From contig JAFYAH010000055.1 in the NCBI GenBank assembly GCA_017540825.1, positions 1 to 55,241 on the forward strand: a stretch of DNA of 55,241 nt. Direction: 5' to 3'. The notes under the pieces were generated by a model. It searched no databases, was not told the DNA's origin, and was given only the letters and a program-made list of their open reading frames with translations. The translations under genes were made by a program, and so were the position numbers. Numbering within the stretch: the stretch's first letter is position 1; each line of letters opens with the position of its first letter. This DNA is from Candidatus Methanomethylophilaceae archaeon. GTDB lineage: Archaea; Thermoplasmatota; Thermoplasmata; Methanomassiliicoccales; Methanomethylophilaceae. Positions 1 to 55,241 of this stretch are shown here, in pieces.

Positions 1-894
1 ATGTACGACGGCGACGAGAAGAAAGCCCGCGACAGGCCCCTCATGACCATGCTCGTGTGCCCCACCTCTCCTCTCGAGCTCAGCTACAACGCATGCCAGG
101 TCATCATCCAGGGAGCCAGGTACGGAATCCCCGTAAACGTCCTGTCCATGGCCATGGCTGGAGGATCCTCTTCCATCCACCTCGCCGGTACCCTCGTCAC
201 CCACAGTGCGGAGATCCTTTCCGGTATCGTCCTCGCCCAGCTGGCGAAGCCTGGCGCGGCCGTCTACTACGGATCTTCCACCACCACCTTCGACCTCAAG
301 CACGGAACCGCTCCTGTCGGATCCCCTGAGCTCGGACTGATCTCTGCTGGTGTCGCGGAGCTCGGACAGTACTACGGACTGCCCGTCTACGTAGCCGGCA
401 TGTAGACCGACGCCAAGGTTCCTGACTCCCAGGCCGCCCACGAGAAGACCATCACCTCTCTTCTCCCCGCGCTGGCAGGAGCCAACGCCATCTACGGCGC
501 TGGAATGCTCGAGCTCGGACAGACCTTCTCCATGGAACAGATGGTCATCGACAACGATATCATCGCAATGGAGAGGAAGGCCATGGAGGGAATCGTCGTC
601 AACGACACGACCCTGGCCGTCGACCCCATCAAGGAGATCGGTGTAGGTAACGACTTCATCGGACACCCCACCACCATGGAGAACTTCGAGCTCCCCTCCG
701 ACCCCCTCGTGTTCAACAGGGACATGCTCGGAGACTGGAAGTCCCAGGGATCCAAGTCCTGCGTCGAGGTCGCCCACGACATCGTTCTCGACGTCATGAA
801 GAACCACGTCGTCCAGCCCATCCCCGAGGCCAGGCTCGAGAAGATCAAGGCCATCGTGAAGGCAGCGGACGACGAGTTCAAGGCTGGAAACTGA
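1..894 (+). CDS. mttB: Trimethylamine methyltransferase MttB, 3' part, with in-frame amber (pyrrolysine) codon
   Basis: The 5' end lies outside the window. The frame runs from base 1 to a TAG at 403-405 (after YVAGM) and continues in the same frame ([15 protein letters not shown]) to a TGA at 892-894. MttB transfers a methyl group from trimethylamine to the corrinoid protein MttC, and its family carries pyrrolysine, encoded by TAG, in the active site. The 162 residues after the TAG match the C-terminal length expected from Methanosarcina MttB, where pyrrolysine is near residue 334 of about 495. The cognate corrinoid protein gene follows 70 bases downstream. Reading the TAG as a stop would cut away part of the catalytic barrel. 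Certain for family, near certain for recoding. Confidence 0.96.
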
Positions 895-964
895 AGCTCA
901 AACATCTAGCTAAACCCTTTACCCAAACCATTTACAAAACGTCTTAATTGAAGGAGGATTAGAA

Positions 965-1612
965 ATGTCACTTAACGACGACGCAAAAAATGCAGTCATG
1001 ACCTACAACAACAAAAAAGCCGTTGAGGTCGCGAAGAAAGCAGTAGCAGAGAACGCAGACATTGTCGAGCTCATCGAGAAGGGCTTCTCCGCCGGTATGA
1101 CCGAGGTCGGAGCTCTCTTCGAGGCCAAGAAGGTCTATCTCCCCCACGTCATGGCAGCCGCTGCCGCCATGAACGCCGCGATGGACGTCCTCAACCCCGA
1201 GCTCGAGAAGCGCGGTGCATCCGTCAGCTCCGGACTCGGAACTGTCGTCATATGCACCATCGAGGGAGACATCCACTCCATCGGAAAGGACATCGTCGCG
1301 ATCATGCTCAAGGTCGCTGGATTCAAGGTCGAGAACATCGGAAGGGACGTTCCCCTTGACCAGATCGTCGAGGCATGCAAGAAGTACCAGCCCGTCGCGG
1401 TCGGAACCTCTGCCCTCATGACCTCCACCATGGTCCACCAGAAGACCTTCGAGGAGAAGCTCAAGGCCGCTGGAATCAGGGACTCTCTGCTTACCAACGT
1501 TGGTGGTGCCCCCGTCACCCAGCAGTGGGCTGACGAGATCGGCGCCGATCTCTACACCGAGAACGCTTCCGATGCAGCCGCGAAGTTCACCGCTGCCTTC
1601 GAGAAGAAGTAA
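965..1612 (+). CDS. mttC: Trimethylamine corrinoid protein MttC
   Basis: This 215-residue protein carries the methyl group from MttB to the methyl-CoM-forming methyltransferase on a bound cobamide. An N-terminal helical cap (about 1-88) precedes a Rossmann-like B12 domain with the base-off motif D-x-H-x-x-G at D102, H104 and G107 (GDIHSIGKDI), followed by the GTSALMTST and NVGGAPVT loops that hold the nucleotide tail. Length and order are standard for MtbC/MttC. A strong ribosome binding site (aaggagg, from 951) sits before the ATG. The stop is TAA, followed by a hairpin terminator. Confidence 0.96.
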   Translation: MSLNDDAKNAVMTYNNKKAVEVAKKAVAENADIVELIEKGFSAGMTEVGALFEAKKVYLPHVMAAAAAMNAAMDVLNPELEKRGASVSSGLGTVVICTIEGDIHSIGKDIVAIMLKVAGFKVENIGRDVPLDQIVEACKKYQPVAVGTSALMTSTMVHQKTFEEKLKAAGIRDSLLTNVGGAPVTQQWADEIGADLYTENASDAAAKFTAAFEKK

Positions 1613-1632
1613 ACTCGTTCATCAAACTCATC

Positions 1633-1661
1633 GAGGCCTTCGGGCCTCACCAAATTTTTTT
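1633..1661 (+). terminator. Hairpin with TTCG loop and T-run between mttC and mttP
   Basis: A perfect six-pair stem (GAGGCC 1633-1638, GGCCTC 1643-1648) closes a TTCG tetraloop and is followed by seven T at 1655-1661. It lies inside the operon, so it probably trims or partly terminates the transcript, giving more mttB-mttC message than permease message. Confidence 0.6.
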
Positions 1662-1682
1662 CTCCGAGTTCGGAGGCATATC

Positions 1683-2825
1683 ATGGATGTTAATGAAATA
1701 AAGAACAATGGTGGCTCGAAGGTTGCCGATACATCCAGTCTCGACGACTTCATCAAGGCCAACCATAAAAAGAAATTCAGATTCGGCATCATAGCAGCGT
1801 TGCTGTGCGCCGTCTACTGGGGAGTTTGGTACGTTCCCGGATACGCTGTCTGGGAGATGCCCGATTTCCTCCCCGCCGCAATGGTAAACATGGAGAATGC
1901 CGGTTATGGCAGCGATGTCACCTACACGATGGCATGCATCCTTCTTTGTCTTGTGAATGCCATCATAGACACACTCATCCTGTTCATCTGGAACGGGGCT
2001 CTCGGCAAGATTGGAGAGCTCAAGAGGACCTTCGTCGAGTTCAAGGCCGCCAACATCTATTTCGTCTATGCGGGTATTTGCGGAGCGGGAGCTGTGTTCG
2101 GAACCTATGTCGCAGCCCAGTTCCTCAACCCTGGATTCGCAGCGGTCGCAGGCGTCCTGTACGCTCTAGTCGGAACCATCATGTCCGTTCTGTACCTCCA
2201 TCAGAAGGTCACCAAGAGGGGGTACATCGCGGTCGTCATCATGATCGTCGGAGCATTCGTTCTGTTCGCCGGAACGATCTTCGGAGGAGCAGAGTCTTCC
2301 AACATGACCCTCGGAATCATAGGCGGTGCGATGTGCGCCATCTGCTGGGGACTCGAGGGGACTTTCGCCGGAAAGGCGCTGGATTACTGCGAGCCTGACT
2401 GCGGTATCCAGCTCAGGTTCTTCTGGGAGACCGTCCTGTGGATCATCGTCTGCGTCGTTCTCGCGATAAGCGGAGTCCCGATCTTCTCGACCATGGCTTC
2501 CATCGTCACCGACCCGTACATCCTGCTCGTCGTCATCCTGCTGGGATTCTCTTTCGCATGGTGCTACGTCACCTGGTACAAGTCGTTCCCGTTCATCGGC
2601 GTCGCCCGCGGACAGGCTATCGGCTCTCTCTATGCCGCATGCTCGATCGTATTTATGGTACTGTTCTTCGGTGTCGACAACGCTATCGGTGGACACGACA
2701 TGGCCCACGTCCTGCCTACGATAGGCGGTCTGATCATCTGTCTGTTCGGCAGCTATCTGATCGCCACAGAGGATGCAGAAGGCCTGGTATCGTTGAAGGA
2801 CGATTCCGTCATGGGAGGTGAATGA
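1683..2825 (+). CDS. mttP: MttP-like trimethylamine permease (DMT-type membrane protein)
   Basis: The protein has 380 residues and about ten hydrophobic segments (first at FGIIAALLCAVYWGVWYVPGY) after a polar N-terminus of about 35 residues. It sits directly behind mttB-mttC, the usual place of the permease MttP in methylotrophic methanogens, and is presumed to import trimethylamine. The ATG at 1683 is chosen because GGAGG lies at 1672-1676; the frame is open further upstream through the terminator, but that part is not coding-like. Substrate is inferred from context and family; transport was not tested here. The TGA stop overlaps the region of the next gene's ribosome binding site. Confidence 0.85.
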   Translation: MDVNEIKNNGGSKVADTSSLDDFIKANHKKKFRFGIIAALLCAVYWGVWYVPGYAVWEMPDFLPAAMVNMENAGYGSDVTYTMACILLCLVNAIIDTLILFIWNGALGKIGELKRTFVEFKAANIYFVYAGICGAGAVFGTYVAAQFLNPGFAAVAGVLYALVGTIMSVLYLHQKVTKRGYIAVVIMIVGAFVLFAGTIFGGAESSNMTLGIIGGAMCAICWGLEGTFAGKALDYCEPDCGIQLRFFWETVLWIIVCVVLAISGVPIFSTMASIVTDPYILLVVILLGFSFAWCYVTWYKSFPFIGVARGQAIGSLYAACSIVFMVLFFGVDNAIGGHDMAHVLPTIGGLIICLFGSYLIATEDAEGLVSLKDDSVMGGE

Positions 2826-2826
2826 T

Positions 2827-3147
2827 TTGATAGTCGGCGCTCCATTGAAGTTCAGGATCATGGAGGTCCTCGAGAAGAGGCCTATGTGGAACTACGAGAT
2901 CGTGGACGCTCTCAAGGACGAGTATCATCTGAACTCTTCCATTGGACGTGACAACATCAACTACGACTGCATAGAGGCTGTCTCGGCCGGGTTCTGCAAG
3001 GAGATAGGATGGGAGATCGATGTCGATGGTTCCAAGTTCGATTCTAAGCACCCCGGGAGGCTTCTCACCAAGTACGAGCTGACCCCCTATGGGAAGAAGA
3101 CATTGAACGAGCTGAAAGCGAAGGTAAGGCACTACACGCCTGACTGA
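2827..3147 (+). CDS. Small winged-helix-like protein of the mtt cluster
   Basis: A protein of 106 residues if translation begins at TTG 2827. That start is preferred because GGAGGTGA (2814-2821), inside the end of mttP, lies five bases ahead; a GTG at 2818 lies within that site. The sequence (PLKFRIMEVLEKRPMWNYEI, then LLTKYELTPYGKKTLNELKA) has the helix-turn-helix plus wing pattern of PadR/MarR-like small regulators. It is cotranscribed with mttP, and could be a local regulator of the cluster. I do not recognise a named family; DNA binding is an inference. Confidence 0.72.
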   Translation: MIVGAPLKFRIMEVLEKRPMWNYEIVDALKDEYHLNSSIGRDNINYDCIEAVSAGFCKEIGWEIDVDGSKFDSKHPGRLLTKYELTPYGKKTLNELKAKVRHYTPD

Positions 3148-3158
3148 GGTGAGAGGAA

Positions 3159-3302
3159 ATGTCAAATGTCAATTGGGATGCGTACTCTGCGTTCTTCAAC
3201 GATGGGATCATTCCTGCATCCGATGTTGTGAGCACCGTGTTCATCATCGCGGCCGCTCTGGCAGGATTGTACATCGCAAGGTGGATGTACAGCAAGCTCT
3301 GA
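3159..3302 (+). CDS. 47-residue single-span membrane miniprotein in the mtt operon
   Basis: The frame ATG 3159 to TGA 3300-3302 encodes 47 residues beginning MSNVNWDAYSAFFNDG and ending LYIARWMYSKL. One transmembrane helix is obvious (VVSTVFIIAAALAGLYIA), followed by a positive tail (R, K), so the C-terminus should be inside. A good ribosome binding site (gaggtgagagg, 3148-3156) precedes the ATG, 11 bases after the previous stop, and a terminator follows. Position in a permease operon suggests an accessory subunit of the trimethylamine permease, but nothing in the sequence proves this. Confidence 0.78.
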   Translation: MSNVNWDAYSAFFNDGIIPASDVVSTVFIIAAALAGLYIARWMYSKL

Positions 3303-3333
3303 TCAAGTCTGAGCGGCTTCCGGTCGCATCAGC

Positions 3334-3364
3334 CCACCGCCATGGCGCGGTGGAAACCTTTTCC
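3334..3364 (+). terminator. Terminator of the mtt operon
   Basis: A seven-pair stem (CCACCGC 3334-3340, GCGGTGG 3347-3353) is followed by a short A-tract and a T/C-rich run (ccttttcccttcctttc). It separates the mtt genes from the ramA promoter. Confidence 0.5.
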
Positions 3365-3380
3365 CTTCCTTTCTAAGCCA

Positions 3381-3424
3381 TTATATAAGTTAGGTTTCAT
3401 TCTGTACCTATATCTCCTAAGGAG
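3381..3424 (+). promoter_or_regulatory. ramA promoter and ribosome binding site
   Basis: TTATATAAG (3381-3389) is a clear archaeal TATA box. Transcription should begin near 3410, and GGAG at 3421-3424 lies about 14 bases before the ATG at 3439. ramA therefore has its own promoter after the mtt terminator. Confidence 0.55.
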
Positions 3425-3438
3425 ACTGGACTGATACA

Positions 3439-5064
3439 ATGGCCAATTATGGAATCGCACTCGACATCGGGACCAGCGGGCTCCGCTGCCAGGCTCTTGA
3501 TCTGGACACCGGCGAGACGCTGGCTACCGCTATCACGCAGCGCCACCCTATTCCAGGGATGAACGTCATCGACCACGTCAATTTCGCCATACAATCCGGA
3601 GAGGACGTAGCTCACGGGCTCATCGTGAACGCCGCCAACAATCTCTTCGCCGCGCTGGGAATCGACCTCACGCAGGTCAGAAGGATCGGCGTCTGCGGGA
3701 ACACGTTCCAGATGTCTCTGTTCGAGAACATAGAGATCAGGGACCTCGCATACGCAGGCAAGAACGCTCTGAAGAACATGGGCGTGGTGCCTCCGGAGAG
3801 GAACGGCTCCATAAGGAAGGCCGAAGAGCTGGGACTTGTCGGGATGCCCAACGCCGAGGTCATCATCCCTCCTGCCGTCACGCACGAGATAGGCGCGGAC
3901 GCCATCGCGATGCTCAAGATGACCAACATCCTCGAAGAGAAGGAGCCGGTCATCGTCGTCGACTACGGGACCAACGCCGAGATGGCTCTGGTCGTCGACG
4001 GCAAGATCTACACCGGTTCCGCCGCCGCAGGGCCTGCTCTCGAGGGCCAGGAGATAGAGCGCGGGATGCTCGCCGCCCCTGGCGCGATCTCCGACGTGGA
4101 CGCCGTCGACGGCGGCTGGGAATGCACCGTATTGGACAAGTCCATCATAGACAGGACCGGAGACGTGGTCGACCCTTCCACTGGGAAGATAATCGTCGAT
4201 AGGGACCAGCGCGCCATCGGCGTCACAGGGACCGGAGTCGTGGCTGCGCTGTACTGCGGGATATACGGGGGGCTGGTGAACACCCCCGAGATTCTCACGC
4301 CCGACGGAAAACTCCATCTGCAGGACGGCGTCTGCATCTCCAAGCACGACGTCGAGGAGGCTGGAAAGGCCATCGGCGCTCTGCGTGCTGGATTCCTGAC
4401 GCTTCTTCTTGAGGCGGGGCTGTGGACCGGCGATATCAAGAAGGCCTACATGTCCGGGGCCTCAGGCCTCTACGTGGACGCTGTGAAGGCTCTCGGAATC
4501 GGAATGGTCTGTCCAGGAGCCACCCATCTCATCCAGTTCGGAAACACCTCGATCGAGATGGCGAGGAGGGTCGCCCTCGGCAAGGTGGATCTCATGAAGC
4601 TCCGCGAGTTCGCAAAGGAGCTCAGGGCCACCCATGTCATGTTCGCTACGAATGAGAATTTCAAGAACATCTATTCGATCGAGTATTCGGTCTGGTGCAC
4701 AGGGATGCCCGCTTCCGAGTACAACAATATGCTCGAGATCTACGGGTTGCAGCCTCTTAGCGAGCCTTCAAAGGAGGTCAAGGTGGAGAGGCTGGCGAAG
4801 ACCGACCTTCCCGAAGTCGAGAAGAGAGGGGTCATCATGCTGGAGGAGTCCAAGACCGTCCTCACAGGAAGGGTCGAGGGCTGCATCAGATGCCACAAAT
4901 GCATGAAGGCTTGTCCTGAGAAGGCCCTTTCCATCGAGCTCGAGGATGACGGCGTCCATGCGTACGTCAAGTCCGACAGATGCGCCGGGACCGCGTGCAG
5001 GCGCTGCGAGCATGCTTGCGAGGGCAGCTTCCTGTCATTGAGGGAGTTCGAGATCGTCGGCTGA
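3439..5064 (+). CDS. ramA: Methylamine corrinoid protein reductive activase RamA
   Basis: RamA uses ATP to reduce inactive Co(II) corrinoid proteins such as MttC to Co(I). The 541-residue length fits the family. The N-terminal and middle parts are the ASKHA-like activase domain (GIALDIGTSGLRCQ at 5-18, VVDYGTNAEMAL near 175). The last 60 residues hold two four-cysteine clusters, C482-C485-C488-C492 and C515-C520-C523-C527, expected to bind two 4Fe-4S centres. Placement just after mttBC and mttP fits its role in methylamine metabolism. All arginine codons read here are AGG, AGA, CGC or CGT, none CGA. Confidence 0.95.
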   Translation: MANYGIALDIGTSGLRCQALDLDTGETLATAITQRHPIPGMNVIDHVNFAIQSGEDVAHGLIVNAANNLFAALGIDLTQVRRIGVCGNTFQMSLFENIEIRDLAYAGKNALKNMGVVPPERNGSIRKAEELGLVGMPNAEVIIPPAVTHEIGADAIAMLKMTNILEEKEPVIVVDYGTNAEMALVVDGKIYTGSAAAGPALEGQEIERGMLAAPGAISDVDAVDGGWECTVLDKSIIDRTGDVVDPSTGKIIVDRDQRAIGVTGTGVVAALYCGIYGGLVNTPEILTPDGKLHLQDGVCISKHDVEEAGKAIGALRAGFLTLLLEAGLWTGDIKKAYMSGASGLYVDAVKALGIGMVCPGATHLIQFGNTSIEMARRVALGKVDLMKLREFAKELRATHVMFATNENFKNIYSIEYSVWCTGMPASEYNNMLEIYGLQPLSEPSKEVKVERLAKTDLPEVEKRGVIMLEESKTVLTGRVEGCIRCHKCMKACPEKALSIELEDDGVHAYVKSDRCAGTACRRCEHACEGSFLSLREFEIVG

Positions 5065-5072
5065 CCATCTCC

Positions 5073-5111
5073 GGCCCTCGAGAGGGGGCCAAATATAAAC
5101 CTTTTCTTTTT
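5073..5111 (+). terminator. Terminator after ramA
   Basis: A GC-rich imperfect hairpin (GGCCCTC ... GAGGGGGCC, 5073-5090) is followed within ten bases by a pyrimidine run with T4 and T6 (5101-5111). Confidence 0.45.
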
Positions 5112-5224
5112 TATGGACAAAGACTCCTGCTTTCGAGCTATATGCATCCGAAATGCGGGTTTTTCCTCCATCATTATTTAAGCGTTTCAATAACGTTAAA
5201 TCGGAATAAGTAAGTTCTATTCGC

Positions 5225-5560
5225 ATGGATTTGTTGATGGCTTGGATTATCCTGCTGGTGGCCAGCATCATAGAGCCGATATGGGTCACCTGCTTGGACA
5301 AATCCGAGAATTTCAAGAAGAAAGGGTGGGGCGCAGCGGCCCTGATCCTTGTCCTGCTCTGCCTATATCTGCTTTCGATACCCTCGAACCCGGAATATAT
5401 AGGGCCCGGGGTGTCCTACTCTATACTCGCCGGCATAGGCGCAGCCGGGATCGTGCTGATCGGGCGCGTCCTCTATAAGGAGAAGCTCACCGCCAGGAAG
5501 CTCATCTTCATAGGGATGATCGTGGCCGGGATAGTCGGAGTGAGGCTTATTTCGGGGTGA
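5225..5560 (+). CDS. SMR-family transporter subunit with conserved Glu17
   Basis: A 111-residue, four-span protein of the small multidrug resistance family. The first helix contains the membrane glutamate that binds substrate and protons (E17 in WIILLVASIIEPIW). The tryptophan three residues after it resembles the SugE/Gdx guanidinium-exporter branch more than EmrE. It ends with TGA four bases before the second SMR gene, so the two probably form a hetero-oligomer. TATA-like elements lie near 5176 and 5195. Placement after ramA raises the possibility that it moves methylated amines or a related cation. Confidence 0.85.
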   Translation: MDLLMAWIILLVASIIEPIWVTCLDKSENFKKKGWGAAALILVLLCLYLLSIPSNPEYIGPGVSYSILAGIGAAGIVLIGRVLYKEKLTARKLIFIGMIVAGIVGVRLISG

Positions 5561-5564
5561 CAAG

Positions 5565-5936
5565 ATGGAATTCAAGAACAAGACCGCTTTCGCATGGTTC
5601 CTGATAATCTTAGGGGGCTTTCTTCAGCTCGGATGGTCCATAGGGCTGGCTTACACGGAGAGCTTCACCAACATCGCCTGGGACATAGTGACGATTGTGT
5701 TCCTATTCCTCAGCATGGTCTGCCTGGAGTATCCCATGAGGCTGGGAGTGCCCTTCACTACCGCATACGCGGTGTGGATAGGGATCGGGGTGTTCTTCAC
5801 CGTGGTCCTCTCGTATGCGTTGGGGCTCGACGACACCGGCTTCAGCTGGGGCATGGGGCTTTGCCTGGCGCTCATAATTGCCGGCGTGGTGGGCCTGAAG
5901 CTCACGCCCGTGGAGTATATAGACGAGAAGAAGTGA
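5565..5936 (+). CDS. SMR-family partner subunit with Gln in place of the membrane Glu
   Basis: A 123-residue, four-span protein. Aligned on the first helix (WFLIILGGFLQLGW), it has Q21 where the partner has E17, so it lacks the ionisable residue of the SMR family. It also has a longer polar N-terminus (MEFKNKTAF) and a charged C-terminus (VEYIDEKK). The four-base gap to the upstream gene indicates co-translation. Paired SMR genes are known to make heterodimers; an acid-less subunit implies an asymmetric transporter. Confidence 0.85.
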   Translation: MEFKNKTAFAWFLIILGGFLQLGWSIGLAYTESFTNIAWDIVTIVFLFLSMVCLEYPMRLGVPFTTAYAVWIGIGVFFTVVLSYALGLDDTGFSWGMGLCLALIIAGVVGLKLTPVEYIDEKK

Positions 5937-5943
5937 AAGCCGG

Positions 5944-5967
5944 GTGTAGGGCCCGAAGGCCCCGCAC
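5944..5967. terminator. Bidirectional hairpin between convergent genes
   Basis: GGGCC (5949-5953) pairs with GGCCC (5958-5962) around CGAA, with an outer GTG/CAC extension. It lies exactly between the + strand SMR gene and the - strand VWA gene, but lacks a clear T-run. Confidence 0.35.
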
Positions 5968-7920
5968 TCATTTCATTATGCGCTGCTTCGCCGTGCGCAC
6001 CAGGTTCTGCTCCTCGTAGGTCTCGATGCGCAGGTCGTCCAGCGTGTAGTATCTGGCTCTGAGGGCGTCCGAGAACTCCTTTGCGTGATGGACGACGTCG
6101 TACCTCTTCTCAGAGTCGATGACTATCCATTTGACGCTCGGAATGTTCATCCTGCGGGCGATGCCCAAGGCCTCTTCCAGGGGATCGGTGGTCTCGTCGT
6201 CGGGATCGAGGGCGACGTTGGCTCCTCCGTCTGTGACGAGAACGACGTAGCAGTCGTCGTCGGGGCGCTTCTTTACGTACATGGACATGTAGTCGCTGAG
6301 ATACTGGAGTGCGGCCGACAGGGGGGTCCTCTTGCCGATGGCGAGCTCGTCGAGCATCTTGTAGATGACCTCTACCTCTCTAGAAGGCTGGAGGAGCATC
6401 TGTATAGCCTTCTCGTTGAACGTCACGAACCCGACGCGGTCCTTCTTGACGTAGTGCTCCTTCAGCAGGGAGAGGATTGCCCCTTTGACGGCCGTCATCC
6501 TGTTCCTGATGATCAGGGAGCCGCTGGTGTCCACGGCGAACAGGAAGGTGGAGGACGTCCTTGCCTCCCTGATCTTCTCCCTCATGTCCGTTTTCTCGAT
6601 GATCACGGCCATGTCGGATTCCTGCTCGGCATGGCGCTTCCGCTGATAGGGCGCCGCAGCGCGTACGGTGGCGTCGAATGCGAGATCCGGGTTCTTGTCC
6701 TCGGTGATGCGAGAGCCTACGTACCTTCCGTTCCTGGTCCCGCTTTTCTGGAGCCCCCTCTTGCCCTTGTTCTTCGAGGCTCCGCGGGCCTTCCCCTCGT
6801 TGCGCTCGAACAGGTCTATGGTCTTGAACGTCTCGCCGATCTTAGTGATGACGTCCTCGGACTCCTTTCCCTCGATCACATGCTTCTCGGTGGCTGTAGC
6901 CAGGACGTTCCCTTCGGGACCTTCGCCATCATCTGGCTTGTCCGCATCGATGCCAGGGTTCTCCCTGCTGGGGTGCACTGCCTTGAAGATCGCGCGGGAC
7001 TCGGTGTTGAACCCGACGCTGGAATGGACCACCTTCTCCATGCGGTCGACGCGCCTCCCCTTGGGGATCTTGCGCCTGTGGGCCAGGGCGAAGACGGCCG
7101 CGTCCTGGACGTCGTCGTAGGATATGACCTTCCTTCCGTCCAGAGCCGCTATGGACATGGCGACGTTTATCGCAGAGAGGTCTCCGCGTGAGCCGTCGAT
7201 GTCCATCCCTCCGCTGATCTCGGCGATGGTGCGCGCGACCTCCTCGTCGATCCCCATCTCGTCGATTATCCTGCTGGCGGCCTTGATCCTCTCTGCTATG
7301 GACCTCTCCTGCTCGGCGTATTGCTCGCTGAACGCATCGGGGTCCTCGTCGAAGGCGAGGCTGCGCCTCAGTATCTCCGTCCTCCCAGCCTCGTCGTCCG
7401 GATAGTCCGCATCGACGCATATGTCGAAGTGGTCCAGTATGACCGGGCTCAGGTAGGAGTCGTGGATGTTCATCGTGGCGACGAGGATGGTGTCGACGTC
7501 GTACGAGGTGGACATGTTCTCCCTCTCGATCTTGACCTTGCCGCCGAGGACGGCCTCGATGACGCCGTTCGTCATCCTCTGCTCGAACAGGTTCACGTCG
7601 TCCATGTAGAGGATGTTCCCGTCGGCGCGCTGGAGCAGCCCCTCCTGGAGGACCAGCCTCCCCTCTTTGATGGCGCATTCGATGTCCAGGCATCCGAAGA
7701 GCTGCTCGTCGGTGACGTTCAGAGGGACGTTCACGATGCTCTTGCCGGATATCTCCCCGAGCGAGCGCGCGACGAGCGTCTTGCCGGTTCCGGATGCCCC
7801 TCTTATGAGGACCGTCTTTATCCTGGGGTTGACCATCGCGCACAGCAGCGCCTTCTTCGCCTGCTCCATCCCGTATACGGCAGAGAAGGGGTAGTGGGCG
7901 ACCTTCAGAGGCCCAGACAT
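5968..7920 (-). CDS. ChlD-like protein: AAA+ ATPase domain fused to VWA (MIDAS) domain
   Basis: A 650-residue protein. Residues 1-300 are a MoxR/ChlI-type AAA+ module with Walker A RGASGTGKT and Walker B NILYMDDVNLF. A charged linker (about 300-430) follows. The C-terminal third is a von Willebrand A domain with a complete metal site: DTSGS, the threonine of GKRTPL, and the aspartate of LVTDGG. This is the architecture of chelatase D subunits, which with an I subunit (next gene, overlapping by 16 bases) drive ATP-dependent metal insertion by a large CobN/ChlH subunit. No large subunit is in the window. In a B12-rich methylotroph cobalt is a reasonable target, but a general MoxR-VWA chaperone role is also possible. 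Confidence 0.85.
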   Translation of the reverse strand: MSGPLKVAHYPFSAVYGMEQAKKALLCAMVNPRIKTVLIRGASGTGKTLVARSLGEISGKSIVNVPLNVTDEQLFGCLDIECAIKEGRLVLQEGLLQRADGNILYMDDVNLFEQRMTNGVIEAVLGGKVKIERENMSTSYDVDTILVATMNIHDSYLSPVILDHFDICVDADYPDDEAGRTEILRRSLAFDEDPDAFSEQYAEQERSIAERIKAASRIIDEMGIDEEVARTIAEISGGMDIDGSRGDLSAINVAMSIAALDGRKVISYDDVQDAAVFALAHRRKIPKGRRVDRMEKVVHSSVGFNTESRAIFKAVHPSRENPGIDADKPDDGEGPEGNVLATATEKHVIEGKESEDVITKIGETFKTIDLFERNEGKARGASKNKGKRGLQKSGTRNGRYVGSRITEDKNPDLAFDATVRAAAPYQRKRHAEQESDMAVIIEKTDMREKIREARTSSTFLFAVDTSGSLIIRNRMTAVKGAILSLLKEHYVKKDRVGFVTFNEKAIQMLLQPSREVEVIYKMLDELAIGKRTPLSAALQYLSDYMSMYVKKRPDDDCYVVLVTDGGANVALDPDDETTDPLEEALGIARRMNIPSVKWIVIDSEKRYDVVHHAKEFSDALRARYYTLDDLRIETYEEQNLVRTAKQRIMK

Positions 7921-8945
7921 AGGTCCAGCTCCTTCATGTCGAAGGTGACCTCCTCGAACGCGCGCTTCTTGAGGCGGTGTCCGAGGACCAGGGGAGCCAC
8001 GACGCGGAGGTCCTGCTTCGTGACCTCTGTCCTCCCCTCCAGGGCGGCGTTGGCCTTGGCAGCCCTCATCATGGTGATGTCTGCCCTGTGCCCCTCCATC
8101 TTGAAGTGTATGGAGGTGTATACTATATCATGGAGGATCTTGTCGTCCAGGGTGACCTTGGGCAGCAGGGCGCGGGCCTCCGAGATCTTGCTCCTGAGCG
8201 CAGCGATGTCCTCCTGGCAAGACGCGAGGTATCCTTCGGGGTCCTTGTCGAACTGCATCCTGCGCTTGATGACCTCCATCCTCACGTCCACGTTCTTGTC
8301 CCCTTCCACGTCGACGCACAGGCCGAACCTGTCCAGGAGCTGAGGCCTCAGGCTGCCCTCCTCGGGGTTCATGCTGCCGACCAGCACGAACTTGGCGGGA
8401 TGGGAGAAAGACACGCCCTCCCTCTCGATGTAGTTGACGCCCATGGCGGCGGAATCGAGCAGGAGGTCGATGATGTGGTCGTCGAGCAGGTTGACTTCGT
8501 CCACGTAGAGGATGTTCCCGTTGGCCTGGGCGAGCACTCCGGGCTCGAACTTCTTCTCCCCGGTCTTGAGGACGTGCTCGAGGTCCAAGGTTCCGGACAC
8601 GCGGTCCTCGGTGGCGCTGAGGGGGAGCTCGACCACGGACATGGGAACCTCCTCGGATTCCAGCTTCTCTCCTTTGGAGAGCCTCTCGCGGCACTGTATG
8701 CACATCCTCTTGGGATACCTCGGGTCGCAGTGGTACGGGCATCCGACGACCGACAGCCTCGGAGGGAGGATCTGGGCCAGTGACCTGACGGAGGTCGATT
8801 TGGCTGTGCCTTTCTCCCCTTTGATCAGGACGCCTCCTATTCCGGGGTCGATTATGTTCAAAAGGAGTCCTTTCTTCATGTTTTCCTGTCCGACGACGCG
8901 GACGAAAGGGAACAGGAGCGTATCGTTTGCCATTGTTATCTGCAT
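7905..8945 (-). CDS. ChlI/BchI-like AAA+ ATPase (chelatase I subunit)
   Basis: The protein has 346 residues from the ATG at 8945, or 342 from an ATG at 8933 (MANDTLLFPF), which is preferred by family N-termini and by AGGATG ten bases upstream. Walker A is GEKGTAKS and Walker B is ILYVDEVNLL. A cysteine cluster, GCPYHCDPRYPKRMCIQC, is typical of the archaeal and actinobacterial branch and may bind metal. It overlaps the ChlD-like gene and is first in that operon. A TATA element (tttataaa, about 8991-8999) lies some 50 bases upstream. Confidence 0.87.
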   Translation of the reverse strand: MQITMANDTLLFPFVRVVGQENMKKGLLLNIIDPGIGGVLIKGEKGTAKSTSVRSLAQILPPRLSVVGCPYHCDPRYPKRMCIQCRERLSKGEKLESEEVPMSVVELPLSATEDRVSGTLDLEHVLKTGEKKFEPGVLAQANGNILYVDEVNLLDDHIIDLLLDSAAMGVNYIEREGVSFSHPAKFVLVGSMNPEEGSLRPQLLDRFGLCVDVEGDKNVDVRMEVIKRRMQFDKDPEGYLASCQEDIAALRSKISEARALLPKVTLDDKILHDIVYTSIHFKMEGHRADITMMRAAKANAALEGRTEVTKQDLRVVAPLVLGHRLKKRAFEEVTFDMKELDLCLGL

Positions 8946-9063
8946 CCTGACATGTCCATTATGGAAGTCGTAAGGGGTTTGTGTCTTGTTGTTTATAAAA
9001 ATATGGATGCCTCAATAACGCTGTTAAATGGTGTGAAGTCGAGCGAGAGCCATCGTCCAAATA

Positions 9064-9810
9064 TCAGTCGTCCTCGTCCTCGTCCATGTCGCGCTCGATG
9101 CCGAGGCTCTCCATGACCGTGTCGATCTGGTTCATCAGCTCCCCTATGTTCTCTCTCAGCATGGATATCTGTACCCTGAGGCTGCGGACCTCGTCCTCCA
9201 GCTTGTCTATCCTCCTGATCTGCTCTTCGGAGGCGGGTTGGACGCTGGATTCAAGGCTCTTGATCTTGGATATGGTTCTGTCGCGGAGGGTCCTGAGCTC
9301 CATCGACTCCCTCTCCAGCTTCTCCCTTCTGGAGTAGTCGCTGTTCAGAGAGGCGTCGACGATGCCCTTCTCGGCTTCCGAAAGCATGTCGCATATCCTG
9401 CGCACGTTCTCCTTCAGGACGTCAACGTCGTCCGAGTCCTCCACAGGCGCGCTCTTGGATGAAGCCGGGACATCGGGAAGGACCCTGTTCTTGGCCTCCT
9501 CCTCCACTTTGATCCTGTAGTCTCTGCCGACAGGCTCGAACGACGGTCCGACCGCGTTAACGGTGGCGTTGAGGTTCCTGCTGACAAGAGGGACCTCGAG
9601 GCCGCACTCGATGAAGGAGTCCTCGATCTCTTTCCTGCGGGTGGAATACTGGAGCACCAGGGCGTCTATCTTCTCGAGGCATTTCCTGTTGCTCTCAGTC
9701 TCTTCTTCCGTTCCAGGGCTCGCGGCTTCGATCTCGGCTCTCTATCCGTTTAGCCTCTCGACTTCGCGCGCCAAGAAACGTATCTCCCTGTCATATTTGC
9801 TTCCGGGCAT
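9064..9810 (-). CDS. Coiled-coil protein with in-frame amber codon
   Basis: Read from ATG 9810, the frame gives 22 residues (MPGSKYDREIRFLAREVERL then NG), a TAG at 9742-9744, and 225 further residues ending in acidic MDEDEDD before TGA 9064. Both sides of the TAG are charged, helical and rich in heptad-like spacing, and the codon use does not change. With TAG as a stop, the first part would be a 22-residue peptide and the rest would lack a start for 29 codons. TTTTAAAG (about 9839-9846) is a TATA element some 30 bases before ATG 9810, supporting that start. Function unknown; coiled coils around 130-225 suggest a structural or partner-binding role. Confidence 0.72.
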
Positions 9811-10033
9811 TCTATCTGCCCTGAGCATGCGTTCATCGTTTTAAAGGATTGTACAGGCGTCCATTATTCCGCATAGCGATGCGAAGCAGCAGAGATTCGG
9901 ACGCATCGGATTCTCGCGGCATGTCCCAAGGTCGTATCGAGACAGATGGCTTAGACATATGGTATCTTAAAAAGGCCATGCAGTTCTGCCGGAGTGATAA
10001 GTTTATATATTGTTCTATTGTGAATAATATGTA

Positions 10034-10128
10034 ATCCAATTTTTTTCAGATTGTTATATTTATATTATTCTATAATTGGATGGAAAATATTATATAATGT
10101 CCAGTTGGATTTATACACTGTGTTGGAT
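10034..10128 (+). promoter_or_regulatory. AT-rich control region with repeated TTGGAT
   Basis: TTGGAT occurs at 10076-10081, 10105-10110 and 10123-10128, and its complement ATCCAA at 10034-10039. TTTATACA (about 10109-10116) is the likely TATA box for the permease starting at 10167, which has GGGAGGA as ribosome binding site. The repeats flank the TATA box, as expected for a regulator site. The whole interval 9811-10166 holds no other gene that I can support. Confidence 0.4.
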
Positions 10129-10166
10129 GTGACTCGCTGTGACGTCAATCCATAGGGAGGAATTAA

Positions 10167-11636
10167 ATGGGAGAAAACGTCGAGGCCGGAGCGAATAACG
10201 ATTCCGGGCTCGTCAAATCGATTGACTGGAAGCAAGGGATGATCATCGCGATGGGCGTCCCGATTCTGATCCTTCCAGGTATCTATGACATAGCAGGGAC
10301 GGCCTGGGGGCTCAGCATACTCATCTGGACCGTGTCTGTTCTTCAAGGATTCTGTCAGAACTTCGCCATCGGAGAGATGGCTGCAGCGCTGGAGACGCCC
10401 GGCATAGGCGGATGCGCCCAGAAGGTGTTCACCAGCCCCAATCCAAAGAAATTCGATCTAGGAAAGTTCGTAGGGGCGTTCACGGCGTGGTCCTACTGGT
10501 TCACGTGGACCCCCGTCATACCCATCTTCACGTGCACCTCTTGCGACTACATCATGAGGTACCTCGAGGTCGGCCTCGGGATGGAGCTCCCGTTCGAGCC
10601 GATCATACTCCAGCTCATTCTCGGAGTCATAATCTTCAGCATCATCGTCTACGTAGGCTCGAAGGGGCTTTCCGGAGGCGCGAAGCTCGGCCTCGTCCTC
10701 GCTCTGATCGCGATCCTGCCTCTGCTCGTCGTCGTCCTGGTCCCGCTGACCGGGTTCTCTTCCAACGACATGCACTTCAGCCTCGACCTCATATCCGAGA
10801 ACTTCACCCCTGACGGATGGGGATGGACCGCCACCGACTTCATGATGGTGTTCGGGATGTTCGCCTACGCCCAGTGGTGCGCCTGCGCCTGGGAGTCCAC
10901 CGCCACTTACGGCGCCGAGTACAAGAACCCCGGAAAGGACCTTCCCAAGGCCATGATATCCGCTGGTCTCATCTGCCTGGCGCTGTACTTCATCGTGCCC
11001 TTCTGCGTCTATGGGATGCTCACTCCCGAGCAGATAGACCACTGGGGGATATCCACGCTGTACCCGATCGCCCAGGCCGACTTCGGCGACATCGGGCTCA
11101 TAGTGGCTCTCGTGCTGCTCGTGTCCGGAATGGTCATGCTGATCCAGACGGCGTTCCTCGGCTCTTCCAGGACGCTTTACTTCATGGGGCACGAGGGCAA
11201 CATGCCCAAGTTCTTCACCAAGACGAACAAGAACGGCGCTCCGATCGCAGCGATGATGTTCCAGTTCGCCATGGGGATCATATTCATCATCATAATCAAC
11301 TTCGGATCCGTCGGAATGATCCTGGCCGCGTCCTCGTTCGGTTTCTGCTTCGCGCTGGGGATGGGGATGCTCGCGTTCATAGTCTCCAGGAGGAGCCCCC
11401 GCTTCAAGGACCTTCCAAGGCCTTGGAGGGCGCCTCGCGGATGGTTTTACGTGGCCATCTTCCTGATGATCTACCAGTTCTTCATCCTGATACCCTGCCT
11501 GGCCTTCTGGTGCATCAACGGAGGGATAGAGAACGGAACCTTCTCGGTCATCATAGGGGCCGTCATCCTGCTCCTGTACGTGCCGTTGTGGTTCGTGCTC
11601 CAGAACTCCCGCGCTAAGGAGAAGGGAGGGTCCTGA
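10167..11636 (+). CDS. APC-superfamily permease 1
   Basis: A 489-residue protein with about twelve membrane spans, of the amino acid/polyamine/organocation superfamily. Helix 1 carries the unwound-helix region (WKQGMIIAMGVPILILPGI), and the APC pattern continues with YWFTWTPVIPIF and GYGAEYKNPGKDLPKA-type loops. A close relative lies at 12625. Methanogen methylamine permeases of the MtmP/MtbP type belong to this superfamily, so methylamine or dimethylamine import is possible, as is amino acid transport. The sequence does not decide between them. It has its own promoter and ends at TGA ahead of a hairpin terminator. Confidence 0.88.
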   Translation: MGENVEAGANNDSGLVKSIDWKQGMIIAMGVPILILPGIYDIAGTAWGLSILIWTVSVLQGFCQNFAIGEMAAALETPGIGGCAQKVFTSPNPKKFDLGKFVGAFTAWSYWFTWTPVIPIFTCTSCDYIMRYLEVGLGMELPFEPIILQLILGVIIFSIIVYVGSKGLSGGAKLGLVLALIAILPLLVVVLVPLTGFSSNDMHFSLDLISENFTPDGWGWTATDFMMVFGMFAYAQWCACAWESTATYGAEYKNPGKDLPKAMISAGLICLALYFIVPFCVYGMLTPEQIDHWGISTLYPIAQADFGDIGLIVALVLLVSGMVMLIQTAFLGSSRTLYFMGHEGNMPKFFTKTNKNGAPIAAMMFQFAMGIIFIIIINFGSVGMILAASSFGFCFALGMGMLAFIVSRRSPRFKDLPRPWRAPRGWFYVAIFLMIYQFFILIPCLAFWCINGGIENGTFSVIIGAVILLLYVPLWFVLQNSRAKEKGGS

Positions 11637-11669
11637 GGGACTCTCTGTAAACCGCCTTCCGGGGCTGGC

Positions 11670-11690
11670 GGCCTCGGAGGCCTTTTTATC
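11670..11690 (+). terminator. Terminator whose T-run doubles as the next TATA box
   Basis: GGCCT (11670-11674) and AGGCC (11678-11682) form a stem followed by TTTTTATC (11683-11690). The same TTTTTAT lies about 25-30 bases before GTG 11715, the position of a TATA box for a leaderless transcript. Confidence 0.45.
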
Positions 11691-11714
11691 TCATACATAC
11701 TGTCGCCTCTCGTT

Positions 11715-12371
11715 GTGATAGCCTTGTTCGCCGATGTCAACGGGGTCAGGATACATTACGAGACGTGCGGCGAGGGGCGCCCCCTTGTGCTGCTTCATGG
11801 AAACGGGGAGGACATGTCCATATTCGACGTCACCGTCGAGGAGCTGAAGGACTTCTTCATGGTCGTCACCGTGGATTCCCGCGGCCACGGCCAGAGCCAG
11901 GACGTGGGAGAGCTCCATTACGCGGACATCGCGGAAGACGTCCACTGCCTGATCGAGTTCCTCGGCCTGGAGCGCCCCGTGCTGTTCGGATACAGCGACG
12001 GGGGCATCGCCGGGCTGATCCTCGCCTCGGAGCATCCTGACGACCTCCTGAGGCTAGCCGTGGCCGGCGCCAACACGGACCCTTCGACCATAGAGTGGGC
12101 CGATAACGAGCTCTTATGCCTGGATCGTTCGGATCCGCGGATACGCATGATGCTCGAGGAGCCCCATCTGACGAAGTGGCAGCTCTCGGCCATACGCGTG
12201 CCATCATTGGTGATCGCCGGCGAGTTCGACATGATAAGGAGGTCGGACACGCGGTTCATAGCGGACAGCATTCCCCACGGCCACATGTACATCGTCCCTG
12301 ACGCTGACCATGGGAGCTACATATACAATTCCGAGATACTGCCGAGACTCCTGAAGGACTGGCTTCTCCGA
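11715..12371 (+). CDS. Alpha/beta hydrolase, ending at CGA
   Basis: The GTG at 11715 gives 218 residues to CGA 12369-12371; under the standard code the frame runs eight codons further to a TGA at 12393. The fold is a small alpha/beta hydrolase: oxyanion loop LLHGNGE (about 26-32), VTVDSRGHGQS, nucleophile elbow GYSDGG (serine), and a C-terminal HG (DADHGSY) histidine. The acid is probably the aspartate in IAGEFD. Ending at RLLKDWLL is natural for this fold, and the eight codons beyond the CGA add only RERPLRV. Located between two permeases; a hydrolase of a transported ester or amide would fit but is a guess. Confidence 0.82.
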
Positions 12372-12507
12372 CGGGAGCGGCCTTTAAGGGTATGACGGAA
12401 CGGTCGTTCTGCTGTCTCGGCGGGTCTGTTCGTACACTGTTATTTAAAAATTTTCATAAAACGATTTTTCAGTCGATAGTATTAATAAAGTTGTGTTCTA
12501 TATAAAA

Positions 12508-12573
12508 ATATTGAGATATCAATATAATTGTTATATTTATACTTTATTTATTGAAACATCAATATTTATATAT
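12508..12573 (+). promoter_or_regulatory. Two inverted repeats 40 bp apart and TATA box upstream of permease 2
   Basis: ATATTGA-GATA-TCAATAT (12508-12525) and TATTGA-AACA-TCAATA (12549-12564) share the pattern ATTGA-N4-TCAAT. Their centres are 40 bases apart, about four DNA turns, so two dimers would bind the same face. The second copy abuts the TATA box TTTATATAT (about 12565-12573). The interval 12372-12624 is very AT-rich and contains no gene. Confidence 0.6.
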
Positions 12574-12624
12574 CAGTTGTGATGTATTTGTTGCATAAAC
12601 ACTAAATATGGATGTTTGGTTAAT

Positions 12625-14136
12625 ATGAGTTCGGAGTCAGATGACACTATCAAGTTGTCCAGGTCTGTGAGCTGGAAGCAGGGCATGTTCATCGCCCTAG
12701 GGGTCCCGCTCCTGATCCTCCCCTCTCTCGGCGACGTCTCGTCGCTGGTCTGGGGGTGCTGCATTTTCGTCTGGACAGTCTCTGTCCTGCAGGGATTCGT
12801 CCAGAATCTCGCCTATGGGGAGATGGTCACCGTCTTCCCCAACGCCACCGGTCTACCCGGATGCGCCCAAACCGTTTTCGGAGGAAGCGACAAGAAGAGC
12901 AAAAGCGTCGGCAAGCTCCTCGGGGCCTTCAGCGCCTGGTGCTACTGGTTCGCATGGTGCCCCGTCGTGGTGATATTCACCATGATGATCGGCGACTACC
13001 TCATGCAGATGTTTGACTTCTCTTTCGGAGGGTGGACGGCGGTCGGATTCTACTTCGCTGTCGGCTTCGTCATCGTCGCGCTCATGCTGGTCCTCGGAGT
13101 TCGCGGGCTGGAGGGCGGCGCCAAGGTGAGCACGATACTCGCCCTCGTGTCCCTCATACCCATCATAGTGATCCTTCTAGGCGCTCTCGTCAAGGGGATG
13201 TTCGACTTCAACGTGATCACCACCGAGTGGACCCGCCCCGGGTTCAGCTGGTCTACGGAGGACGTGGTGCTGATCCTCGGATGCTTCGCTCTCGGCCAGT
13301 GGAGCGCCTGCGCATGGGAGACGGCTGCCGTGTACGGCCCGGAGTACAAGGACCCCGGAAAGGACGTCCCCAAGGCCCTCTTCGGCTGCGGAATAATCTG
13401 CCTCATCATGTATTTCTTCGTGTCGACCGTCGTTTATGGCTCCCTCGGGTACGAAGCCATAACCGAGGCGGGAACCGCTACCCTTAAGCCCATAGCCGAG
13501 TTCGTCTTCGGAGACCTCGGGTCGTACGTAGCCCTGTTCTTCCTCATCGTCGCCATGGTCCTGATCATCCAGACCGGGTTCCTCGGATCATCCAGGTCCC
13601 TCAACTCCATCGCGGAGGAGGGCAACCTTCCGGCCTGGTTCGCTAAGAAGAACGAAAAGGGTATGCCCATCAACGCGATGCTGTTCGTTAGCGTCTTCAA
13701 CCTGGTGCTCCTCGTCATCCTCGAGTCCAGCTCCTGGGTGTACGGGCTCTCGACGACCTCGATGACCGTGCTCACCGCCTCGGCCATCGGATACTGCCTG
13801 GCCAACGGGATAGCTCTCGCCGCCTACGTCAAGACCAAGAGGGATCCCAAGTTCGCCTCTTTGGAGAGGCCGTTCAAGGCCCCCAGGGGCTGGACGGGCG
13901 TCATAACGGTCATGGCTCTGGTCCAGTTCTGCGTATGGCTCCCCAGCCTCCTGTACTGGAGCTACTACCTCAGCTCCAACGGAGGGGTCGACAACGGGCT
14001 GACGGCCTACATATCGATAATCCTGGCCGCGATCATACTGTCCGCATACGTTCCCATCTGGTACCTGGTCCAGAAGAGGAACTCGAGGCCGGCCACTTGC
14101 AAGACCGGCTCCGACGTCGGCGTTCGCGCCCGCTGA
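12625..14136 (+). CDS. APC-superfamily permease 2
   Basis: A 503-residue protein from ATG 12625 with about twelve membrane spans. It parallels permease 1 over its whole length (WKQGMFIALGVPLLILPSLG, YGPEYKDPGKDVPKALFG), so the two arose by duplication. The C-terminus is polar (NSRPATCKTGSDVGVRAR). Transcription is probably controlled by the paired inverted repeats upstream. Substrate unknown; see permease 1. I scanned the frame for CGA and found none. Confidence 0.88.
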   Translation: MSSESDDTIKLSRSVSWKQGMFIALGVPLLILPSLGDVSSLVWGCCIFVWTVSVLQGFVQNLAYGEMVTVFPNATGLPGCAQTVFGGSDKKSKSVGKLLGAFSAWCYWFAWCPVVVIFTMMIGDYLMQMFDFSFGGWTAVGFYFAVGFVIVALMLVLGVRGLEGGAKVSTILALVSLIPIIVILLGALVKGMFDFNVITTEWTRPGFSWSTEDVVLILGCFALGQWSACAWETAAVYGPEYKDPGKDVPKALFGCGIICLIMYFFVSTVVYGSLGYEAITEAGTATLKPIAEFVFGDLGSYVALFFLIVAMVLIIQTGFLGSSRSLNSIAEEGNLPAWFAKKNEKGMPINAMLFVSVFNLVLLVILESSSWVYGLSTTSMTVLTASAIGYCLANGIALAAYVKTKRDPKFASLERPFKAPRGWTGVITVMALVQFCVWLPSLLYWSYYLSSNGGVDNGLTAYISIILAAIILSAYVPIWYLVQKRNSRPATCKTGSDVGVRAR

Positions 14137-14144
14137 ATGAAACA

Positions 14145-14167
14145 GGGGGTGGATTCCGCCCCCTTTA
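14145..14167. terminator. Strong hairpin terminator between convergent genes
   Basis: GGGGGTGGA (14145-14153) pairs with TTCCGCCCCC (14154-14163), followed by TTTATCTTCTT on the + strand. It ends the permease 2 transcript; the opposite gene ends at 14174. Confidence 0.6.
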
Positions 14168-14173
14168 TCTTCT

Positions 14174-14554
14174 TCATCTGTCCGTTTGAATCCCGTCAGG
14201 ATAGATCTGCCTCAGGTCGGTCTCCAGGTCGCGGACAGAATCGTCTCCCGCCCTGTAGTAGTACCATCTGCCGTCGTCGTCCAGGAGATAGGCGTATTCC
14301 GCATCCTCCCTCTCGCAGAGGCGACACGCATCGGGGTAGGTCCTGGGCTTCCCGCTGCCGTAGAAGGCCGTGTTGCCTATGCCTGTGCCGAGGGAGCTCA
14401 TGTCCCCGCGGTCTATCAGCCTTCTGAGGACCGACCTTTCCGAGAAGGCCGAGAGCAACGTCATGCCTGTGCATTCTATGTATCCGTCGTAGCTGCAGGA
14501 GACCCCTTTGATGCGGTTCCCTTCCTTCATGGATATGAAGCATCTCGTTCCCAT
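14174..14554 (-). CDS. Small hypothetical protein of a phage/archaeal 'MGTR...SYDGY' type
   Basis: A 126-residue soluble protein. Its start (MGTRCFISMKEGNRIKGVSC, then SYDGY) resembles a family of small proteins common in phages and mobile regions that begin MxTRxxI and contain a C-x-[WY]-D-G-Y motif; the rest (CRLCEREDAEYAYLLDDDGR) has a C-x-x-C pair. Function is unknown. It lies 23 bases from the end of the next gene on the same strand and may be cotranscribed with it. Confidence 0.7.
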   Translation of the reverse strand: MGTRCFISMKEGNRIKGVSCSYDGYIECTGMTLLSAFSERSVLRRLIDRGDMSSLGTGIGNTAFYGSGKPRTYPDACRLCEREDAEYAYLLDDDGRWYYYRAGDDSVRDLETDLRQIYPDGIQTDR

Positions 14555-14577
14555 GAGGCTTCATCTGCCCATAGGTC

Positions 14578-16605
14578 TTAAACGATGGAGCGTGCGCGCA
14601 CGGAACATCGCTCCAGATAGTAGCTGCATCTTATGTCCATAAGGTCTTCCAAGGACAGCTCCCCTGCGGGCTCCGGCCCTAGTTCTATGTTGGTCCTCGA
14701 CCTGACCTCCATACGCGCCTCCTCGTAGCCTCCTACGGCCTTGAGGATGCGGGATATGGCCTGCTCCATCTCCTGGAGCTCCTCCTCCTGGAACGCTCCC
14801 GTCACCGACATGGCGTTCATGCTGTTCAGGGCCAGGCTGACGAGGTCCATGCTGTCGGGATCGTACATGTAAAGGATCGACATGGCTGCGAAGGCCCTTC
14901 TCCCAGTGACCGGCCCCCTCCCCTCGTCGGAGAACATCGTGGCTACGACATCGGCAAGGTCCTGCACCGCCCCGTCGTCGTCTTCTTCGACGATCATCCT
15001 GTACAGGCCCCTCCTGAACAGGGTCACGGCTCTGGACGGAACGTTGGAGATCCTCCCGCTATCGAAGGCGTCGCACATCATCGATATCACTGGGCCGGTC
15101 GCCTCGAACGAGATATCGTCGAAGGCGAAGCGGACCGCCGTCTCGAACATCCTGCACAGGCGTCTGTAATCGTCGCTGGAAGGCTTTTCCATCGCAGACA
15201 GCCGTTCAAGGTACGCTGCCAGGATGCTCTTCATGCGCGCGAAGGACGACGCGGCGTCGTTCTCGTTTGACGGCAACAGGAACGTGGACCACCTGAGCTC
15301 CCATTGGAGCCATTCCGGAAGGCAGGATTCCTGAAGGCACGTCCCCATCTCTTCCATGATGGCCGCAGAACGCTTCGGATCGTCAATGGAGCGCAGCTTG
15401 GCGCACAGCAGGACGGGACGGAACATCGCGCCAACGTCGCCGACGTCGGGAGCGCCCTCGCACTCGATGAACGACGACACCGCCTTGGACTCGTCCGGAA
15501 GGGCCTCTGCGGCCTCGTCCACGAGCTCGCGGGCTTCCGCGCTCTTGTCGCACCTGTAATGTTCCAGCGCGGCCAGCAGAAGAAGCTCTGCCCTTTTTCC
15601 GGGCTCCGACTCCGACACGGCCCTTCTTCTGGCCCTGATGGCGTCCCTGGCCATCCAGCAGGGGTGGGAGTCCTTCCTGAAGCAGTAGTCCGCCACGAAA
15701 CCGTCGTTGAACATGTAAAGCATCGAGGCGGCCCTGCATTCCGGGCACCTGACCACCATCGGGTAGCGTGGCCTCCCCATCATCGCAGGGCCTCCGGCCG
15801 TCCTGTCCTCCACTGCCTCGCGGTCCTCGCCGCAGATCATGCAGGGGAGGACTGCCGTCTTCTCGTCGCATCCGTCCGTCAGGAAGCCGTTGTCGTCCGC
15901 CCAGGATTCTGCCGCTCTTCTCGACTCCGCTCTCAGGCGGTCCGACCAGGCTTTGGAGGCCTTGGAGCTGCGCGACACGTCCCCTACGAACTTCTGGTAC
16001 CAGTCCTGGCGGCTCCCGTCCGGCCGCTTTATTGACGGCGTGCCCTCTGCGAAGGAGGTGGCCGTCCGCAACAGGAAGTCCGAGTCCTTGCCTCTGACCA
16101 GCACGGACCCCTCTTCCGACGGGGAATCGGCGATCTTCAGAGTCTTCGTATCGAGATACAGGTCCTTCTTCCTGCTGGAGGCTATGGCGTCAGCCACCCT
16201 GTCCAGGCTTCTGGCGTCGAGGTGCCTCGAGGCGGACATCTCGCTGTACCATCTTTTCACGCATCCGCGCACGGTTTCCGAGCGAGCTGCGCTGCGGCGG
16301 TCGGAGAACCATGAGCCGGAGAAGTCGCGCTTCGACGCCCCAAGGAACCTTATCCTGTGGACCAGTCCCCCGTACACGTATTCGATGGGAAGCCTGCCGT
16401 AGGCGTTCATGGGGATGGACTCGTCATCGATCTCCGCTCCGGCTCCGGGTATCCTGAACACGTGGGGTTCCCCTCCGTTCCATCCCATCGCGGTCTGGAT
16501 CGCAGCCCCCAGGTCCGAGAAGGAGGACCCGAAGGGCACCCTCTGCGTTCTGACGATGTTCTGGTTGCCGCTGGTGAGCGATATCTCGACGATTTCGTAA
16601 GCCAT
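14578..16605 (-). CDS. Large protein with pRiA4b ORF-3-like N-terminus and zinc-binding cysteines
   Basis: From ATG 16605 the protein has 675 residues. This start follows a TATA element (TATAA on the minus strand, about 16630-16634) by about 27 bases and gives an N-terminus (MAYEIVEISLTSGNQNIVRT) that fits the plasmid pRiA4b ORF-3-like domain. The central part has two C-x-x-C pairs (CMICGE and CPECRA) likely to bind zinc. The C-terminal half is helical and repeat-like, with no recognised motif. The frame is open upstream of 16605 into the HyuA gene, but that part is a shadow. Stop is TAA. Role unknown. Confidence 0.72.
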   Translation of the reverse strand: MAYEIVEISLTSGNQNIVRTQRVPFGSSFSDLGAAIQTAMGWNGGEPHVFRIPGAGAEIDDESIPMNAYGRLPIEYVYGGLVHRIRFLGASKRDFSGSWFSDRRSAARSETVRGCVKRWYSEMSASRHLDARSLDRVADAIASSRKKDLYLDTKTLKIADSPSEEGSVLVRGKDSDFLLRTATSFAEGTPSIKRPDGSRQDWYQKFVGDVSRSSKASKAWSDRLRAESRRAAESWADDNGFLTDGCDEKTAVLPCMICGEDREAVEDRTAGGPAMMGRPRYPMVVRCPECRAASMLYMFNDGFVADYCFRKDSHPCWMARDAIRARRRAVSESEPGKRAELLLLAALEHYRCDKSAEARELVDEAAEALPDESKAVSSFIECEGAPDVGDVGAMFRPVLLCAKLRSIDDPKRSAAIMEEMGTCLQESCLPEWLQWELRWSTFLLPSNENDAASSFARMKSILAAYLERLSAMEKPSSDDYRRLCRMFETAVRFAFDDISFEATGPVISMMCDAFDSGRISNVPSRAVTLFRRGLYRMIVEEDDDGAVQDLADVVATMFSDEGRGPVTGRRAFAAMSILYMYDPDSMDLVSLALNSMNAMSVTGAFQEEELQEMEQAISRILKAVGGYEEARMEVRSRTNIELGPEPAGELSLEDLMDIRCSYYLERCSVRARSIV

Positions 16606-16628
16606 CGGGCAGTCATGAGGGGAGCGGG

Positions 16629-18617
16629 TTATAGATTCTCCGCACCGAACATGCTTGGCATTCCCGCCGCGGTGACCGACACCACGCATTCCACGAGCAC
16701 GCTCATGCCTCTGAGCCCCATGTGCCTGTCGCTGCGAACGACGTCGTAGGCGATGCTGCACGCCCCGCTGCGGACGGCCCTCTCGCCGGCTATCCTCTTC
16801 CCTATCTCCTCAGCGAGCACCAGGGCCTCGTCCAGGCTGCCGCAGGTCTCCTTCCCGTCGGGGGAGAAGAGCTCGAAGTGGGACTCGGGGGAGTCGAGGT
16901 CCTCCGGGGAAACCAGGATCTCCACCGTCTCGGAAATGGACGAGGCTATGGCTCCGACGGCGTTGCCCACGTCTGAGTCGGGGTCTATGAACGTGCGGGT
17001 CCCGAACGCGTCCCCGACCCATCTTATGTAGGTGCTGGCCGGGGCCCCTATCCCGATGATGGGCATGTTCAGCCTTATGGAGCATCCGAAGTCCCTCCCC
17101 CTGCCTAGGGCGGCCTTGAGGATCAGGCTGGCTGCGTACGGCTCCAGCGGGCGGTCGCCCAGCTCGTCCGCCAGGAGGACCTTCATAAGCTCGGCGCAGA
17201 GCTTGGCTTTGACCATGTCCCTGCATTCCGACACGAACGGTCCGACGGCCTTCCCGCACTTCTTGGCCAGGTATCTCGCCCCCAGGATGGAGGCCTCTCT
17301 GTCGTATTCGGCGTACGTCCCGTCCACATGGAGGACGTCGGTGGGGGTGAAGGCTATCCTCTGCACGTACCCGTGGGCCTCGAGGCTGTTGGCTCCGATG
17401 AACGAGGGCGTGCTTCCCATCTCCGCCGCCGCTTCCGCGACCGATATCGGGCCTTCGGAGGCCATCTGCAGGAACCCCCTGCTCTCCGGGGTCAGATACA
17501 CCCCCTCCTTGGGGAACCCTATCGTGTAGAACAGCTCCGTGTCCAGGAAGACCATGTCCTCCGGATAGTACGGATCAGGTTTGGTGTCCAGAGCGGCAGC
17601 GCGCAGCAGCTTGTCTGTCAGGGACGGCCACCTCTCTGACGCGACGCAGAGCGGCATCGCCTTGGTCGATTTCAGGACGGCTTTTCCGCCGTTGACCATG
17701 ATCCTGCTGTCGCCCCCTATGCCGGCGGCGGTGACCTTGGCCGCCAGGACGTGGGTCCTCCTTCCGGCGACGGTCATGCCGTCGGGTACCAGAGCCGGCT
17801 TCCCGTTCCTGATGATGCCTATGTCCGTGGTGGTCCCGCCCATGTCCATCACGAACGCGTTCTGCTGGCCGGTAAGCTTCACGGCCCCGATCATGCTCGC
17901 CGTGGGGCCGGACATGATCGTCTCGATCGGCCTCTCCCTGGCCATGTCCTCGCCCATCAGGGTCCCGTTCCCGCGGACCATCATCAGGGGGGCGCGTATA
18001 CCGAACTCGGACATGACCTGCTTCACCGAGCGGATGAGGCGGTCCATGACCGGGATGAGCCTGGCGTTCATGACGCAGGTGGACGTGCGCACCTTGAACC
18101 CCAGCTTGGAGGAGAGCTCGTGCCCGCATACGGCCGGCACGCCCAGGATCTCCGCCGCGAGCGCCTTAAGCCTGTCCTCGTGCTCCGGGTTGCGGACGGA
18201 CATGAACGAGCTGATGGCCATGGCGTCCACCTTCCCCTTGACGCGCCTCATGAACTCCTCCGCCGCGTCGAGGTCGAGGTCCCTCTCCTCCCCTCCGTGG
18301 ATGTTATGGCCGCCCGCGATGGAGACGCAGTACTCGGCGTCGGTCTTCTCGGCCTCGAAGCCTGCGCATATCAGGCCGACCCTGCATCCTTTCCCTTCCA
18401 CGACCGAGTTCGTGGCCAATGTGGACGACAGCGACACTATGCCTACCCGTCCCAGCAGGGCGGGGTCCAGGAAAGACACGGCGCCGCGGATGCCTATGCA
18501 GAGGTCCTCCGGCGTCGTCGGGGACTTGCTCTTGCAGAATATCTCCCCGCTGGACAGCTCGAGTATCACCGCATCGGTGAAGGTCCCTCCGGTGTCGATC
18601 CCTAGCCCCAGGGTCAT
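16629..18617 (-). CDS. Hydantoinase/oxoprolinase family protein (HyuA-like)
   Basis: A 662-residue protein. The N-terminal phosphate-binding loop GIDTGGTFTDAVI and the later DMGGTTTDIG motif are those of HyuA-type ATP-dependent hydantoinases and oxoprolinases. Only the A subunit is present; no HyuB follows. Methanogens commonly carry stand-alone HyuA-like proteins of unknown substrate. It starts four bases after the CGA end of the upstream gene, consistent with an operon. Stop is TAA. Confidence 0.85.
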   Translation of the reverse strand: MTLGLGIDTGGTFTDAVILELSSGEIFCKSKSPTTPEDLCIGIRGAVSFLDPALLGRVGIVSLSSTLATNSVVEGKGCRVGLICAGFEAEKTDAEYCVSIAGGHNIHGGEERDLDLDAAEEFMRRVKGKVDAMAISSFMSVRNPEHEDRLKALAAEILGVPAVCGHELSSKLGFKVRTSTCVMNARLIPVMDRLIRSVKQVMSEFGIRAPLMMVRGNGTLMGEDMARERPIETIMSGPTASMIGAVKLTGQQNAFVMDMGGTTTDIGIIRNGKPALVPDGMTVAGRRTHVLAAKVTAAGIGGDSRIMVNGGKAVLKSTKAMPLCVASERWPSLTDKLLRAAALDTKPDPYYPEDMVFLDTELFYTIGFPKEGVYLTPESRGFLQMASEGPISVAEAAAEMGSTPSFIGANSLEAHGYVQRIAFTPTDVLHVDGTYAEYDREASILGARYLAKKCGKAVGPFVSECRDMVKAKLCAELMKVLLADELGDRPLEPYAASLILKAALGRGRDFGCSIRLNMPIIGIGAPASTYIRWVGDAFGTRTFIDPDSDVGNAVGAIASSISETVEILVSPEDLDSPESHFELFSPDGKETCGSLDEALVLAEEIGKRIAGERAVRSGACSIAYDVVRSDRHMGLRGMSVLVECVVSVTAAGMPSMFGAENL

Positions 18618-18621
18618 TAGA

Positions 18622-18987
18622 TCGCCGCCTGCCGTAGCGCACGACCGCCGGCACCTGGTGGCAGAGCTCCAGGCCGTAGAGGACGTCCTTTCCTTGGTCT
18701 TCGAAGAGCGACTCCGGATCCACGGCCTCCATGTCGCTCTACCGGCGGAAAAGGACTGTCGCGCCGCTGACGTCGGGATACACGGAAGCGGACATTCCAG
18801 CCCTTGCCGCGATCGACGCCACGTGATCTACGAGCTTCTCCTGGCCCATGCGCCTGATCCCGGTCACGGCGCTCTCCTCGCTATGGGAGAGGAAGTGGGC
18901 GATGCGTTCGTCCAGCATTTCCAGACCGACCTCTGCGAAGCATGCTGCCATCGAATCATCGGCCGTCTCGCAGCGTTCTCCGGGCAT
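18622..18987 (-). CDS. Hypothetical protein with in-frame TAG and CGA end
   Basis: From ATG 18987 (AAGGAG seven bases upstream) the frame gives 82 residues to TAG 18739-18741 and then continues with coding-like sequence (SDMEAVDPESLFEDQGKDVL) to CGA 18622-18624. Read through, it has 121 residues and ends four bases before the HyuA start. The standard frame after the TAG stays open to 18304, deep inside HyuA, where it becomes arginine-rich shadow sequence. If TAG is a stop, the product is an 82-residue protein ending SGATVLFRR. Family not recognised; cotranscription with HyuA is likely. Confidence 0.55.
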
Positions 18988-19031
18988 ATCGGCTCCTTTC
19001 GTCGCTTATCGTATGCTTTCTATGTAGGTTC

Positions 19032-19835
19032 TCATCTGTTCCTGACGACGGTAACAGGGCAGGCAGCCATGGTGACTATGCGTTCGGTCGCTCCTCCGTG
19101 CAGGATGTGCAGCCCTCCGCGCCTGTCGACGCCGACCACCACCAGGTCGTATTTCCCGGACATCCCTAAGATGACGTCCACCGGGTCCCCGTCCTCGACG
19201 ATCCCGTCGGCCTCCACGCCATCAGCTCTGATCTCCGAGACAATCTTGTCCACGAGAGGCTGGGGGTCGTTGCCCTTCTCCCTTACGCTGAGCACGGTGA
19301 CGGACGATTTGGAGCGCTTCGCCGTCTGTATGGCGTAGTCTATGGCCGGCCTGTTCTCGTCGTAGACGGGAAGGAGTATTTTCTCGATGCGCTCGGAACC
19401 GGATTTCACTGTCAGGACCGGGCAGTAGCTCCCCTCAATGACCTTCTTCGCGGTGGAGCCTATGCGTCCTGCCATCATTCCGCTCTTCCCTGTGATCGAC
19501 ATCATCATCAGGTCCGCATCCTTGGACATCTCGTTGAGGATCTCCCAGGGCGCGCCTTCCGCGAGGACCTCCTGGTGCTTCGCTCCCTTCTTCTCCGCAA
19601 GCTTAGCGGCATTCTCCAGAAGCATCTTGCCCTCGATCTTGGCCATGTAGTATTCCTGGGACGGGTCCACCGTTCCGAACTTGTTCAGAGAGGTCACGTC
19701 TATGACGAACACGAACGTCAGCGTGGCGGAGAACTCCACTGCGGAATGCAGGGCTATCTCGATGGCCACTTTGGAGGACACGCTACCGTCTATCGGAACC
19801 AGCACCTTGTCGAACTTCATGTGTTGCTCTGCCAT
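19032..19835 (-). CDS. Tandem universal stress protein (two UspA domains)
   Basis: The ATG at 19835 gives 267 residues; GGAG in aggagatatgac precedes it, and a TATA element (TATATAAT region, 19871-19880) lies upstream. Two UspA folds occur in tandem: residues 6-140 (FDKVLVPIDGSVSSKVA, ending SYCPVLTVKSGS) and 145-267 (IEKILLPVYDENRPAIDYA, ending CPVTVVRNR). The glycine-rich nucleotide loops are GKSGMMAGRIGSTAKKV and GVDRRGGLHILHGGATER. Probably a cytoplasmic ATP/AMP-binding stress protein. Confidence 0.88.
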   Translation of the reverse strand: MAEQHMKFDKVLVPIDGSVSSKVAIEIALHSAVEFSATLTFVFVIDVTSLNKFGTVDPSQEYYMAKIEGKMLLENAAKLAEKKGAKHQEVLAEGAPWEILNEMSKDADLMMMSITGKSGMMAGRIGSTAKKVIEGSYCPVLTVKSGSERIEKILLPVYDENRPAIDYAIQTAKRSKSSVTVLSVREKGNDPQPLVDKIVSEIRADGVEADGIVEDGDPVDVILGMSGKYDLVVVGVDRRGGLHILHGGATERIVTMAACPVTVVRNR

Positions 19836-20034
19836 GTCATATCTCCTGCTAATGGTATAGAATTGTTTGTTAGATATATAATCCAACTTATCGTGTCAAG
19901 ATTCATTAAGCAAAATAATGTATTCAAAGACTACTCCATTGCCCTCCCGTCCCTCTTCGGATCGCACTGTTGCCGATCGGACGGAAGAGACGAGCGGAAA
20001 GCCGTCGCGCCTGGATAAGAGGGTCCGAGGGGCT

Positions 20035-21534
20035 TCGCAAGGCTATCTGCCTTCCGGTTTCTATCGACGACTCCGTCACCGTCCCGAGGCTCTTGATGTA
20101 TTCTCCGAGGACGACGCCGCTCTCCTCCACGAAGGTCGCGGCGCATCCGGCGAAGGCGGAGTTCCCGTTCCCTCCCATAACCACGTAGTCCGAGGTGCAT
20201 ACCGAGTAGGTCTTCCCCGCCTCCACTTTCTTGCCGTCGATCTCGATGGACGAAACCCTGGACCCAGTCTCGGCATCCGGGTCATACGTGACGGTCATAC
20301 CCGAAATCTGAAGGAACCCCCCTACATCCGATTCCAGATGGGTGTAGGATGACTCCATAGCCTCGTACAGGCGGCTCCCATCGGCCTCCAGGATCACCAG
20401 CTCGTCCAGGAACGGCAAAGCCTCGTACAGACTGCTTATGGTGATGTCGCCGACGCCGATGTCGGAGCGGATGCTGCCGGAGTTCAGCATCGCCACGTCG
20501 GATCCGCTGAACCATCTGGCTGCGTCAGCGATGAGGTCCCCAAGCATCGACTCTCTAGGCCCCAGGGCCTTATAGTTTCCTTCAAGGGGGATTCTGGTGG
20601 ATCCGATGCTCGTGGACAGGATCCTTCCGCATTCCTCGTTTACCTTGGCGACCGCCGCGTTCGTTTCCGGACAGGAAAGCGGCTCTCCCTCGTAAAGGTC
20701 CGCATCTATGGTCCCTCCATGGACGCGAACGACGCCGAACGAGGTGCAGTGGCCACCGGTGCTGGCGATCACCGTCCCGCTAGGCAAGAGGTCGATGCCC
20801 GGAGCCCTCCCTCCTTTCATGGCGGTGTGGCTGTGGCCGTCGATGAATATGTCGATGCCCGGGACCTTGGCGCAGATCTCGTCGGAGGTGACGGAAGCGG
20901 GCTCGACGCCTATGTGGCCTATCGCCACGACCATGTCCACTTCCATCGTGCGAAGCAGGGCGACCATGCGCTCGGAGGCTTCTATCGGATCTGTGATGGA
21001 GGTCCCTCCCATGCTCCCGGCTTTGACGCTGTATGCGGTGTCCGGGGTCAGCAGCCCGAATATGCCGAGGCGCACCCCGTTCTTTTCCAGCACGATCCAT
21101 TCCTTGAACACGCTGCTCCCGTCGGGATAGACCAGGTTCGAGCATATGATGGGGTAGTTCAGCGCGTCGGCCCTCTCCAGCAGCACAGGAAAGCCGAAGT
21201 CGAACTCGTGGTTTCCAGGTATGCCGACGTCGTATCCGATGCTGTTCATGACCTCGATCGAGGACAGGCCTGCCGTGACGGTCCCGCTAGGCCTCCCTTG
21301 GAGGAAGTCCCCAGCGTCCACCACGAAGACGGTCTCCCCCTGAGACTCGTACGAGTCCTTCAGGGCCCCGAGTGTGGACATCCCCAGGCCCTGGTCGTAG
21401 TAGCAGTGCGTGTCGTTGGAATGCAGGATGACGAAGGTGCTCCCGTCGCCCGGGACGTCGCGGACGGCGTACGAGAACGCCAGTATGAGCACTATCGCGA
21501 CAGCGGCTGCCGGCATGAGCCAGGTGGAACGCAT
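20035..21534 (-). CDS. Membrane-anchored 5'-nucleotidase/UshA-type metallophosphatase, ending at CGA
   Basis: From ATG 21534 (GGAGG ten bases upstream) the protein has 499 residues to CGA 20035-20037; the standard frame runs on to TGA 19924. A signal anchor (WLMPAAAVAIVLILAFSYAV) leads into the calcineurin-like phosphatase domain with metal ligands in HSNDTHCYYD, DAGDFLQG, GNHEFDFG, GHIG and DGHSHT. The C-terminal 5'-nucleotidase domain contains NSGSIRSDI and MGGNGNSAF. Ending at ETGRQIAL is normal for the family; the extra 37 codons beyond the CGA have poor codon use. The active site should face outside the cell, for nucleotide scavenging. Confidence 0.85.
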
Positions 21535-21636
21535 GTCGTAAGATGCCTCCAATAGCTGAAAAACATATCGTATCCCAGCTACAGGACAATGCCGCGGGGC
21601 TGCAGGTGGATAGCGCCCGTTTCGCTCCGAGGCTTC

Positions 21637-22053
21637 TCGGTTTGACTGTTCAGGAACCTTTCCGTCCTTCAGCAATTCGGCCAGCCCGCGCCTCAGCTCA
21701 TGGAAGCCTCTGGGAAAGTTCTCCGATCCGCTGGCCCTTATCCTGCGACCTTCGTCCACTACCGCTTCGAAGGAGAACATCTCGCCGTCCTTCACGAACT
21801 TCGGATGCTTGCCCTGGAAGCCGTCCCAGCCAGGCACGCCGCACTCGTTGAGGAGGCGGACGAAGGCTTCCGAGTCGCAGACCGTTCTGGCCATGAGCCT
21901 GCGGGACTCATCGGAGCAGATGAACCCGCAGTACTCGGAAAGCTCTACGCTCGTGCCGTCGCATACGGCCTCGTACTCAGTATGCGAGCGCATCCCTGTT
22001 ATCGACAGGCTGACCGTGGTGAGGGACTCGATCTTCTTCTTGCTGAACAGCAT
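21637..22053 (-). CDS. Small conserved-type protein upstream of the nucleotidase, ending at CGA
   Basis: From ATG 22053 the protein has 138 residues to CGA 21637-21639. A TATA-like element lies about 30-40 bases upstream (TTTTTATA on the minus strand). The sequence (MLFSKKKIESLTTVSLSITG, with PGWDGFQGKHPKFV and FPRGFHELRRGLAELL) looks like a complete small beta-rich domain found in firmicute-like and gut-archaeal genomes. With the standard code it is fused in frame to the nucleotidase through about 35 residues of non-coding-like codons, which I judge not to be a real fusion. Function unknown. Confidence 0.6.
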
Positions 22054-22157
22054 TCTGCCACCAGTGGGAAGCAGGGGGTCAATGTATAAAAACACGGCAA
22101 TAGGGGAGCGGAACGGCTTGTGGCCGCCCCGTCCCTTAAGACGATTGGAAAGGGCGC

Positions 22158-23855
22158 TCAGTCGGAGTAGACGATCTCGCATCCGGTCGGGAAGGCGCTC
22201 TTTCCGATGTCGGTCGTGCGGGATACGGTCGCCGTCTTCAGGGAGGTGCATCCGCTGAAGGCGTTGTCGTCGACGCTCCTGACGGTGCCAGGGATGGTCA
22301 CCGAGGTGAGGGTCTTGCATCCTCCGAACGCATATCCGCCGAGGCTCTGGACCGAGCTGGAAAGCTCCAGCGACTTCAAGGCGCCGCATCCGCTGAACGC
22401 CTTGTACTCGATGCTGGTGACAGAGTCTGTGATCTTGGCTGCGAGGAGGGCGGTGCAGGCCTCGAACGTCTCCTCCCTGATCGTGGTGGTCTGCTTGGGT
22501 ATGACGATGGAGCTCATCGACGAGCAGCTTTTGAAGGCGCCTTTCCCTATGTACGAGACGGAGTCAGGGAGGGGGATCGAGATGAGTGACTTGCAGTCGC
22601 GGAACGCGTTCTCTCCGACGCTGGTGACCGAAGCCGGGATCTCGATGGAGGAGAGCAGGTCGCATCCGTCGAAAGCATGCGCGCCGATGCTCGTGACCGT
22701 CTCAGGGACCTTGTAGGGGTTGATCGGGTCGCTCCCTTTCTTCTCCGGGAACCTTATCAGCTTCGTCTTGGCCTTGTCGAACAGCACGCCTTCCGAGGAC
22801 GAGTACACGGCGTTGCCTTCGTCGACTGTGATTGACTCCAAGGAGCCGCAACCGGTGAACGCGTCCGACCCGATCGACTTCACAGAGGAGGGTATGGACA
22901 CGGAGGACAGGACGGAGTAGCCTTTGAACGCGTTGTCCTCTATCGCTTCGACCGATTCCAGTATGGTCACAGACTTCAGGGACTTGCAACCGGAGAGCTC
23001 CCTGATCACGGATGCCGTTCCAGGGATCTTGACCGATGCAAGGGCGGGGCACCAGTCGAAGGCTCCGCTTCCGAGGCGGGTGACTGACGCCGGGATTACG
23101 GCGGTCTTCAGGGACTTGCATCCGAAGAACGCCTTGGCGCCTATGCTCTCCACGGAGTCGGGGACCTCTATCGCCGCCAGCGACTTGCATCCCATGAACG
23201 CAGCGTCGTCTATGGTGATCACGGAATCCGGTATGTCGATGGTCCCGAGGGAATCGCAGCCCTTGAATGCCTCCTTGCCGATAGTGGCGAGGGTGTTCGG
23301 GAGCGATATGGACGACAGGGATGTGCAGTCCGAGAATGCTCCTGATTCCAGAGTCGTTACGGATTCGGGTATCGTTATCGATTCCAGCGACTTGCAGCCC
23401 TCGAAGGCGTCCTTCCCGATGACGGTGACAGAGTTGTGGATGTCCACGGTCTTGAGAGAGTCGCAGTCCGAGAAGACGTTCTGCTCTATCGTCTTCAAAG
23501 GGCTGGGAATCCTGATGGATTTGAGGGACCTGCATCCTTTGAAGGCCCCTTTCTCGATCGTGCCGACGGTGTCGGGGATGTCTATCGACTCGAGGTTCTT
23601 GCACCCTTTGAACGCGCCTTTCCCGATGGCGATGACCGATTCGGGCAGGCTCATGGAGGTCAGGTACGTGCATCCGGAGAAGGCTCCGTCGTCTATCCTC
23701 ACCACCGGGCTGGTGTCTATCATGTCCGGAATGGAGATCGTGGCGTCTTTCCCCTTGTAAGAGCTCACGTATGCCAGCCCGTCTTTCACGCGGAACTCCA
23801 AGCCGCCATCGTTGGATCCGGAGAGGCGTCCCTTTTTCAGCTTGTCGAACAACAT
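22158..23855 (-). CDS. BspA-like leucine-rich-repeat (LRR_5) protein
   Basis: A 565-residue protein from ATG 23855 (MLFDKLKKGRLSG), with a TATA element near 23885. After about 40 residues it is built of some twenty-two repeats of about 23 residues of the pattern I-P-x-S-V-x-x-I-G-x-x-A-F-x-G-C-x-S-L (for example GKGAFKGCKNLESIDIPDTV). This is the LRR_5/BspA type common in gut microbes and thought to mediate adhesion or surface binding. There is no signal peptide or anchor, so it may stay in the cytoplasm or use another export route. Confidence 0.88.
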   Translation of the reverse strand: MLFDKLKKGRLSGSNDGGLEFRVKDGLAYVSSYKGKDATISIPDMIDTSPVVRIDDGAFSGCTYLTSMSLPESVIAIGKGAFKGCKNLESIDIPDTVGTIEKGAFKGCRSLKSIRIPSPLKTIEQNVFSDCDSLKTVDIHNSVTVIGKDAFEGCKSLESITIPESVTTLESGAFSDCTSLSSISLPNTLATIGKEAFKGCDSLGTIDIPDSVITIDDAAFMGCKSLAAIEVPDSVESIGAKAFFGCKSLKTAVIPASVTRLGSGAFDWCPALASVKIPGTASVIRELSGCKSLKSVTILESVEAIEDNAFKGYSVLSSVSIPSSVKSIGSDAFTGCGSLESITVDEGNAVYSSSEGVLFDKAKTKLIRFPEKKGSDPINPYKVPETVTSIGAHAFDGCDLLSSIEIPASVTSVGENAFRDCKSLISIPLPDSVSYIGKGAFKSCSSMSSIVIPKQTTTIREETFEACTALLAAKITDSVTSIEYKAFSGCGALKSLELSSSVQSLGGYAFGGCKTLTSVTIPGTVRSVDDNAFSGCTSLKTATVSRTTDIGKSAFPTGCEIVYSD

Positions 23856-24002
23856 GTTATCCCAGTCCTGTATTACTCTGTTGATAAAAATAACATATGT
23901 ATGGGGGTGCAATCATACATCGGGAAGCAGCTGCGATAGGATCCTCCCGACAAGTGGAAGCCGACCTGCGTTTCCGAAGCCGCAGGCCTGCTGTTTCGTC
24001 CG

Positions 24003-24625
24003 TCAGGACACTATGGTTACGAGCTCCACCGACGGGTATCCGGAGAACACGTCCTCGCTCGAAGATGCCAGGCCCTCAGGTATAGTCACTCTTCTGAGCG
24101 AGGTGCATCCGGACAGGGCGTTTCTGCCGAGGCTGACGACGGAAGACGGAATCTCGATGCTCTCCAGAGACGTACAGCCTATAAAGGCGCCTTCTCCGAT
24201 GGCTGTCACCGTTTCAGGTATCTCGAGCCTTACCAGTGACCTGCAGTTCCTTAGAGAGAACTTGCCGAACTCTTTCAGACGAGAGGTGATGGTCAGCGAC
24301 CTCAGGCTCACACAGTCGTCGAACATCCTCTCTGGGAGGACATCTATTCAGCATGCATTTCGACCGTCTCGAGGGTGCGGCATTCAACGAAAGGCCCTGT
24401 CCCGATATCGGAGACTGAACGAGGAATAACAACTTTATAGATGTTATCGAATTCGAATGCACCGTTGATGATGCGGTTCACAGGCAGTCCTCTGTACAGC
24501 TCAGGTATTACGAGTGCCCCAGTGGTACCTTCGTAACCTACAACGGTCGGCGTTCCATATATCATGCGGATTTTGGCTCCGCATGTTTCAACACTAGTGT
24601 TTATTCTAACGAGTGCCCCTTCCAT
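24003..24625 (-). pseudogene. Second BspA-like LRR protein, broken by a frameshift
   Basis: Two pieces share the LRR_5 pattern: 24344-24625 (93 residues, ending ECRTLETVEMHAE) and 24003-24326 (107 residues, starting MFDDCVSLRSLTI). In the sequence tgctgaatagatg the first frame meets TAG (24344-24346), while the frame of the second piece reads ATA GAT GTC CTC CCA GAG across it. Adding one base there joins both into one continuous repeat protein of about 207 residues. Reading the TAG as sense does not help, since TGA follows twelve codons later. Either a recent frameshift or a one-base sequencing error. Confidence 0.7.
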
Positions 24626-24802
24626 TTAGATCAAGAATTATAAGGACTGCATAGTATATAGTTATTTAGACGTCTGTCTTTCTACTTTAGTACATTTGGT
24701 GCTCTTCCTCCACGACGAGAGGCATCTGGCGGTTCTAGCGAGTCCATCTGTAGAGAAGTGCTTTTCGTCACAATTAAAGGCACAGAACGCATCTGGACTG
24801 CC

Positions 24803-25426
24803 ATGACCTTCTTTGACAACACCCGGATGCTGGGGATCATATTCTGGGCGGTTGGAATCATGATGGTGCTGGAGTCGATCCTGATGGTCGTGTCCGCTTT
24901 CACGGACTTCGATGTCGACCTGCCTGACGAAATAGTCAACATCACGGCATATCAGGTGGCCTTCGGAGCCGGCTCCCTGGTGACTGCTGTGCTGTACATC
25001 TTCTTCGCCAACAGGGTTATGAGAGGAAACATGACGGACAAGATCGGTCTGCTGGGGGAGTACATCATCATGGTAGGCGCCACGTCGATCGTCAGGATCC
25101 TCGTCGAGCTCATCGCGTTGGTCGCCGGCGAGCTGACGATAGAGGAGGTCATCGTCTATATCCTAATGTTTTCGGTCATGGCGGTGTTCTTCATTGCAAT
25201 GATGGCCGTGGGGCGGACCGTCCTGCGCGGCCGCGAAGCTAGAGGGAAAGGGGTATTGTGGGTCGTTCTATTCATCGCTTTCGTCGTCATGGCCGCCTAT
25301 AACCTGACGGAGGCCGAGACCGAGCTGGTCTTCATCTCGCACATCAACCATCTGCTGATAGCCATCTTCATGCTGCTGGCGCTTCTGGATCCCGAGGTCA
25401 TGTCCAGGATGGGGGTGAGACGCTGA
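24803..25426 (+). CDS. Multi-span membrane protein of unknown function
   Basis: A 207-residue protein from ATG 24803, chosen because AATTAAAG (about 24772-24779) lies near -27. It has about six transmembrane segments (MLGIIFWAVGIMMVLESILM at the start, HINHLLIAIFMLLALL at the end). No family motif is recognised. It ends 30-36 bases before the cardiolipin-synthase-like gene, so the two are probably cotranscribed. Confidence 0.72.
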   Translation: MTFFDNTRMLGIIFWAVGIMMVLESILMVVSAFTDFDVDLPDEIVNITAYQVAFGAGSLVTAVLYIFFANRVMRGNMTDKIGLLGEYIIMVGATSIVRILVELIALVAGELTIEEVIVYILMFSVMAVFFIAMMAVGRTVLRGREARGKGVLWVVLFIAFVVMAAYNLTEAETELVFISHINHLLIAIFMLLALLDPEVMSRMGVRR

Positions 25427-25455
25427 TAGACTGGTTCACGCAGATCATCCTGGAG

Positions 25456-26853
25456 GTGGACGTGGTCTTCCTGGTGATGCTAATCTTTGCGGAGAAGAAC
25501 ACCCCGGCCAGGATAGCCGTGTGGGCGCTGACCTTCATCCTGCTTCCGTTTCTGGGATTCGTCCTCTACCTGTTCATCGGCCAGACGTTCTACTCCGAGC
25601 AGGTGTTCAAGCTAAAGGGCGCGAACGACGAGAAGCTCCGTGGACTTCTAGGCAAAGAAAAGGGCAACGCCTCGAGAGAGCGGAACCCGGAGTACAGGTC
25701 CATGGGAGTCGCTATGGAGGAGGTCGGCGCCATGGGCTATTCCGACGACAACGACGTGAGGCTGTACACTCTCGGGGAGGACAAGTTCGAGGACCTCTAT
25801 GAGGACCTGAGGGAGGCCAAGGAGCACATCAACTTCGAGTATTACATAATAAGGGACGACGAGCTGGGGAACGAGCTCATCGACATCCTCACCAAGAAGG
25901 TCGAGGAAGGCGTCGAGGTCAGGCTCCTCACGGACGGGTTCGGTTTCGGGAAAGGCCCCAGGAAGGCCATAAAGAGGTTCCAGAAGGCCGGGGGGCAGTT
26001 CGCTCTCTTCCACAGGGTCCTGTGGCTTCTGCTCAGCCCGAAGAAGAACAACCGCAACCACCGGAAGATAGCCGTGATAGACGGCAAGGTGGCCTACTGC
26101 GGCGGGTTCAACGTCGGCGACGAATACCTCGGGAAGGGTCCTCTCGGGTTCTGGAGGGACACCTCGGTCCGCGTCTCCGGTGGGTCCGTGGACGCCCTCC
26201 AGCTGAGGTTCCAGATGGACTGGGAATATGCCACCGGGGCCCCCATGTGCACTTCGGACGAGATCGGCCGCTACTACAGGAGAGGCCATCCGTCCGCAGG
26301 CGATGCCAGGGTGATGTCCGTTTCGGGAGGACCTGACGTGTCCGACTTCAACCCAGTGCGGCTGGAATACCTGCAGCTCATAAGCCGCGCGAAGAAGAGC
26401 GTTTACATCCACTCCCCTTACTTCATCCCGGACGACTCCCTGACGGACGCTCTGACGCTGGCCGTCGCGAACGGGGTGGACGTGAAGGTCATAATGCCCG
26501 ACAAGCCGGACCACATGTTCGTCTACTGGAACAACATCCGCAGCGCCTACGCTGTCGCGGGGAAGGGGGTCAAGGTATACAAGTACAACCGCGGGTTCGT
26601 TCATTCCAAGACCCTGGTGATCGACGGGGAGTACTGCTCGGTCGGGTCCGCCAACTTCGACGACCGCTCCATGGTCCACAACTTCGAGACCAACCTCCTG
26701 ATAATGTCGCCGGAGATCGGGAGGCAGATGGACGAGGCGTTCCTGGAAGACCTTTCGCATTCTACCGAATACGACCGCTCGGAGTACGAGAACCTCGACG
26801 GATACCAGCTCCTGAGGGTGTTCGTCTCGAGGCTGTTCGGGAATCTCGCCTGA
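25456..26853 (+). CDS. Cardiolipin synthase-like phospholipase D, intact
   Basis: About 465 residues. The start is uncertain: GTG 25456 or GTG 25462 after ctggaggtgg, or a non-ATG start nearer the upstream stop. Two N-terminal membrane helices are followed by two PLD domains with complete H-x-K-x4-D motifs, NHRKIAVIDGKVAYCGGFN and VHSKTLVIDGEYCSVGSANFD. This is the layout of bacterial-type cardiolipin synthases, which join two phospholipids by transphosphatidylation; archaeal versions would act on archaeol lipids. It is one of three related genes in 8 kb. Confidence 0.87.
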   Translation: MDVVFLVMLIFAEKNTPARIAVWALTFILLPFLGFVLYLFIGQTFYSEQVFKLKGANDEKLRGLLGKEKGNASRERNPEYRSMGVAMEEVGAMGYSDDNDVRLYTLGEDKFEDLYEDLREAKEHINFEYYIIRDDELGNELIDILTKKVEEGVEVRLLTDGFGFGKGPRKAIKRFQKAGGQFALFHRVLWLLLSPKKNNRNHRKIAVIDGKVAYCGGFNVGDEYLGKGPLGFWRDTSVRVSGGSVDALQLRFQMDWEYATGAPMCTSDEIGRYYRRGHPSAGDARVMSVSGGPDVSDFNPVRLEYLQLISRAKKSVYIHSPYFIPDDSLTDALTLAVANGVDVKVIMPDKPDHMFVYWNNIRSAYAVAGKGVKVYKYNRGFVHSKTLVIDGEYCSVGSANFDDRSMVHNFETNLLIMSPEIGRQMDEAFLEDLSHSTEYDRSEYENLDGYQLLRVFVSRLFGNLA

Positions 26854-26892
26854 GGGGCGACTGCGGCTTCGGCTAATTTCGGGGCCGCGACG

Positions 26893-27240
26893 TCATTTCC
26901 TCTCGTCTTCGGAGAACACGTACTCCACGCTGTTCCTTCCCTTCTTCCTCGCCAGCGACTCGGTGGTCATGCCGAGCTCCAGGAACGCGGCGCTGTACAC
27001 AGCGTTCGGGACTAGGCAGGTGGGGGTGAGCTGGCCGCGGACCTCGTCCTTGTTAATCGCGCTGTGCTCGAAACCGTACACGTCCATCGGGGTTATCCTC
27101 TTCAGCCTCTCGGCGTATCCTCTGACCACGTCGCAGTCGGAATCTATGGACACGTCGAGGTCCCCGTCCTCCCTCATCGACACGGTCACGCGGGCCTTCC
27201 TGTCGCAGATCAGCATGTCGACGTCCACTGTGGATGCCAT
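26893..27240 (-). CDS. Small conserved hypothetical protein (DUF6951-like)
   Basis: A 115-residue soluble protein. The pattern (N-terminal strand with a cysteine, VSIDSDCDVVRGYAERL, then CLVPNAVYSAAFLELGM) recalls a family of about 100-residue methanogen and anaerobe proteins with conserved D-C and C-x-V-P motifs that I tentatively equate with DUF6951. Two or three conserved cysteines suggest metal or cofactor binding. It lies downstream of the helicase gene on the same strand. Confidence 0.65.
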   Translation of the reverse strand: MASTVDVDMLICDRKARVTVSMREDGDLDVSIDSDCDVVRGYAERLKRITPMDVYGFEHSAINKDEVRGQLTPTCLVPNAVYSAAFLELGMTTESLARKKGRNSVEYVFSEDERK

Positions 27241-27267
27241 GGCCCTGAATGTCTCAGGCCGGATAAA

Positions 27268-29175
27268 TCATAGGCGGCTTTTTCTGGAGAAGAACCTCCG
27301 AGCCTGGGTGACGACGTCGTCGGAGGGGACGGCGTCAAGCTGCTTCTCGTACCTGTAGGCGCGGCTGTCGAGTATCACTGCGAGGCCCGTGTCCGTCTCG
27401 GTCCTAATCAGGCGCCCTATGGCTTGGTTCACCTTCCTGATAGCCGGCACCTCGCTGGCGTACTTCCATCCCTTTCCCGGCCCGTAGCGTTCGTCCATCA
27501 TCCTGGAGATCTCTGACAGCTCGCTGGACGGGGGAGGGAACGGGATCCCGACGATTATCGCGAAGCGCAGCTCGTCCCCGGGGAAGTCTATCCCCTCTGC
27601 TATGGATCCGCCCATCACCGAGAAGAGTACGCCCCCTCTTTCGGATCTGAACCTTCTGACGGTCTCCGCGGTCTCCCTGGATCCTCCTCCCTCCCAGTAG
27701 CATGTCCTGTTCATCGCGCTTTCTATGTTCTGGCGCATGGAGTCCATGGAAGCGTAGGATGTGAAGAAGACTATAGTGTTCTCGGATGTAGTCCTGCATA
27801 GTTCCACTATAGTCTGTTCAAGCTTGCTCTTCATCTCGGGGTTCCTTTTCATGTCCGAGAATCTGGTGGTGAGGTTCCTGGAGTACACGATCCTGCGGTT
27901 CTCCGGAGGGAACGGCGAGGGGTATGTGCGGAATCTCGCGTTCTTGGGAAGGTTCAGGACCCTTGCATACTGGTCTAGTGGCCTTAGCGTGCCCGACATG
28001 TGGATCGCCCCCGGGATCATCTCCAGGAACTCGGATATGTCTTCGACGCCTATGCATGCGGCGCGAAGATACTCCCCGTCCTTTCCGGTCTTGACAGTCC
28101 TAACGAACCTTGTCGGATCCGAAGTGCACCACAGGCTCATCTTCATCCCGAGGATCTCTATCGGGGAAGCGCCCGTCCCTCCTTTGGCCACCGCCTCCTC
28201 CGTCATGTGAGAGCCGATCTCCGTGACGGCTTCCAAGGCTAGGGCCAGACCGTGCTCGTCAAGCCCGAAGCGCTTCATGACCTTCTCTTCTAGGTCGTTG
28301 TCTCTGATCATGTGCTCTGATTGCCCTAATCCGATTCTCTCGGAAGCGAGGGATCTGATGCTTCTCCTGAGGAACGAAATGAAGTCTTTGAGCATCACCC
28401 CTGGCAGGACCTCTTCTCCGCTGCTCTCCTCCTCGGCAGATTCCAGAAGGGACCGGGTTATGGTGAAGCTCTCGGTCTCTCTGGCATGGTCGATGAAGTT
28501 GTGGGCTTCGTCAATAATAGGGACAATCAGGGCAGGATTAGAGCCTGGGGCCATAGACGCCAACAGGAAGCCTCTTATCTCGGGGTCCAGGATGTACGTG
28601 TATGGGACGCAGACGACGTCGGCGAATGCCATCATGAGCCTTCTCGCCTCATAAGGGCACATCCTCAGGCTTTCGCAGAACGCGTCGAACGCCGTCGTGG
28701 TCGGGAAATCCTCGGAGCAGATCCTCAGCAGAGGCCCTTTCTGGTCTTCCACGTTGCTGTCGAACACGCATCCGCCATCGAGGCCGGTGGCGCTCCTCCT
28801 CTTCCTTTCTTGGCACATGGCGTACTGCACATGGGGCGGTATGGAGTCCACATCCTCGATGCTGCGGAACAGGGGGCAGGACTTGCCCCTTCCGGCCATG
28901 GCGATCCCTGACACGTCCCGGACCGTGCTGATGGCCTTGAGCTCTCTCATGACCTGGTCGCTCTGGGATATCGTCCTCGTAAGGTAGACGATCTTCTTCC
29001 CTCTGGGCCTGGCGTGCGCCAGCGCTCCTGCCAAGGAAACTATGGTCTTGCCTGTGCCGGTCCCCGATTCCATGACCAGGTGGCGTCCCTCGTCGAGGGT
29101 CCTGCGGATGTCGCCTATGATCTCCGCTTGGCATCCGCGAGGCTTGTAAGGCATGAAGGGCACGACGTCGGTCAT
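27268..29175 (-). CDS. XPD/DinG-type 5'-3' DNA helicase
   Basis: A 635-residue superfamily 2 helicase. Walker A is ESGTGTGKTIV, the DEAH box is DEAHNFI, and the C-terminal motifs include GGSIAEGIDFPG and the arginine-rich QAIGRLIRTE. Four cysteines between motifs Ia and II (SCPLFR, AMCQER, RMCPYE, VVCVPY) are placed as the 4Fe-4S ligands of XPD-family helicases. It works on forked or damaged DNA in repair. The start codon overlaps the end of the TPR gene by eight bases if that gene stops at its CGA. Confidence 0.9.
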   Translation of the reverse strand: MTDVVPFMPYKPRGCQAEIIGDIRRTLDEGRHLVMESGTGTGKTIVSLAGALAHARPRGKKIVYLTRTISQSDQVMRELKAISTVRDVSGIAMAGRGKSCPLFRSIEDVDSIPPHVQYAMCQERKRRSATGLDGGCVFDSNVEDQKGPLLRICSEDFPTTTAFDAFCESLRMCPYEARRLMMAFADVVCVPYTYILDPEIRGFLLASMAPGSNPALIVPIIDEAHNFIDHARETESFTITRSLLESAEEESSGEEVLPGVMLKDFISFLRRSIRSLASERIGLGQSEHMIRDNDLEEKVMKRFGLDEHGLALALEAVTEIGSHMTEEAVAKGGTGASPIEILGMKMSLWCTSDPTRFVRTVKTGKDGEYLRAACIGVEDISEFLEMIPGAIHMSGTLRPLDQYARVLNLPKNARFRTYPSPFPPENRRIVYSRNLTTRFSDMKRNPEMKSKLEQTIVELCRTTSENTIVFFTSYASMDSMRQNIESAMNRTCYWEGGGSRETAETVRRFRSERGGVLFSVMGGSIAEGIDFPGDELRFAIIVGIPFPPPSSELSEISRMMDERYGPGKGWKYASEVPAIRKVNQAIGRLIRTETDTGLAVILDSRAYRYEKQLDAVPSDDVVTQARRFFSRKSRL

Positions 29176-30070
29176 CTAGGTTTTTCCCTTGGCTTTCTAT
29201 GTAATCCTTGGCGCCTTCCAAGGTGATGCTCATCGCCTTCATGAGGTACTTCTCGGCTTCGGCGACCTTGCCCCGCTTCATGAGCTCCGCCGCGACGTTG
29301 TGGCATATGTCGGTGGCCTCGCTGACGCTGTCGGCGATGCCGCTCCTGTGCATCTCCTCGATGAGGAGGATCGCGGAGTCCGAGTCGGCCAAGAACTGGT
29401 CCATCATGTCCAGGTCGAGGTCGCACTCGGCCTTGGCCATGAAGGTGGCGGCAAGGAGCTCGACGTCCTCGAGGCTCCCGGTCCTCATGAGGTCCTCTCC
29501 GATGGACGCTGCCTCCGCATAGCTCGCCTCCGCCTCGGAAGGGCTCTCCAAGGCTTCGTGCATCTCTCCGAGCAGGCCGTACGCCTCCATGCGGCGGTTC
29601 CGCATCCAGGGGTCCATCCTGCTCTCCGTGGACTCTATGGCTTTCGCTAGGAACGGCTGGGCCTCCTTGGAGAAACCGTCGTCCAGCAGCACCTCGGCGG
29701 ACCTTATGCACATCGTGACAACCCTGCGGGAGTCGAAGTGGTGGGACGAGGATCCGATCCTGTCCAGGCGGGATGCGGCCTTCTCCAGCGGCTCGGCGGA
29801 GCTCATCCCGAAGTGCTGGCGGAGCTCGCCCAGGGCCGAGTACATCTTGACGTACGTCCCGTCGTCGGTGTCAATCCTTTCCGCCATCTCGGCGGCCGAT
29901 TCCAGGTCCTCGAGCGAAGACGTGTAGTGCTCGAGCATCTTCAGGACGCATCCGCGGTTGACGTAGGCTTCCAGAAGCTCCTCCGAGTCCCCCAGAGGCT
30001 CGAGGCTGTTCACCTTGTCGTTGTAGTCTGACAGAGCCCTCTCCAGATGTTCCTCGGACGATCCAAGCAT
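29168..30070 (-). CDS. TPR-repeat protein, ending at CGA
   Basis: From ATG 30070, 300 residues to CGA 29168-29170. The sequence is all helical with TPR-like pairs (for example SEELLEAYVNRGCVLKMLEH, and VAEAEKYLMKAMSITLEGAK). Under the standard code the frame runs 173 codons further across the helicase start to 28649, where it turns into arginine/proline-rich shadow sequence. Stopping at the CGA gives a short overlap with the helicase ATG, a normal operon junction. Likely a scaffold or partner-binding protein. Confidence 0.78.
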
Positions 30071-30125
30071 GCCCGCTAATCATCGGACTTCTATTTATGG
30101 TTGAGTCGCAGGATGCGGAACGGCC

Positions 30126-31595
30126 TCATGCCAGCATGCAGAGCAGCCTCGATACAGCCATGCGGACCCTCATCATCGTGGTCCTCCTGTCGAATTCCTC
30201 GCAGGAGTACTGCTCGGAGCTCTCCAGGTCTTCGAGGAACCGGTCCGCGAGCTGCGCGGTCAGCCTCTCGGAGTAGAGCACCACGTTGGTCTCGAAGTTC
30301 AGCGAGAGTGACCTGCTGTCGAGGTTGGCCGATCCCACGGAGCAGCAGCGGCTGTCCGATACGATCGCCTTCTCGTGCACGAAGCCGTCCGTGTACCTGT
30401 ACACCTTGACCCCCGACCTCATGAGCTCGTCCGCGAAGGTCAGGTTGTTCCAGTAGACGAATATGTGGTCCTTCTTCTTGGGGATCAGGATCCTCACGTC
30501 CACCCCGGAGGAGGCGGCGTACATCAGCGCGGTCTTTATGGACTCGTCCGGATCGAGGTAGGGGGTGGCGATGTACACCCTCTCCTTGGCGTTCTGGATC
30601 ATCGCCAGGTACTGCATGGGGACCTGGTTGTTCGGCATCGTGTCGGGGCCTCCGGACACCAGCTGCATCCTGTCCTCCCCTCCGTGGCTCTTCACCGAAG
30701 GGTCCAGGTAGAAGGATATGTCCTTCAGGGGGTCCTTCCAGGCGGCGTACCTCCAGTCCTCCATGAAGTTCATGACCATCGGGACGACGCCTTCGCCGAC
30801 CACGCCTATCGAGGCGTCCCTCCAGTGGCCCAGAGGCCCTTCGCCCCTGTACTCGTCGCCTACGTTGAATCCTCCGCAGAACACCTCGCGGCCGTCGACC
30901 ACGGCTATCTTCCTGTGGTTACGATGGCTCTTCTTAGGGCTGAGGAGCAGCTTGAGCCAGTAGTGGAAAACCGCATAGTGCCCTCCTGCCGACCTGAACC
31001 TCCTGATAGCCTTGGCGGGGCCCTTCTTTATCCCGAACCCGTCGGTCATGAGGCGGACCTCCACCCCCTCCTCCACCTTCCGGGTCAGGATGTCCATCAG
31101 CTCGTTCCCGTCCTCGTCGTCGCGTATGATGTAGTACTCGAAGAGGATGGACCTGCGGGCGGAGCGGAGGGAAGCGAACATCGCGTCCTTCAGCTCGGAG
31201 CCCTCTGTGAAGATGCGGACGTCGTTGTTCCTCGTGTAGGTGTCAGCGCCGGCTCCGGACAGGACCTTCGCGACCCTGAGGGCGTCGGAATAGCCCTAGT
31301 AGTTTTCCATATCGTCCTCGAGAGCCTCTCTGGAGCCTTCCAGGCTGGACCTCCAGAACCCCGGGTCGTTGTAGGCCCCGGTGTGCCAGTACACCGTGCG
31401 GCCCATGTACAGGTAGAGGATGAACCCAACTGGCGGGACAAACAGCAGGACGATGATCCAGGCGAAGAACGACCTGGGGTCGCAGCGCTCCATGAACATC
31501 AGCGCTATGACCGCGATCACGTCGAGGATGACCAGCAGCAGCAGGATGTCGGCGAAGAAGTCCACGACGCTCATGAAGGTGCTGACTGCTGACAT
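30126..31595 (-). CDS. Cardiolipin synthase-like phospholipase D with in-frame amber codon
   Basis: From ATG 31595 the frame has 99 residues (two membrane helices, then a linker ending DDMENY), a TAG at 31296-31298, and 389 residues (GYSDALRVAKVLSGAG onward) to TGA 30126, 489 in all. The paralogue at 25456 runs without a break through the same region, so the two parts belong to one protein. Both HKD motifs are intact: NHRKIAVVDG and VHEKAIVSDS. Codon 100 lies in a linker between membrane and catalytic parts, so pyrrolysine there need not be catalytic. Without read-through the catalytic domain would lack its membrane anchor. Confidence 0.85.
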
Positions 31596-31602
31596 GGCCG
31601 CC

Positions 31603-32931
31603 TCGGTTGAAGAGCATCATCATCCTGGAGAGGCCGATCTTCAGGCGGGCGGAGACCGTCCTTCTGGAATAGTCCTCAGGCAGCATCTCCTCAGAAGATC
31701 CGATCAGCCCCTCCAGGCGGGCGGAGACCTGCGCGGAGATCTCCTCCGACTCCACCAGTATGGACGTGTGGAAGTCGTGGAGCATGGCTCTTCCGTTGAA
31801 CGGGGCCATGCTTATCCCCGAAATCCGCCCGTCTATCGACAGGAGGCTGTCCTGGAACTCCTCTCTGGAGAAGAACACCCTCGCGCCGGAATCCAGCATG
31901 GACGAGGCGGCGGCGGCCGTGTTCCATTTCTGGTACCAGTGGCCCCCTCTCCCGGAGACGACCACTTTCACGTCTACCCCGGAGAGGGCGGACAGCTTCA
32001 GGAAGTTGTATACGTTCTCGTCCGGGACCAGGTACGGCTCGGAGAGGGCTATTGACTTCTCCGCCGCCTTCAGCATGGCGACGTATCCCATGAGCGCAGG
32101 GTTCCAGTCCCCGCCCGCGTCCGGCCCGGTCGAGACTATCTGGACCTTGGTGCTCCCAGCGGCGCCAGCGGTCTCTGACCTAGAAGGAGGCCTTCCGGTG
32201 GCGAACGACCAGTCCGCGAGGAAGCGGTCCTCCAGCCTCGATGCGGCCGGCCCTTCCAGGCGTATCACCGACTGCTCCCCGACGTATGCGGCGCGGCCGT
32301 CGACGATCGCCATGATCCTGCGGTTCTTGAAGCGGAACGACATCGTCACCAGCGGCATGAGCCTCCTGTGGAACGTCCTCACGCATACTCCTGCGGCCTT
32401 CATGCGCCTGATGACGCCGATGGATCCCGGGACGTCGCACCCCAGAAGGACCCTCACGTCAGCGCCTCCCTCCGCCTTGGAGCACAGGGCGTCCACGAAA
32501 CCGGGGGCCTCAGAATCCGTGGGGGGCCTGTATATGCTCACATGGACCGTTCTTTCGGCCGATACGATGTCGGCGACGGCGCTCTCCGACCCTTTCGCCA
32601 GGTCGTCGTAGAAGCGGGTGTAGTTGCCTTCGGTCGGCAGGTCCGCGCCTCTGATCCTGGGGTCGTCCAGCAGGCCCATCTCCCGGTCCCCTCCCAGCTT
32701 CCGGCCGAACACGCTGCCGGAGTACAGGGTGCACCCGTACAGCAGGTACAGGGCGAACCCCAGGAACGGGAGCACGATGGTCAGCGTCATCCAGAACGCG
32801 AACGACCTCGGGTCCATCCTCTCCTTGAACACCAGCAGGTAGACCGCTATAAGGTCCACCGCAACGACTAGCGGCAGGACCGTCCAGAAGGTCTCGACGA
32901 GCAGGAAGAACGGGCGGGTGATGTACGTCAT
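31603..32931 (-). CDS. Phospholipase D homologue with both HKD motifs lost, ending at CGA
   Basis: From ATG 32931, 442 residues to CGA 31603-31605, eight bases before the ATG of the next PLD gene. It has the same two N-terminal helices and PLD-like folds as its neighbours. Where active enzymes have H-x-K-x4-D, it has FKNRRIMAIVDG and FQDSLLSIDG, losing the histidine and lysine in at least the second motif and the histidine in the first. Its end (GLSRMMMLFN) lines up with the ends of the paralogues (AVSRLLCMLA, VSRLFGNLA). The standard frame runs on to 31243. Probably a non-catalytic partner or lipid-binding subunit. Confidence 0.8.
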
Positions 32932-33039
32932 GGATGTCCCTCGGAAGCGACATCTTCTCGTCCTATCGCCGTGAAGGCGAGCCTCGATGCCGCGGCAGGT
33001 CCAGAATGGGCGGAAAAGGTTTCGGGGGAGGGCCCCCGT

Positions 33040-33588
33040 TCAGAACTTCTTTCCGATGGCCTTGGCCTGGGCGACGATCTCCGCATTGTTCTCGGCGTAC
33101 TTCCTGTCGTTGCCGGTGACCATAGCGATCTTTCCGACCGGCTCGAACTTGAAGAAGGAGACAAGGACCCCGCTCATCCTGTCAGCGAGCTCGTCCGCTC
33201 CGCCGGATCCAGCCGCGGTGACCACGGCGACCTTCTTCCCAGGCGCGATGCCGTTCTCCGGCGCCACTCCGAAGAACCTGTAGAGCCTGTCCTCGAACAG
33301 CCTGTACTGGCCGCATGGCTGGCCGAAGTACACGGGCGACGATATGATCACGCCCTCAGCGTCCTTGACTGCGTCGATCAGAGGGGTCAGATCGTCCTTG
33401 GTGACGCACTTTCCGCCGTTCTTCTTGCATGCGTCGCAGGCCTGGCATCCCTTGCGGTTGGCCATGCCGTTGATGTCGAAGTACACGACTTCCTTCCCGT
33501 TCTCCTCGGCGCTCTTCCCGATGGTCCTGACGACGAACTCGGTGTTGGCGTTCTTCTGAGGGCTGGATATTATGGCAACGATAGTCAT
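33040..33588 (-). CDS. Flavodoxin-like NADPH-dependent FMN reductase/iron-sulfur flavoprotein
   Basis: A 182-residue flavodoxin fold. The FMN phosphate loop is AIISSPQKNANTE, and SSPVYFGQPCGQYRLFEDR is the family's ring-binding motif. The segment CQACDACKKNGGKC, three to four cysteines after the second strand, is the place of the 4Fe-4S site in archaeal iron-sulfur flavoproteins. A soluble electron-transfer role is likely. Confidence 0.85.
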   Translation of the reverse strand: MTIVAIISSPQKNANTEFVVRTIGKSAEENGKEVVYFDINGMANRKGCQACDACKKNGGKCVTKDDLTPLIDAVKDAEGVIISSPVYFGQPCGQYRLFEDRLYRFFGVAPENGIAPGKKVAVVTAAGSGGADELADRMSGVLVSFFKFEPVGKIAMVTGNDRKYAENNAEIVAQAKAIGKKF

Positions 33589-33698
33589 GTCTGCGGTATC
33601 GTCGAGGTCTCTATTTCTCTTTTCCTGATACGTCTCTCGCAGGGAGCCCTATGCTGGCCAGCGGATGCGCGGGAAACCCTCGGACGGCGACGTCCCCT

Positions 33699-35120
33699 TC
33701 ATGGCGCATCCTCGGCCAGCACCGAGGTCGCCCATGCGTCCAGGTCTGTAGCAAGGCTCCCGTCGTTGTAGAACGCCTTGGAATAGGTCGCGCCCTCGTC
33801 GCTGACGTATATGGCCGCCGTCAGGACGCTTTTTGGATCGTAGGCTGTATCCAGGCGGGCGAGCTTGCTGATCTCCGTGTAGTCCCCCCAGATGCGCACC
33901 ACGTTCCCGGACTCGACCGTCCGCTTGAAGTCCACCATGTCGCCGTCTGTCGGATGGTCAACCGCATGACCTCTGACCCAGTAGTCCACGATGTCGTAGA
34001 AGACCCCGGACCTGCTCAGATGGAAATCCAGCATCTTGGAGTACGTGTTCACGCGGCCTTCCTGGGCCATCTCGACGACGATAGAAACGCTTACATCCCC
34101 ATGGTCCAGATCCTTGTCGAACGTGAACGTGCGGGAATCGGTGAACCTCAGCTCGTCCGACTCGATGGCCGCGCCCTTGCCGAGATAGTATCTGGATCCG
34201 TACGCGTACGCTTTCGGGTCCATCGCCTCCAGGTCAGTGTAAGTGGCCGAAAGGATCTTCGAATGGCTGAAGGGCTCGACGCCGAAGCTCATCCTCAGGC
34301 TCCTGAACTTCCCTTGGCCGGCCGGGATGACCAGATCAGGTACGAAGGAGAACACGTTGTCGTTCACGGCCGAAATCGACGGCGAGAGCTTCAGGGTCAG
34401 GCCAGGACCGTCGAACCTGACGGTGACGGGCTCGATGCTGTCCGAGATCCTTAGGTCTTTCTGATAAGCGTCCTGCTTGTAGTAGCCGCCTTTCTCCTCC
34501 TTGTTCGCATCTTTCGTCGGAAGGAAGAACTTTTCGTACGCAGGATTCAAGATCCTGTACCCTTCGGGGGACGTCCTGCTCCCGATGCCGATGAAGCACT
34601 CCACCGTGTCTACCCCGTCTATGCTCTTCTTCGGGTCCATCTTCAGGTCGACGACCAGCATCCCGCTGCCTGGCTTATGCTTCCCTGTGACGTCGAGTTC
34701 CGAGCTGTCCACAACGATGGTGGTCTGCCCGCCCTTTATGTAATCGCTGTAGTAGAAGAGAGAGTACCCGCTTACCTCGGTCTCCTCTATGTCCCCGTTG
34801 AACTCGCAGTACAGCCTGTCCACGACGACGCCGCTGTCGAAGGTGGCCCTGAACCCTCCGAAATCACCCTGCGCGACAGTTATGTCCGCTATGAGCTTGA
34901 TCTTGAACTCGCCGTCGTTGACGACCAGCAGCCTTCCTTTCGTGGAGGACCTGGAGTACTCGTCGACGATGTCGAACTCGTCGACCTCTATCAGCCCCTC
35001 GTTCACGTTGTGCTTCACGTAGCTCTCTTCCTCAGGGATGACGTAGACTACGATCAGCACGGCGGCCAGCGCCAGCGCAAGCACTATCGTGGATATCTGG
35101 AATAACACGTTGGAGTTCAT
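33699..35120 (-). CDS. Membrane-anchored extracellular beta-rich protein
   Basis: A 473-residue protein. Residues 8-29 form a signal anchor (TIVLALALAAVLIVVYV); the rest is soluble, with alternating hydrophobic strands and no cysteines of note. No motif is recognised. It is the last gene of the GntR-ABC operon, 15 bases after the second permease, so it may be the extracytoplasmic part of that transporter or an envelope-stress sensor. Confidence 0.7.
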   Translation of the reverse strand: MNSNVLFQISTIVLALALAAVLIVVYVIPEEESYVKHNVNEGLIEVDEFDIVDEYSRSSTKGRLLVVNDGEFKIKLIADITVAQGDFGGFRATFDSGVVVDRLYCEFNGDIEETEVSGYSLFYYSDYIKGGQTTIVVDSSELDVTGKHKPGSGMLVVDLKMDPKKSIDGVDTVECFIGIGSRTSPEGYRILNPAYEKFFLPTKDANKEEKGGYYKQDAYQKDLRISDSIEPVTVRFDGPGLTLKLSPSISAVNDNVFSFVPDLVIPAGQGKFRSLRMSFGVEPFSHSKILSATYTDLEAMDPKAYAYGSRYYLGKGAAIESDELRFTDSRTFTFDKDLDHGDVSVSIVVEMAQEGRVNTYSKMLDFHLSRSGVFYDIVDYWVRGHAVDHPTDGDMVDFKRTVESGNVVRIWGDYTEISKLARLDTAYDPKSVLTAAIYVSDEGATYSKAFYNDGSLATDLDAWATSVLAEDAP

Positions 35121-35135
35121 CTGCTCACCTTAAGT

Positions 35136-35783
35136 TCACACGTCGGCCCTCATCATCTTCTCGATGGACCTGCTCCTCAGGGCCAGCGCCGCGGCTATGG
35201 CGATAGCGCCGGACACGACCATCCCGAGGAGAGGGGCGTCCAGAACGACGATGAGGCCTACCAGGACCCCCAGGAAGTACAGGACGTACAGCAGGACCAT
35301 CGCCAGGAACCTGGCCGGCCTGTCCTCTCCCGCCATGGCGCATATGTTGTGGTGGATCACCATGTAGAACAGCGGCACCATGAGGAGGGTCAGCGTCAGG
35401 GCGCTCTCCGCCCCTCTGGCGGCATCCCCCAGGAAGCTCCGCATGCAGACGAGGAACACGGCGAAGACCGCCGGCAGGAAGATCAGCAGGAGCACGGAAT
35501 ATGAGTCGACATACTCCTTCCTGTCCATTCCGCTGGCAAGCTGGAACGACAGGAACCTGTCCTCCTCCGCGGAAGGGCCTGACAGCAGGGACCTCTCGAC
35601 GCCCTGGCTCCTGCTCCTGCTGTAAGCCACGATCCCTATCACGAAGGCGACGGCGGCGAGGGCTATTATCAGTGGGTCCGCGGTCAGCGCGAACGCCAGC
35701 AGTACCAGAGCTATCAGCGCAAGCAGCCCCAGGGCGGACTTGGCGCTGAACGTCGAAAGCCAGACCGAGAGGAAGCGGTTCAC
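35136..35783 (-). CDS. ABC-2 type permease subunit 2
   Basis: The GTG at 35783 overlaps the stop of the upstream permease (ctGTGAac), giving 215 residues with six or so membrane spans. The frame is open upstream but that part is a shadow of the first permease. A soluble loop after helix 2 (SRSRSQGVERSLLSGPSAEE) is typical of YtrC/D-type permeases. Part of the GntR-regulated exporter. Confidence 0.75.
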   Translation of the reverse strand: MNRFLSVWLSTFSAKSALGLLALIALVLLAFALTADPLIIALAAVAFVIGIVAYSRSRSQGVERSLLSGPSAEEDRFLSFQLASGMDRKEYVDSYSVLLLIFLPAVFAVFLVCMRSFLGDAARGAESALTLTLLMVPLFYMVIHHNICAMAGEDRPARFLAMVLLYVLYFLGVLVGLIVVLDAPLLGMVVSGAIAIAAALALRSRSIEKMMRADV

Positions 35784-36388
35784 AGGTCCAGCCTCCTGAA
35801 TCCGCGGGTGGAGAGCCATGCGCACGATGCCACGACCGCCGCAGAGGCCATGAGGCAGGCCAGCGCCCCGTTCCAGCCCATCCGGAGCCCGTCGGCGAAG
35901 CATATGTAGCTGACGACTGCCAGGGCTATGGGCACCGAGATCCCCAGAACATCGGATGCCATGGAGGATCCCGATGTGGAGTACCACAGCGTTCCGACGG
36001 ACGTCGAGGCCACGGACATGAGCATAGCCAGGCTGGCGCATTCGAACAGGCCCTCCCGTGTAAGGGCCGACACGGCGGCCAGGGACAGAGCGATCGCCAG
36101 GAGGACGGCCATTGAGCGGGCGTAGAACGACCATATCATCGTCTTCCTGCTGATCCCGGACGACACGAGGAACGAGCTCCACCTGGGGTGCATGCGCCGG
36201 GAGTCCGCGACGGACAGCGCAGGGACGGCCACCATGTAGGGCAAGGAAGCCAGAGCCATGAGGAAGCCGTCCTCTAGCCGGCCGCGGCTCCAAATCAGGG
36301 CGATCGCGGAGACCGAGGCGGCGAGGGCAATAGCGCATGCCCCCAGCGTCGCGCGGTCAAACCCCGGAGAGAAAGGGACGAGAATCAT
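35780..36388 (-). CDS. ABC-2 type permease subunit 1
   Basis: A 202-residue membrane protein with about six spans, starting MILVPFSPGFDRATLGACAI. Its ATG overlaps the TGA of the ATPase gene (ATGA-type), so the subunits are translationally coupled. Confidence 0.78.
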   Translation of the reverse strand: MILVPFSPGFDRATLGACAIALAASVSAIALIWSRGRLEDGFLMALASLPYMVAVPALSVADSRRMHPRWSSFLVSSGISRKTMIWSFYARSMAVLLAIALSLAAVSALTREGLFECASLAMLMSVASTSVGTLWYSTSGSSMASDVLGISVPIALAVVSYICFADGLRMGWNGALACLMASAAVVASCAWLSTRGFRRLDL

Positions 36389-37218
36389 CTCCTCCTCCCC
36401 TTCATGTGGTACACCACGATGTCCTCGAGGGACGCGTCGTCTATCGCCATGTCCGGGAACATGTCGGCGAGCGCCTTCCTGTCCTTTACCAGGGCCGTCC
36501 TTCCGAAATCGCTCTCCGATGCGCCGACCACGAACTTCTCGGGGACCCTGTCAGCGTCCGACGCCCTCACCAGGCCGTACTCCTCCATGAGGGATATTCT
36601 GTCCTGGCAGAGCACGACCTTCCCGTCCATCATGAGGACTATCTGGTCGGCTATCTTCTCCAGATCCGAGGTCTGGTGCGACGATATGACCACCGTGCGC
36701 TCCTCGTCCGAAACATACTCCCTGAGCATCCCCAGGAACTCCTCCCTGGCTTCGGGGTCCATGCCTGACGTGGGCTCGTCCAGGACCAGGTAGTCGGTCC
36801 CATGGGACATCATGACTGCCACCTGGAGCCTCATCCTCCTTCCGCGGGAGAGCGCTCCCACTTTGAACCATGGGCCGATGCCGTACTTCCTGCACAGCCC
36901 CTCGTACCTCTCGGCGTCCCAGTCGTCGAATATCTTAGACATGGTCCTGGACAGGTCGCGCACCCTCATCGTCGGCGGGTACGGGCATTCGTCGAAGACC
37001 ACCCCGACGCGTCCGGGCTTCCTCGGCACCCCGAACAGGATCGTCCCCGAATCCGGGACGTACGAGCCGATGATGCATTTGAGGAGGCTGGTCTTTCCCG
37101 CGCCGTTGCCGCCTATGACTGCTGTGACGTAGCCTCTGGGCATCTCCGCGTCCACCCTCTTGAGCTGGAAGCCCTGGAACGACTTGTACAGGCCTCTCAC
37201 CGAGATCCCCTGCGCCAT
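36385..37218 (-). CDS. ABC transporter ATP-binding protein
   Basis: A 277-residue ABC ATPase: Walker A GGNGAGKTSLLK, signature LSRGRRMRLQ, Walker B DYLVLDEPTSGMD, H-loop VVISSHQ. It belongs to the YtrB/CcmA-like branch that serves ABC-2 permeases. Its ATG overlaps the CGA end of the GntR gene by one base (CGATG). It powers the two permeases downstream; substrate unknown, but such GntR-linked exporters often respond to cell-envelope stress or antibiotics. Confidence 0.9.
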   Translation of the reverse strand: MAQGISVRGLYKSFQGFQLKRVDAEMPRGYVTAVIGGNGAGKTSLLKCIIGSYVPDSGTILFGVPRKPGRVGVVFDECPYPPTMRVRDLSRTMSKIFDDWDAERYEGLCRKYGIGPWFKVGALSRGRRMRLQVAVMMSHGTDYLVLDEPTSGMDPEAREEFLGMLREYVSDEERTVVISSHQTSDLEKIADQIVLMMDGKVVLCQDRISLMEEYGLVRASDADRVPEKFVVGASESDFGRTALVKDRKALADMFPDMAIDDASLEDIVVYHMKGRRR

Positions 37219-37595
37219 CGCTCGTCCTCCTTGTAAATCATCGACAGGACCTCCTGAAGCTCTTCCAGGCCGACCTTGCAGAGCTTCGCCTGCCTGGCCG
37301 CTCTCCTCAGGTTGTCCTCCATCTCCTTCAGCTTGTATTCCGAAAGGAGCCTGATGTCGGTAGAAGAGACGAAGCTCCCCCTTCCTACCGCGGATACTAT
37401 GAACCCTTCCGCCTCCAGGTCCTGGTAGGCGCGCTTGGTCGTTATCAGGCTGACCTTGAGCTCCTTTGCGAGGTCGCGCATGCTCGGAAGCGCGTATCCT
37501 GGCTCGAGCTCGCCGCTGATGATCTTGTCCTTGATCTGCTCCTTCAGCTGCTCGTAGATCGGCTTTCCGGCGGATGTGCTTATCACGAGGTCCAT
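37218..37595 (-). CDS. GntR-family (YtrA-like) transcriptional regulator, ending at CGA
   Basis: From ATG 37595, 125 residues to CGA 37218-37220; the standard frame adds only WRRGSR before TGA 37197. The winged helix-turn-helix is residues 11-75 (PIYEQLKEQIKDKIISGELE, LPSMRDLAKELKVS, GRGSFV). The short C-terminal helix without an effector domain is the YtrA subfamily, which represses adjacent ABC operons. The CGA and the ATPase ATG share one base (CGATG), exactly the geometry of a TGATG overlap. Confidence 0.85.
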
Positions 37596-37619
37596 TTCAT
37601 GGACTATATGGGAAAGCGA

Positions 37620-37646
37620 GTATAAAATTGTATATATTCAATATAC
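37620..37646 (-). promoter_or_regulatory. GntR operon promoter and probable operator
   Basis: On the minus strand a TATA element (TTTTATA, about 37620-37627) lies 27 bases before ATG 37595. Immediately upstream is an inverted repeat, GTATAT-ATTCA-ATATAC (37630-37646), a typical size for a GntR dimer site. A regulator bound there would block the TFB/TBP site, giving autoregulation. The divergent gene has its own TATA box at about 37725-37732. Confidence 0.55.
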
Positions 37647-37753
37647 CCAAATATGCATAATAAAGGGCGGCAATCCTCTTCGGCGCCGTTGCACGAAGAA
37701 CTCCGCATGATGCTTCGGTTGTTCTTTTATATGTTAGACACGACTGACCACCC

Positions 37754-39088
37754 ATGAGACAGAAGCGGCTCCTGGCCGTTCACGACATATCATGCGTGGG
37801 CAAATGCTCGCTCACCGTTGCACTTCCTATCATATCCGCCGCAGGAGTCGAGTGCGCCGTCCTGCCCACGGCCGTCCTTTCCACCCACACAGGCGGGTTC
37901 ACAGGATTCACTTTCAGGGACCTAACCGGGGACATCGAGCCTATCGGTTACCACTGGTCGTCCCTGGGCATAAGGTTCGATTCCATATATACAGGGTTCC
38001 TGGGCTCCTTCGAGCAGATCGAGCTCGTCAAGGGCCTGATAGACTCGCTCTCCGGCCAAGGCATCAGGGTATATGTCGACCCTGTAATGGCCGACAAGGG
38101 GAAGATGTACACCGTCTTCGGGCCCGACTTCCCCGCGGGGATGAGGGGCCTCTGCGAGAAGGCCGACCTGGTGATGCCCAACATGACCGAGCTGGCGTTC
38201 ATGCTAGGCTTCGAGTATGCCGACGGCCCTTACACCCAGGAGTACGTCGACGGCGTGCTGGAGAAGGCGAAGGCGCTCGGCGTCCCGCGCATAGTGATAA
38301 CCGGCGTGAGCTTCGAGGCGGGCAGGATCGGGGCGGTCTACAAGGACTACTCCACCGGGGAGCAGGGCGCCGTTATGGCCGACGAGGTCCCAGGATACTA
38401 TCACGGGACGGGAGACGTCTTCGGATCGGCGCTCGTGGGGGCTCTCGAGTCCGGAGCCGCTCTGCCGGACGCGGTGTCCATCGCGGTCGACCTCACCGTC
38501 GGGAGCATAGTGAGGACCCATTCGGCAGGGACGGACGTGAGGTTCGGGGTGAACTTCGAATGCGGGCTCCCCCAGTACGCGCGCTCCATCAGGGACAAGG
38601 CCTCCATCCGCATGGCCGTCTCCGATGAGGACCTGGCGTCGATAGACTCGATGGCCAGGATCGTCTGGCCGGAGACCTACGACCCGATAATACCCGAAGG
38701 CCAGGCGGAGTACATGGTCGAAAGGTTCCAGACCGCCGAGGCCATCCGCGGGCAGATCTCCGAAGGCTACGTGTACGACATAGCCAGGCTGGACGGGGAG
38801 GACGTCGGGTACTGCGGCTACAAGATAGACGGCAAAGCGCTGCTCGTCTCCAAGCTCTACGTGCTTCCCAAGGCCCAGGACAGCGGCCTGGGTAAGATGC
38901 TCCTGGAGTCCGCTATGGACGCCGGCAGGGCCGCAGGGGCGGAGAGGATGAGCCTGTCGGTGAACAAGAGCAACGCCAAGGCCATCTCGTTCTACGAGCA
39001 CATGGGGCTGGCGAAGGAGTCTTCCTGCTACTGCGAGATAGGCGACGGGTTCTATCGCGACGACTACACCATGGGGCGCAGGCTTTGA
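37754..39088 (+). CDS. Pyridoxal/pyridoxamine kinase fused to a GNAT acetyltransferase
   Basis: A 444-residue protein. Residues 1-275 are a PdxK/PdxY-type ribokinase-fold kinase (AVHDISCVGKCSLTVALPII, YVDPVMADKGKMY, and the anion hole and catalytic base in YHGTGDVFGSALVG). Residues 285-444 are a GNAT domain (KLYVLPKAQDSGLGKMLLES with the acetyl-CoA loop, NKSNAKAISFYEHMGL). The junction is in frame with good codon use on both sides, so the fusion looks real. The kinase would phosphorylate B6 vitamers. The start is leaderless, 26 bases after the TATA box. All CGA triplets I checked in the first 500 bases are out of frame. Confidence 0.87.
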   Translation: MRQKRLLAVHDISCVGKCSLTVALPIISAAGVECAVLPTAVLSTHTGGFTGFTFRDLTGDIEPIGYHWSSLGIRFDSIYTGFLGSFEQIELVKGLIDSLSGQGIRVYVDPVMADKGKMYTVFGPDFPAGMRGLCEKADLVMPNMTELAFMLGFEYADGPYTQEYVDGVLEKAKALGVPRIVITGVSFEAGRIGAVYKDYSTGEQGAVMADEVPGYYHGTGDVFGSALVGALESGAALPDAVSIAVDLTVGSIVRTHSAGTDVRFGVNFECGLPQYARSIRDKASIRMAVSDEDLASIDSMARIVWPETYDPIIPEGQAEYMVERFQTAEAIRGQISEGYVYDIARLDGEDVGYCGYKIDGKALLVSKLYVLPKAQDSGLGKMLLESAMDAGRAAGAERMSLSVNKSNAKAISFYEHMGLAKESSCYCEIGDGFYRDDYTMGRRL

Positions 39089-40110
39089 CCGATCCCGGCG
39101 CTCTTTTCGAAGAGGGCTACAGGCTCTACGTCGAGGCCGAGTGCCCGGAGGACCTGGAGAGGGCCCGCTCTCTGCTGGGGCAGGCAGCTTCAGGAGGGCA
39201 CGCCATGGCCATGGACGTCCTCGGCAACATGTACGAGGACGGGGACGGCGCAGAGGAGGACGTGATGACCGCGCTGCAGCTCTACCGCAGGTCCGCGGAG
39301 CAGGGATGCCCTGCCGGGATGTACGACCTCGGCGTCCTCTATCTCGACGGCAGAGGGGTCGACAGGGACGAGGAGCGCGCCTTCGCGCTGATAAGCAAGG
39401 CGGTCGAGGCCGAGAGCCGGCCGGACCATATGTACAGGCTCTCCGTCATGTACAGGACAGGGGAAGGGACCCCCGCGGACGACGGGAAGGCCTTGGAGCT
39501 TCTCAGGAAGGCCGCAGACCTCGGAAGCCCGGAAGCCAAGTCGAGCCTGGGCTCGCTACTTCTGTCCGGGGACGGGGTCGAGAAGGACCCGGAGAGGGCA
39601 TTCGTCCTATTCAAGGAGGCCGCGGAGGACCAGGACTGCAGGGCCATGTGCAACCTGGGGCTCATGTACGAGGACGGGATCCATGTCGAGAAGGACCTCG
39701 ACGCCGCAGTGTCCTACTACAGGCAGGCGCTCGACCTCGGGTTCGCTCCCGCCTGCTACCATCTGGGCCTCCTGGTCGGACAGGGCCTCGCGCCAGCGTC
39801 CCTGATCGACCCATCGGACGTCCTTGGGGCGGGAGGCAGGGCGGGGTCGCCCGACGACGTGGGCAGGCTGGGGGAGCTCTACTACTTCGGCGACGGAGGC
39901 GAGCCGGACCTGGAGGCGGCGGAGCATCTGTTCCGCGCGGGGGTCGACCTCGACGTCCCGTCGTGCATGTACAACCTGGGAGTCATGATCCTCCGCGGGG
40001 AGGCAGCATCGGAATACGAAGGGGAGGAGTACGACCTCATCCTAGCCGCGGCGGATGCAGGGTACGCTCCAGCCCAGGAGCTCGTGGAAAGCTCGGAAGA
40101 AGAGATCTGA
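39085..40110 (+). CDS. Sel1-repeat protein 1
   Basis: A 341-residue protein beginning at TTG 39085, which overlaps the upstream TGA (ctTTGAcc). It consists of about eight Sel1-like repeats of 36 residues (for example GHAMAMDVLGNMYEDGDGAE, PAGMYDLGVLYLDGRGVDRD). Such solenoids bind partner proteins. Two more Sel1 genes follow within 5 kb. Confidence 0.85.
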   Translation: MTDPGALFEEGYRLYVEAECPEDLERARSLLGQAASGGHAMAMDVLGNMYEDGDGAEEDVMTALQLYRRSAEQGCPAGMYDLGVLYLDGRGVDRDEERAFALISKAVEAESRPDHMYRLSVMYRTGEGTPADDGKALELLRKAADLGSPEAKSSLGSLLLSGDGVEKDPERAFVLFKEAAEDQDCRAMCNLGLMYEDGIHVEKDLDAAVSYYRQALDLGFAPACYHLGLLVGQGLAPASLIDPSDVLGAGGRAGSPDDVGRLGELYYFGDGGEPDLEAAEHLFRAGVDLDVPSCMYNLGVMILRGEAASEYEGEEYDLILAAADAGYAPAQELVESSEEEI

Positions 40111-40111
40111 C

Positions 40112-41806
40112 ATGTTCATACCTGTCACCATGGACGAGGCTCGCCGCAGGGGCTGGAGGTCCCTGGACGTGATACTGGTGTCCGGCGACACCTATACGGA
40201 CAACTCCTACAACGGCACAGCCGTCATCGGGCATTGGCTCGTCGACCACGGGTTCAAGGTGGGGATGGTGGCACAGCCTCGCCTCGACGCCCCCGACGAC
40301 ATCCTCCGCCTGGGGGAGCCGGAGCTGTTCTGGTCCGTGTCCGCCGGCTGCGTCGACTCCATGGTGGCCAACTACACCTCCACCAACAGGCGCAGGAAGG
40401 ACGACGACTTCACACCGGGAGGCGCCAACGACCGCCGCCCGGACAGGGCCTGCATCGCGTACACGAATCTTATAAAGAGGTTCGCGAAGGGCAAGCCCAT
40501 CATCCTGGGAGGGATAGAGGCCAGCCTTCGCCGCATCGCGCACTACGACATGTGGTCCGACTCCGTCCGCAGGTCCGTCCTGCTGGACTCCAAGGCCGAC
40601 GGGATAGTCTACGGCATGGGGGAGCTGTCCAACCTGGAGATAGCGCAGAGGATGAGGGACGGGAAGGACTGGAGGGACGTCAGAGGGATATGTCACATGT
40701 CTTCCGAGGCGCCGCCGGGCTCTCTGGAGCTGCCCTCGTACGAGGAATGCGCCGCCGACCCCCAGGCGTTCGCCAGGATGTTCCGCATGTTCCGCGACAA
40801 CTGCGACCCGGTCACCGCCAAGCCGATGCACCAGGCCTACGGGAGCAGAGTACTGGTCCACAACCGCCCCCAGCGCTGCCTGACCCAGGAGGAGCTGGAC
40901 GCCGTCCACGAGTCGGACTACGAGAACGCCGTCCATCCATTCTACGCCTCGCAAGGGCACGTCAGGGCCATGGACACCGTGAGGAACTCCATCACCACCC
41001 ATCGCGGGTGCTACGGGGACTGCTCCTTCTGCGCCATCTCCGTCCACCAGGGCCGCACGGTGGTCTCCAGGTCGAAGGAGTCGATAATCCGCGAAGCCGA
41101 GAGGATCGCCTCCGCCAGAGGCTTCAACGGGATAATCCAGGACGTGGGAGGGCCGACGGCCAACATGTACGGGATAGAATGCCCCATGAAAGCCAGAGCG
41201 GGCGCCTGCAGGGACAGGAGGTGCCTGGGATCCAGGCCATGCCCCCGCCTGCCTATAGACCATTCCGAGCAGACGGAGCTCCTCAGGAGGATCTCGTCCA
41301 TACCGGGCGTGAGAAAGGCTTTCGTAGGGTCGGGGATACGCTACGACATGATCGTCGCGGACAAGGCCCACGGCCAGGAGTACCTGGACGAGCTCGTGTC
41401 CAGTCACGTCTCCGGGCAGATGAAGATAGCTCCCGAGCACGTCAGCGACCGGGTGCTCCGCCTCATGGGGAAGCCGTCGAGGGAGGTCCTGGAGGAGTTC
41501 AGGGAGATGTTCGAGGAGTCCAACGGCAGATGCGGGGCGAGGACCTTCCTCACCTATTATTTCATAGCCGCCCATCCAGGGTGCGGCGAGGACGACATGA
41601 GGGAGCTGGCCGACTACTGCCACAGGGTTCTCAGGACCAACCCGGAGCAGGTCCAGGTATTCACCCCGACGCCTTCCACCGTGGCGACGATGATGTACCA
41701 CTGCAGGAAGGACCTCAAGGGCAGGGACGTCCGCGCGGAGCACTCCATCCAGATGAGGCAGAGGCAGAAGGACATAGTGGTCCCCAGAGGGAAGAGGCGC
41801 GCACGA
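40112..41806 (+). CDS. YgiQ-family radical SAM protein, ending at CGA
   Basis: The ATG at 40112 gives 564 residues to CGA 41804-41806. The radical SAM cluster motif is HRGCYGDCSFCAISVHQG (C-x3-C-x2-C), within the YgiQ architecture (N-terminal B12-like domain with SVSAGCVDSMVANYT and ILGGIEASLRR). The substrate of YgiQ proteins is unknown. The CGA overlaps the next ATG as CGATG. Under the standard code the frame continues to TGA 41968 as VPPPLVRRRSPARTSSSS, clearly a shadow of the next gene. I read roughly sixty arginine codons before the end and none was CGA. Confidence 0.9.
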
Positions 41807-42459
41807 TGGGCAGCAGACGTTCCGCCTCCACTGGTCCGACGTCGCTCCCCCGCCCGGACGTCATCGAGTTCGCGGACACGGGGATGCACCTGTTCAGGTA
41901 CAGGATGGGCGCCCAAGGGAACAGGCTCAGCATATCCGATTTCCTGGAGGACGCCCCGCAGGAGGTGATAGACGACGTCGTCCGCTACGCCCAGTCGGGA
42001 GGGAGCGGGCCCCGCCCCCAGCTGCTGGTGATGTACTCCGCCACGGACGAGTTCATCCTGGCCAAGCGGCCGCTGTTCCTGGAGCGCTGCAAGAGGTTCA
42101 AGCTCGCGTCGGACGGCGAATATCGCGACCTGTCCGACTCCGTCCAGAGGCTCCTGGATTCGGGGCTGCTGACCGAGGATGACCTCCAGAACACGTATAT
42201 AACCTGGTCCAAGCGCAGGGCGGTGAGGACCTTGGGCGTGTGCTATGCGCTGTACAGGGTGATATCCATTTCCCCCGCCCTGGACTCCCCCGATGTCCCT
42301 CTGGAGTGCCTCGACTTCGTCGTATACCACGAGTTCCTCCACCTCAGGGTCGGGGTGAAGATCGGCGGGCGCAACCACAACCAGGCGTTCAGGAGCATGG
42401 AGAGGATGTACCCGGACTACGACCGCGTCGTGTCGGAGCTCAGGAAGATCAAGAAGCGA
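41806..42459 (+). CDS. YgjP/SprT-like zinc metallopeptidase, ending at CGA
   Basis: From ATG 41806, 217 residues to CGA 42457-42459. The metal site is YHEFLHLRVGVKIGGRNHNQ: H-E-F-L-H with a third histidine in NHNQ, followed by YPDYDRVVSELRKIKK. This matches the minimal gluzincin fold of YgjP-like and SprT-like proteins, and the sequence ends where such proteins end. After the CGA, codon quality collapses (TTA, ACA, CGA, AGT) and a TATA-like CTTTTATC (42474-42481) appears. With the standard code it would be an in-frame fusion with the Sel1 protein at 42553. Confidence 0.78.
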
Positions 42460-42552
42460 CGGCCGCCAGTCAGGCTTTTATCGGCATTCGGGCATCTGGA
42501 CAGGAACACAGGCCAGCGGACTTGCCGAATCGGGCCGAGTTCAGGACTTCGC

Positions 42553-43464
42553 ATGGAAGAGCAAGAGAAGAGGGGCTTCGTATTCAACACCCCGCAGGGA
42601 GATATGGAGCTTTCGATAGAAGAGGTCGAGAGGCTGGCCGCCGAAGGGGACCAGGACGGGCTGTACGCCCTGGCGATGGCCTACCTGTTCGGTTGGGACG
42701 TCGAGGAGGACGCCGAGAAAGGCTATTACTACCTGGAGAAGGCGGTGGGCGCAGGGCAGACGGAGGCGATGGCGCTCATGGTCCGCCTGTTCATGCAGGG
42801 CGAATACGAAGGCATCACCTCTGAGAGGGCCGCCCAGCTGTCCATCAAGGCGGCCGGAGACGGGATCCCGGAGGCCCAGCTTTACGCCGGCCTGGCATAC
42901 ATGGACGGGGTTTCCGTCGAGCAGGACTACAAGGAGGCTGCCAGATACTTCAGGCTCGCGGCGAACCAGGGCAGCTCGGACGCCAGGGCCAGCCTGGCAT
43001 ACCTGTTCCAGGAGGGCCTCGGGGTGGAGAAGGACGAGCACAAGGCGTTCATGCTGTACAGGACGGCCGCTAGGGCTGGGAACGTGAACGCCATGTTCCA
43101 GCTGGCCGTGTGCTACGAGTTCGGGACGGGCACGGCCGTCGATCTCGGGCAGGCCGCTGAATGGTACAGGAAGGGAGCGGAGCAGGGCGACGCGTTCGCC
43201 ATGGAGAGGCTGGGATACCTGCATTCGGAAGGGATCGGAGGAGGGCCGGACCCGGCCGCTGCCTTCGAATGGTTCCTCAAGGCGGCGATGGAAGGCGTGA
43301 CGACCGCCATGACGATGACCGGCCACTGCTACCTCAAGGGGATAGGGGTGGAGCCGTCCGAAGAGGAGGCGGCGAAATGGCTCAAAATGGCCGCGGACAA
43401 CGGAGACGAAGAGGCGAAGGCCATCCTGGACTCGCTGGACGCCGAGAGGCTTCCGAAGAAATGA
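42553..43464 (+). CDS. Sel1-repeat protein 2
   Basis: A 303-residue protein from ATG 42553 (MEEQEKRGFVFNTPQGDMEL), with about seven Sel1 repeats (for example PEAQLYAGLAYMDGVSVEQD, NAMFQLAVCYEFGTGTAVDL). It ends with TGA. All arginine codons read are AGG, AGA or CGC. Predicted solenoid scaffold. Confidence 0.82.
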   Translation: MEEQEKRGFVFNTPQGDMELSIEEVERLAAEGDQDGLYALAMAYLFGWDVEEDAEKGYYYLEKAVGAGQTEAMALMVRLFMQGEYEGITSERAAQLSIKAAGDGIPEAQLYAGLAYMDGVSVEQDYKEAARYFRLAANQGSSDARASLAYLFQEGLGVEKDEHKAFMLYRTAARAGNVNAMFQLAVCYEFGTGTAVDLGQAAEWYRKGAEQGDAFAMERLGYLHSEGIGGGPDPAAAFEWFLKAAMEGVTTAMTMTGHCYLKGIGVEPSEEEAAKWLKMAADNGDEEAKAILDSLDAERLPKK

Positions 43465-43496
43465 TTAATGAAGCGAGCCATCCACGACCGATCACC

Positions 43497-44150
43497 ATGG
43501 CTTTCGATAGACAACCCGGCGACAACCACGAAGATGCCGAGACCCTCTACCAGCAGGGGCTGGCCTTCCTCTACGGCACGGACGTCCCCAAGGACTACGC
43601 CAAGGCGGCGGAATGCTTCAAGAGCTCCTGCAAGAAGGGCCACATGCCCGCCCGCAGGGAGCTGGGAATCATGTACGCGTCCGGACAGGGAGTGGAGAAG
43701 GATCTGGAGAGGGCCGTCCTCTACCTCGGGCAGGCCGCCGACTCCCTGGACCCCAGCGCGCTCTACCACCTGGGCCTGATGTACGAGGTCGGGTCGGGGG
43801 TCGAGAAGGACATGCAGAAGGCCGTGAGGATGCTCGCGTACGCCGCTGAGATGGGCTTTCCGGGCGCCGATTCCGATGCGGAGCGCGTAGACGCGATTCT
43901 CACCGAGCAGAGGAACAGGAACCTCCGCGCCAGGCCGCTGCTGAAGCTCCAGATTTCTGACGTGGACGTCGAGGCCGCCTGCTGCAAGCCGATGCTGGAC
44001 GCCCTCCTGGCGCAGGACATCGTGTTCATCGACACGGCCAGCGGCCCTGCCCTCCTGGGAGAGGACCTAGACGGCATGGACGCCGTCCTCAGCCGCTGCC
44101 CCTACTGCGGCGCTCCGGTGCAGGTCGTCCCTCGCGACAAGAAGTATCGA
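43497..44150 (+). CDS. Sel1-repeat protein 3 with C-terminal CPYCG motif; end uncertain
   Basis: From ATG 43497, 217 residues to CGA 44148-44150. About three Sel1 repeats (GHMPARRELGIMYASGQGVE) precede a region ending in CPYCGAPVQVVPRDKKY. Beyond the CGA the frame stays open to TGA 44267 with poor codons. However, a different frame from about 44146 (SIDLDIRNSCRTFPFGAAPK, to TAA near 44252) has good third-position GC, so a one-base frameshift is an alternative explanation for this end. An earlier ATG at 43461 would include an in-frame CGA and poor codons, so I do not prefer it. Confidence 0.65.
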
Positions 44151-44274
44151 TCTCGACATCCGGAACTCCTGCCGCACCTTCCCTTTCGGCGCTGCTCCCA
44201 AGCTCATGAGGGGATTGCGGCGGCGTTCCGATCTCTTCGTCAGTTTATTATTATCCTAAGGCGATGACAGCCGC

Positions 44275-44853
44275 ATGTCAGACGGAGAGTACAGCGAAGA
44301 AGACGCTACCAATACCATAGAAGCGGTCATCGAGCTGAAGAAGAGGGAGCTCGAGGACCTCGCCAAGAAGAAGGACAAGGCCCGGAAGGCCGAGAAGGCC
44401 GAAGAGATAGAGGGCCTCATGGCGTACATAAATGCGGATCTGGCTTCCTACAAGGCTCTTCTCTCGGACATGAAGGACGACGAGTCCCTTCTAGACGGCA
44501 TAGACCTTACCGATTTCGACACCGTCGACCGTCCCGAATGCTACGAGGACTACATGAAGAGCCAAGGGGAAGAGGATGCGGAGCTGGACGCCAAGGCCAG
44601 CAGGCTGCGCGCTGACTATTGCGACGACGTCATGGAGACCATAAGCCAGGAGATAGGGGAAGAGGCGCTCAGGTCCAAGAAGATGGTCAAGGCGATGCTC
44701 GAGGACCCCTACATCCTGTCCGTGATAGGCGAGACCATTTTTTATGACGACAAGCTGTACGAGCAGTTCTCCGACCTCCTGGACGAGGACGTCGACAGCA
44801 AGAAGGGCAAGAAGAAGTCGAAAAAGAAGTCCAAGAAGAAGGGGAAGGATTGA
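44275..44853 (+). CDS. Charged hypothetical protein with lysine-rich tail
   Basis: A 192-residue protein, very acidic and helical in its body (about 1-175) and ending in a KKGKKKSKKKSKKK-type tail. A TATA element (TTTATTATTAT, 44244-44254) is 25-30 bases before the ATG. The basic tail could bind nucleic acid. The TGA overlaps the TTG start of the next gene. Confidence 0.72.
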   Translation: MSDGEYSEEDATNTIEAVIELKKRELEDLAKKKDKARKAEKAEEIEGLMAYINADLASYKALLSDMKDDESLLDGIDLTDFDTVDRPECYEDYMKSQGEEDAELDAKASRLRADYCDDVMETISQEIGEEALRSKKMVKAMLEDPYILSVIGETIFYDDKLYEQFSDLLDEDVDSKKGKKKSKKKSKKKGKD

Positions 44854-45236
44854 TTCCCGACGGCTCGGCCGAGGCCGCCGCTCTGAGAGAGGAGTTCCTA
44901 GGCCTGATGGCCTCCATGCCCGATTCTCCCGACGAGGCACGCCGCATAGCCAGGAGGATGGAGGAGATCCGGTCCAGGATACAGGAGCTCTCTTCCTCCG
45001 TCGCCGCTGCTCCCTAGACCAAGCCCTTCGATCCCGTATCGATTTCGGAGGAGGCTGCGTCCGTCTCCTCGGAGATCGATTCTATAAAGAAGCGCATCCA
45101 GGTAGCGACGGCTTCATCGGATTTCGAAGAGGTCTGCAAGCTCTCCATGGAGGCGTCCCTTCTCGAAAGGAGGCTGAGCTATCTGGAAGGAGCTGAGTTC
45201 CCCGATGGTTCGGAATCCTCAAGCTCGGACAGATAA
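44850..45236 (+). CDS. Small coiled-coil protein with in-frame amber codon
   Basis: From TTG 44850 (GGGGAAGG just upstream; start overlaps the previous TGA as TTGA) the frame gives 55 residues, a TAG at 45015-45017, then 72 residues to TAA 45234-45236. Both halves contain matching helical segments: DEARRIARRMEEIRSRIQEL before the TAG, and SSEIDSIKKRIQVATASSDF with SLLERRLSYLEGAE after it. Codon use is the same on both sides. The TAG falls in the linker (VAAAP then TKPFDP). Neither half is long enough for standard gene calling. Function unknown. Confidence 0.7.
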
Positions 45237-45343
45237 GGATAAATACAGCCCATTGGGATTTAAAACCGAAAGTGACGGGGACGAACATAAACTGGTAATG
45301 GAACACAAACTCCTTACCCGTCACCTCAACCTCGCGGCCCGGC

Positions 45344-46018
45344 TCGCCTGATGGCTCTCGAGTACATCTCCGCCATCGTTCTGAACAGCACGGCCTTCCA
45401 CCTGCCCTTCGCGGCTTCGCCGGGATCGTCCACGCGTATCCGGGTAGCGCACTTCTCCCTGTACAGGAACATGTCCGTCAGGTCCTCCATCTCGTCGTCG
45501 CTGAAGACCCCCTTCCGCCTGGCCAGCAGGATGCACAGCGCGTAAGATGCAGTGTCGTCGACCTCCGTCACACCCAGCATGGAGGCCAGGGCGTCGAGGA
45601 TTGTGTTGCACGCATAGATGACGGCGCACTGCGGGTCTGATTCGAAGAGCTCGGACACCTGCGCCGCGGTGCACATGTCCGTGTTGGAGTTCTAGTCCGC
45701 CCTGCTCAGGATCGTGTCGACGTCGGCCTCCAGCTCGGGGTCGCCGATGAGGTACCTGCAGCATTCCAGCGCGGCCTCGTCGATGGAATCGAGCGAGTAG
45801 GAGTTCCCGACGATCCCCATGCTCTCCAGCTGGTAGCGGACGCCTTCAGGGGAGTCTATGAGGTCCAGGCAGCCAGCGAACGGGCTGCTCCTCCCGTCGC
45901 CCTCGACGTCCCTGATCACGAACTCGTCCTCGTCCAGCTTCGCCGGGCCGTCCTCGGGCTCTTCGGCTCCGCGCCTGTCCTCTTCAGCCATCTGAGATCC
46001 CTGCTCACCTGTATTCAT
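45344..46018 (-). CDS. Hypothetical protein with in-frame amber codon and probable CGA end
   Basis: From ATG 46018 the frame gives 108 residues, a TAG at 45692-45694 (SRAD then NSNTD), and 115 residues to CGA 45344-45346. The standard frame ends five codons later at TGA 45326. Both parts are acidic, helical and have similar codon use, and resemble each other in layout (LDSIDEAALECCRYLIGDPE; AVIYACNTILDALASMLG). Short halves without RBS for the second part favour one protein of 224 residues. Function unknown; it follows the SF1 helicase. Confidence 0.68.
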
Positions 46019-46040
46019 TAGCCCTATTTTGTTCTACGCC

Positions 46041-48131
46041 TCGATCCGAATCCGGCCTCTCCCACGGCTCCGCCTCCTCGGCGATCCTGCCTACAAGCTC
46101 GTCGCCTCTGGACGTCCAGAAGCTCCTGTCGCAAACCAGGACCAGCCTCCTCCTCGCTCTCGAGACGGCGGTGTTGATTATCTTCAGCCCCATCCTCTCT
46201 GAGGAGCTCGTGAACCTGAAGGGGACGTCCCTCGACATGACCCCGTTGTCGGCGACGCTGAGCACCACCAGGTCCCATTCCCTGCCCTGGGAGGCATGGA
46301 CGGTCATCACGCAGTCCCTGTACCTTCCCACGGAGCGCCTGAGCAGCCTCGCCTGGTCGGCGTACGGGGTCAGTATCGCGATCGAGGACGGCTCCGGGCG
46401 CTCCGAATCCAGGAAGGCGACGACCGCGTCCTTCTCCGCGGCGTTCTCCCTCTCCTTCCTCTCCGTGCAGACCGCGTCTATGCACGAGATTCTAATGTCC
46501 CCTTCCCCCCGCCCGGTCATCCCGTTGCGGTAGACGAACCTTTCCAGGATCGCAGCCAGATTCTGGCCGAACCTGTGGGATTCGGTCAGGTCCGCTCTCG
46601 CTGTGAGGACGAATTCGGGTCCTCTGCCGGAGACGTAGTCGCGCTCCAGGGCGTCCCTTCCGGCGTCGACGAGGGTCTCGCAGTGGAGGGCGCTCATGTC
46701 CCAGAGGAACGCGTTGCGCATCCCTGAGCCTCCTCTCGCCCAGCGCTCCAGCAGCTCCCCGTCCAGCTCGCAGACCGGAGGGAGCTGCATGTGGTCCCCC
46801 AGGAATGCTATCGGGACGCCGTTCGAGAACAGCGTTATGGCGTGCATCAGGCCGCAGTATCCCGCCTCGTCGAGGAATATGCGGTCCGCGTCCAGCTCCA
46901 TGCGCCCGTCGTCGGCGGAGCCTCTGGGCCTGAAGCGCGAAATGAACTGCAGGGGCGTGCCGGCTATCACGGAGGCGTTCCTGACGCGCCTGCTGGTGCA
47001 TCTGGCAGATATGCTCTCCAGCTCGTCCTCGAGAGACGATATCATCAGCGCCACGTCGGCGTCGGACATGCTTCTGTACTCCTCTATGTCCAGCGCCGGG
47101 CGGTCCCTGTCGTAGAGGGCGGACTTCGCTTCGGCCAGCACCTCCCTCAGGTCCCTTCCGGCGCTGCAGTCGATGCGCCTGGTCCGGGAGCAGAGCGTCA
47201 GTATGGGCGCCATCTCCCTCCCCATCTCCGGCGCCAGGGAGATGGTCGCGGTCCCGTCCATCACGTCCAAGCGCTCCGAGAGGTCCTCTATCCTCCCCCT
47301 CATCCTCTCGCACGTCCTCTCGAACAGCACCTCCTCCAGGTTCCCGATGCTCTTCCTCAGGCGGTCCGCCCTCTTCTGCGCCTGGGAGTCCTCGCACATG
47401 TCTGGATGCTCCAGAAGGAACGACTTAGTCGGGATCCCGAGCCGCAGTATGCCGTTCCCGAGCTTGCTCGCGTCGAACGCCTTCAGGATCCCGCGCAGGA
47501 CCTGCTCCACGGAGTTGTTGGTCGGCGCGAACACAGCCACCTTCATCCCTTCGCGGAGGCAGGTCCGGATGCACGTCGCCAGGACGAACTGCGTCTTCCC
47601 CGTCCCAGGTGCCCCCCAAACGTACGAAAGGGGGCTGGTCAGTATGCACCGCACCGCATTCCGCTGCTGCTCCGTGGGCTCCGACCCCTCCGGGAATTCG
47701 GGCTCCCCCGCCGAAGGAGGGTCGCAGGGGATCCCGATGGAGCCCGAGTGCCTTTCCAGGAACGAAGCCACCGCTTTGACGAGGAACTTCATGTCGGACA
47801 GCACCCTCACGCGAGGATGGGCTATCGACATGGCTGACAGCACGCCCGGCCCGGGCCTGGCGACGATGGTGCGGGACACCTCGTCGTAGCGGGTGAACCC
47901 GGCGTCCTCCCCGGAGAGAAGGTCCGAGTCCACCTGGAGCATCAGGGAGCCGGTGTCCTGGATCAGCGACTGGAGGTGCAGGACGACGTAACCGTCCCTG
48001 ACGTCGTACGACGACACCTCGGTGACGCTGACCCCCATCGGCGGGTCGGTGGCGTACTGCATGTCCTCGATGTAGGAGCAGACGCGCGACGCCGATTCCT
48101 TCAGGATGTCTGGCAGTGTCTCGGGGTCCAT
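46041..48131 (-). CDS. Superfamily 1 (UPF1/DNA2-like) helicase, ending at CGA
   Basis: From ATG 48131, 696 residues to CGA 46041-46043; the standard frame adds twelve AT-rich codons to TGA 46005 and overlaps the next gene. Motifs: VWGAPGTGKTQFV (I), IFLDEAGYC (II), AFLGDHMQLPPV (III), VMTVHASQGREWDLVVLSV (V), NTAVSRARRRLVLV (VI). The N-terminal 150 residues are a beta-rich extension. Predicted DNA or RNA helicase. Confidence 0.87.
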
Positions 48132-48189
48132 GCCCGGGGAGCCGGGGAGGAGGTAAAGCGTTTTTCAGGAGAGCTTTAAGGTTGTTAGC

Positions 48190-48636
48190 TCAGGAATAGA
48201 AGCTGGAGTAGCTGGACTTGTCCTCCTCGGGCTGCGCCGGCTCGCCGGACTCGAAGTCCCCCCAGTCGACGGACTCCCTTGAGATGACCGTGTAGGAGTT
48301 GTTCCTGCTCTCGAACTTCACGGTCTCGTCGTCGACCGTCATCTTCACGTCGAAGAGGACGGACACGCAGGAGTCGGAGTAGTCGCTGTCCGGGTCGACT
48401 ATGGACCTGTCGTGCCGGAGGCAGGTGGACTTCAGCGTCCTGACTCCGAACAGGCCCTTGACCTTCTTCACAGCCCTCTGGAGGACGTATCCGCTGCCGA
48501 TGTCCAGGGCCCAGACCTCCAGGCGATCGTCGTCTGTGACGTCCATCTTGCTCCAGCCGGAAAAGTCGTCGCGCCTGGTGCCTGCGTACATCAAGTACTG
48601 CGTCTTAATCGAGATCACGACCCCCGTATCTGCCAT
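48190..48636 (-). CDS. Hypothetical acidic protein
   Basis: A 148-residue soluble protein, beta-rich (VVISIKTQYLMYAGTRRDDF, CVSVLFDVKMTVDDETVKFE) with an acidic, serine/tyrosine-rich tail (EEDKSSYSSFYS). No family is recognised. It is divergent from the protease gene at 48744, and the two promoters share the 107-base gap. Confidence 0.65.
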   Translation of the reverse strand: MADTGVVISIKTQYLMYAGTRRDDFSGWSKMDVTDDDRLEVWALDIGSGYVLQRAVKKVKGLFGVRTLKSTCLRHDRSIVDPDSDYSDSCVSVLFDVKMTVDDETVKFESRNNSYTVISRESVDWGDFESGEPAQPEEDKSSYSSFYS

Positions 48637-48743
48637 CTTGTATTTTTGTTTAAGCCATAGTCACATCGTTGCGGTTTACAAAGGCAATACCCCGGTCGAC
48701 CTCGTGGAATCTATATAAATACGGCCCAGCGCATCGCCGTCTC

Positions 48744-49619
48744 ATGTTCGCAGAGGCTTGCCGTACAGCTAAAGGCTTCACCCGTCCGGTGGCCACCTCC
48801 ATCCGCTACCAGGACGGGACGGTCACCACCGCTCTCAACTCGTTCATAATAGTCAACCGCGACGGATGGGCCCTGACCGCCGGCCACACGTTCGACACCC
48901 TGGTCAAGCATGAGAACGACCGCAAGAAGATGGAGGAGATCTCTCGCATGTCCGCGCCCGGGCAGCCCGGAGCTCCTTCCAGCCCTGTGAAGATGGATCC
49001 CAAGTTCATCCTCAACCATTCGTTCTGGTGGGGGTGGGACGGCGTCCTGATAAGCGAGGTGACGGTGGACAGGAAGATCGACATAGCCCTGGTCAAGCTG
49101 GTGAACTTCAAGCCCGAGATGGTCTCCAACTACCCCGTGTTCGCCAGTCCCGACAGCATATCCCTGGGAAAGAGCGTCTGCAGGCTCGGGCATCCCTTCG
49201 TGGACCCTCCCACGGAATTCGACCCGGTACATAACGCGTTCCGCATACCCAAGATAGACTCGGATGCCGCGATGTTCGTGAACGACGGCGTGGTGTCCAA
49301 GATAGTGACCATAAAGAAAGCGGGGAACAGCCTCATCGACGCTGTATACATGGACACGTCCACCCCCGGCTACAGGGGCCAGGCGGGCGGCCCTATCGTC
49401 GACGTCAAGGGAAGGGTCTGCGGCATGCAGATCAACACCCTGGCACTGCCCTTCGGCTTCCATTCGGCTTCGCCCGAAGGAGAGAGGAACCCTGTGGAGG
49501 ACCAGTACTGCTGCGTGGGGCGCGGCGTTCACGTGAAGACCATCAGGGAGTTCCTCGACTCGAAGAACATAAGGTACGGCTTCGAGGACTCCGACGAGGA
49601 GTACACCATACTGGAGCGA
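48744..49619 (+). CDS. Trypsin-like protease homologue with Ala in place of the catalytic Ser, ending at CGA
   Basis: From ATG 48744, 291 residues to CGA 49617-49619; the standard frame adds GGRPMR to TAA 49640. The start is leaderless, about 30 bases after TATATAAA (48712-48719). The fold is chymotrypsin-like: H48 in LTAGHTFD and D113 in KIDIALVK are in place, but the nucleophile motif G-x-S-G-G reads GQAGGP, giving A214. It should therefore not cleave peptides, yet may bind them. It lacks a signal peptide, so is cytoplasmic. The convergent neighbour is an intact homologue. Confidence 0.85.
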
Positions 49620-49624
49620 GGCGG

Positions 49625-50290
49625 TCGACCTATGCGGTAAGGGATGCCGGCCGCGTCCATGAGCCTCCTCATGCTGTCCACGTGGACGGCGATGCCCTCG
49701 CAGGAGGTCATGGTCGCAGCGGCTCCGTCGTCATTGATGTAGCGGTATCCGGTGTCCGTGAGGCGGGTGGCCACCTGCATGCCGAATATGACCCCGTCCC
49801 TGTCGAAGACGGCCCCTCCCGACTGGCCGCTTATGCCAGGCGTGGACGTCACGAACATCCTTGTGCCGGACTCGGAGAACTCCTGCGAGACGATCCCGCA
49901 GTTCCCGAAGGCGCCTGCTGAAGCCGCGTCGTCCCCCCTGTCCATGTTGTATCCTATGCGACCGACGGTCATCCCCATCAGGGCCTTTCCGGAGTTGCTG
50001 AAGGCCGGGTAATCCGTCACCCAGTCCCCGTCGAACGGCGTCAGCCTGCCCACGGCGATGTCGGACTCGGAGTCGAAGAGGACGTCGTCGACGGACACCC
50101 CTTCCCATCCCCACACGAAGCTCCCAGAACCGTCCCTCTCGTCTTCAAGGATGTGCCTGGCGGTGATTATCCACCCGGACCTGTTGACGACGATGAACGA
50201 TCCGCATCTGGGCTTGCTGGCGCTGCCAGGGTCCGTCATGAGGACCGGACGGGTGAAATCCCTCGCGCAGCCGAAGGCGGCCTCGAACAT
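49625..50290 (-). CDS. Trypsin-like serine protease with intact triad, ending at CGA
   Basis: From ATG 50290, 221 residues to CGA 49625-49627; the standard frame continues to TGA 49529, overlapping the convergent gene by 112 bases. A TATA element (TATATA, 50310-50319) is about 25 bases upstream. H46 (ITARHILE), D77 (ESDIAVGR) and S157 (ISGQSGGAV) complete the catalytic triad. N-termini of this protein (MFEAAFGCARDFTRPV) and its partner (MFAEACRTAKGFTRPV) are alike, so they are paralogues. No signal peptide. Confidence 0.85.
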
Positions 50291-50327
50291 GGGGACGGAA
50301 TCGGAATTGGCTATATATTTTTGACAT

Positions 50328-50789
50328 TCGCAGGCCGTTGGTTCCCAGCACGAACTCGGCCAGGGCATCCCCGTCCAGAGGGCGGTACGCAACGGGGTCC
50401 CAGCGATCGAAGTCGCCGCTGCGGGGGGCGGCCACGAAGCTGACGCCGCAGCTCCTTGCCCCAGCGAGGTCGGACCTGCTGTCTCCGACCATCAGGGTCT
50501 CTTTCGGGGAAGCCCCGGCGTCATCCATGCAGAGACGGATGAGGTCCCCCTTGCTGCAGGGGAAGTCGGCGCCCCTGACGCTCCGGAACAGCTCGCGTAC
50601 GTCCCATGATCCTACTATCTCCATTGCAGAGAAGGTGTCCATCATCGTGGCTATAGCCATCTCTACTCCGCTCTCATGGAGCCTTACGACCGCCGATCTC
50701 ATGTCGTCGAATATGCGCGCACCGCCGGGGCACCATGCCGAGGCGTCGGCGAGGGTCCCGTCCAGATCGAAAATCACCAGTCTGTACAT
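50328..50789 (-). CDS. HAD-superfamily phosphatase, ending at CGA
   Basis: From ATG 50789, 153 residues to CGA 50328-50330. Motif I is IFDLDGTLAD, motif II is the threonine of AIATMMDTF, and the metal motif is MVGDSRSDLAGA. The cap is short, as in small phosphoglycolate-phosphatase-like enzymes. The standard frame runs on to 50145 inside the protease gene (RFRPHVRGRLRL, shadow-like). Stopping at CGA leaves 37 bases that hold the TATA box of the protease gene. Confidence 0.82.
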
Positions 50790-50863
50790 GTCGATGCCTC
50801 GGCGGCCTGTTTCCCCTCAGACCGCCGGAGGGCAAGCTGTTTTTGAGGTTTGGATCCGCAGGG

Positions 50864-50962
50864 TCAGCGAGACTCGAGCTTCATGAACGGCTGTCCGCAG
50901 TTGGGACACATATAGAATGGGCAAAGGGACGATATTTCGCATCCGCAGTACGCACAGTTCAT
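50864..50962 (-). CDS. 32-residue zinc-ribbon miniprotein
   Basis: ATG 50962 to TGA 50864 encodes MNCAYCGCEISSLC..., with C-x2-C pairs in NCAYCG and MCPNCG, the layout of a complete zinc ribbon, and ending QPFMKLESR. A TATA element (TTATAAC on the minus strand, about 50985-50992) is 25-28 bases upstream, so the message is leaderless. It is a stand-alone gene upstream of the HAD gene. Confidence 0.68.
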   Translation of the reverse strand: MNCAYCGCEISSLCPFYMCPNCGQPFMKLESR

Positions 50963-51185
50963 GGTCAGTGGTTAACTCTCGAAGGGTTATAAGAGGTTCT
51001 GTCTTACTGTTAAATAGATTTAAAACTCATTTTTTAGTTGGAATAGAGATTTTGTCAAGCGGTTTTTCCATAGGATCCGCAGAGCAGGCGGAGAAAAAAA
51101 GAGATTATTGGAGTTTATCCGCTGTCATAGGACTCATTGAATCAGGATGGGAGGAAGGCTTGCTGGATGGGTGATGCCGCCCGCA
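50963..51185. other. Intergenic region, AT-rich, without a supported gene
   Basis: It carries the TATA box of the zinc-ribbon gene and several A/T runs (ttaaatagatttaaaactcatttttt). Beyond 51110 the sequence is the standard-code run-on tail of the GIY-YIG gene. I see no RNA gene or repeat. Confidence 0.4.
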
Positions 51186-51995
51186 TCGCTCCGAACTTTC
51201 GCCCAGGAAACAGGACAGGCGCTCCTCGGAACGGCGGTCGCGGGTCCTCGGCGAGCTCCCGTCCAGAGACGGCGCGCGACGGAAGGACGTCACGGAGAGC
51301 CGGAGCCGCCCGGCCTTGACAGTGATCTCGCATCCCTCCGACACCTTCACGGACCTCTTCCCCGAAAGCCTGCCGAGGCGCTTGGCCTTGACGACATGGG
51401 TCCCTTCGACGAGGTCCATGCTCGCTCTGGACCCCTTCTCGAGCCTGAATGCCTTGACGCCGTCCACGACCACAAGAACAGGCGAGGGGCCGTCGGCGTA
51501 GCTGAAAACCGCGCGGCGCATGGGGGCTTCCGTCCTGGTCCACGGGCGGAGGAGCCTCCTGTCGGCTATCACGAACTCGGACCCGTCATGGCAGCGCGTC
51601 CTGGAGCCCCCTGCGGTCTGGTTGTAGAGCCTGCCGCGGTCGAAAGCCGATATCAGGGCGCGCTCCAGGTCGTTCAAGGACTCGAGCGAGCAAGGGATGA
51701 CCTGGACCATGATCTTCCTGCCTTTCTTCACGTCCGAATGCACCTTCTCGTTCCCGTTCCCGGTAAGATGGTCCCTGAGCCTCGATATCACGTTGACGGA
51801 CTGTCCTATGTACCCCATGGAGAACCTGGAGAGGTCCCGGGGGACGCGCTTCCCGCCGTATACGAGAATGACGTAGCAGCCGGCGCCCTCTCTGGAGCCT
51901 ATCCCGTTCCTGCATATCGCGAGGAAGCGATCGGCAGGGACGAACTCCCCTCTCATCACCCATTCCCTGACATCCTCCGGCATCATGCATCCCAT
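51186..51995 (-). CDS. GIY-YIG-domain protein, ending at CGA
   Basis: From ATG 51995, 269 residues to CGA 51186-51188; a TATA-like element near 52013-52020 suggests a leaderless message. Residues about 40-130 form a GIY-YIG nuclease fold: CYVILVYGG, MGYIGQSVNVISRLRDHL, and the glutamate/asparagine in LERALISAFDRGRLYNQT. The remaining part is beta-rich (VVVDGVKAFRLEKGSRASMD). The first tyrosine motif is altered, so nuclease activity is uncertain. The standard frame runs 27 codons further to TAA 51105 with proline/serine/histidine-rich, non-coding-like codons. Confidence 0.72.
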
Positions 51996-52062
51996 AAACC
52001 GCACTCCCACAGTCGATAACCGGCCGCATCCCGCCAGGGCCAGAGAGTGGCGGTATTTAAAA

Positions 52063-52953
52063 TCGGGAGGGAGGGTGGCCGAAAGTGTCGGCAGCCATGG
52101 CGAGGCAGCCCTTGAGCGCCTGCTCCCCGCCCAGGGACGAGGGAACGATGTAGGTGTCGAGGTCGGAGCTCTCCTGGAAAACATAGTGTCCCCCGAGCTG
52201 CTCCCGGACGCCTTCGCGGATCATCGGGAACAGCGACATCCTCTCCATGACGCCGCCGCCCATGACGACTACGTTCGGGGAGACTATCTGCATGCAGTTC
52301 CGCACCAGCTGCGCCAGGTAGTAGGCTTCGATCTCCCAGACCGGGTCGTCGTCGGGGATGCTCTCGCCCGCTATGGAGCGCCTCTTGCCGACGGCGGGGC
52401 CGCTCGCCATGCCCTCGGCGCAGTCCGGATGGAACCTGCAGACGCTGGCCATGCGGTCGTCAGGATGCCTCGTCACCCTGGTATGCCCGCCTTCCGGGTG
52501 CAGCAGCCCGTGCAGGGGCTTCCCGTCGATGACGATCCCTATCCCTATCCCGGTCCCGACGGTGATGTATAAGACGTTCTGCTTGCCTTTCCCGGCGCCG
52601 AAGCGGGCCTCCCCCATGCATGCAACGTTGACGTCGCTGTCGATGACGGCGGGGACCCCGAGGGACTCTTCCAGGGTCTTGCCGAGAGGGTATTGGGACC
52701 AGGCTTCGCGAGGGCAGGCCAGGATCGTCCCGTAGCTGGGACCGGGCCTCAGGTCGATAGGGCCGAACGAGCCGGCGCATAGAGAAGCTATGCCTCTTCC
52801 TTCGAAGAACTCCAGGATCTTCGGAACGGAATCGGCGGGAGGGAGGGTGGGGAACCGCACCTTCTCGAGGACGGTCCCGTCCTTCCTTCCCAGAGCGCAG
52901 ATTATCTTGGTGCCGCCTATCTCGACGGCTCCGTAGATCTTTCCGTCATCCAT
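52063..52953 (-). CDS. ROK-family sugar kinase (fructokinase-like), ending at CGA
   Basis: From ATG 52953, 296 residues to CGA 52063-52065; the standard frame adds one Phe codon and TAA. The phosphate loop is AVEIGGTKIICAL, and the zinc motif GGHTRVTRHPDD...CRFHPDCAEGMASGP places it with fructokinases and mannokinases of the GmuE/ScrK branch. Catalytic aspartate is in VIDSDVNVA. The ATG overlaps the stop of the upstream gene (ATGGATGA). Cytoplasmic hexose kinase. Confidence 0.87.
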
Positions 52954-53755
52954 GAATCTTGATACTGCCCGCGCTGGTATTCATTTCTTTGGCGGCGGGA
53001 GATCCGAAGACCTGGTCGCAGATTGCCCTGCCGAGGTAGACCTGCTTGCGCCTGTCCCAGCCGCTGTCGAACGACTCCCAGAGGGCGAGCTCGGACTCGG
53101 CCATGCACTCGCAGCATATCTCGACGAAGGACTTGCGGTCGACGAACCGGGTCCAGTCCATGTGGGTGCTGATCTCGTCGAAAGCGACGCGCTTGCCGGT
53201 CTGGATCTTGAGCATCATGCTGCACTCTTCGGAGCAGAACGAGGCGTACTCCATCGCTTTGCTGTATTTCACGGCGGAAGTATCGGACAGGTTGGACAGC
53301 ACGTAGCAGAAGCGGTCCATCATGTTCCTGACCTTCACGATGTCCTTCACCTCCCCGTCGGTGAAGAGGTCCTTCCTGGACAGGAGATACATCACGTTTC
53401 CCATGGCGGCGGAAAGGTCAGGCACATGGTAGAGGAGCCTGTTGAAGAGCATGAGGAACATCTCCTCGTCCCTGCGGCTGTGCTTGTCGAGCATCTCCAT
53501 GTATCTCTTGTAGAGGCTGGGATCGGTGGCCTCCAGTCCGTCGGTGAGGGTCTCGATGTTGCTGGGGAGAGAGCAGAGGTCGCCGTCGGCAAGGTCGACC
53601 ATCATCCTGCACCTGAAGATGTCCAGGGACAGCTGGTTCAGAAGGGATCCTCTGAGCGATTCGGGAAGGTCCGCATCTGCGAATGTGGTGGTTTCTGTGG
53701 TCTTTCTCTCTATCGTCCTCTCGAGGAGCGCCTTGTCGTCTACACTGAATATCAT
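52946..53755 (-). CDS. Hypothetical helical protein
   Basis: From ATG 53755, 269 residues; GGAG lies about 13 bases upstream. Entirely helical in appearance, with cysteine-rich stretches (YASFCSEECSMM, EICCECMAES). No family is recognised. It is translationally coupled to the ROK kinase and to the small upstream gene (ATGA overlap with its read-through frame). Confidence 0.7.
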   Translation of the reverse strand: MIFSVDDKALLERTIERKTTETTTFADADLPESLRGSLLNQLSLDIFRCRMMVDLADGDLCSLPSNIETLTDGLEATDPSLYKRYMEMLDKHSRRDEEMFLMLFNRLLYHVPDLSAAMGNVMYLLSRKDLFTDGEVKDIVKVRNMMDRFCYVLSNLSDTSAVKYSKAMEYASFCSEECSMMLKIQTGKRVAFDEISTHMDWTRFVDRKSFVEICCECMAESELALWESFDSGWDRRKQVYLGRAICDQVFGSPAAKEMNTSAGSIKIHG

Positions 53756-54045
53756 ATCTGTACCGCTCCTGCAGGAATCCTGTCGCAGAGGATGGAAAAG
53801 TGGTTGCAAGCCGGAAGAGTCGAAGGGTTAGAGAGAAAGAGCTCTGATGTGCATGCGATCTGATTCGTCCTCGCCTACTGGTACTCGGACCTGTAGCCGA
53901 CAGAGTGGTGCTGCAGGCTCCTGCGAGTAGGGGAGAATCTCGTCGCCACGGCGGAAAACTTGTCGGCATAGCCTGCATAGAGGGCCATCCCATCGTCGAA
54001 CATTTCGGAAATTACGCTTTTGCTGATTTCTGTCATGTTTGCCAT
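53752..54045 (-). CDS. Small protein ending at, or reading through, a TAG
   Basis: From ATG 54045, with a TATA element (TTAAATAT region, about 54066-54075) suggesting a leaderless message, the frame gives 56 residues (MANMTEISKSVISEMFDDG to VGYRSEYQ) and a TAG at 53875-53877. Reading through adds 40 residues and ends at a TGA that overlaps the next ATG as ATGA, a usual coupling geometry. Codon quality drops after the TAG, so termination there is also possible. If it terminates, this is the only TAG stop in the window. Function unknown. Confidence 0.5.
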
Positions 54046-54250
54046 GGACGGACAGAGTATCCATAAGTAGCATATTTAAGTATCGGAACGTTGGAATGGT
54101 AGAAAGGGATAAAAATATGTTATAATAATCTATTATGGTATATACAGCCATTAAATCTGACCACAGATATGTCTGCAGGAACATCCGCTTCGAAGAGGAT
54201 GATTCGGTGATTGGCATCTTTTTAAACGTCGGATTGTTTTACGAGCATCC

Positions 54251-54916
54251 ATGAAAGCAATACTCGTCAACGGAAGCCCGCGCAAGAGCTGGAACACCGC
54301 CAAGGCTTTAGACAGTGCAGGGGAGGGGCTCAGGGAGAACGGGTTCGACGTGGAGAGGATAAACCTTTATGACTATACATATAAGGGTTGCACCAGCTGC
54401 TTCGCCTGCAAGCTGAAGGACGCGAAGACGAACGGCGTCTGCGCCATGAAGGACGAGCTTCGCCCGGTCCTCGAGAAGCTCAGAGAGGTGGACGCGATAG
54501 TGCTCGGGTCCCCGGTCTACTTCAGCCAGCCGCTGGGCCAGGTCAGGTCATTCGTAGAGAGGTGGCTCTTCCCTATATATTCGTACCACTACGAGAATGG
54601 GAAGCCGCTACTGTGCAGGGACAAGGCCATACCATGCGGAATGATCTACACCATGAACCTCACAGAAGAGATGTACAAGGAATGGGGCTACGCAGAAGCG
54701 CTGAAGCAGACTCCGAAATCAATTGACGAGATCATGGGCTGCTGCGAGACTCTGAACATATTCAACACATACCAGTTCAAGGACTACTCGAGATACGACA
54801 TCACCCTGTTCGACGAGGAGGAAAAGAGGGCGTATCGCGACAGTCGTTTCGAGTCCGATCTCAAGAACGCCTTCGAACTCGGATGCAGGATCGCGAAAAG
54901 AGCGAAGTCGCTGTGA
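54251..54916 (+). CDS. NADPH-dependent FMN reductase/flavodoxin-fold protein
   Basis: A 221-residue flavodoxin fold with the FMN loop ILVNGSPRKSWNTAK and the ring motif LGSPVYFSQPLGQVRSFVER. The segment CTSCFACKLKDAKTNGVC carries the cysteines that bind 4Fe-4S in iron-sulfur flavoproteins. It resembles the protein at 33040 in layout but is not close. TATA-like TTTTTAAAC lies near 54220-54228. Confidence 0.86.
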   Translation: MKAILVNGSPRKSWNTAKALDSAGEGLRENGFDVERINLYDYTYKGCTSCFACKLKDAKTNGVCAMKDELRPVLEKLREVDAIVLGSPVYFSQPLGQVRSFVERWLFPIYSYHYENGKPLLCRDKAIPCGMIYTMNLTEEMYKEWGYAEALKQTPKSIDEIMGCCETLNIFNTYQFKDYSRYDITLFDEEEKRAYRDSRFESDLKNAFELGCRIAKRAKSL

Positions 54917-55241
54917 TCGCTGTCAGAAGTCACGCTCGTCAGAATCCGTGTCTATTTATCGATTCAGAGGCCAGATATCGCGATCATCATCCGGATTCTT
55001 GCGCAGCACAGCGCAGGAGAAAAGATAATATTATATACTCGAAGGCAATGTGTATCTTTGCGACTGCCAAGCGCAGACGCGTGGTTCAAATCAGAATCAG
55101 ACCGTGCACCCGGACAGAGGTCCTGTCCCGGGGAAGAGGCGTAGGGCCCCCGCATTGGAGGATGAGGGCGGGGCAAGCCCGATGATCGCCGGACATACGA
55201 AACCTGGACGTGTGCTAGATCATACGCCAGCGGCGATGCTA
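54917..55241 (+). other. Non-coding GC-rich region after a promoter; possible structured RNA, incomplete
   Basis: A TATA element (TTATATAC, about 55030-55037) is followed by GC-rich sequence without a credible reading frame. A hairpin (CCCGGACAG 55109-55117 with CTGTCCCGGG, one bulge) and a second GC-rich fold (GGGCGGGGCAAGCCCG) are visible. A promoter followed by folded, non-coding sequence suggests a stable RNA, but I cannot match it to RNase P RNA, SRP RNA or a tRNA. It is cut by the window end. Confidence 0.3.

What the first reader, a model, noticed from the sequence alone, without database searches (positions are those of the whole stretch)
49611..49640. Two convergent protease genes meet at facing CGA codons
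Under the standard code the genes overlap tail to tail by 112 bases. With CGA as the end, the + gene stops at 49617-49619 and the - gene at 49625-49627, leaving five bases between them; the minus-strand CGA sits in the palindrome GGTCGACC. Removing an odd antisense overlap on both strands at once is a strong independent test of the CGA reading.
Basis: seen in the sequence. Interest (0 to 1): 0.8.

Follow-up and report, generated by a model that had tools for sequence, protein, structure and literature searches.

The report
Archaea that use CGA as stop
In a group of gut methane-producing archaea the triplet CGA, which means arginine in the standard code, marks the end of about a quarter of the genes examined; no such sense-to-stop change was found described for any cellular genome, so many protein ends in databases for these organisms are probably wrong.

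Summary
The window comes from a rumen/gut archaeon (Candidatus Methanomethylophilaceae). Both convergent genes encode Trypsin_2 proteases. Seven orthologues of the + gene end in TGA or TAA where the window has CGA; the - gene's CGA aligns with TGA in the nearest relative.

In 957 kb of this genome, CGA is nearly absent inside genes, yet 76 of 286 orthologue-matched gene ends (27%) are CGA. 56 of these have an orthologue with a canonical stop, 28 in the same column. Control codons behave oppositely.

Two clades use CGA this way: the window's genus and Methanomethylophilus. Relatives between them use it as sense.

Two genes keep an in-frame CGA that must be read through: the release factor aRF1 (one CGA in every clade member) and, in all ten genomes of the window's clade where the full frame was found, a NifH-NifD-like fusion. 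The matching tRNA-Arg(UCG) is kept but damaged in the window's clade.

Best model: aRF1 reads CGA as a leaky stop in competition with that tRNA and adjusts its own synthesis through its CGA codon. Termination is shown by comparative genomics; the aRF1 mechanism is inferred. Protein-level proof is missing.

The parts
48744..49616 (+). trypsin-like protease gene (291 codons), ending at CGA
   Evidence: Pfam PF13365 Trypsin_2 E 5.7e-11; orthologues in eight other genomes of the genus
49617..49619 (+). CGA stop of the + gene
   Evidence: same column as TGA in G001, G004, G006, G007, G009, G010 and TAA in G005
49625..49627 (-). CGA stop of the - gene
   Evidence: same column as TGA in G001; the G006 homologue also ends at CGA
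49628..50290 (-). paralogous trypsin-like protease gene (221 codons from the ATG at 50290-50288)
   Evidence: Pfam PF13365 E 7.2e-11; convergent partner conserved in G001 and G006
49620..49624 (.). five-base spacer between the two CGA stops
   Evidence: read from the sequence
49626..49640 (+). second in-frame CGA (49626-49628) and first canonical stop TAA (49638-49640) downstream of the + gene
   Evidence: read from the sequence
46041..46043 (-). CGA stop of the helicase-like gene 46044-48164 (no internal CGA among 72 Arg codons)
   Evidence: TGA in the same column in G001; codon counts
12369..12371 (+). CGA stop of gene ending ...PRLLKDWLL
   Evidence: TGA in the same column in G001, tail ...PRLLKDWLI
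20035..20037 (-). CGA stop
   Evidence: TGA in the same column in G007
31603..31605 (-). CGA stop of gene ending ...LSRMMMLFN
   Evidence: CGA in the G001 orthologue and TGA in a G001 paralogue, same column
44148..44150 (+). CGA stop of gene ending ...VQVVPRDKKY
   Evidence: CGA in the same column in G001 and G006
41804..41806 (+). CGA stop
   Evidence: TGA one codon away in G006
52063..52065 (-). CGA stop
   Evidence: TAA two codons away in G001

Best explanation
CGA is a genuine translation stop codon in this archaeon and its genus, and separately in Methanomethylophilus and its relatives (shown by comparative genomics). The most likely mechanism (inferred) is that the single omnipotent release factor aRF1 accepts C as well as U at the first codon position, so CGA acts as a leaky form of UGA. 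The tRNA-Arg(UCG), whose anticodon matches CGA, is kept but in the window's clade is structurally weakened, so it normally loses to aRF1. In two genes the competition is used for regulation. aRF1's own mRNA keeps one in-frame CGA, so excess aRF1 ends its own translation early and scarcity lets the tRNA insert Arg. The NifH-NifD-like gene has a CGA between its domains that would yield a NifH-like protein and, by readthrough, the fusion.
For: Orthologue termini of both window genes. In 957 kb, CGA with coding context on both sides occurs 12 times against 482 for CGG, 3755 for CGC and 35 for TGA, and on inspection only aRF1 is clearly internal among the 12. 76 of 286 matched gene ends are CGA, 56 with a canonical-stop orthologue, 28 in the same column. 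CGA and TGA swap in both directions between G000 and G001 (20 and 15). Control codons: against G007, CGA gives 26 matched and 3 where the homologue goes on; GGA 5/207, AGA 13/84, TCA 2/51, CAA 3/24. Pooled named loci: clade A 43 CGA ends and 3 interior, clade B 13 ends (12 exact) and 0 interior, other relatives 205 interior. aRF1 has exactly one CGA at aligned codon 67 throughout clade A and at codon 14 in all 11 of clade B, while sense-using relatives have scattered CGAs. NifH|NifD CGA in 10 of 10 clade A genomes at an otherwise variable linker site. tRNA-Arg(UCG) with lost 31:39 pair or C33. Two eRF1_1 hits in G000, aRF1 and Pelota-like, so no extra release-factor paralogue was found.
Against: No peptide or ribosome-profiling data. 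No aRF1 residue is unique to both CGA-stop clades. Clade B tRNA-Arg(UCG) has an intact anticodon stem. Most genomes are metagenome assemblies, though G007 is a single contig. mRNA C-to-U editing of CGA to UGA is not excluded. The list of true internal CGAs rests on a sample (about 40% of G000).
Confidence: 0.87

Rival explanations
1. CGA is still arginine but very rare, and the apparent ends at CGA are coincidental C-terminal extensions or overlaps.
For: CGA is a rare codon in much of the family; many CGAs lie near 3' ends by chance; tRNA-Arg(UCG) is still present.
Against: Rarity does not explain exact CGA/TGA interchange at orthologous stop positions or the control-codon contrast. TTA, rarer than CGA in aligned frames, shows 0 matched and 5 continuing.
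Confidence: 0.03
2. CGA is converted to UGA in mRNA by C-to-U editing, and ordinary aRF1 then terminates at UGA.
For: Would equally explain CGA/TGA interchange and the absence of internal CGA; unedited transcripts would read through.
Against: No sequence motif upstream of the CGA stops such as an editing enzyme would be expected to need; requires an unknown genome-wide editor in two clades.
Confidence: 0.08
3. CGA is an unassigned, stalling codon: ribosomes stop there because tRNA-Arg(UCG) is defective, and rescue by Pelota/ABCE1 rather than aRF1 ends translation.
For: tRNA-Arg(UCG) is damaged in clade A; a Pelota-type second eRF1_1 protein is present.
Against: 27% of matched gene ends would depend on stall rescue; a CGA is kept in the release-factor gene itself in both clades, which points to aRF1; clade B tRNA looks intact.
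Confidence: 0.1
4. Pseudogene decay or assembly error produced the facing CGA codons at this locus only.
For: One of the two proteases is a divergent paralogue.
Against: Conserved frames and orthologous ends in several independent genomes; the pattern is genome-wide.
Confidence: 0.01

Closest known systems
Sense-to-stop reassignments in organelles (vertebrate mitochondria AGA/AGG; green algal mitochondria UCA, UUR; peDinoflagellate plastids UUA/UCA; PMC6821328, PMC12574857)
   Same: A sense codon disappears from gene interiors and appears at homologous 3' ends; attributed to widened release-factor recognition.
   Different: Here it is a whole archaeal genome with an aRF1/eRF1-type factor; the codon is CGA; the matching tRNA is kept and two genes read through the codon. 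PMC12574857 (2025) calls the plastid case the first sense-to-stop change outside mitochondria.
Bacterial CGA/CGG arginine-to-tryptophan and CGG-to-glutamine codes found by Codetta (PMC8629427)
   Same: Rare arginine CGN codons are lost and change meaning; tRNA(UCG) is involved.
   Different: Those are sense-to-sense changes in low-GC bacteria; here CGA becomes stop in 53-60% GC archaea. Codetta infers amino acid meanings, so a stop would go unassigned.
prfB (RF2) in-frame UGA autoregulation of bacteria
   Same: A release-factor gene keeps one in-frame stop that its own product recognises (prfB from textbook knowledge, not retested).
   Different: Reading continues in the same frame after CGA (readthrough as Arg), not by +1 frameshift; the factor is unrelated to RF2.
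Programmed stop readthrough of the gag-pol type
   Same: A leaky stop between two domains of one frame in the NifH-NifD-like gene.
   Different: The leaky stop is CGA; products are inferred, not observed.

Membership tests
Sense-to-stop codon reassignment | Codon absent from interiors of conserved coding regions | tested here: met
   12 internal-type CGA against 482 CGG in 957 kb; on inspection only aRF1 is clearly internal among them, and the NifH|NifD CGA was found separately
Sense-to-stop codon reassignment | Codon occupies homologous stop positions, interchanging with canonical stops | tested here: met
   56 CGA ends with canonical-stop orthologues, 28 in the same column; both window genes
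Sense-to-stop codon reassignment | Codon keeps its sense meaning in outgroups | tested here: met
   205 interior CGA cases in other Methanomassiliicoccales loci
Sense-to-stop codon reassignment | Cognate tRNA lost or weakened | tested here: inconclusive
   tRNA-Arg(UCG) kept; 31:39 pair lost or U33 replaced in clade A, intact stem in clade B
Sense-to-stop codon reassignment | Release factor altered so that it recognises the codon | tested here: inconclusive
   No residue diagnostic of both clades
Sense-to-stop codon reassignment | Protein termini observed at the codon | not testable with these tools
   needs proteomics
prfB-type release-factor autoregulation | Conserved in-frame stop in the release-factor gene | tested here: met
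   single CGA at codon 67 (clade A) or codon 14 (clade B)
prfB-type release-factor autoregulation | Bypass by +1 frameshift | tested here: not met
   the aRF1 frame continues unchanged after CGA, with Arg aligned at that site in outgroups; so it works like prfB but is not a member
Programmed stop readthrough | Stop conserved between two domains in one frame | tested here: met
   10 of 10 clade A genomes with the full frame; NifH domain 7-274 and NifD-like domain 310-670 in the G000 protein
Programmed stop readthrough | Both short and long products made | not testable with these tools
   needs proteomics
Trypsin_2 peptidases (PF13365) | Match above the curated Pfam cut-off | tested here: met
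   43.8 and 43.4 bits against a cut-off of 27.6

The most novel reading that the evidence does not exclude
A fourth stop codon arose twice in cellular (archaeal) genomes, each time with the release-factor gene keeping a single CGA, at a different codon, as a built-in sensor of release-factor level; in the window's clade a crippled tRNA-Arg(UCG) is kept only to read through that CGA and a NifH|NifD CGA. In the same cells UAG probably encodes pyrrolysine (PylS present), so a sense codon became stop while a stop codon gained a sense meaning.
Probability: 0.6. Interest if true: 0.97.

Novelty: new variant of a known kind. Interest (0 to 1): 0.95.

Why it matters
The papers found here describe sense-to-stop changes only in organelles. 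A case in gut methanogens with an aRF1/eRF1-family factor makes it directly testable how such a factor can gain a stop codon, and whether a release factor can regulate itself through a recoded codon. It would also mean that gene ends, overlaps and fusions in these genomes are misannotated: 27% of the orthologue-matched ends in the sample of this genome.

Tried and rejected
Rare-codon avoidance alone: rejected by the orthologue termini and control codons. The control run timed out after seven of eleven codons; the rest were not run. Loss of tRNA-Arg(UCG): expected, but the gene is present. tRNA-Arg(GCG) seemed absent in G000 but was found in relatives. An extra release-factor paralogue: not found. 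A diagnostic aRF1 residue: none. CGA-CGA matched ends with similar downstream sequence: inspected, all but aRF1 and NifH|NifD judged to be overlaps with genes in other frames. The palindrome GGTCGACC as a functional element: no support.

Full report
Observation. Both genes encode trypsin-like proteases (PF13365). The window is one contig of a 2.37 Mb genome in which no bacterial-type RF1 domain was found, and its aRF1 is 96% identical to that of a named Thermoplasmata MAG (SIG7) among Candidatus Methanomethylophilaceae MAGs.

The local test. Seven orthologues of the + gene in the genus end where the window has CGA: six with TGA and one with TAA (EEYTILE-CGA against QEFRIVE-TGA, EEYKIVG-TGA, EEYRIDY-TGA, PEFRIVD-TGA, SGFRIIE-TGA, SGFRIVG-TGA, TGYRIVG-TAA). 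The - gene ends AAGIPYRIG-CGA against AAGVSYRLV-TGA in G001. In G006 the corresponding - gene also ends at a CGA, which abuts the TGA of the + gene's orthologue.

The genome test. In the window, convincing genes lack CGA entirely and several end at CGA. In 957 kb of the genome, CGA with coding sequence on both sides occurs 12 times, against 482 for CGG, 3755 for CGC and 6773 for AGG; TGA, a true stop, gives 35. Reading the 12 sites showed that most are gene starts or ends and that aRF1 is the clear internal case. With CGA treated as a fourth stop, 76 of 286 orthologue-matched gene ends are CGA; 56 have an orthologue with a canonical stop, 28 in exactly the same column. Swaps between G000 and G001 run both ways: 20 CGA against TGA and 15 TGA against CGA. 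When other codons are treated as stops the pattern reverses: against G007, CGA gives 26 matched and 3 continuing homologues, GGA 5 and 207, AGA 13 and 84, TTA 0 and 5, TCA 2 and 51, CAA 3 and 24, TGT 1 and 14 (stopped by the time limit after seven codons). CGA makes up 46 of 200 matched ends in G001, 18 of 77 in G006 and 7 of 189 in G007.

Distribution. Eighty named aRF1 neighbourhoods were fetched. Pooled, clade A (the window's genus) has 43 CGA ends and 3 interior CGAs. Clade B (Methanomethylophilus 1R26, UBA78, COG_1 and others) has 13 CGA ends, 12 in exactly the column of a TGA or TAA, and no interior CGA. Other relatives have 205 interior CGAs. On the aRF1 tree each clade is well supported (99 and 100) and lineages using CGA as sense lie between them. 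Two changes is the minimum, but a tree that joins the clades is not formally rejected (AU p = 0.054).

The release factor. In every clade A genome whose sequence covers the site, aRF1 has exactly one CGA, at aligned codon 67, in the context NCT CGA CTN AAR. In all 11 clade B genomes it has exactly one, at codon 14, in the context TAY CGA GGN ARR GGC ACY, where synonymous-site conservation peaks. The frame continues in phase, and Arg sits at these sites in most relatives. This is what autoregulation by a factor that reads CGA would leave behind; autoregulation itself is inferred.

A second read-through gene. Among CGAs shared by orthologues, a systematic list gave only two cases with in-phase homologous continuation: aRF1 and a NifH-NifD-like frame (other cases with similar downstream sequence were judged by eye to be overlaps in other frames). 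The latter has one CGA at codon 276-278 in all ten clade A genomes in which the full frame was found, in a linker whose other residues vary. A G007 paralogue and the same-order genome G020 are fused without a CGA there. Pfam places NifH at residues 7-274 and the nitrogenase component 1 domain at 310-670 of the G000 protein.

tRNA. tRNA-Arg(UCG) is kept. In nine clade A genomes it lacks the 31:39 pair; in G003, G007, G009 and G012 it has C33 in place of the nearly universal U33. Outgroups and clade B keep a normal stem and U33. tRNA-Arg(GCG) is present in G007, G009 and others, so CGC and CGU have their own tRNA there.

Context. CGA stops are followed by G or T in about three quarters of cases and by A in 8%, while the NifH|NifD CGAs are followed by A in 6 of 11. 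This comparison was made after seeing the data and is exploratory.

What is shown and what is inferred. Shown: CGA occupies stop positions and is missing from gene interiors in two clades, with a few conserved exceptions. Inferred: that aRF1 itself reads CGA, that the tRNA is a weak competitor, and that both read-through genes are regulated. Editing and stall rescue remain possible. The paper library held no account of this code, but it lacks most subscription journals and bioRxiv preprints.

Noticed in passing
G000 L187:4143-4145 (NifH|NifD junction); L315-L324, L334: Single conserved CGA between the NifH-like and NifD-like domains in all ten clade A genomes with the full frame; a likely programmed readthrough site.
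   Followed up: partly
L307-L310 (tRNA-Arg(UCG) of G003, G012, G007, G009): A tRNA with C33 in place of the nearly universal U33, conserved in four genomes (92-99% identical to the G003 copy).
   Followed up: partly
L003 (G006 second protease) and NifH-NifD paralogues in G001, G007, G009, G011: In-frame TAG inside conserved frames; PylS is present in G000 and several relatives, so TAG may encode pyrrolysine.
   Followed up: partly
L226 (UBA328): Sister of clade B with no interior CGA and no CGA ends, and a single CGA at aligned codon 0 of aRF1; possibly an intermediate state.
   Followed up: no
window 48714-48724 and about 50311-50319: TATA-like elements about 25 bases before both protease start codons, suggesting leaderless archaeal transcripts.
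   Followed up: no
G000 genome (C23, C36, C58, C7, C17, C18, C32): Seven NifH/NifD-like matches in one genome, an unusual expansion.
   Followed up: no
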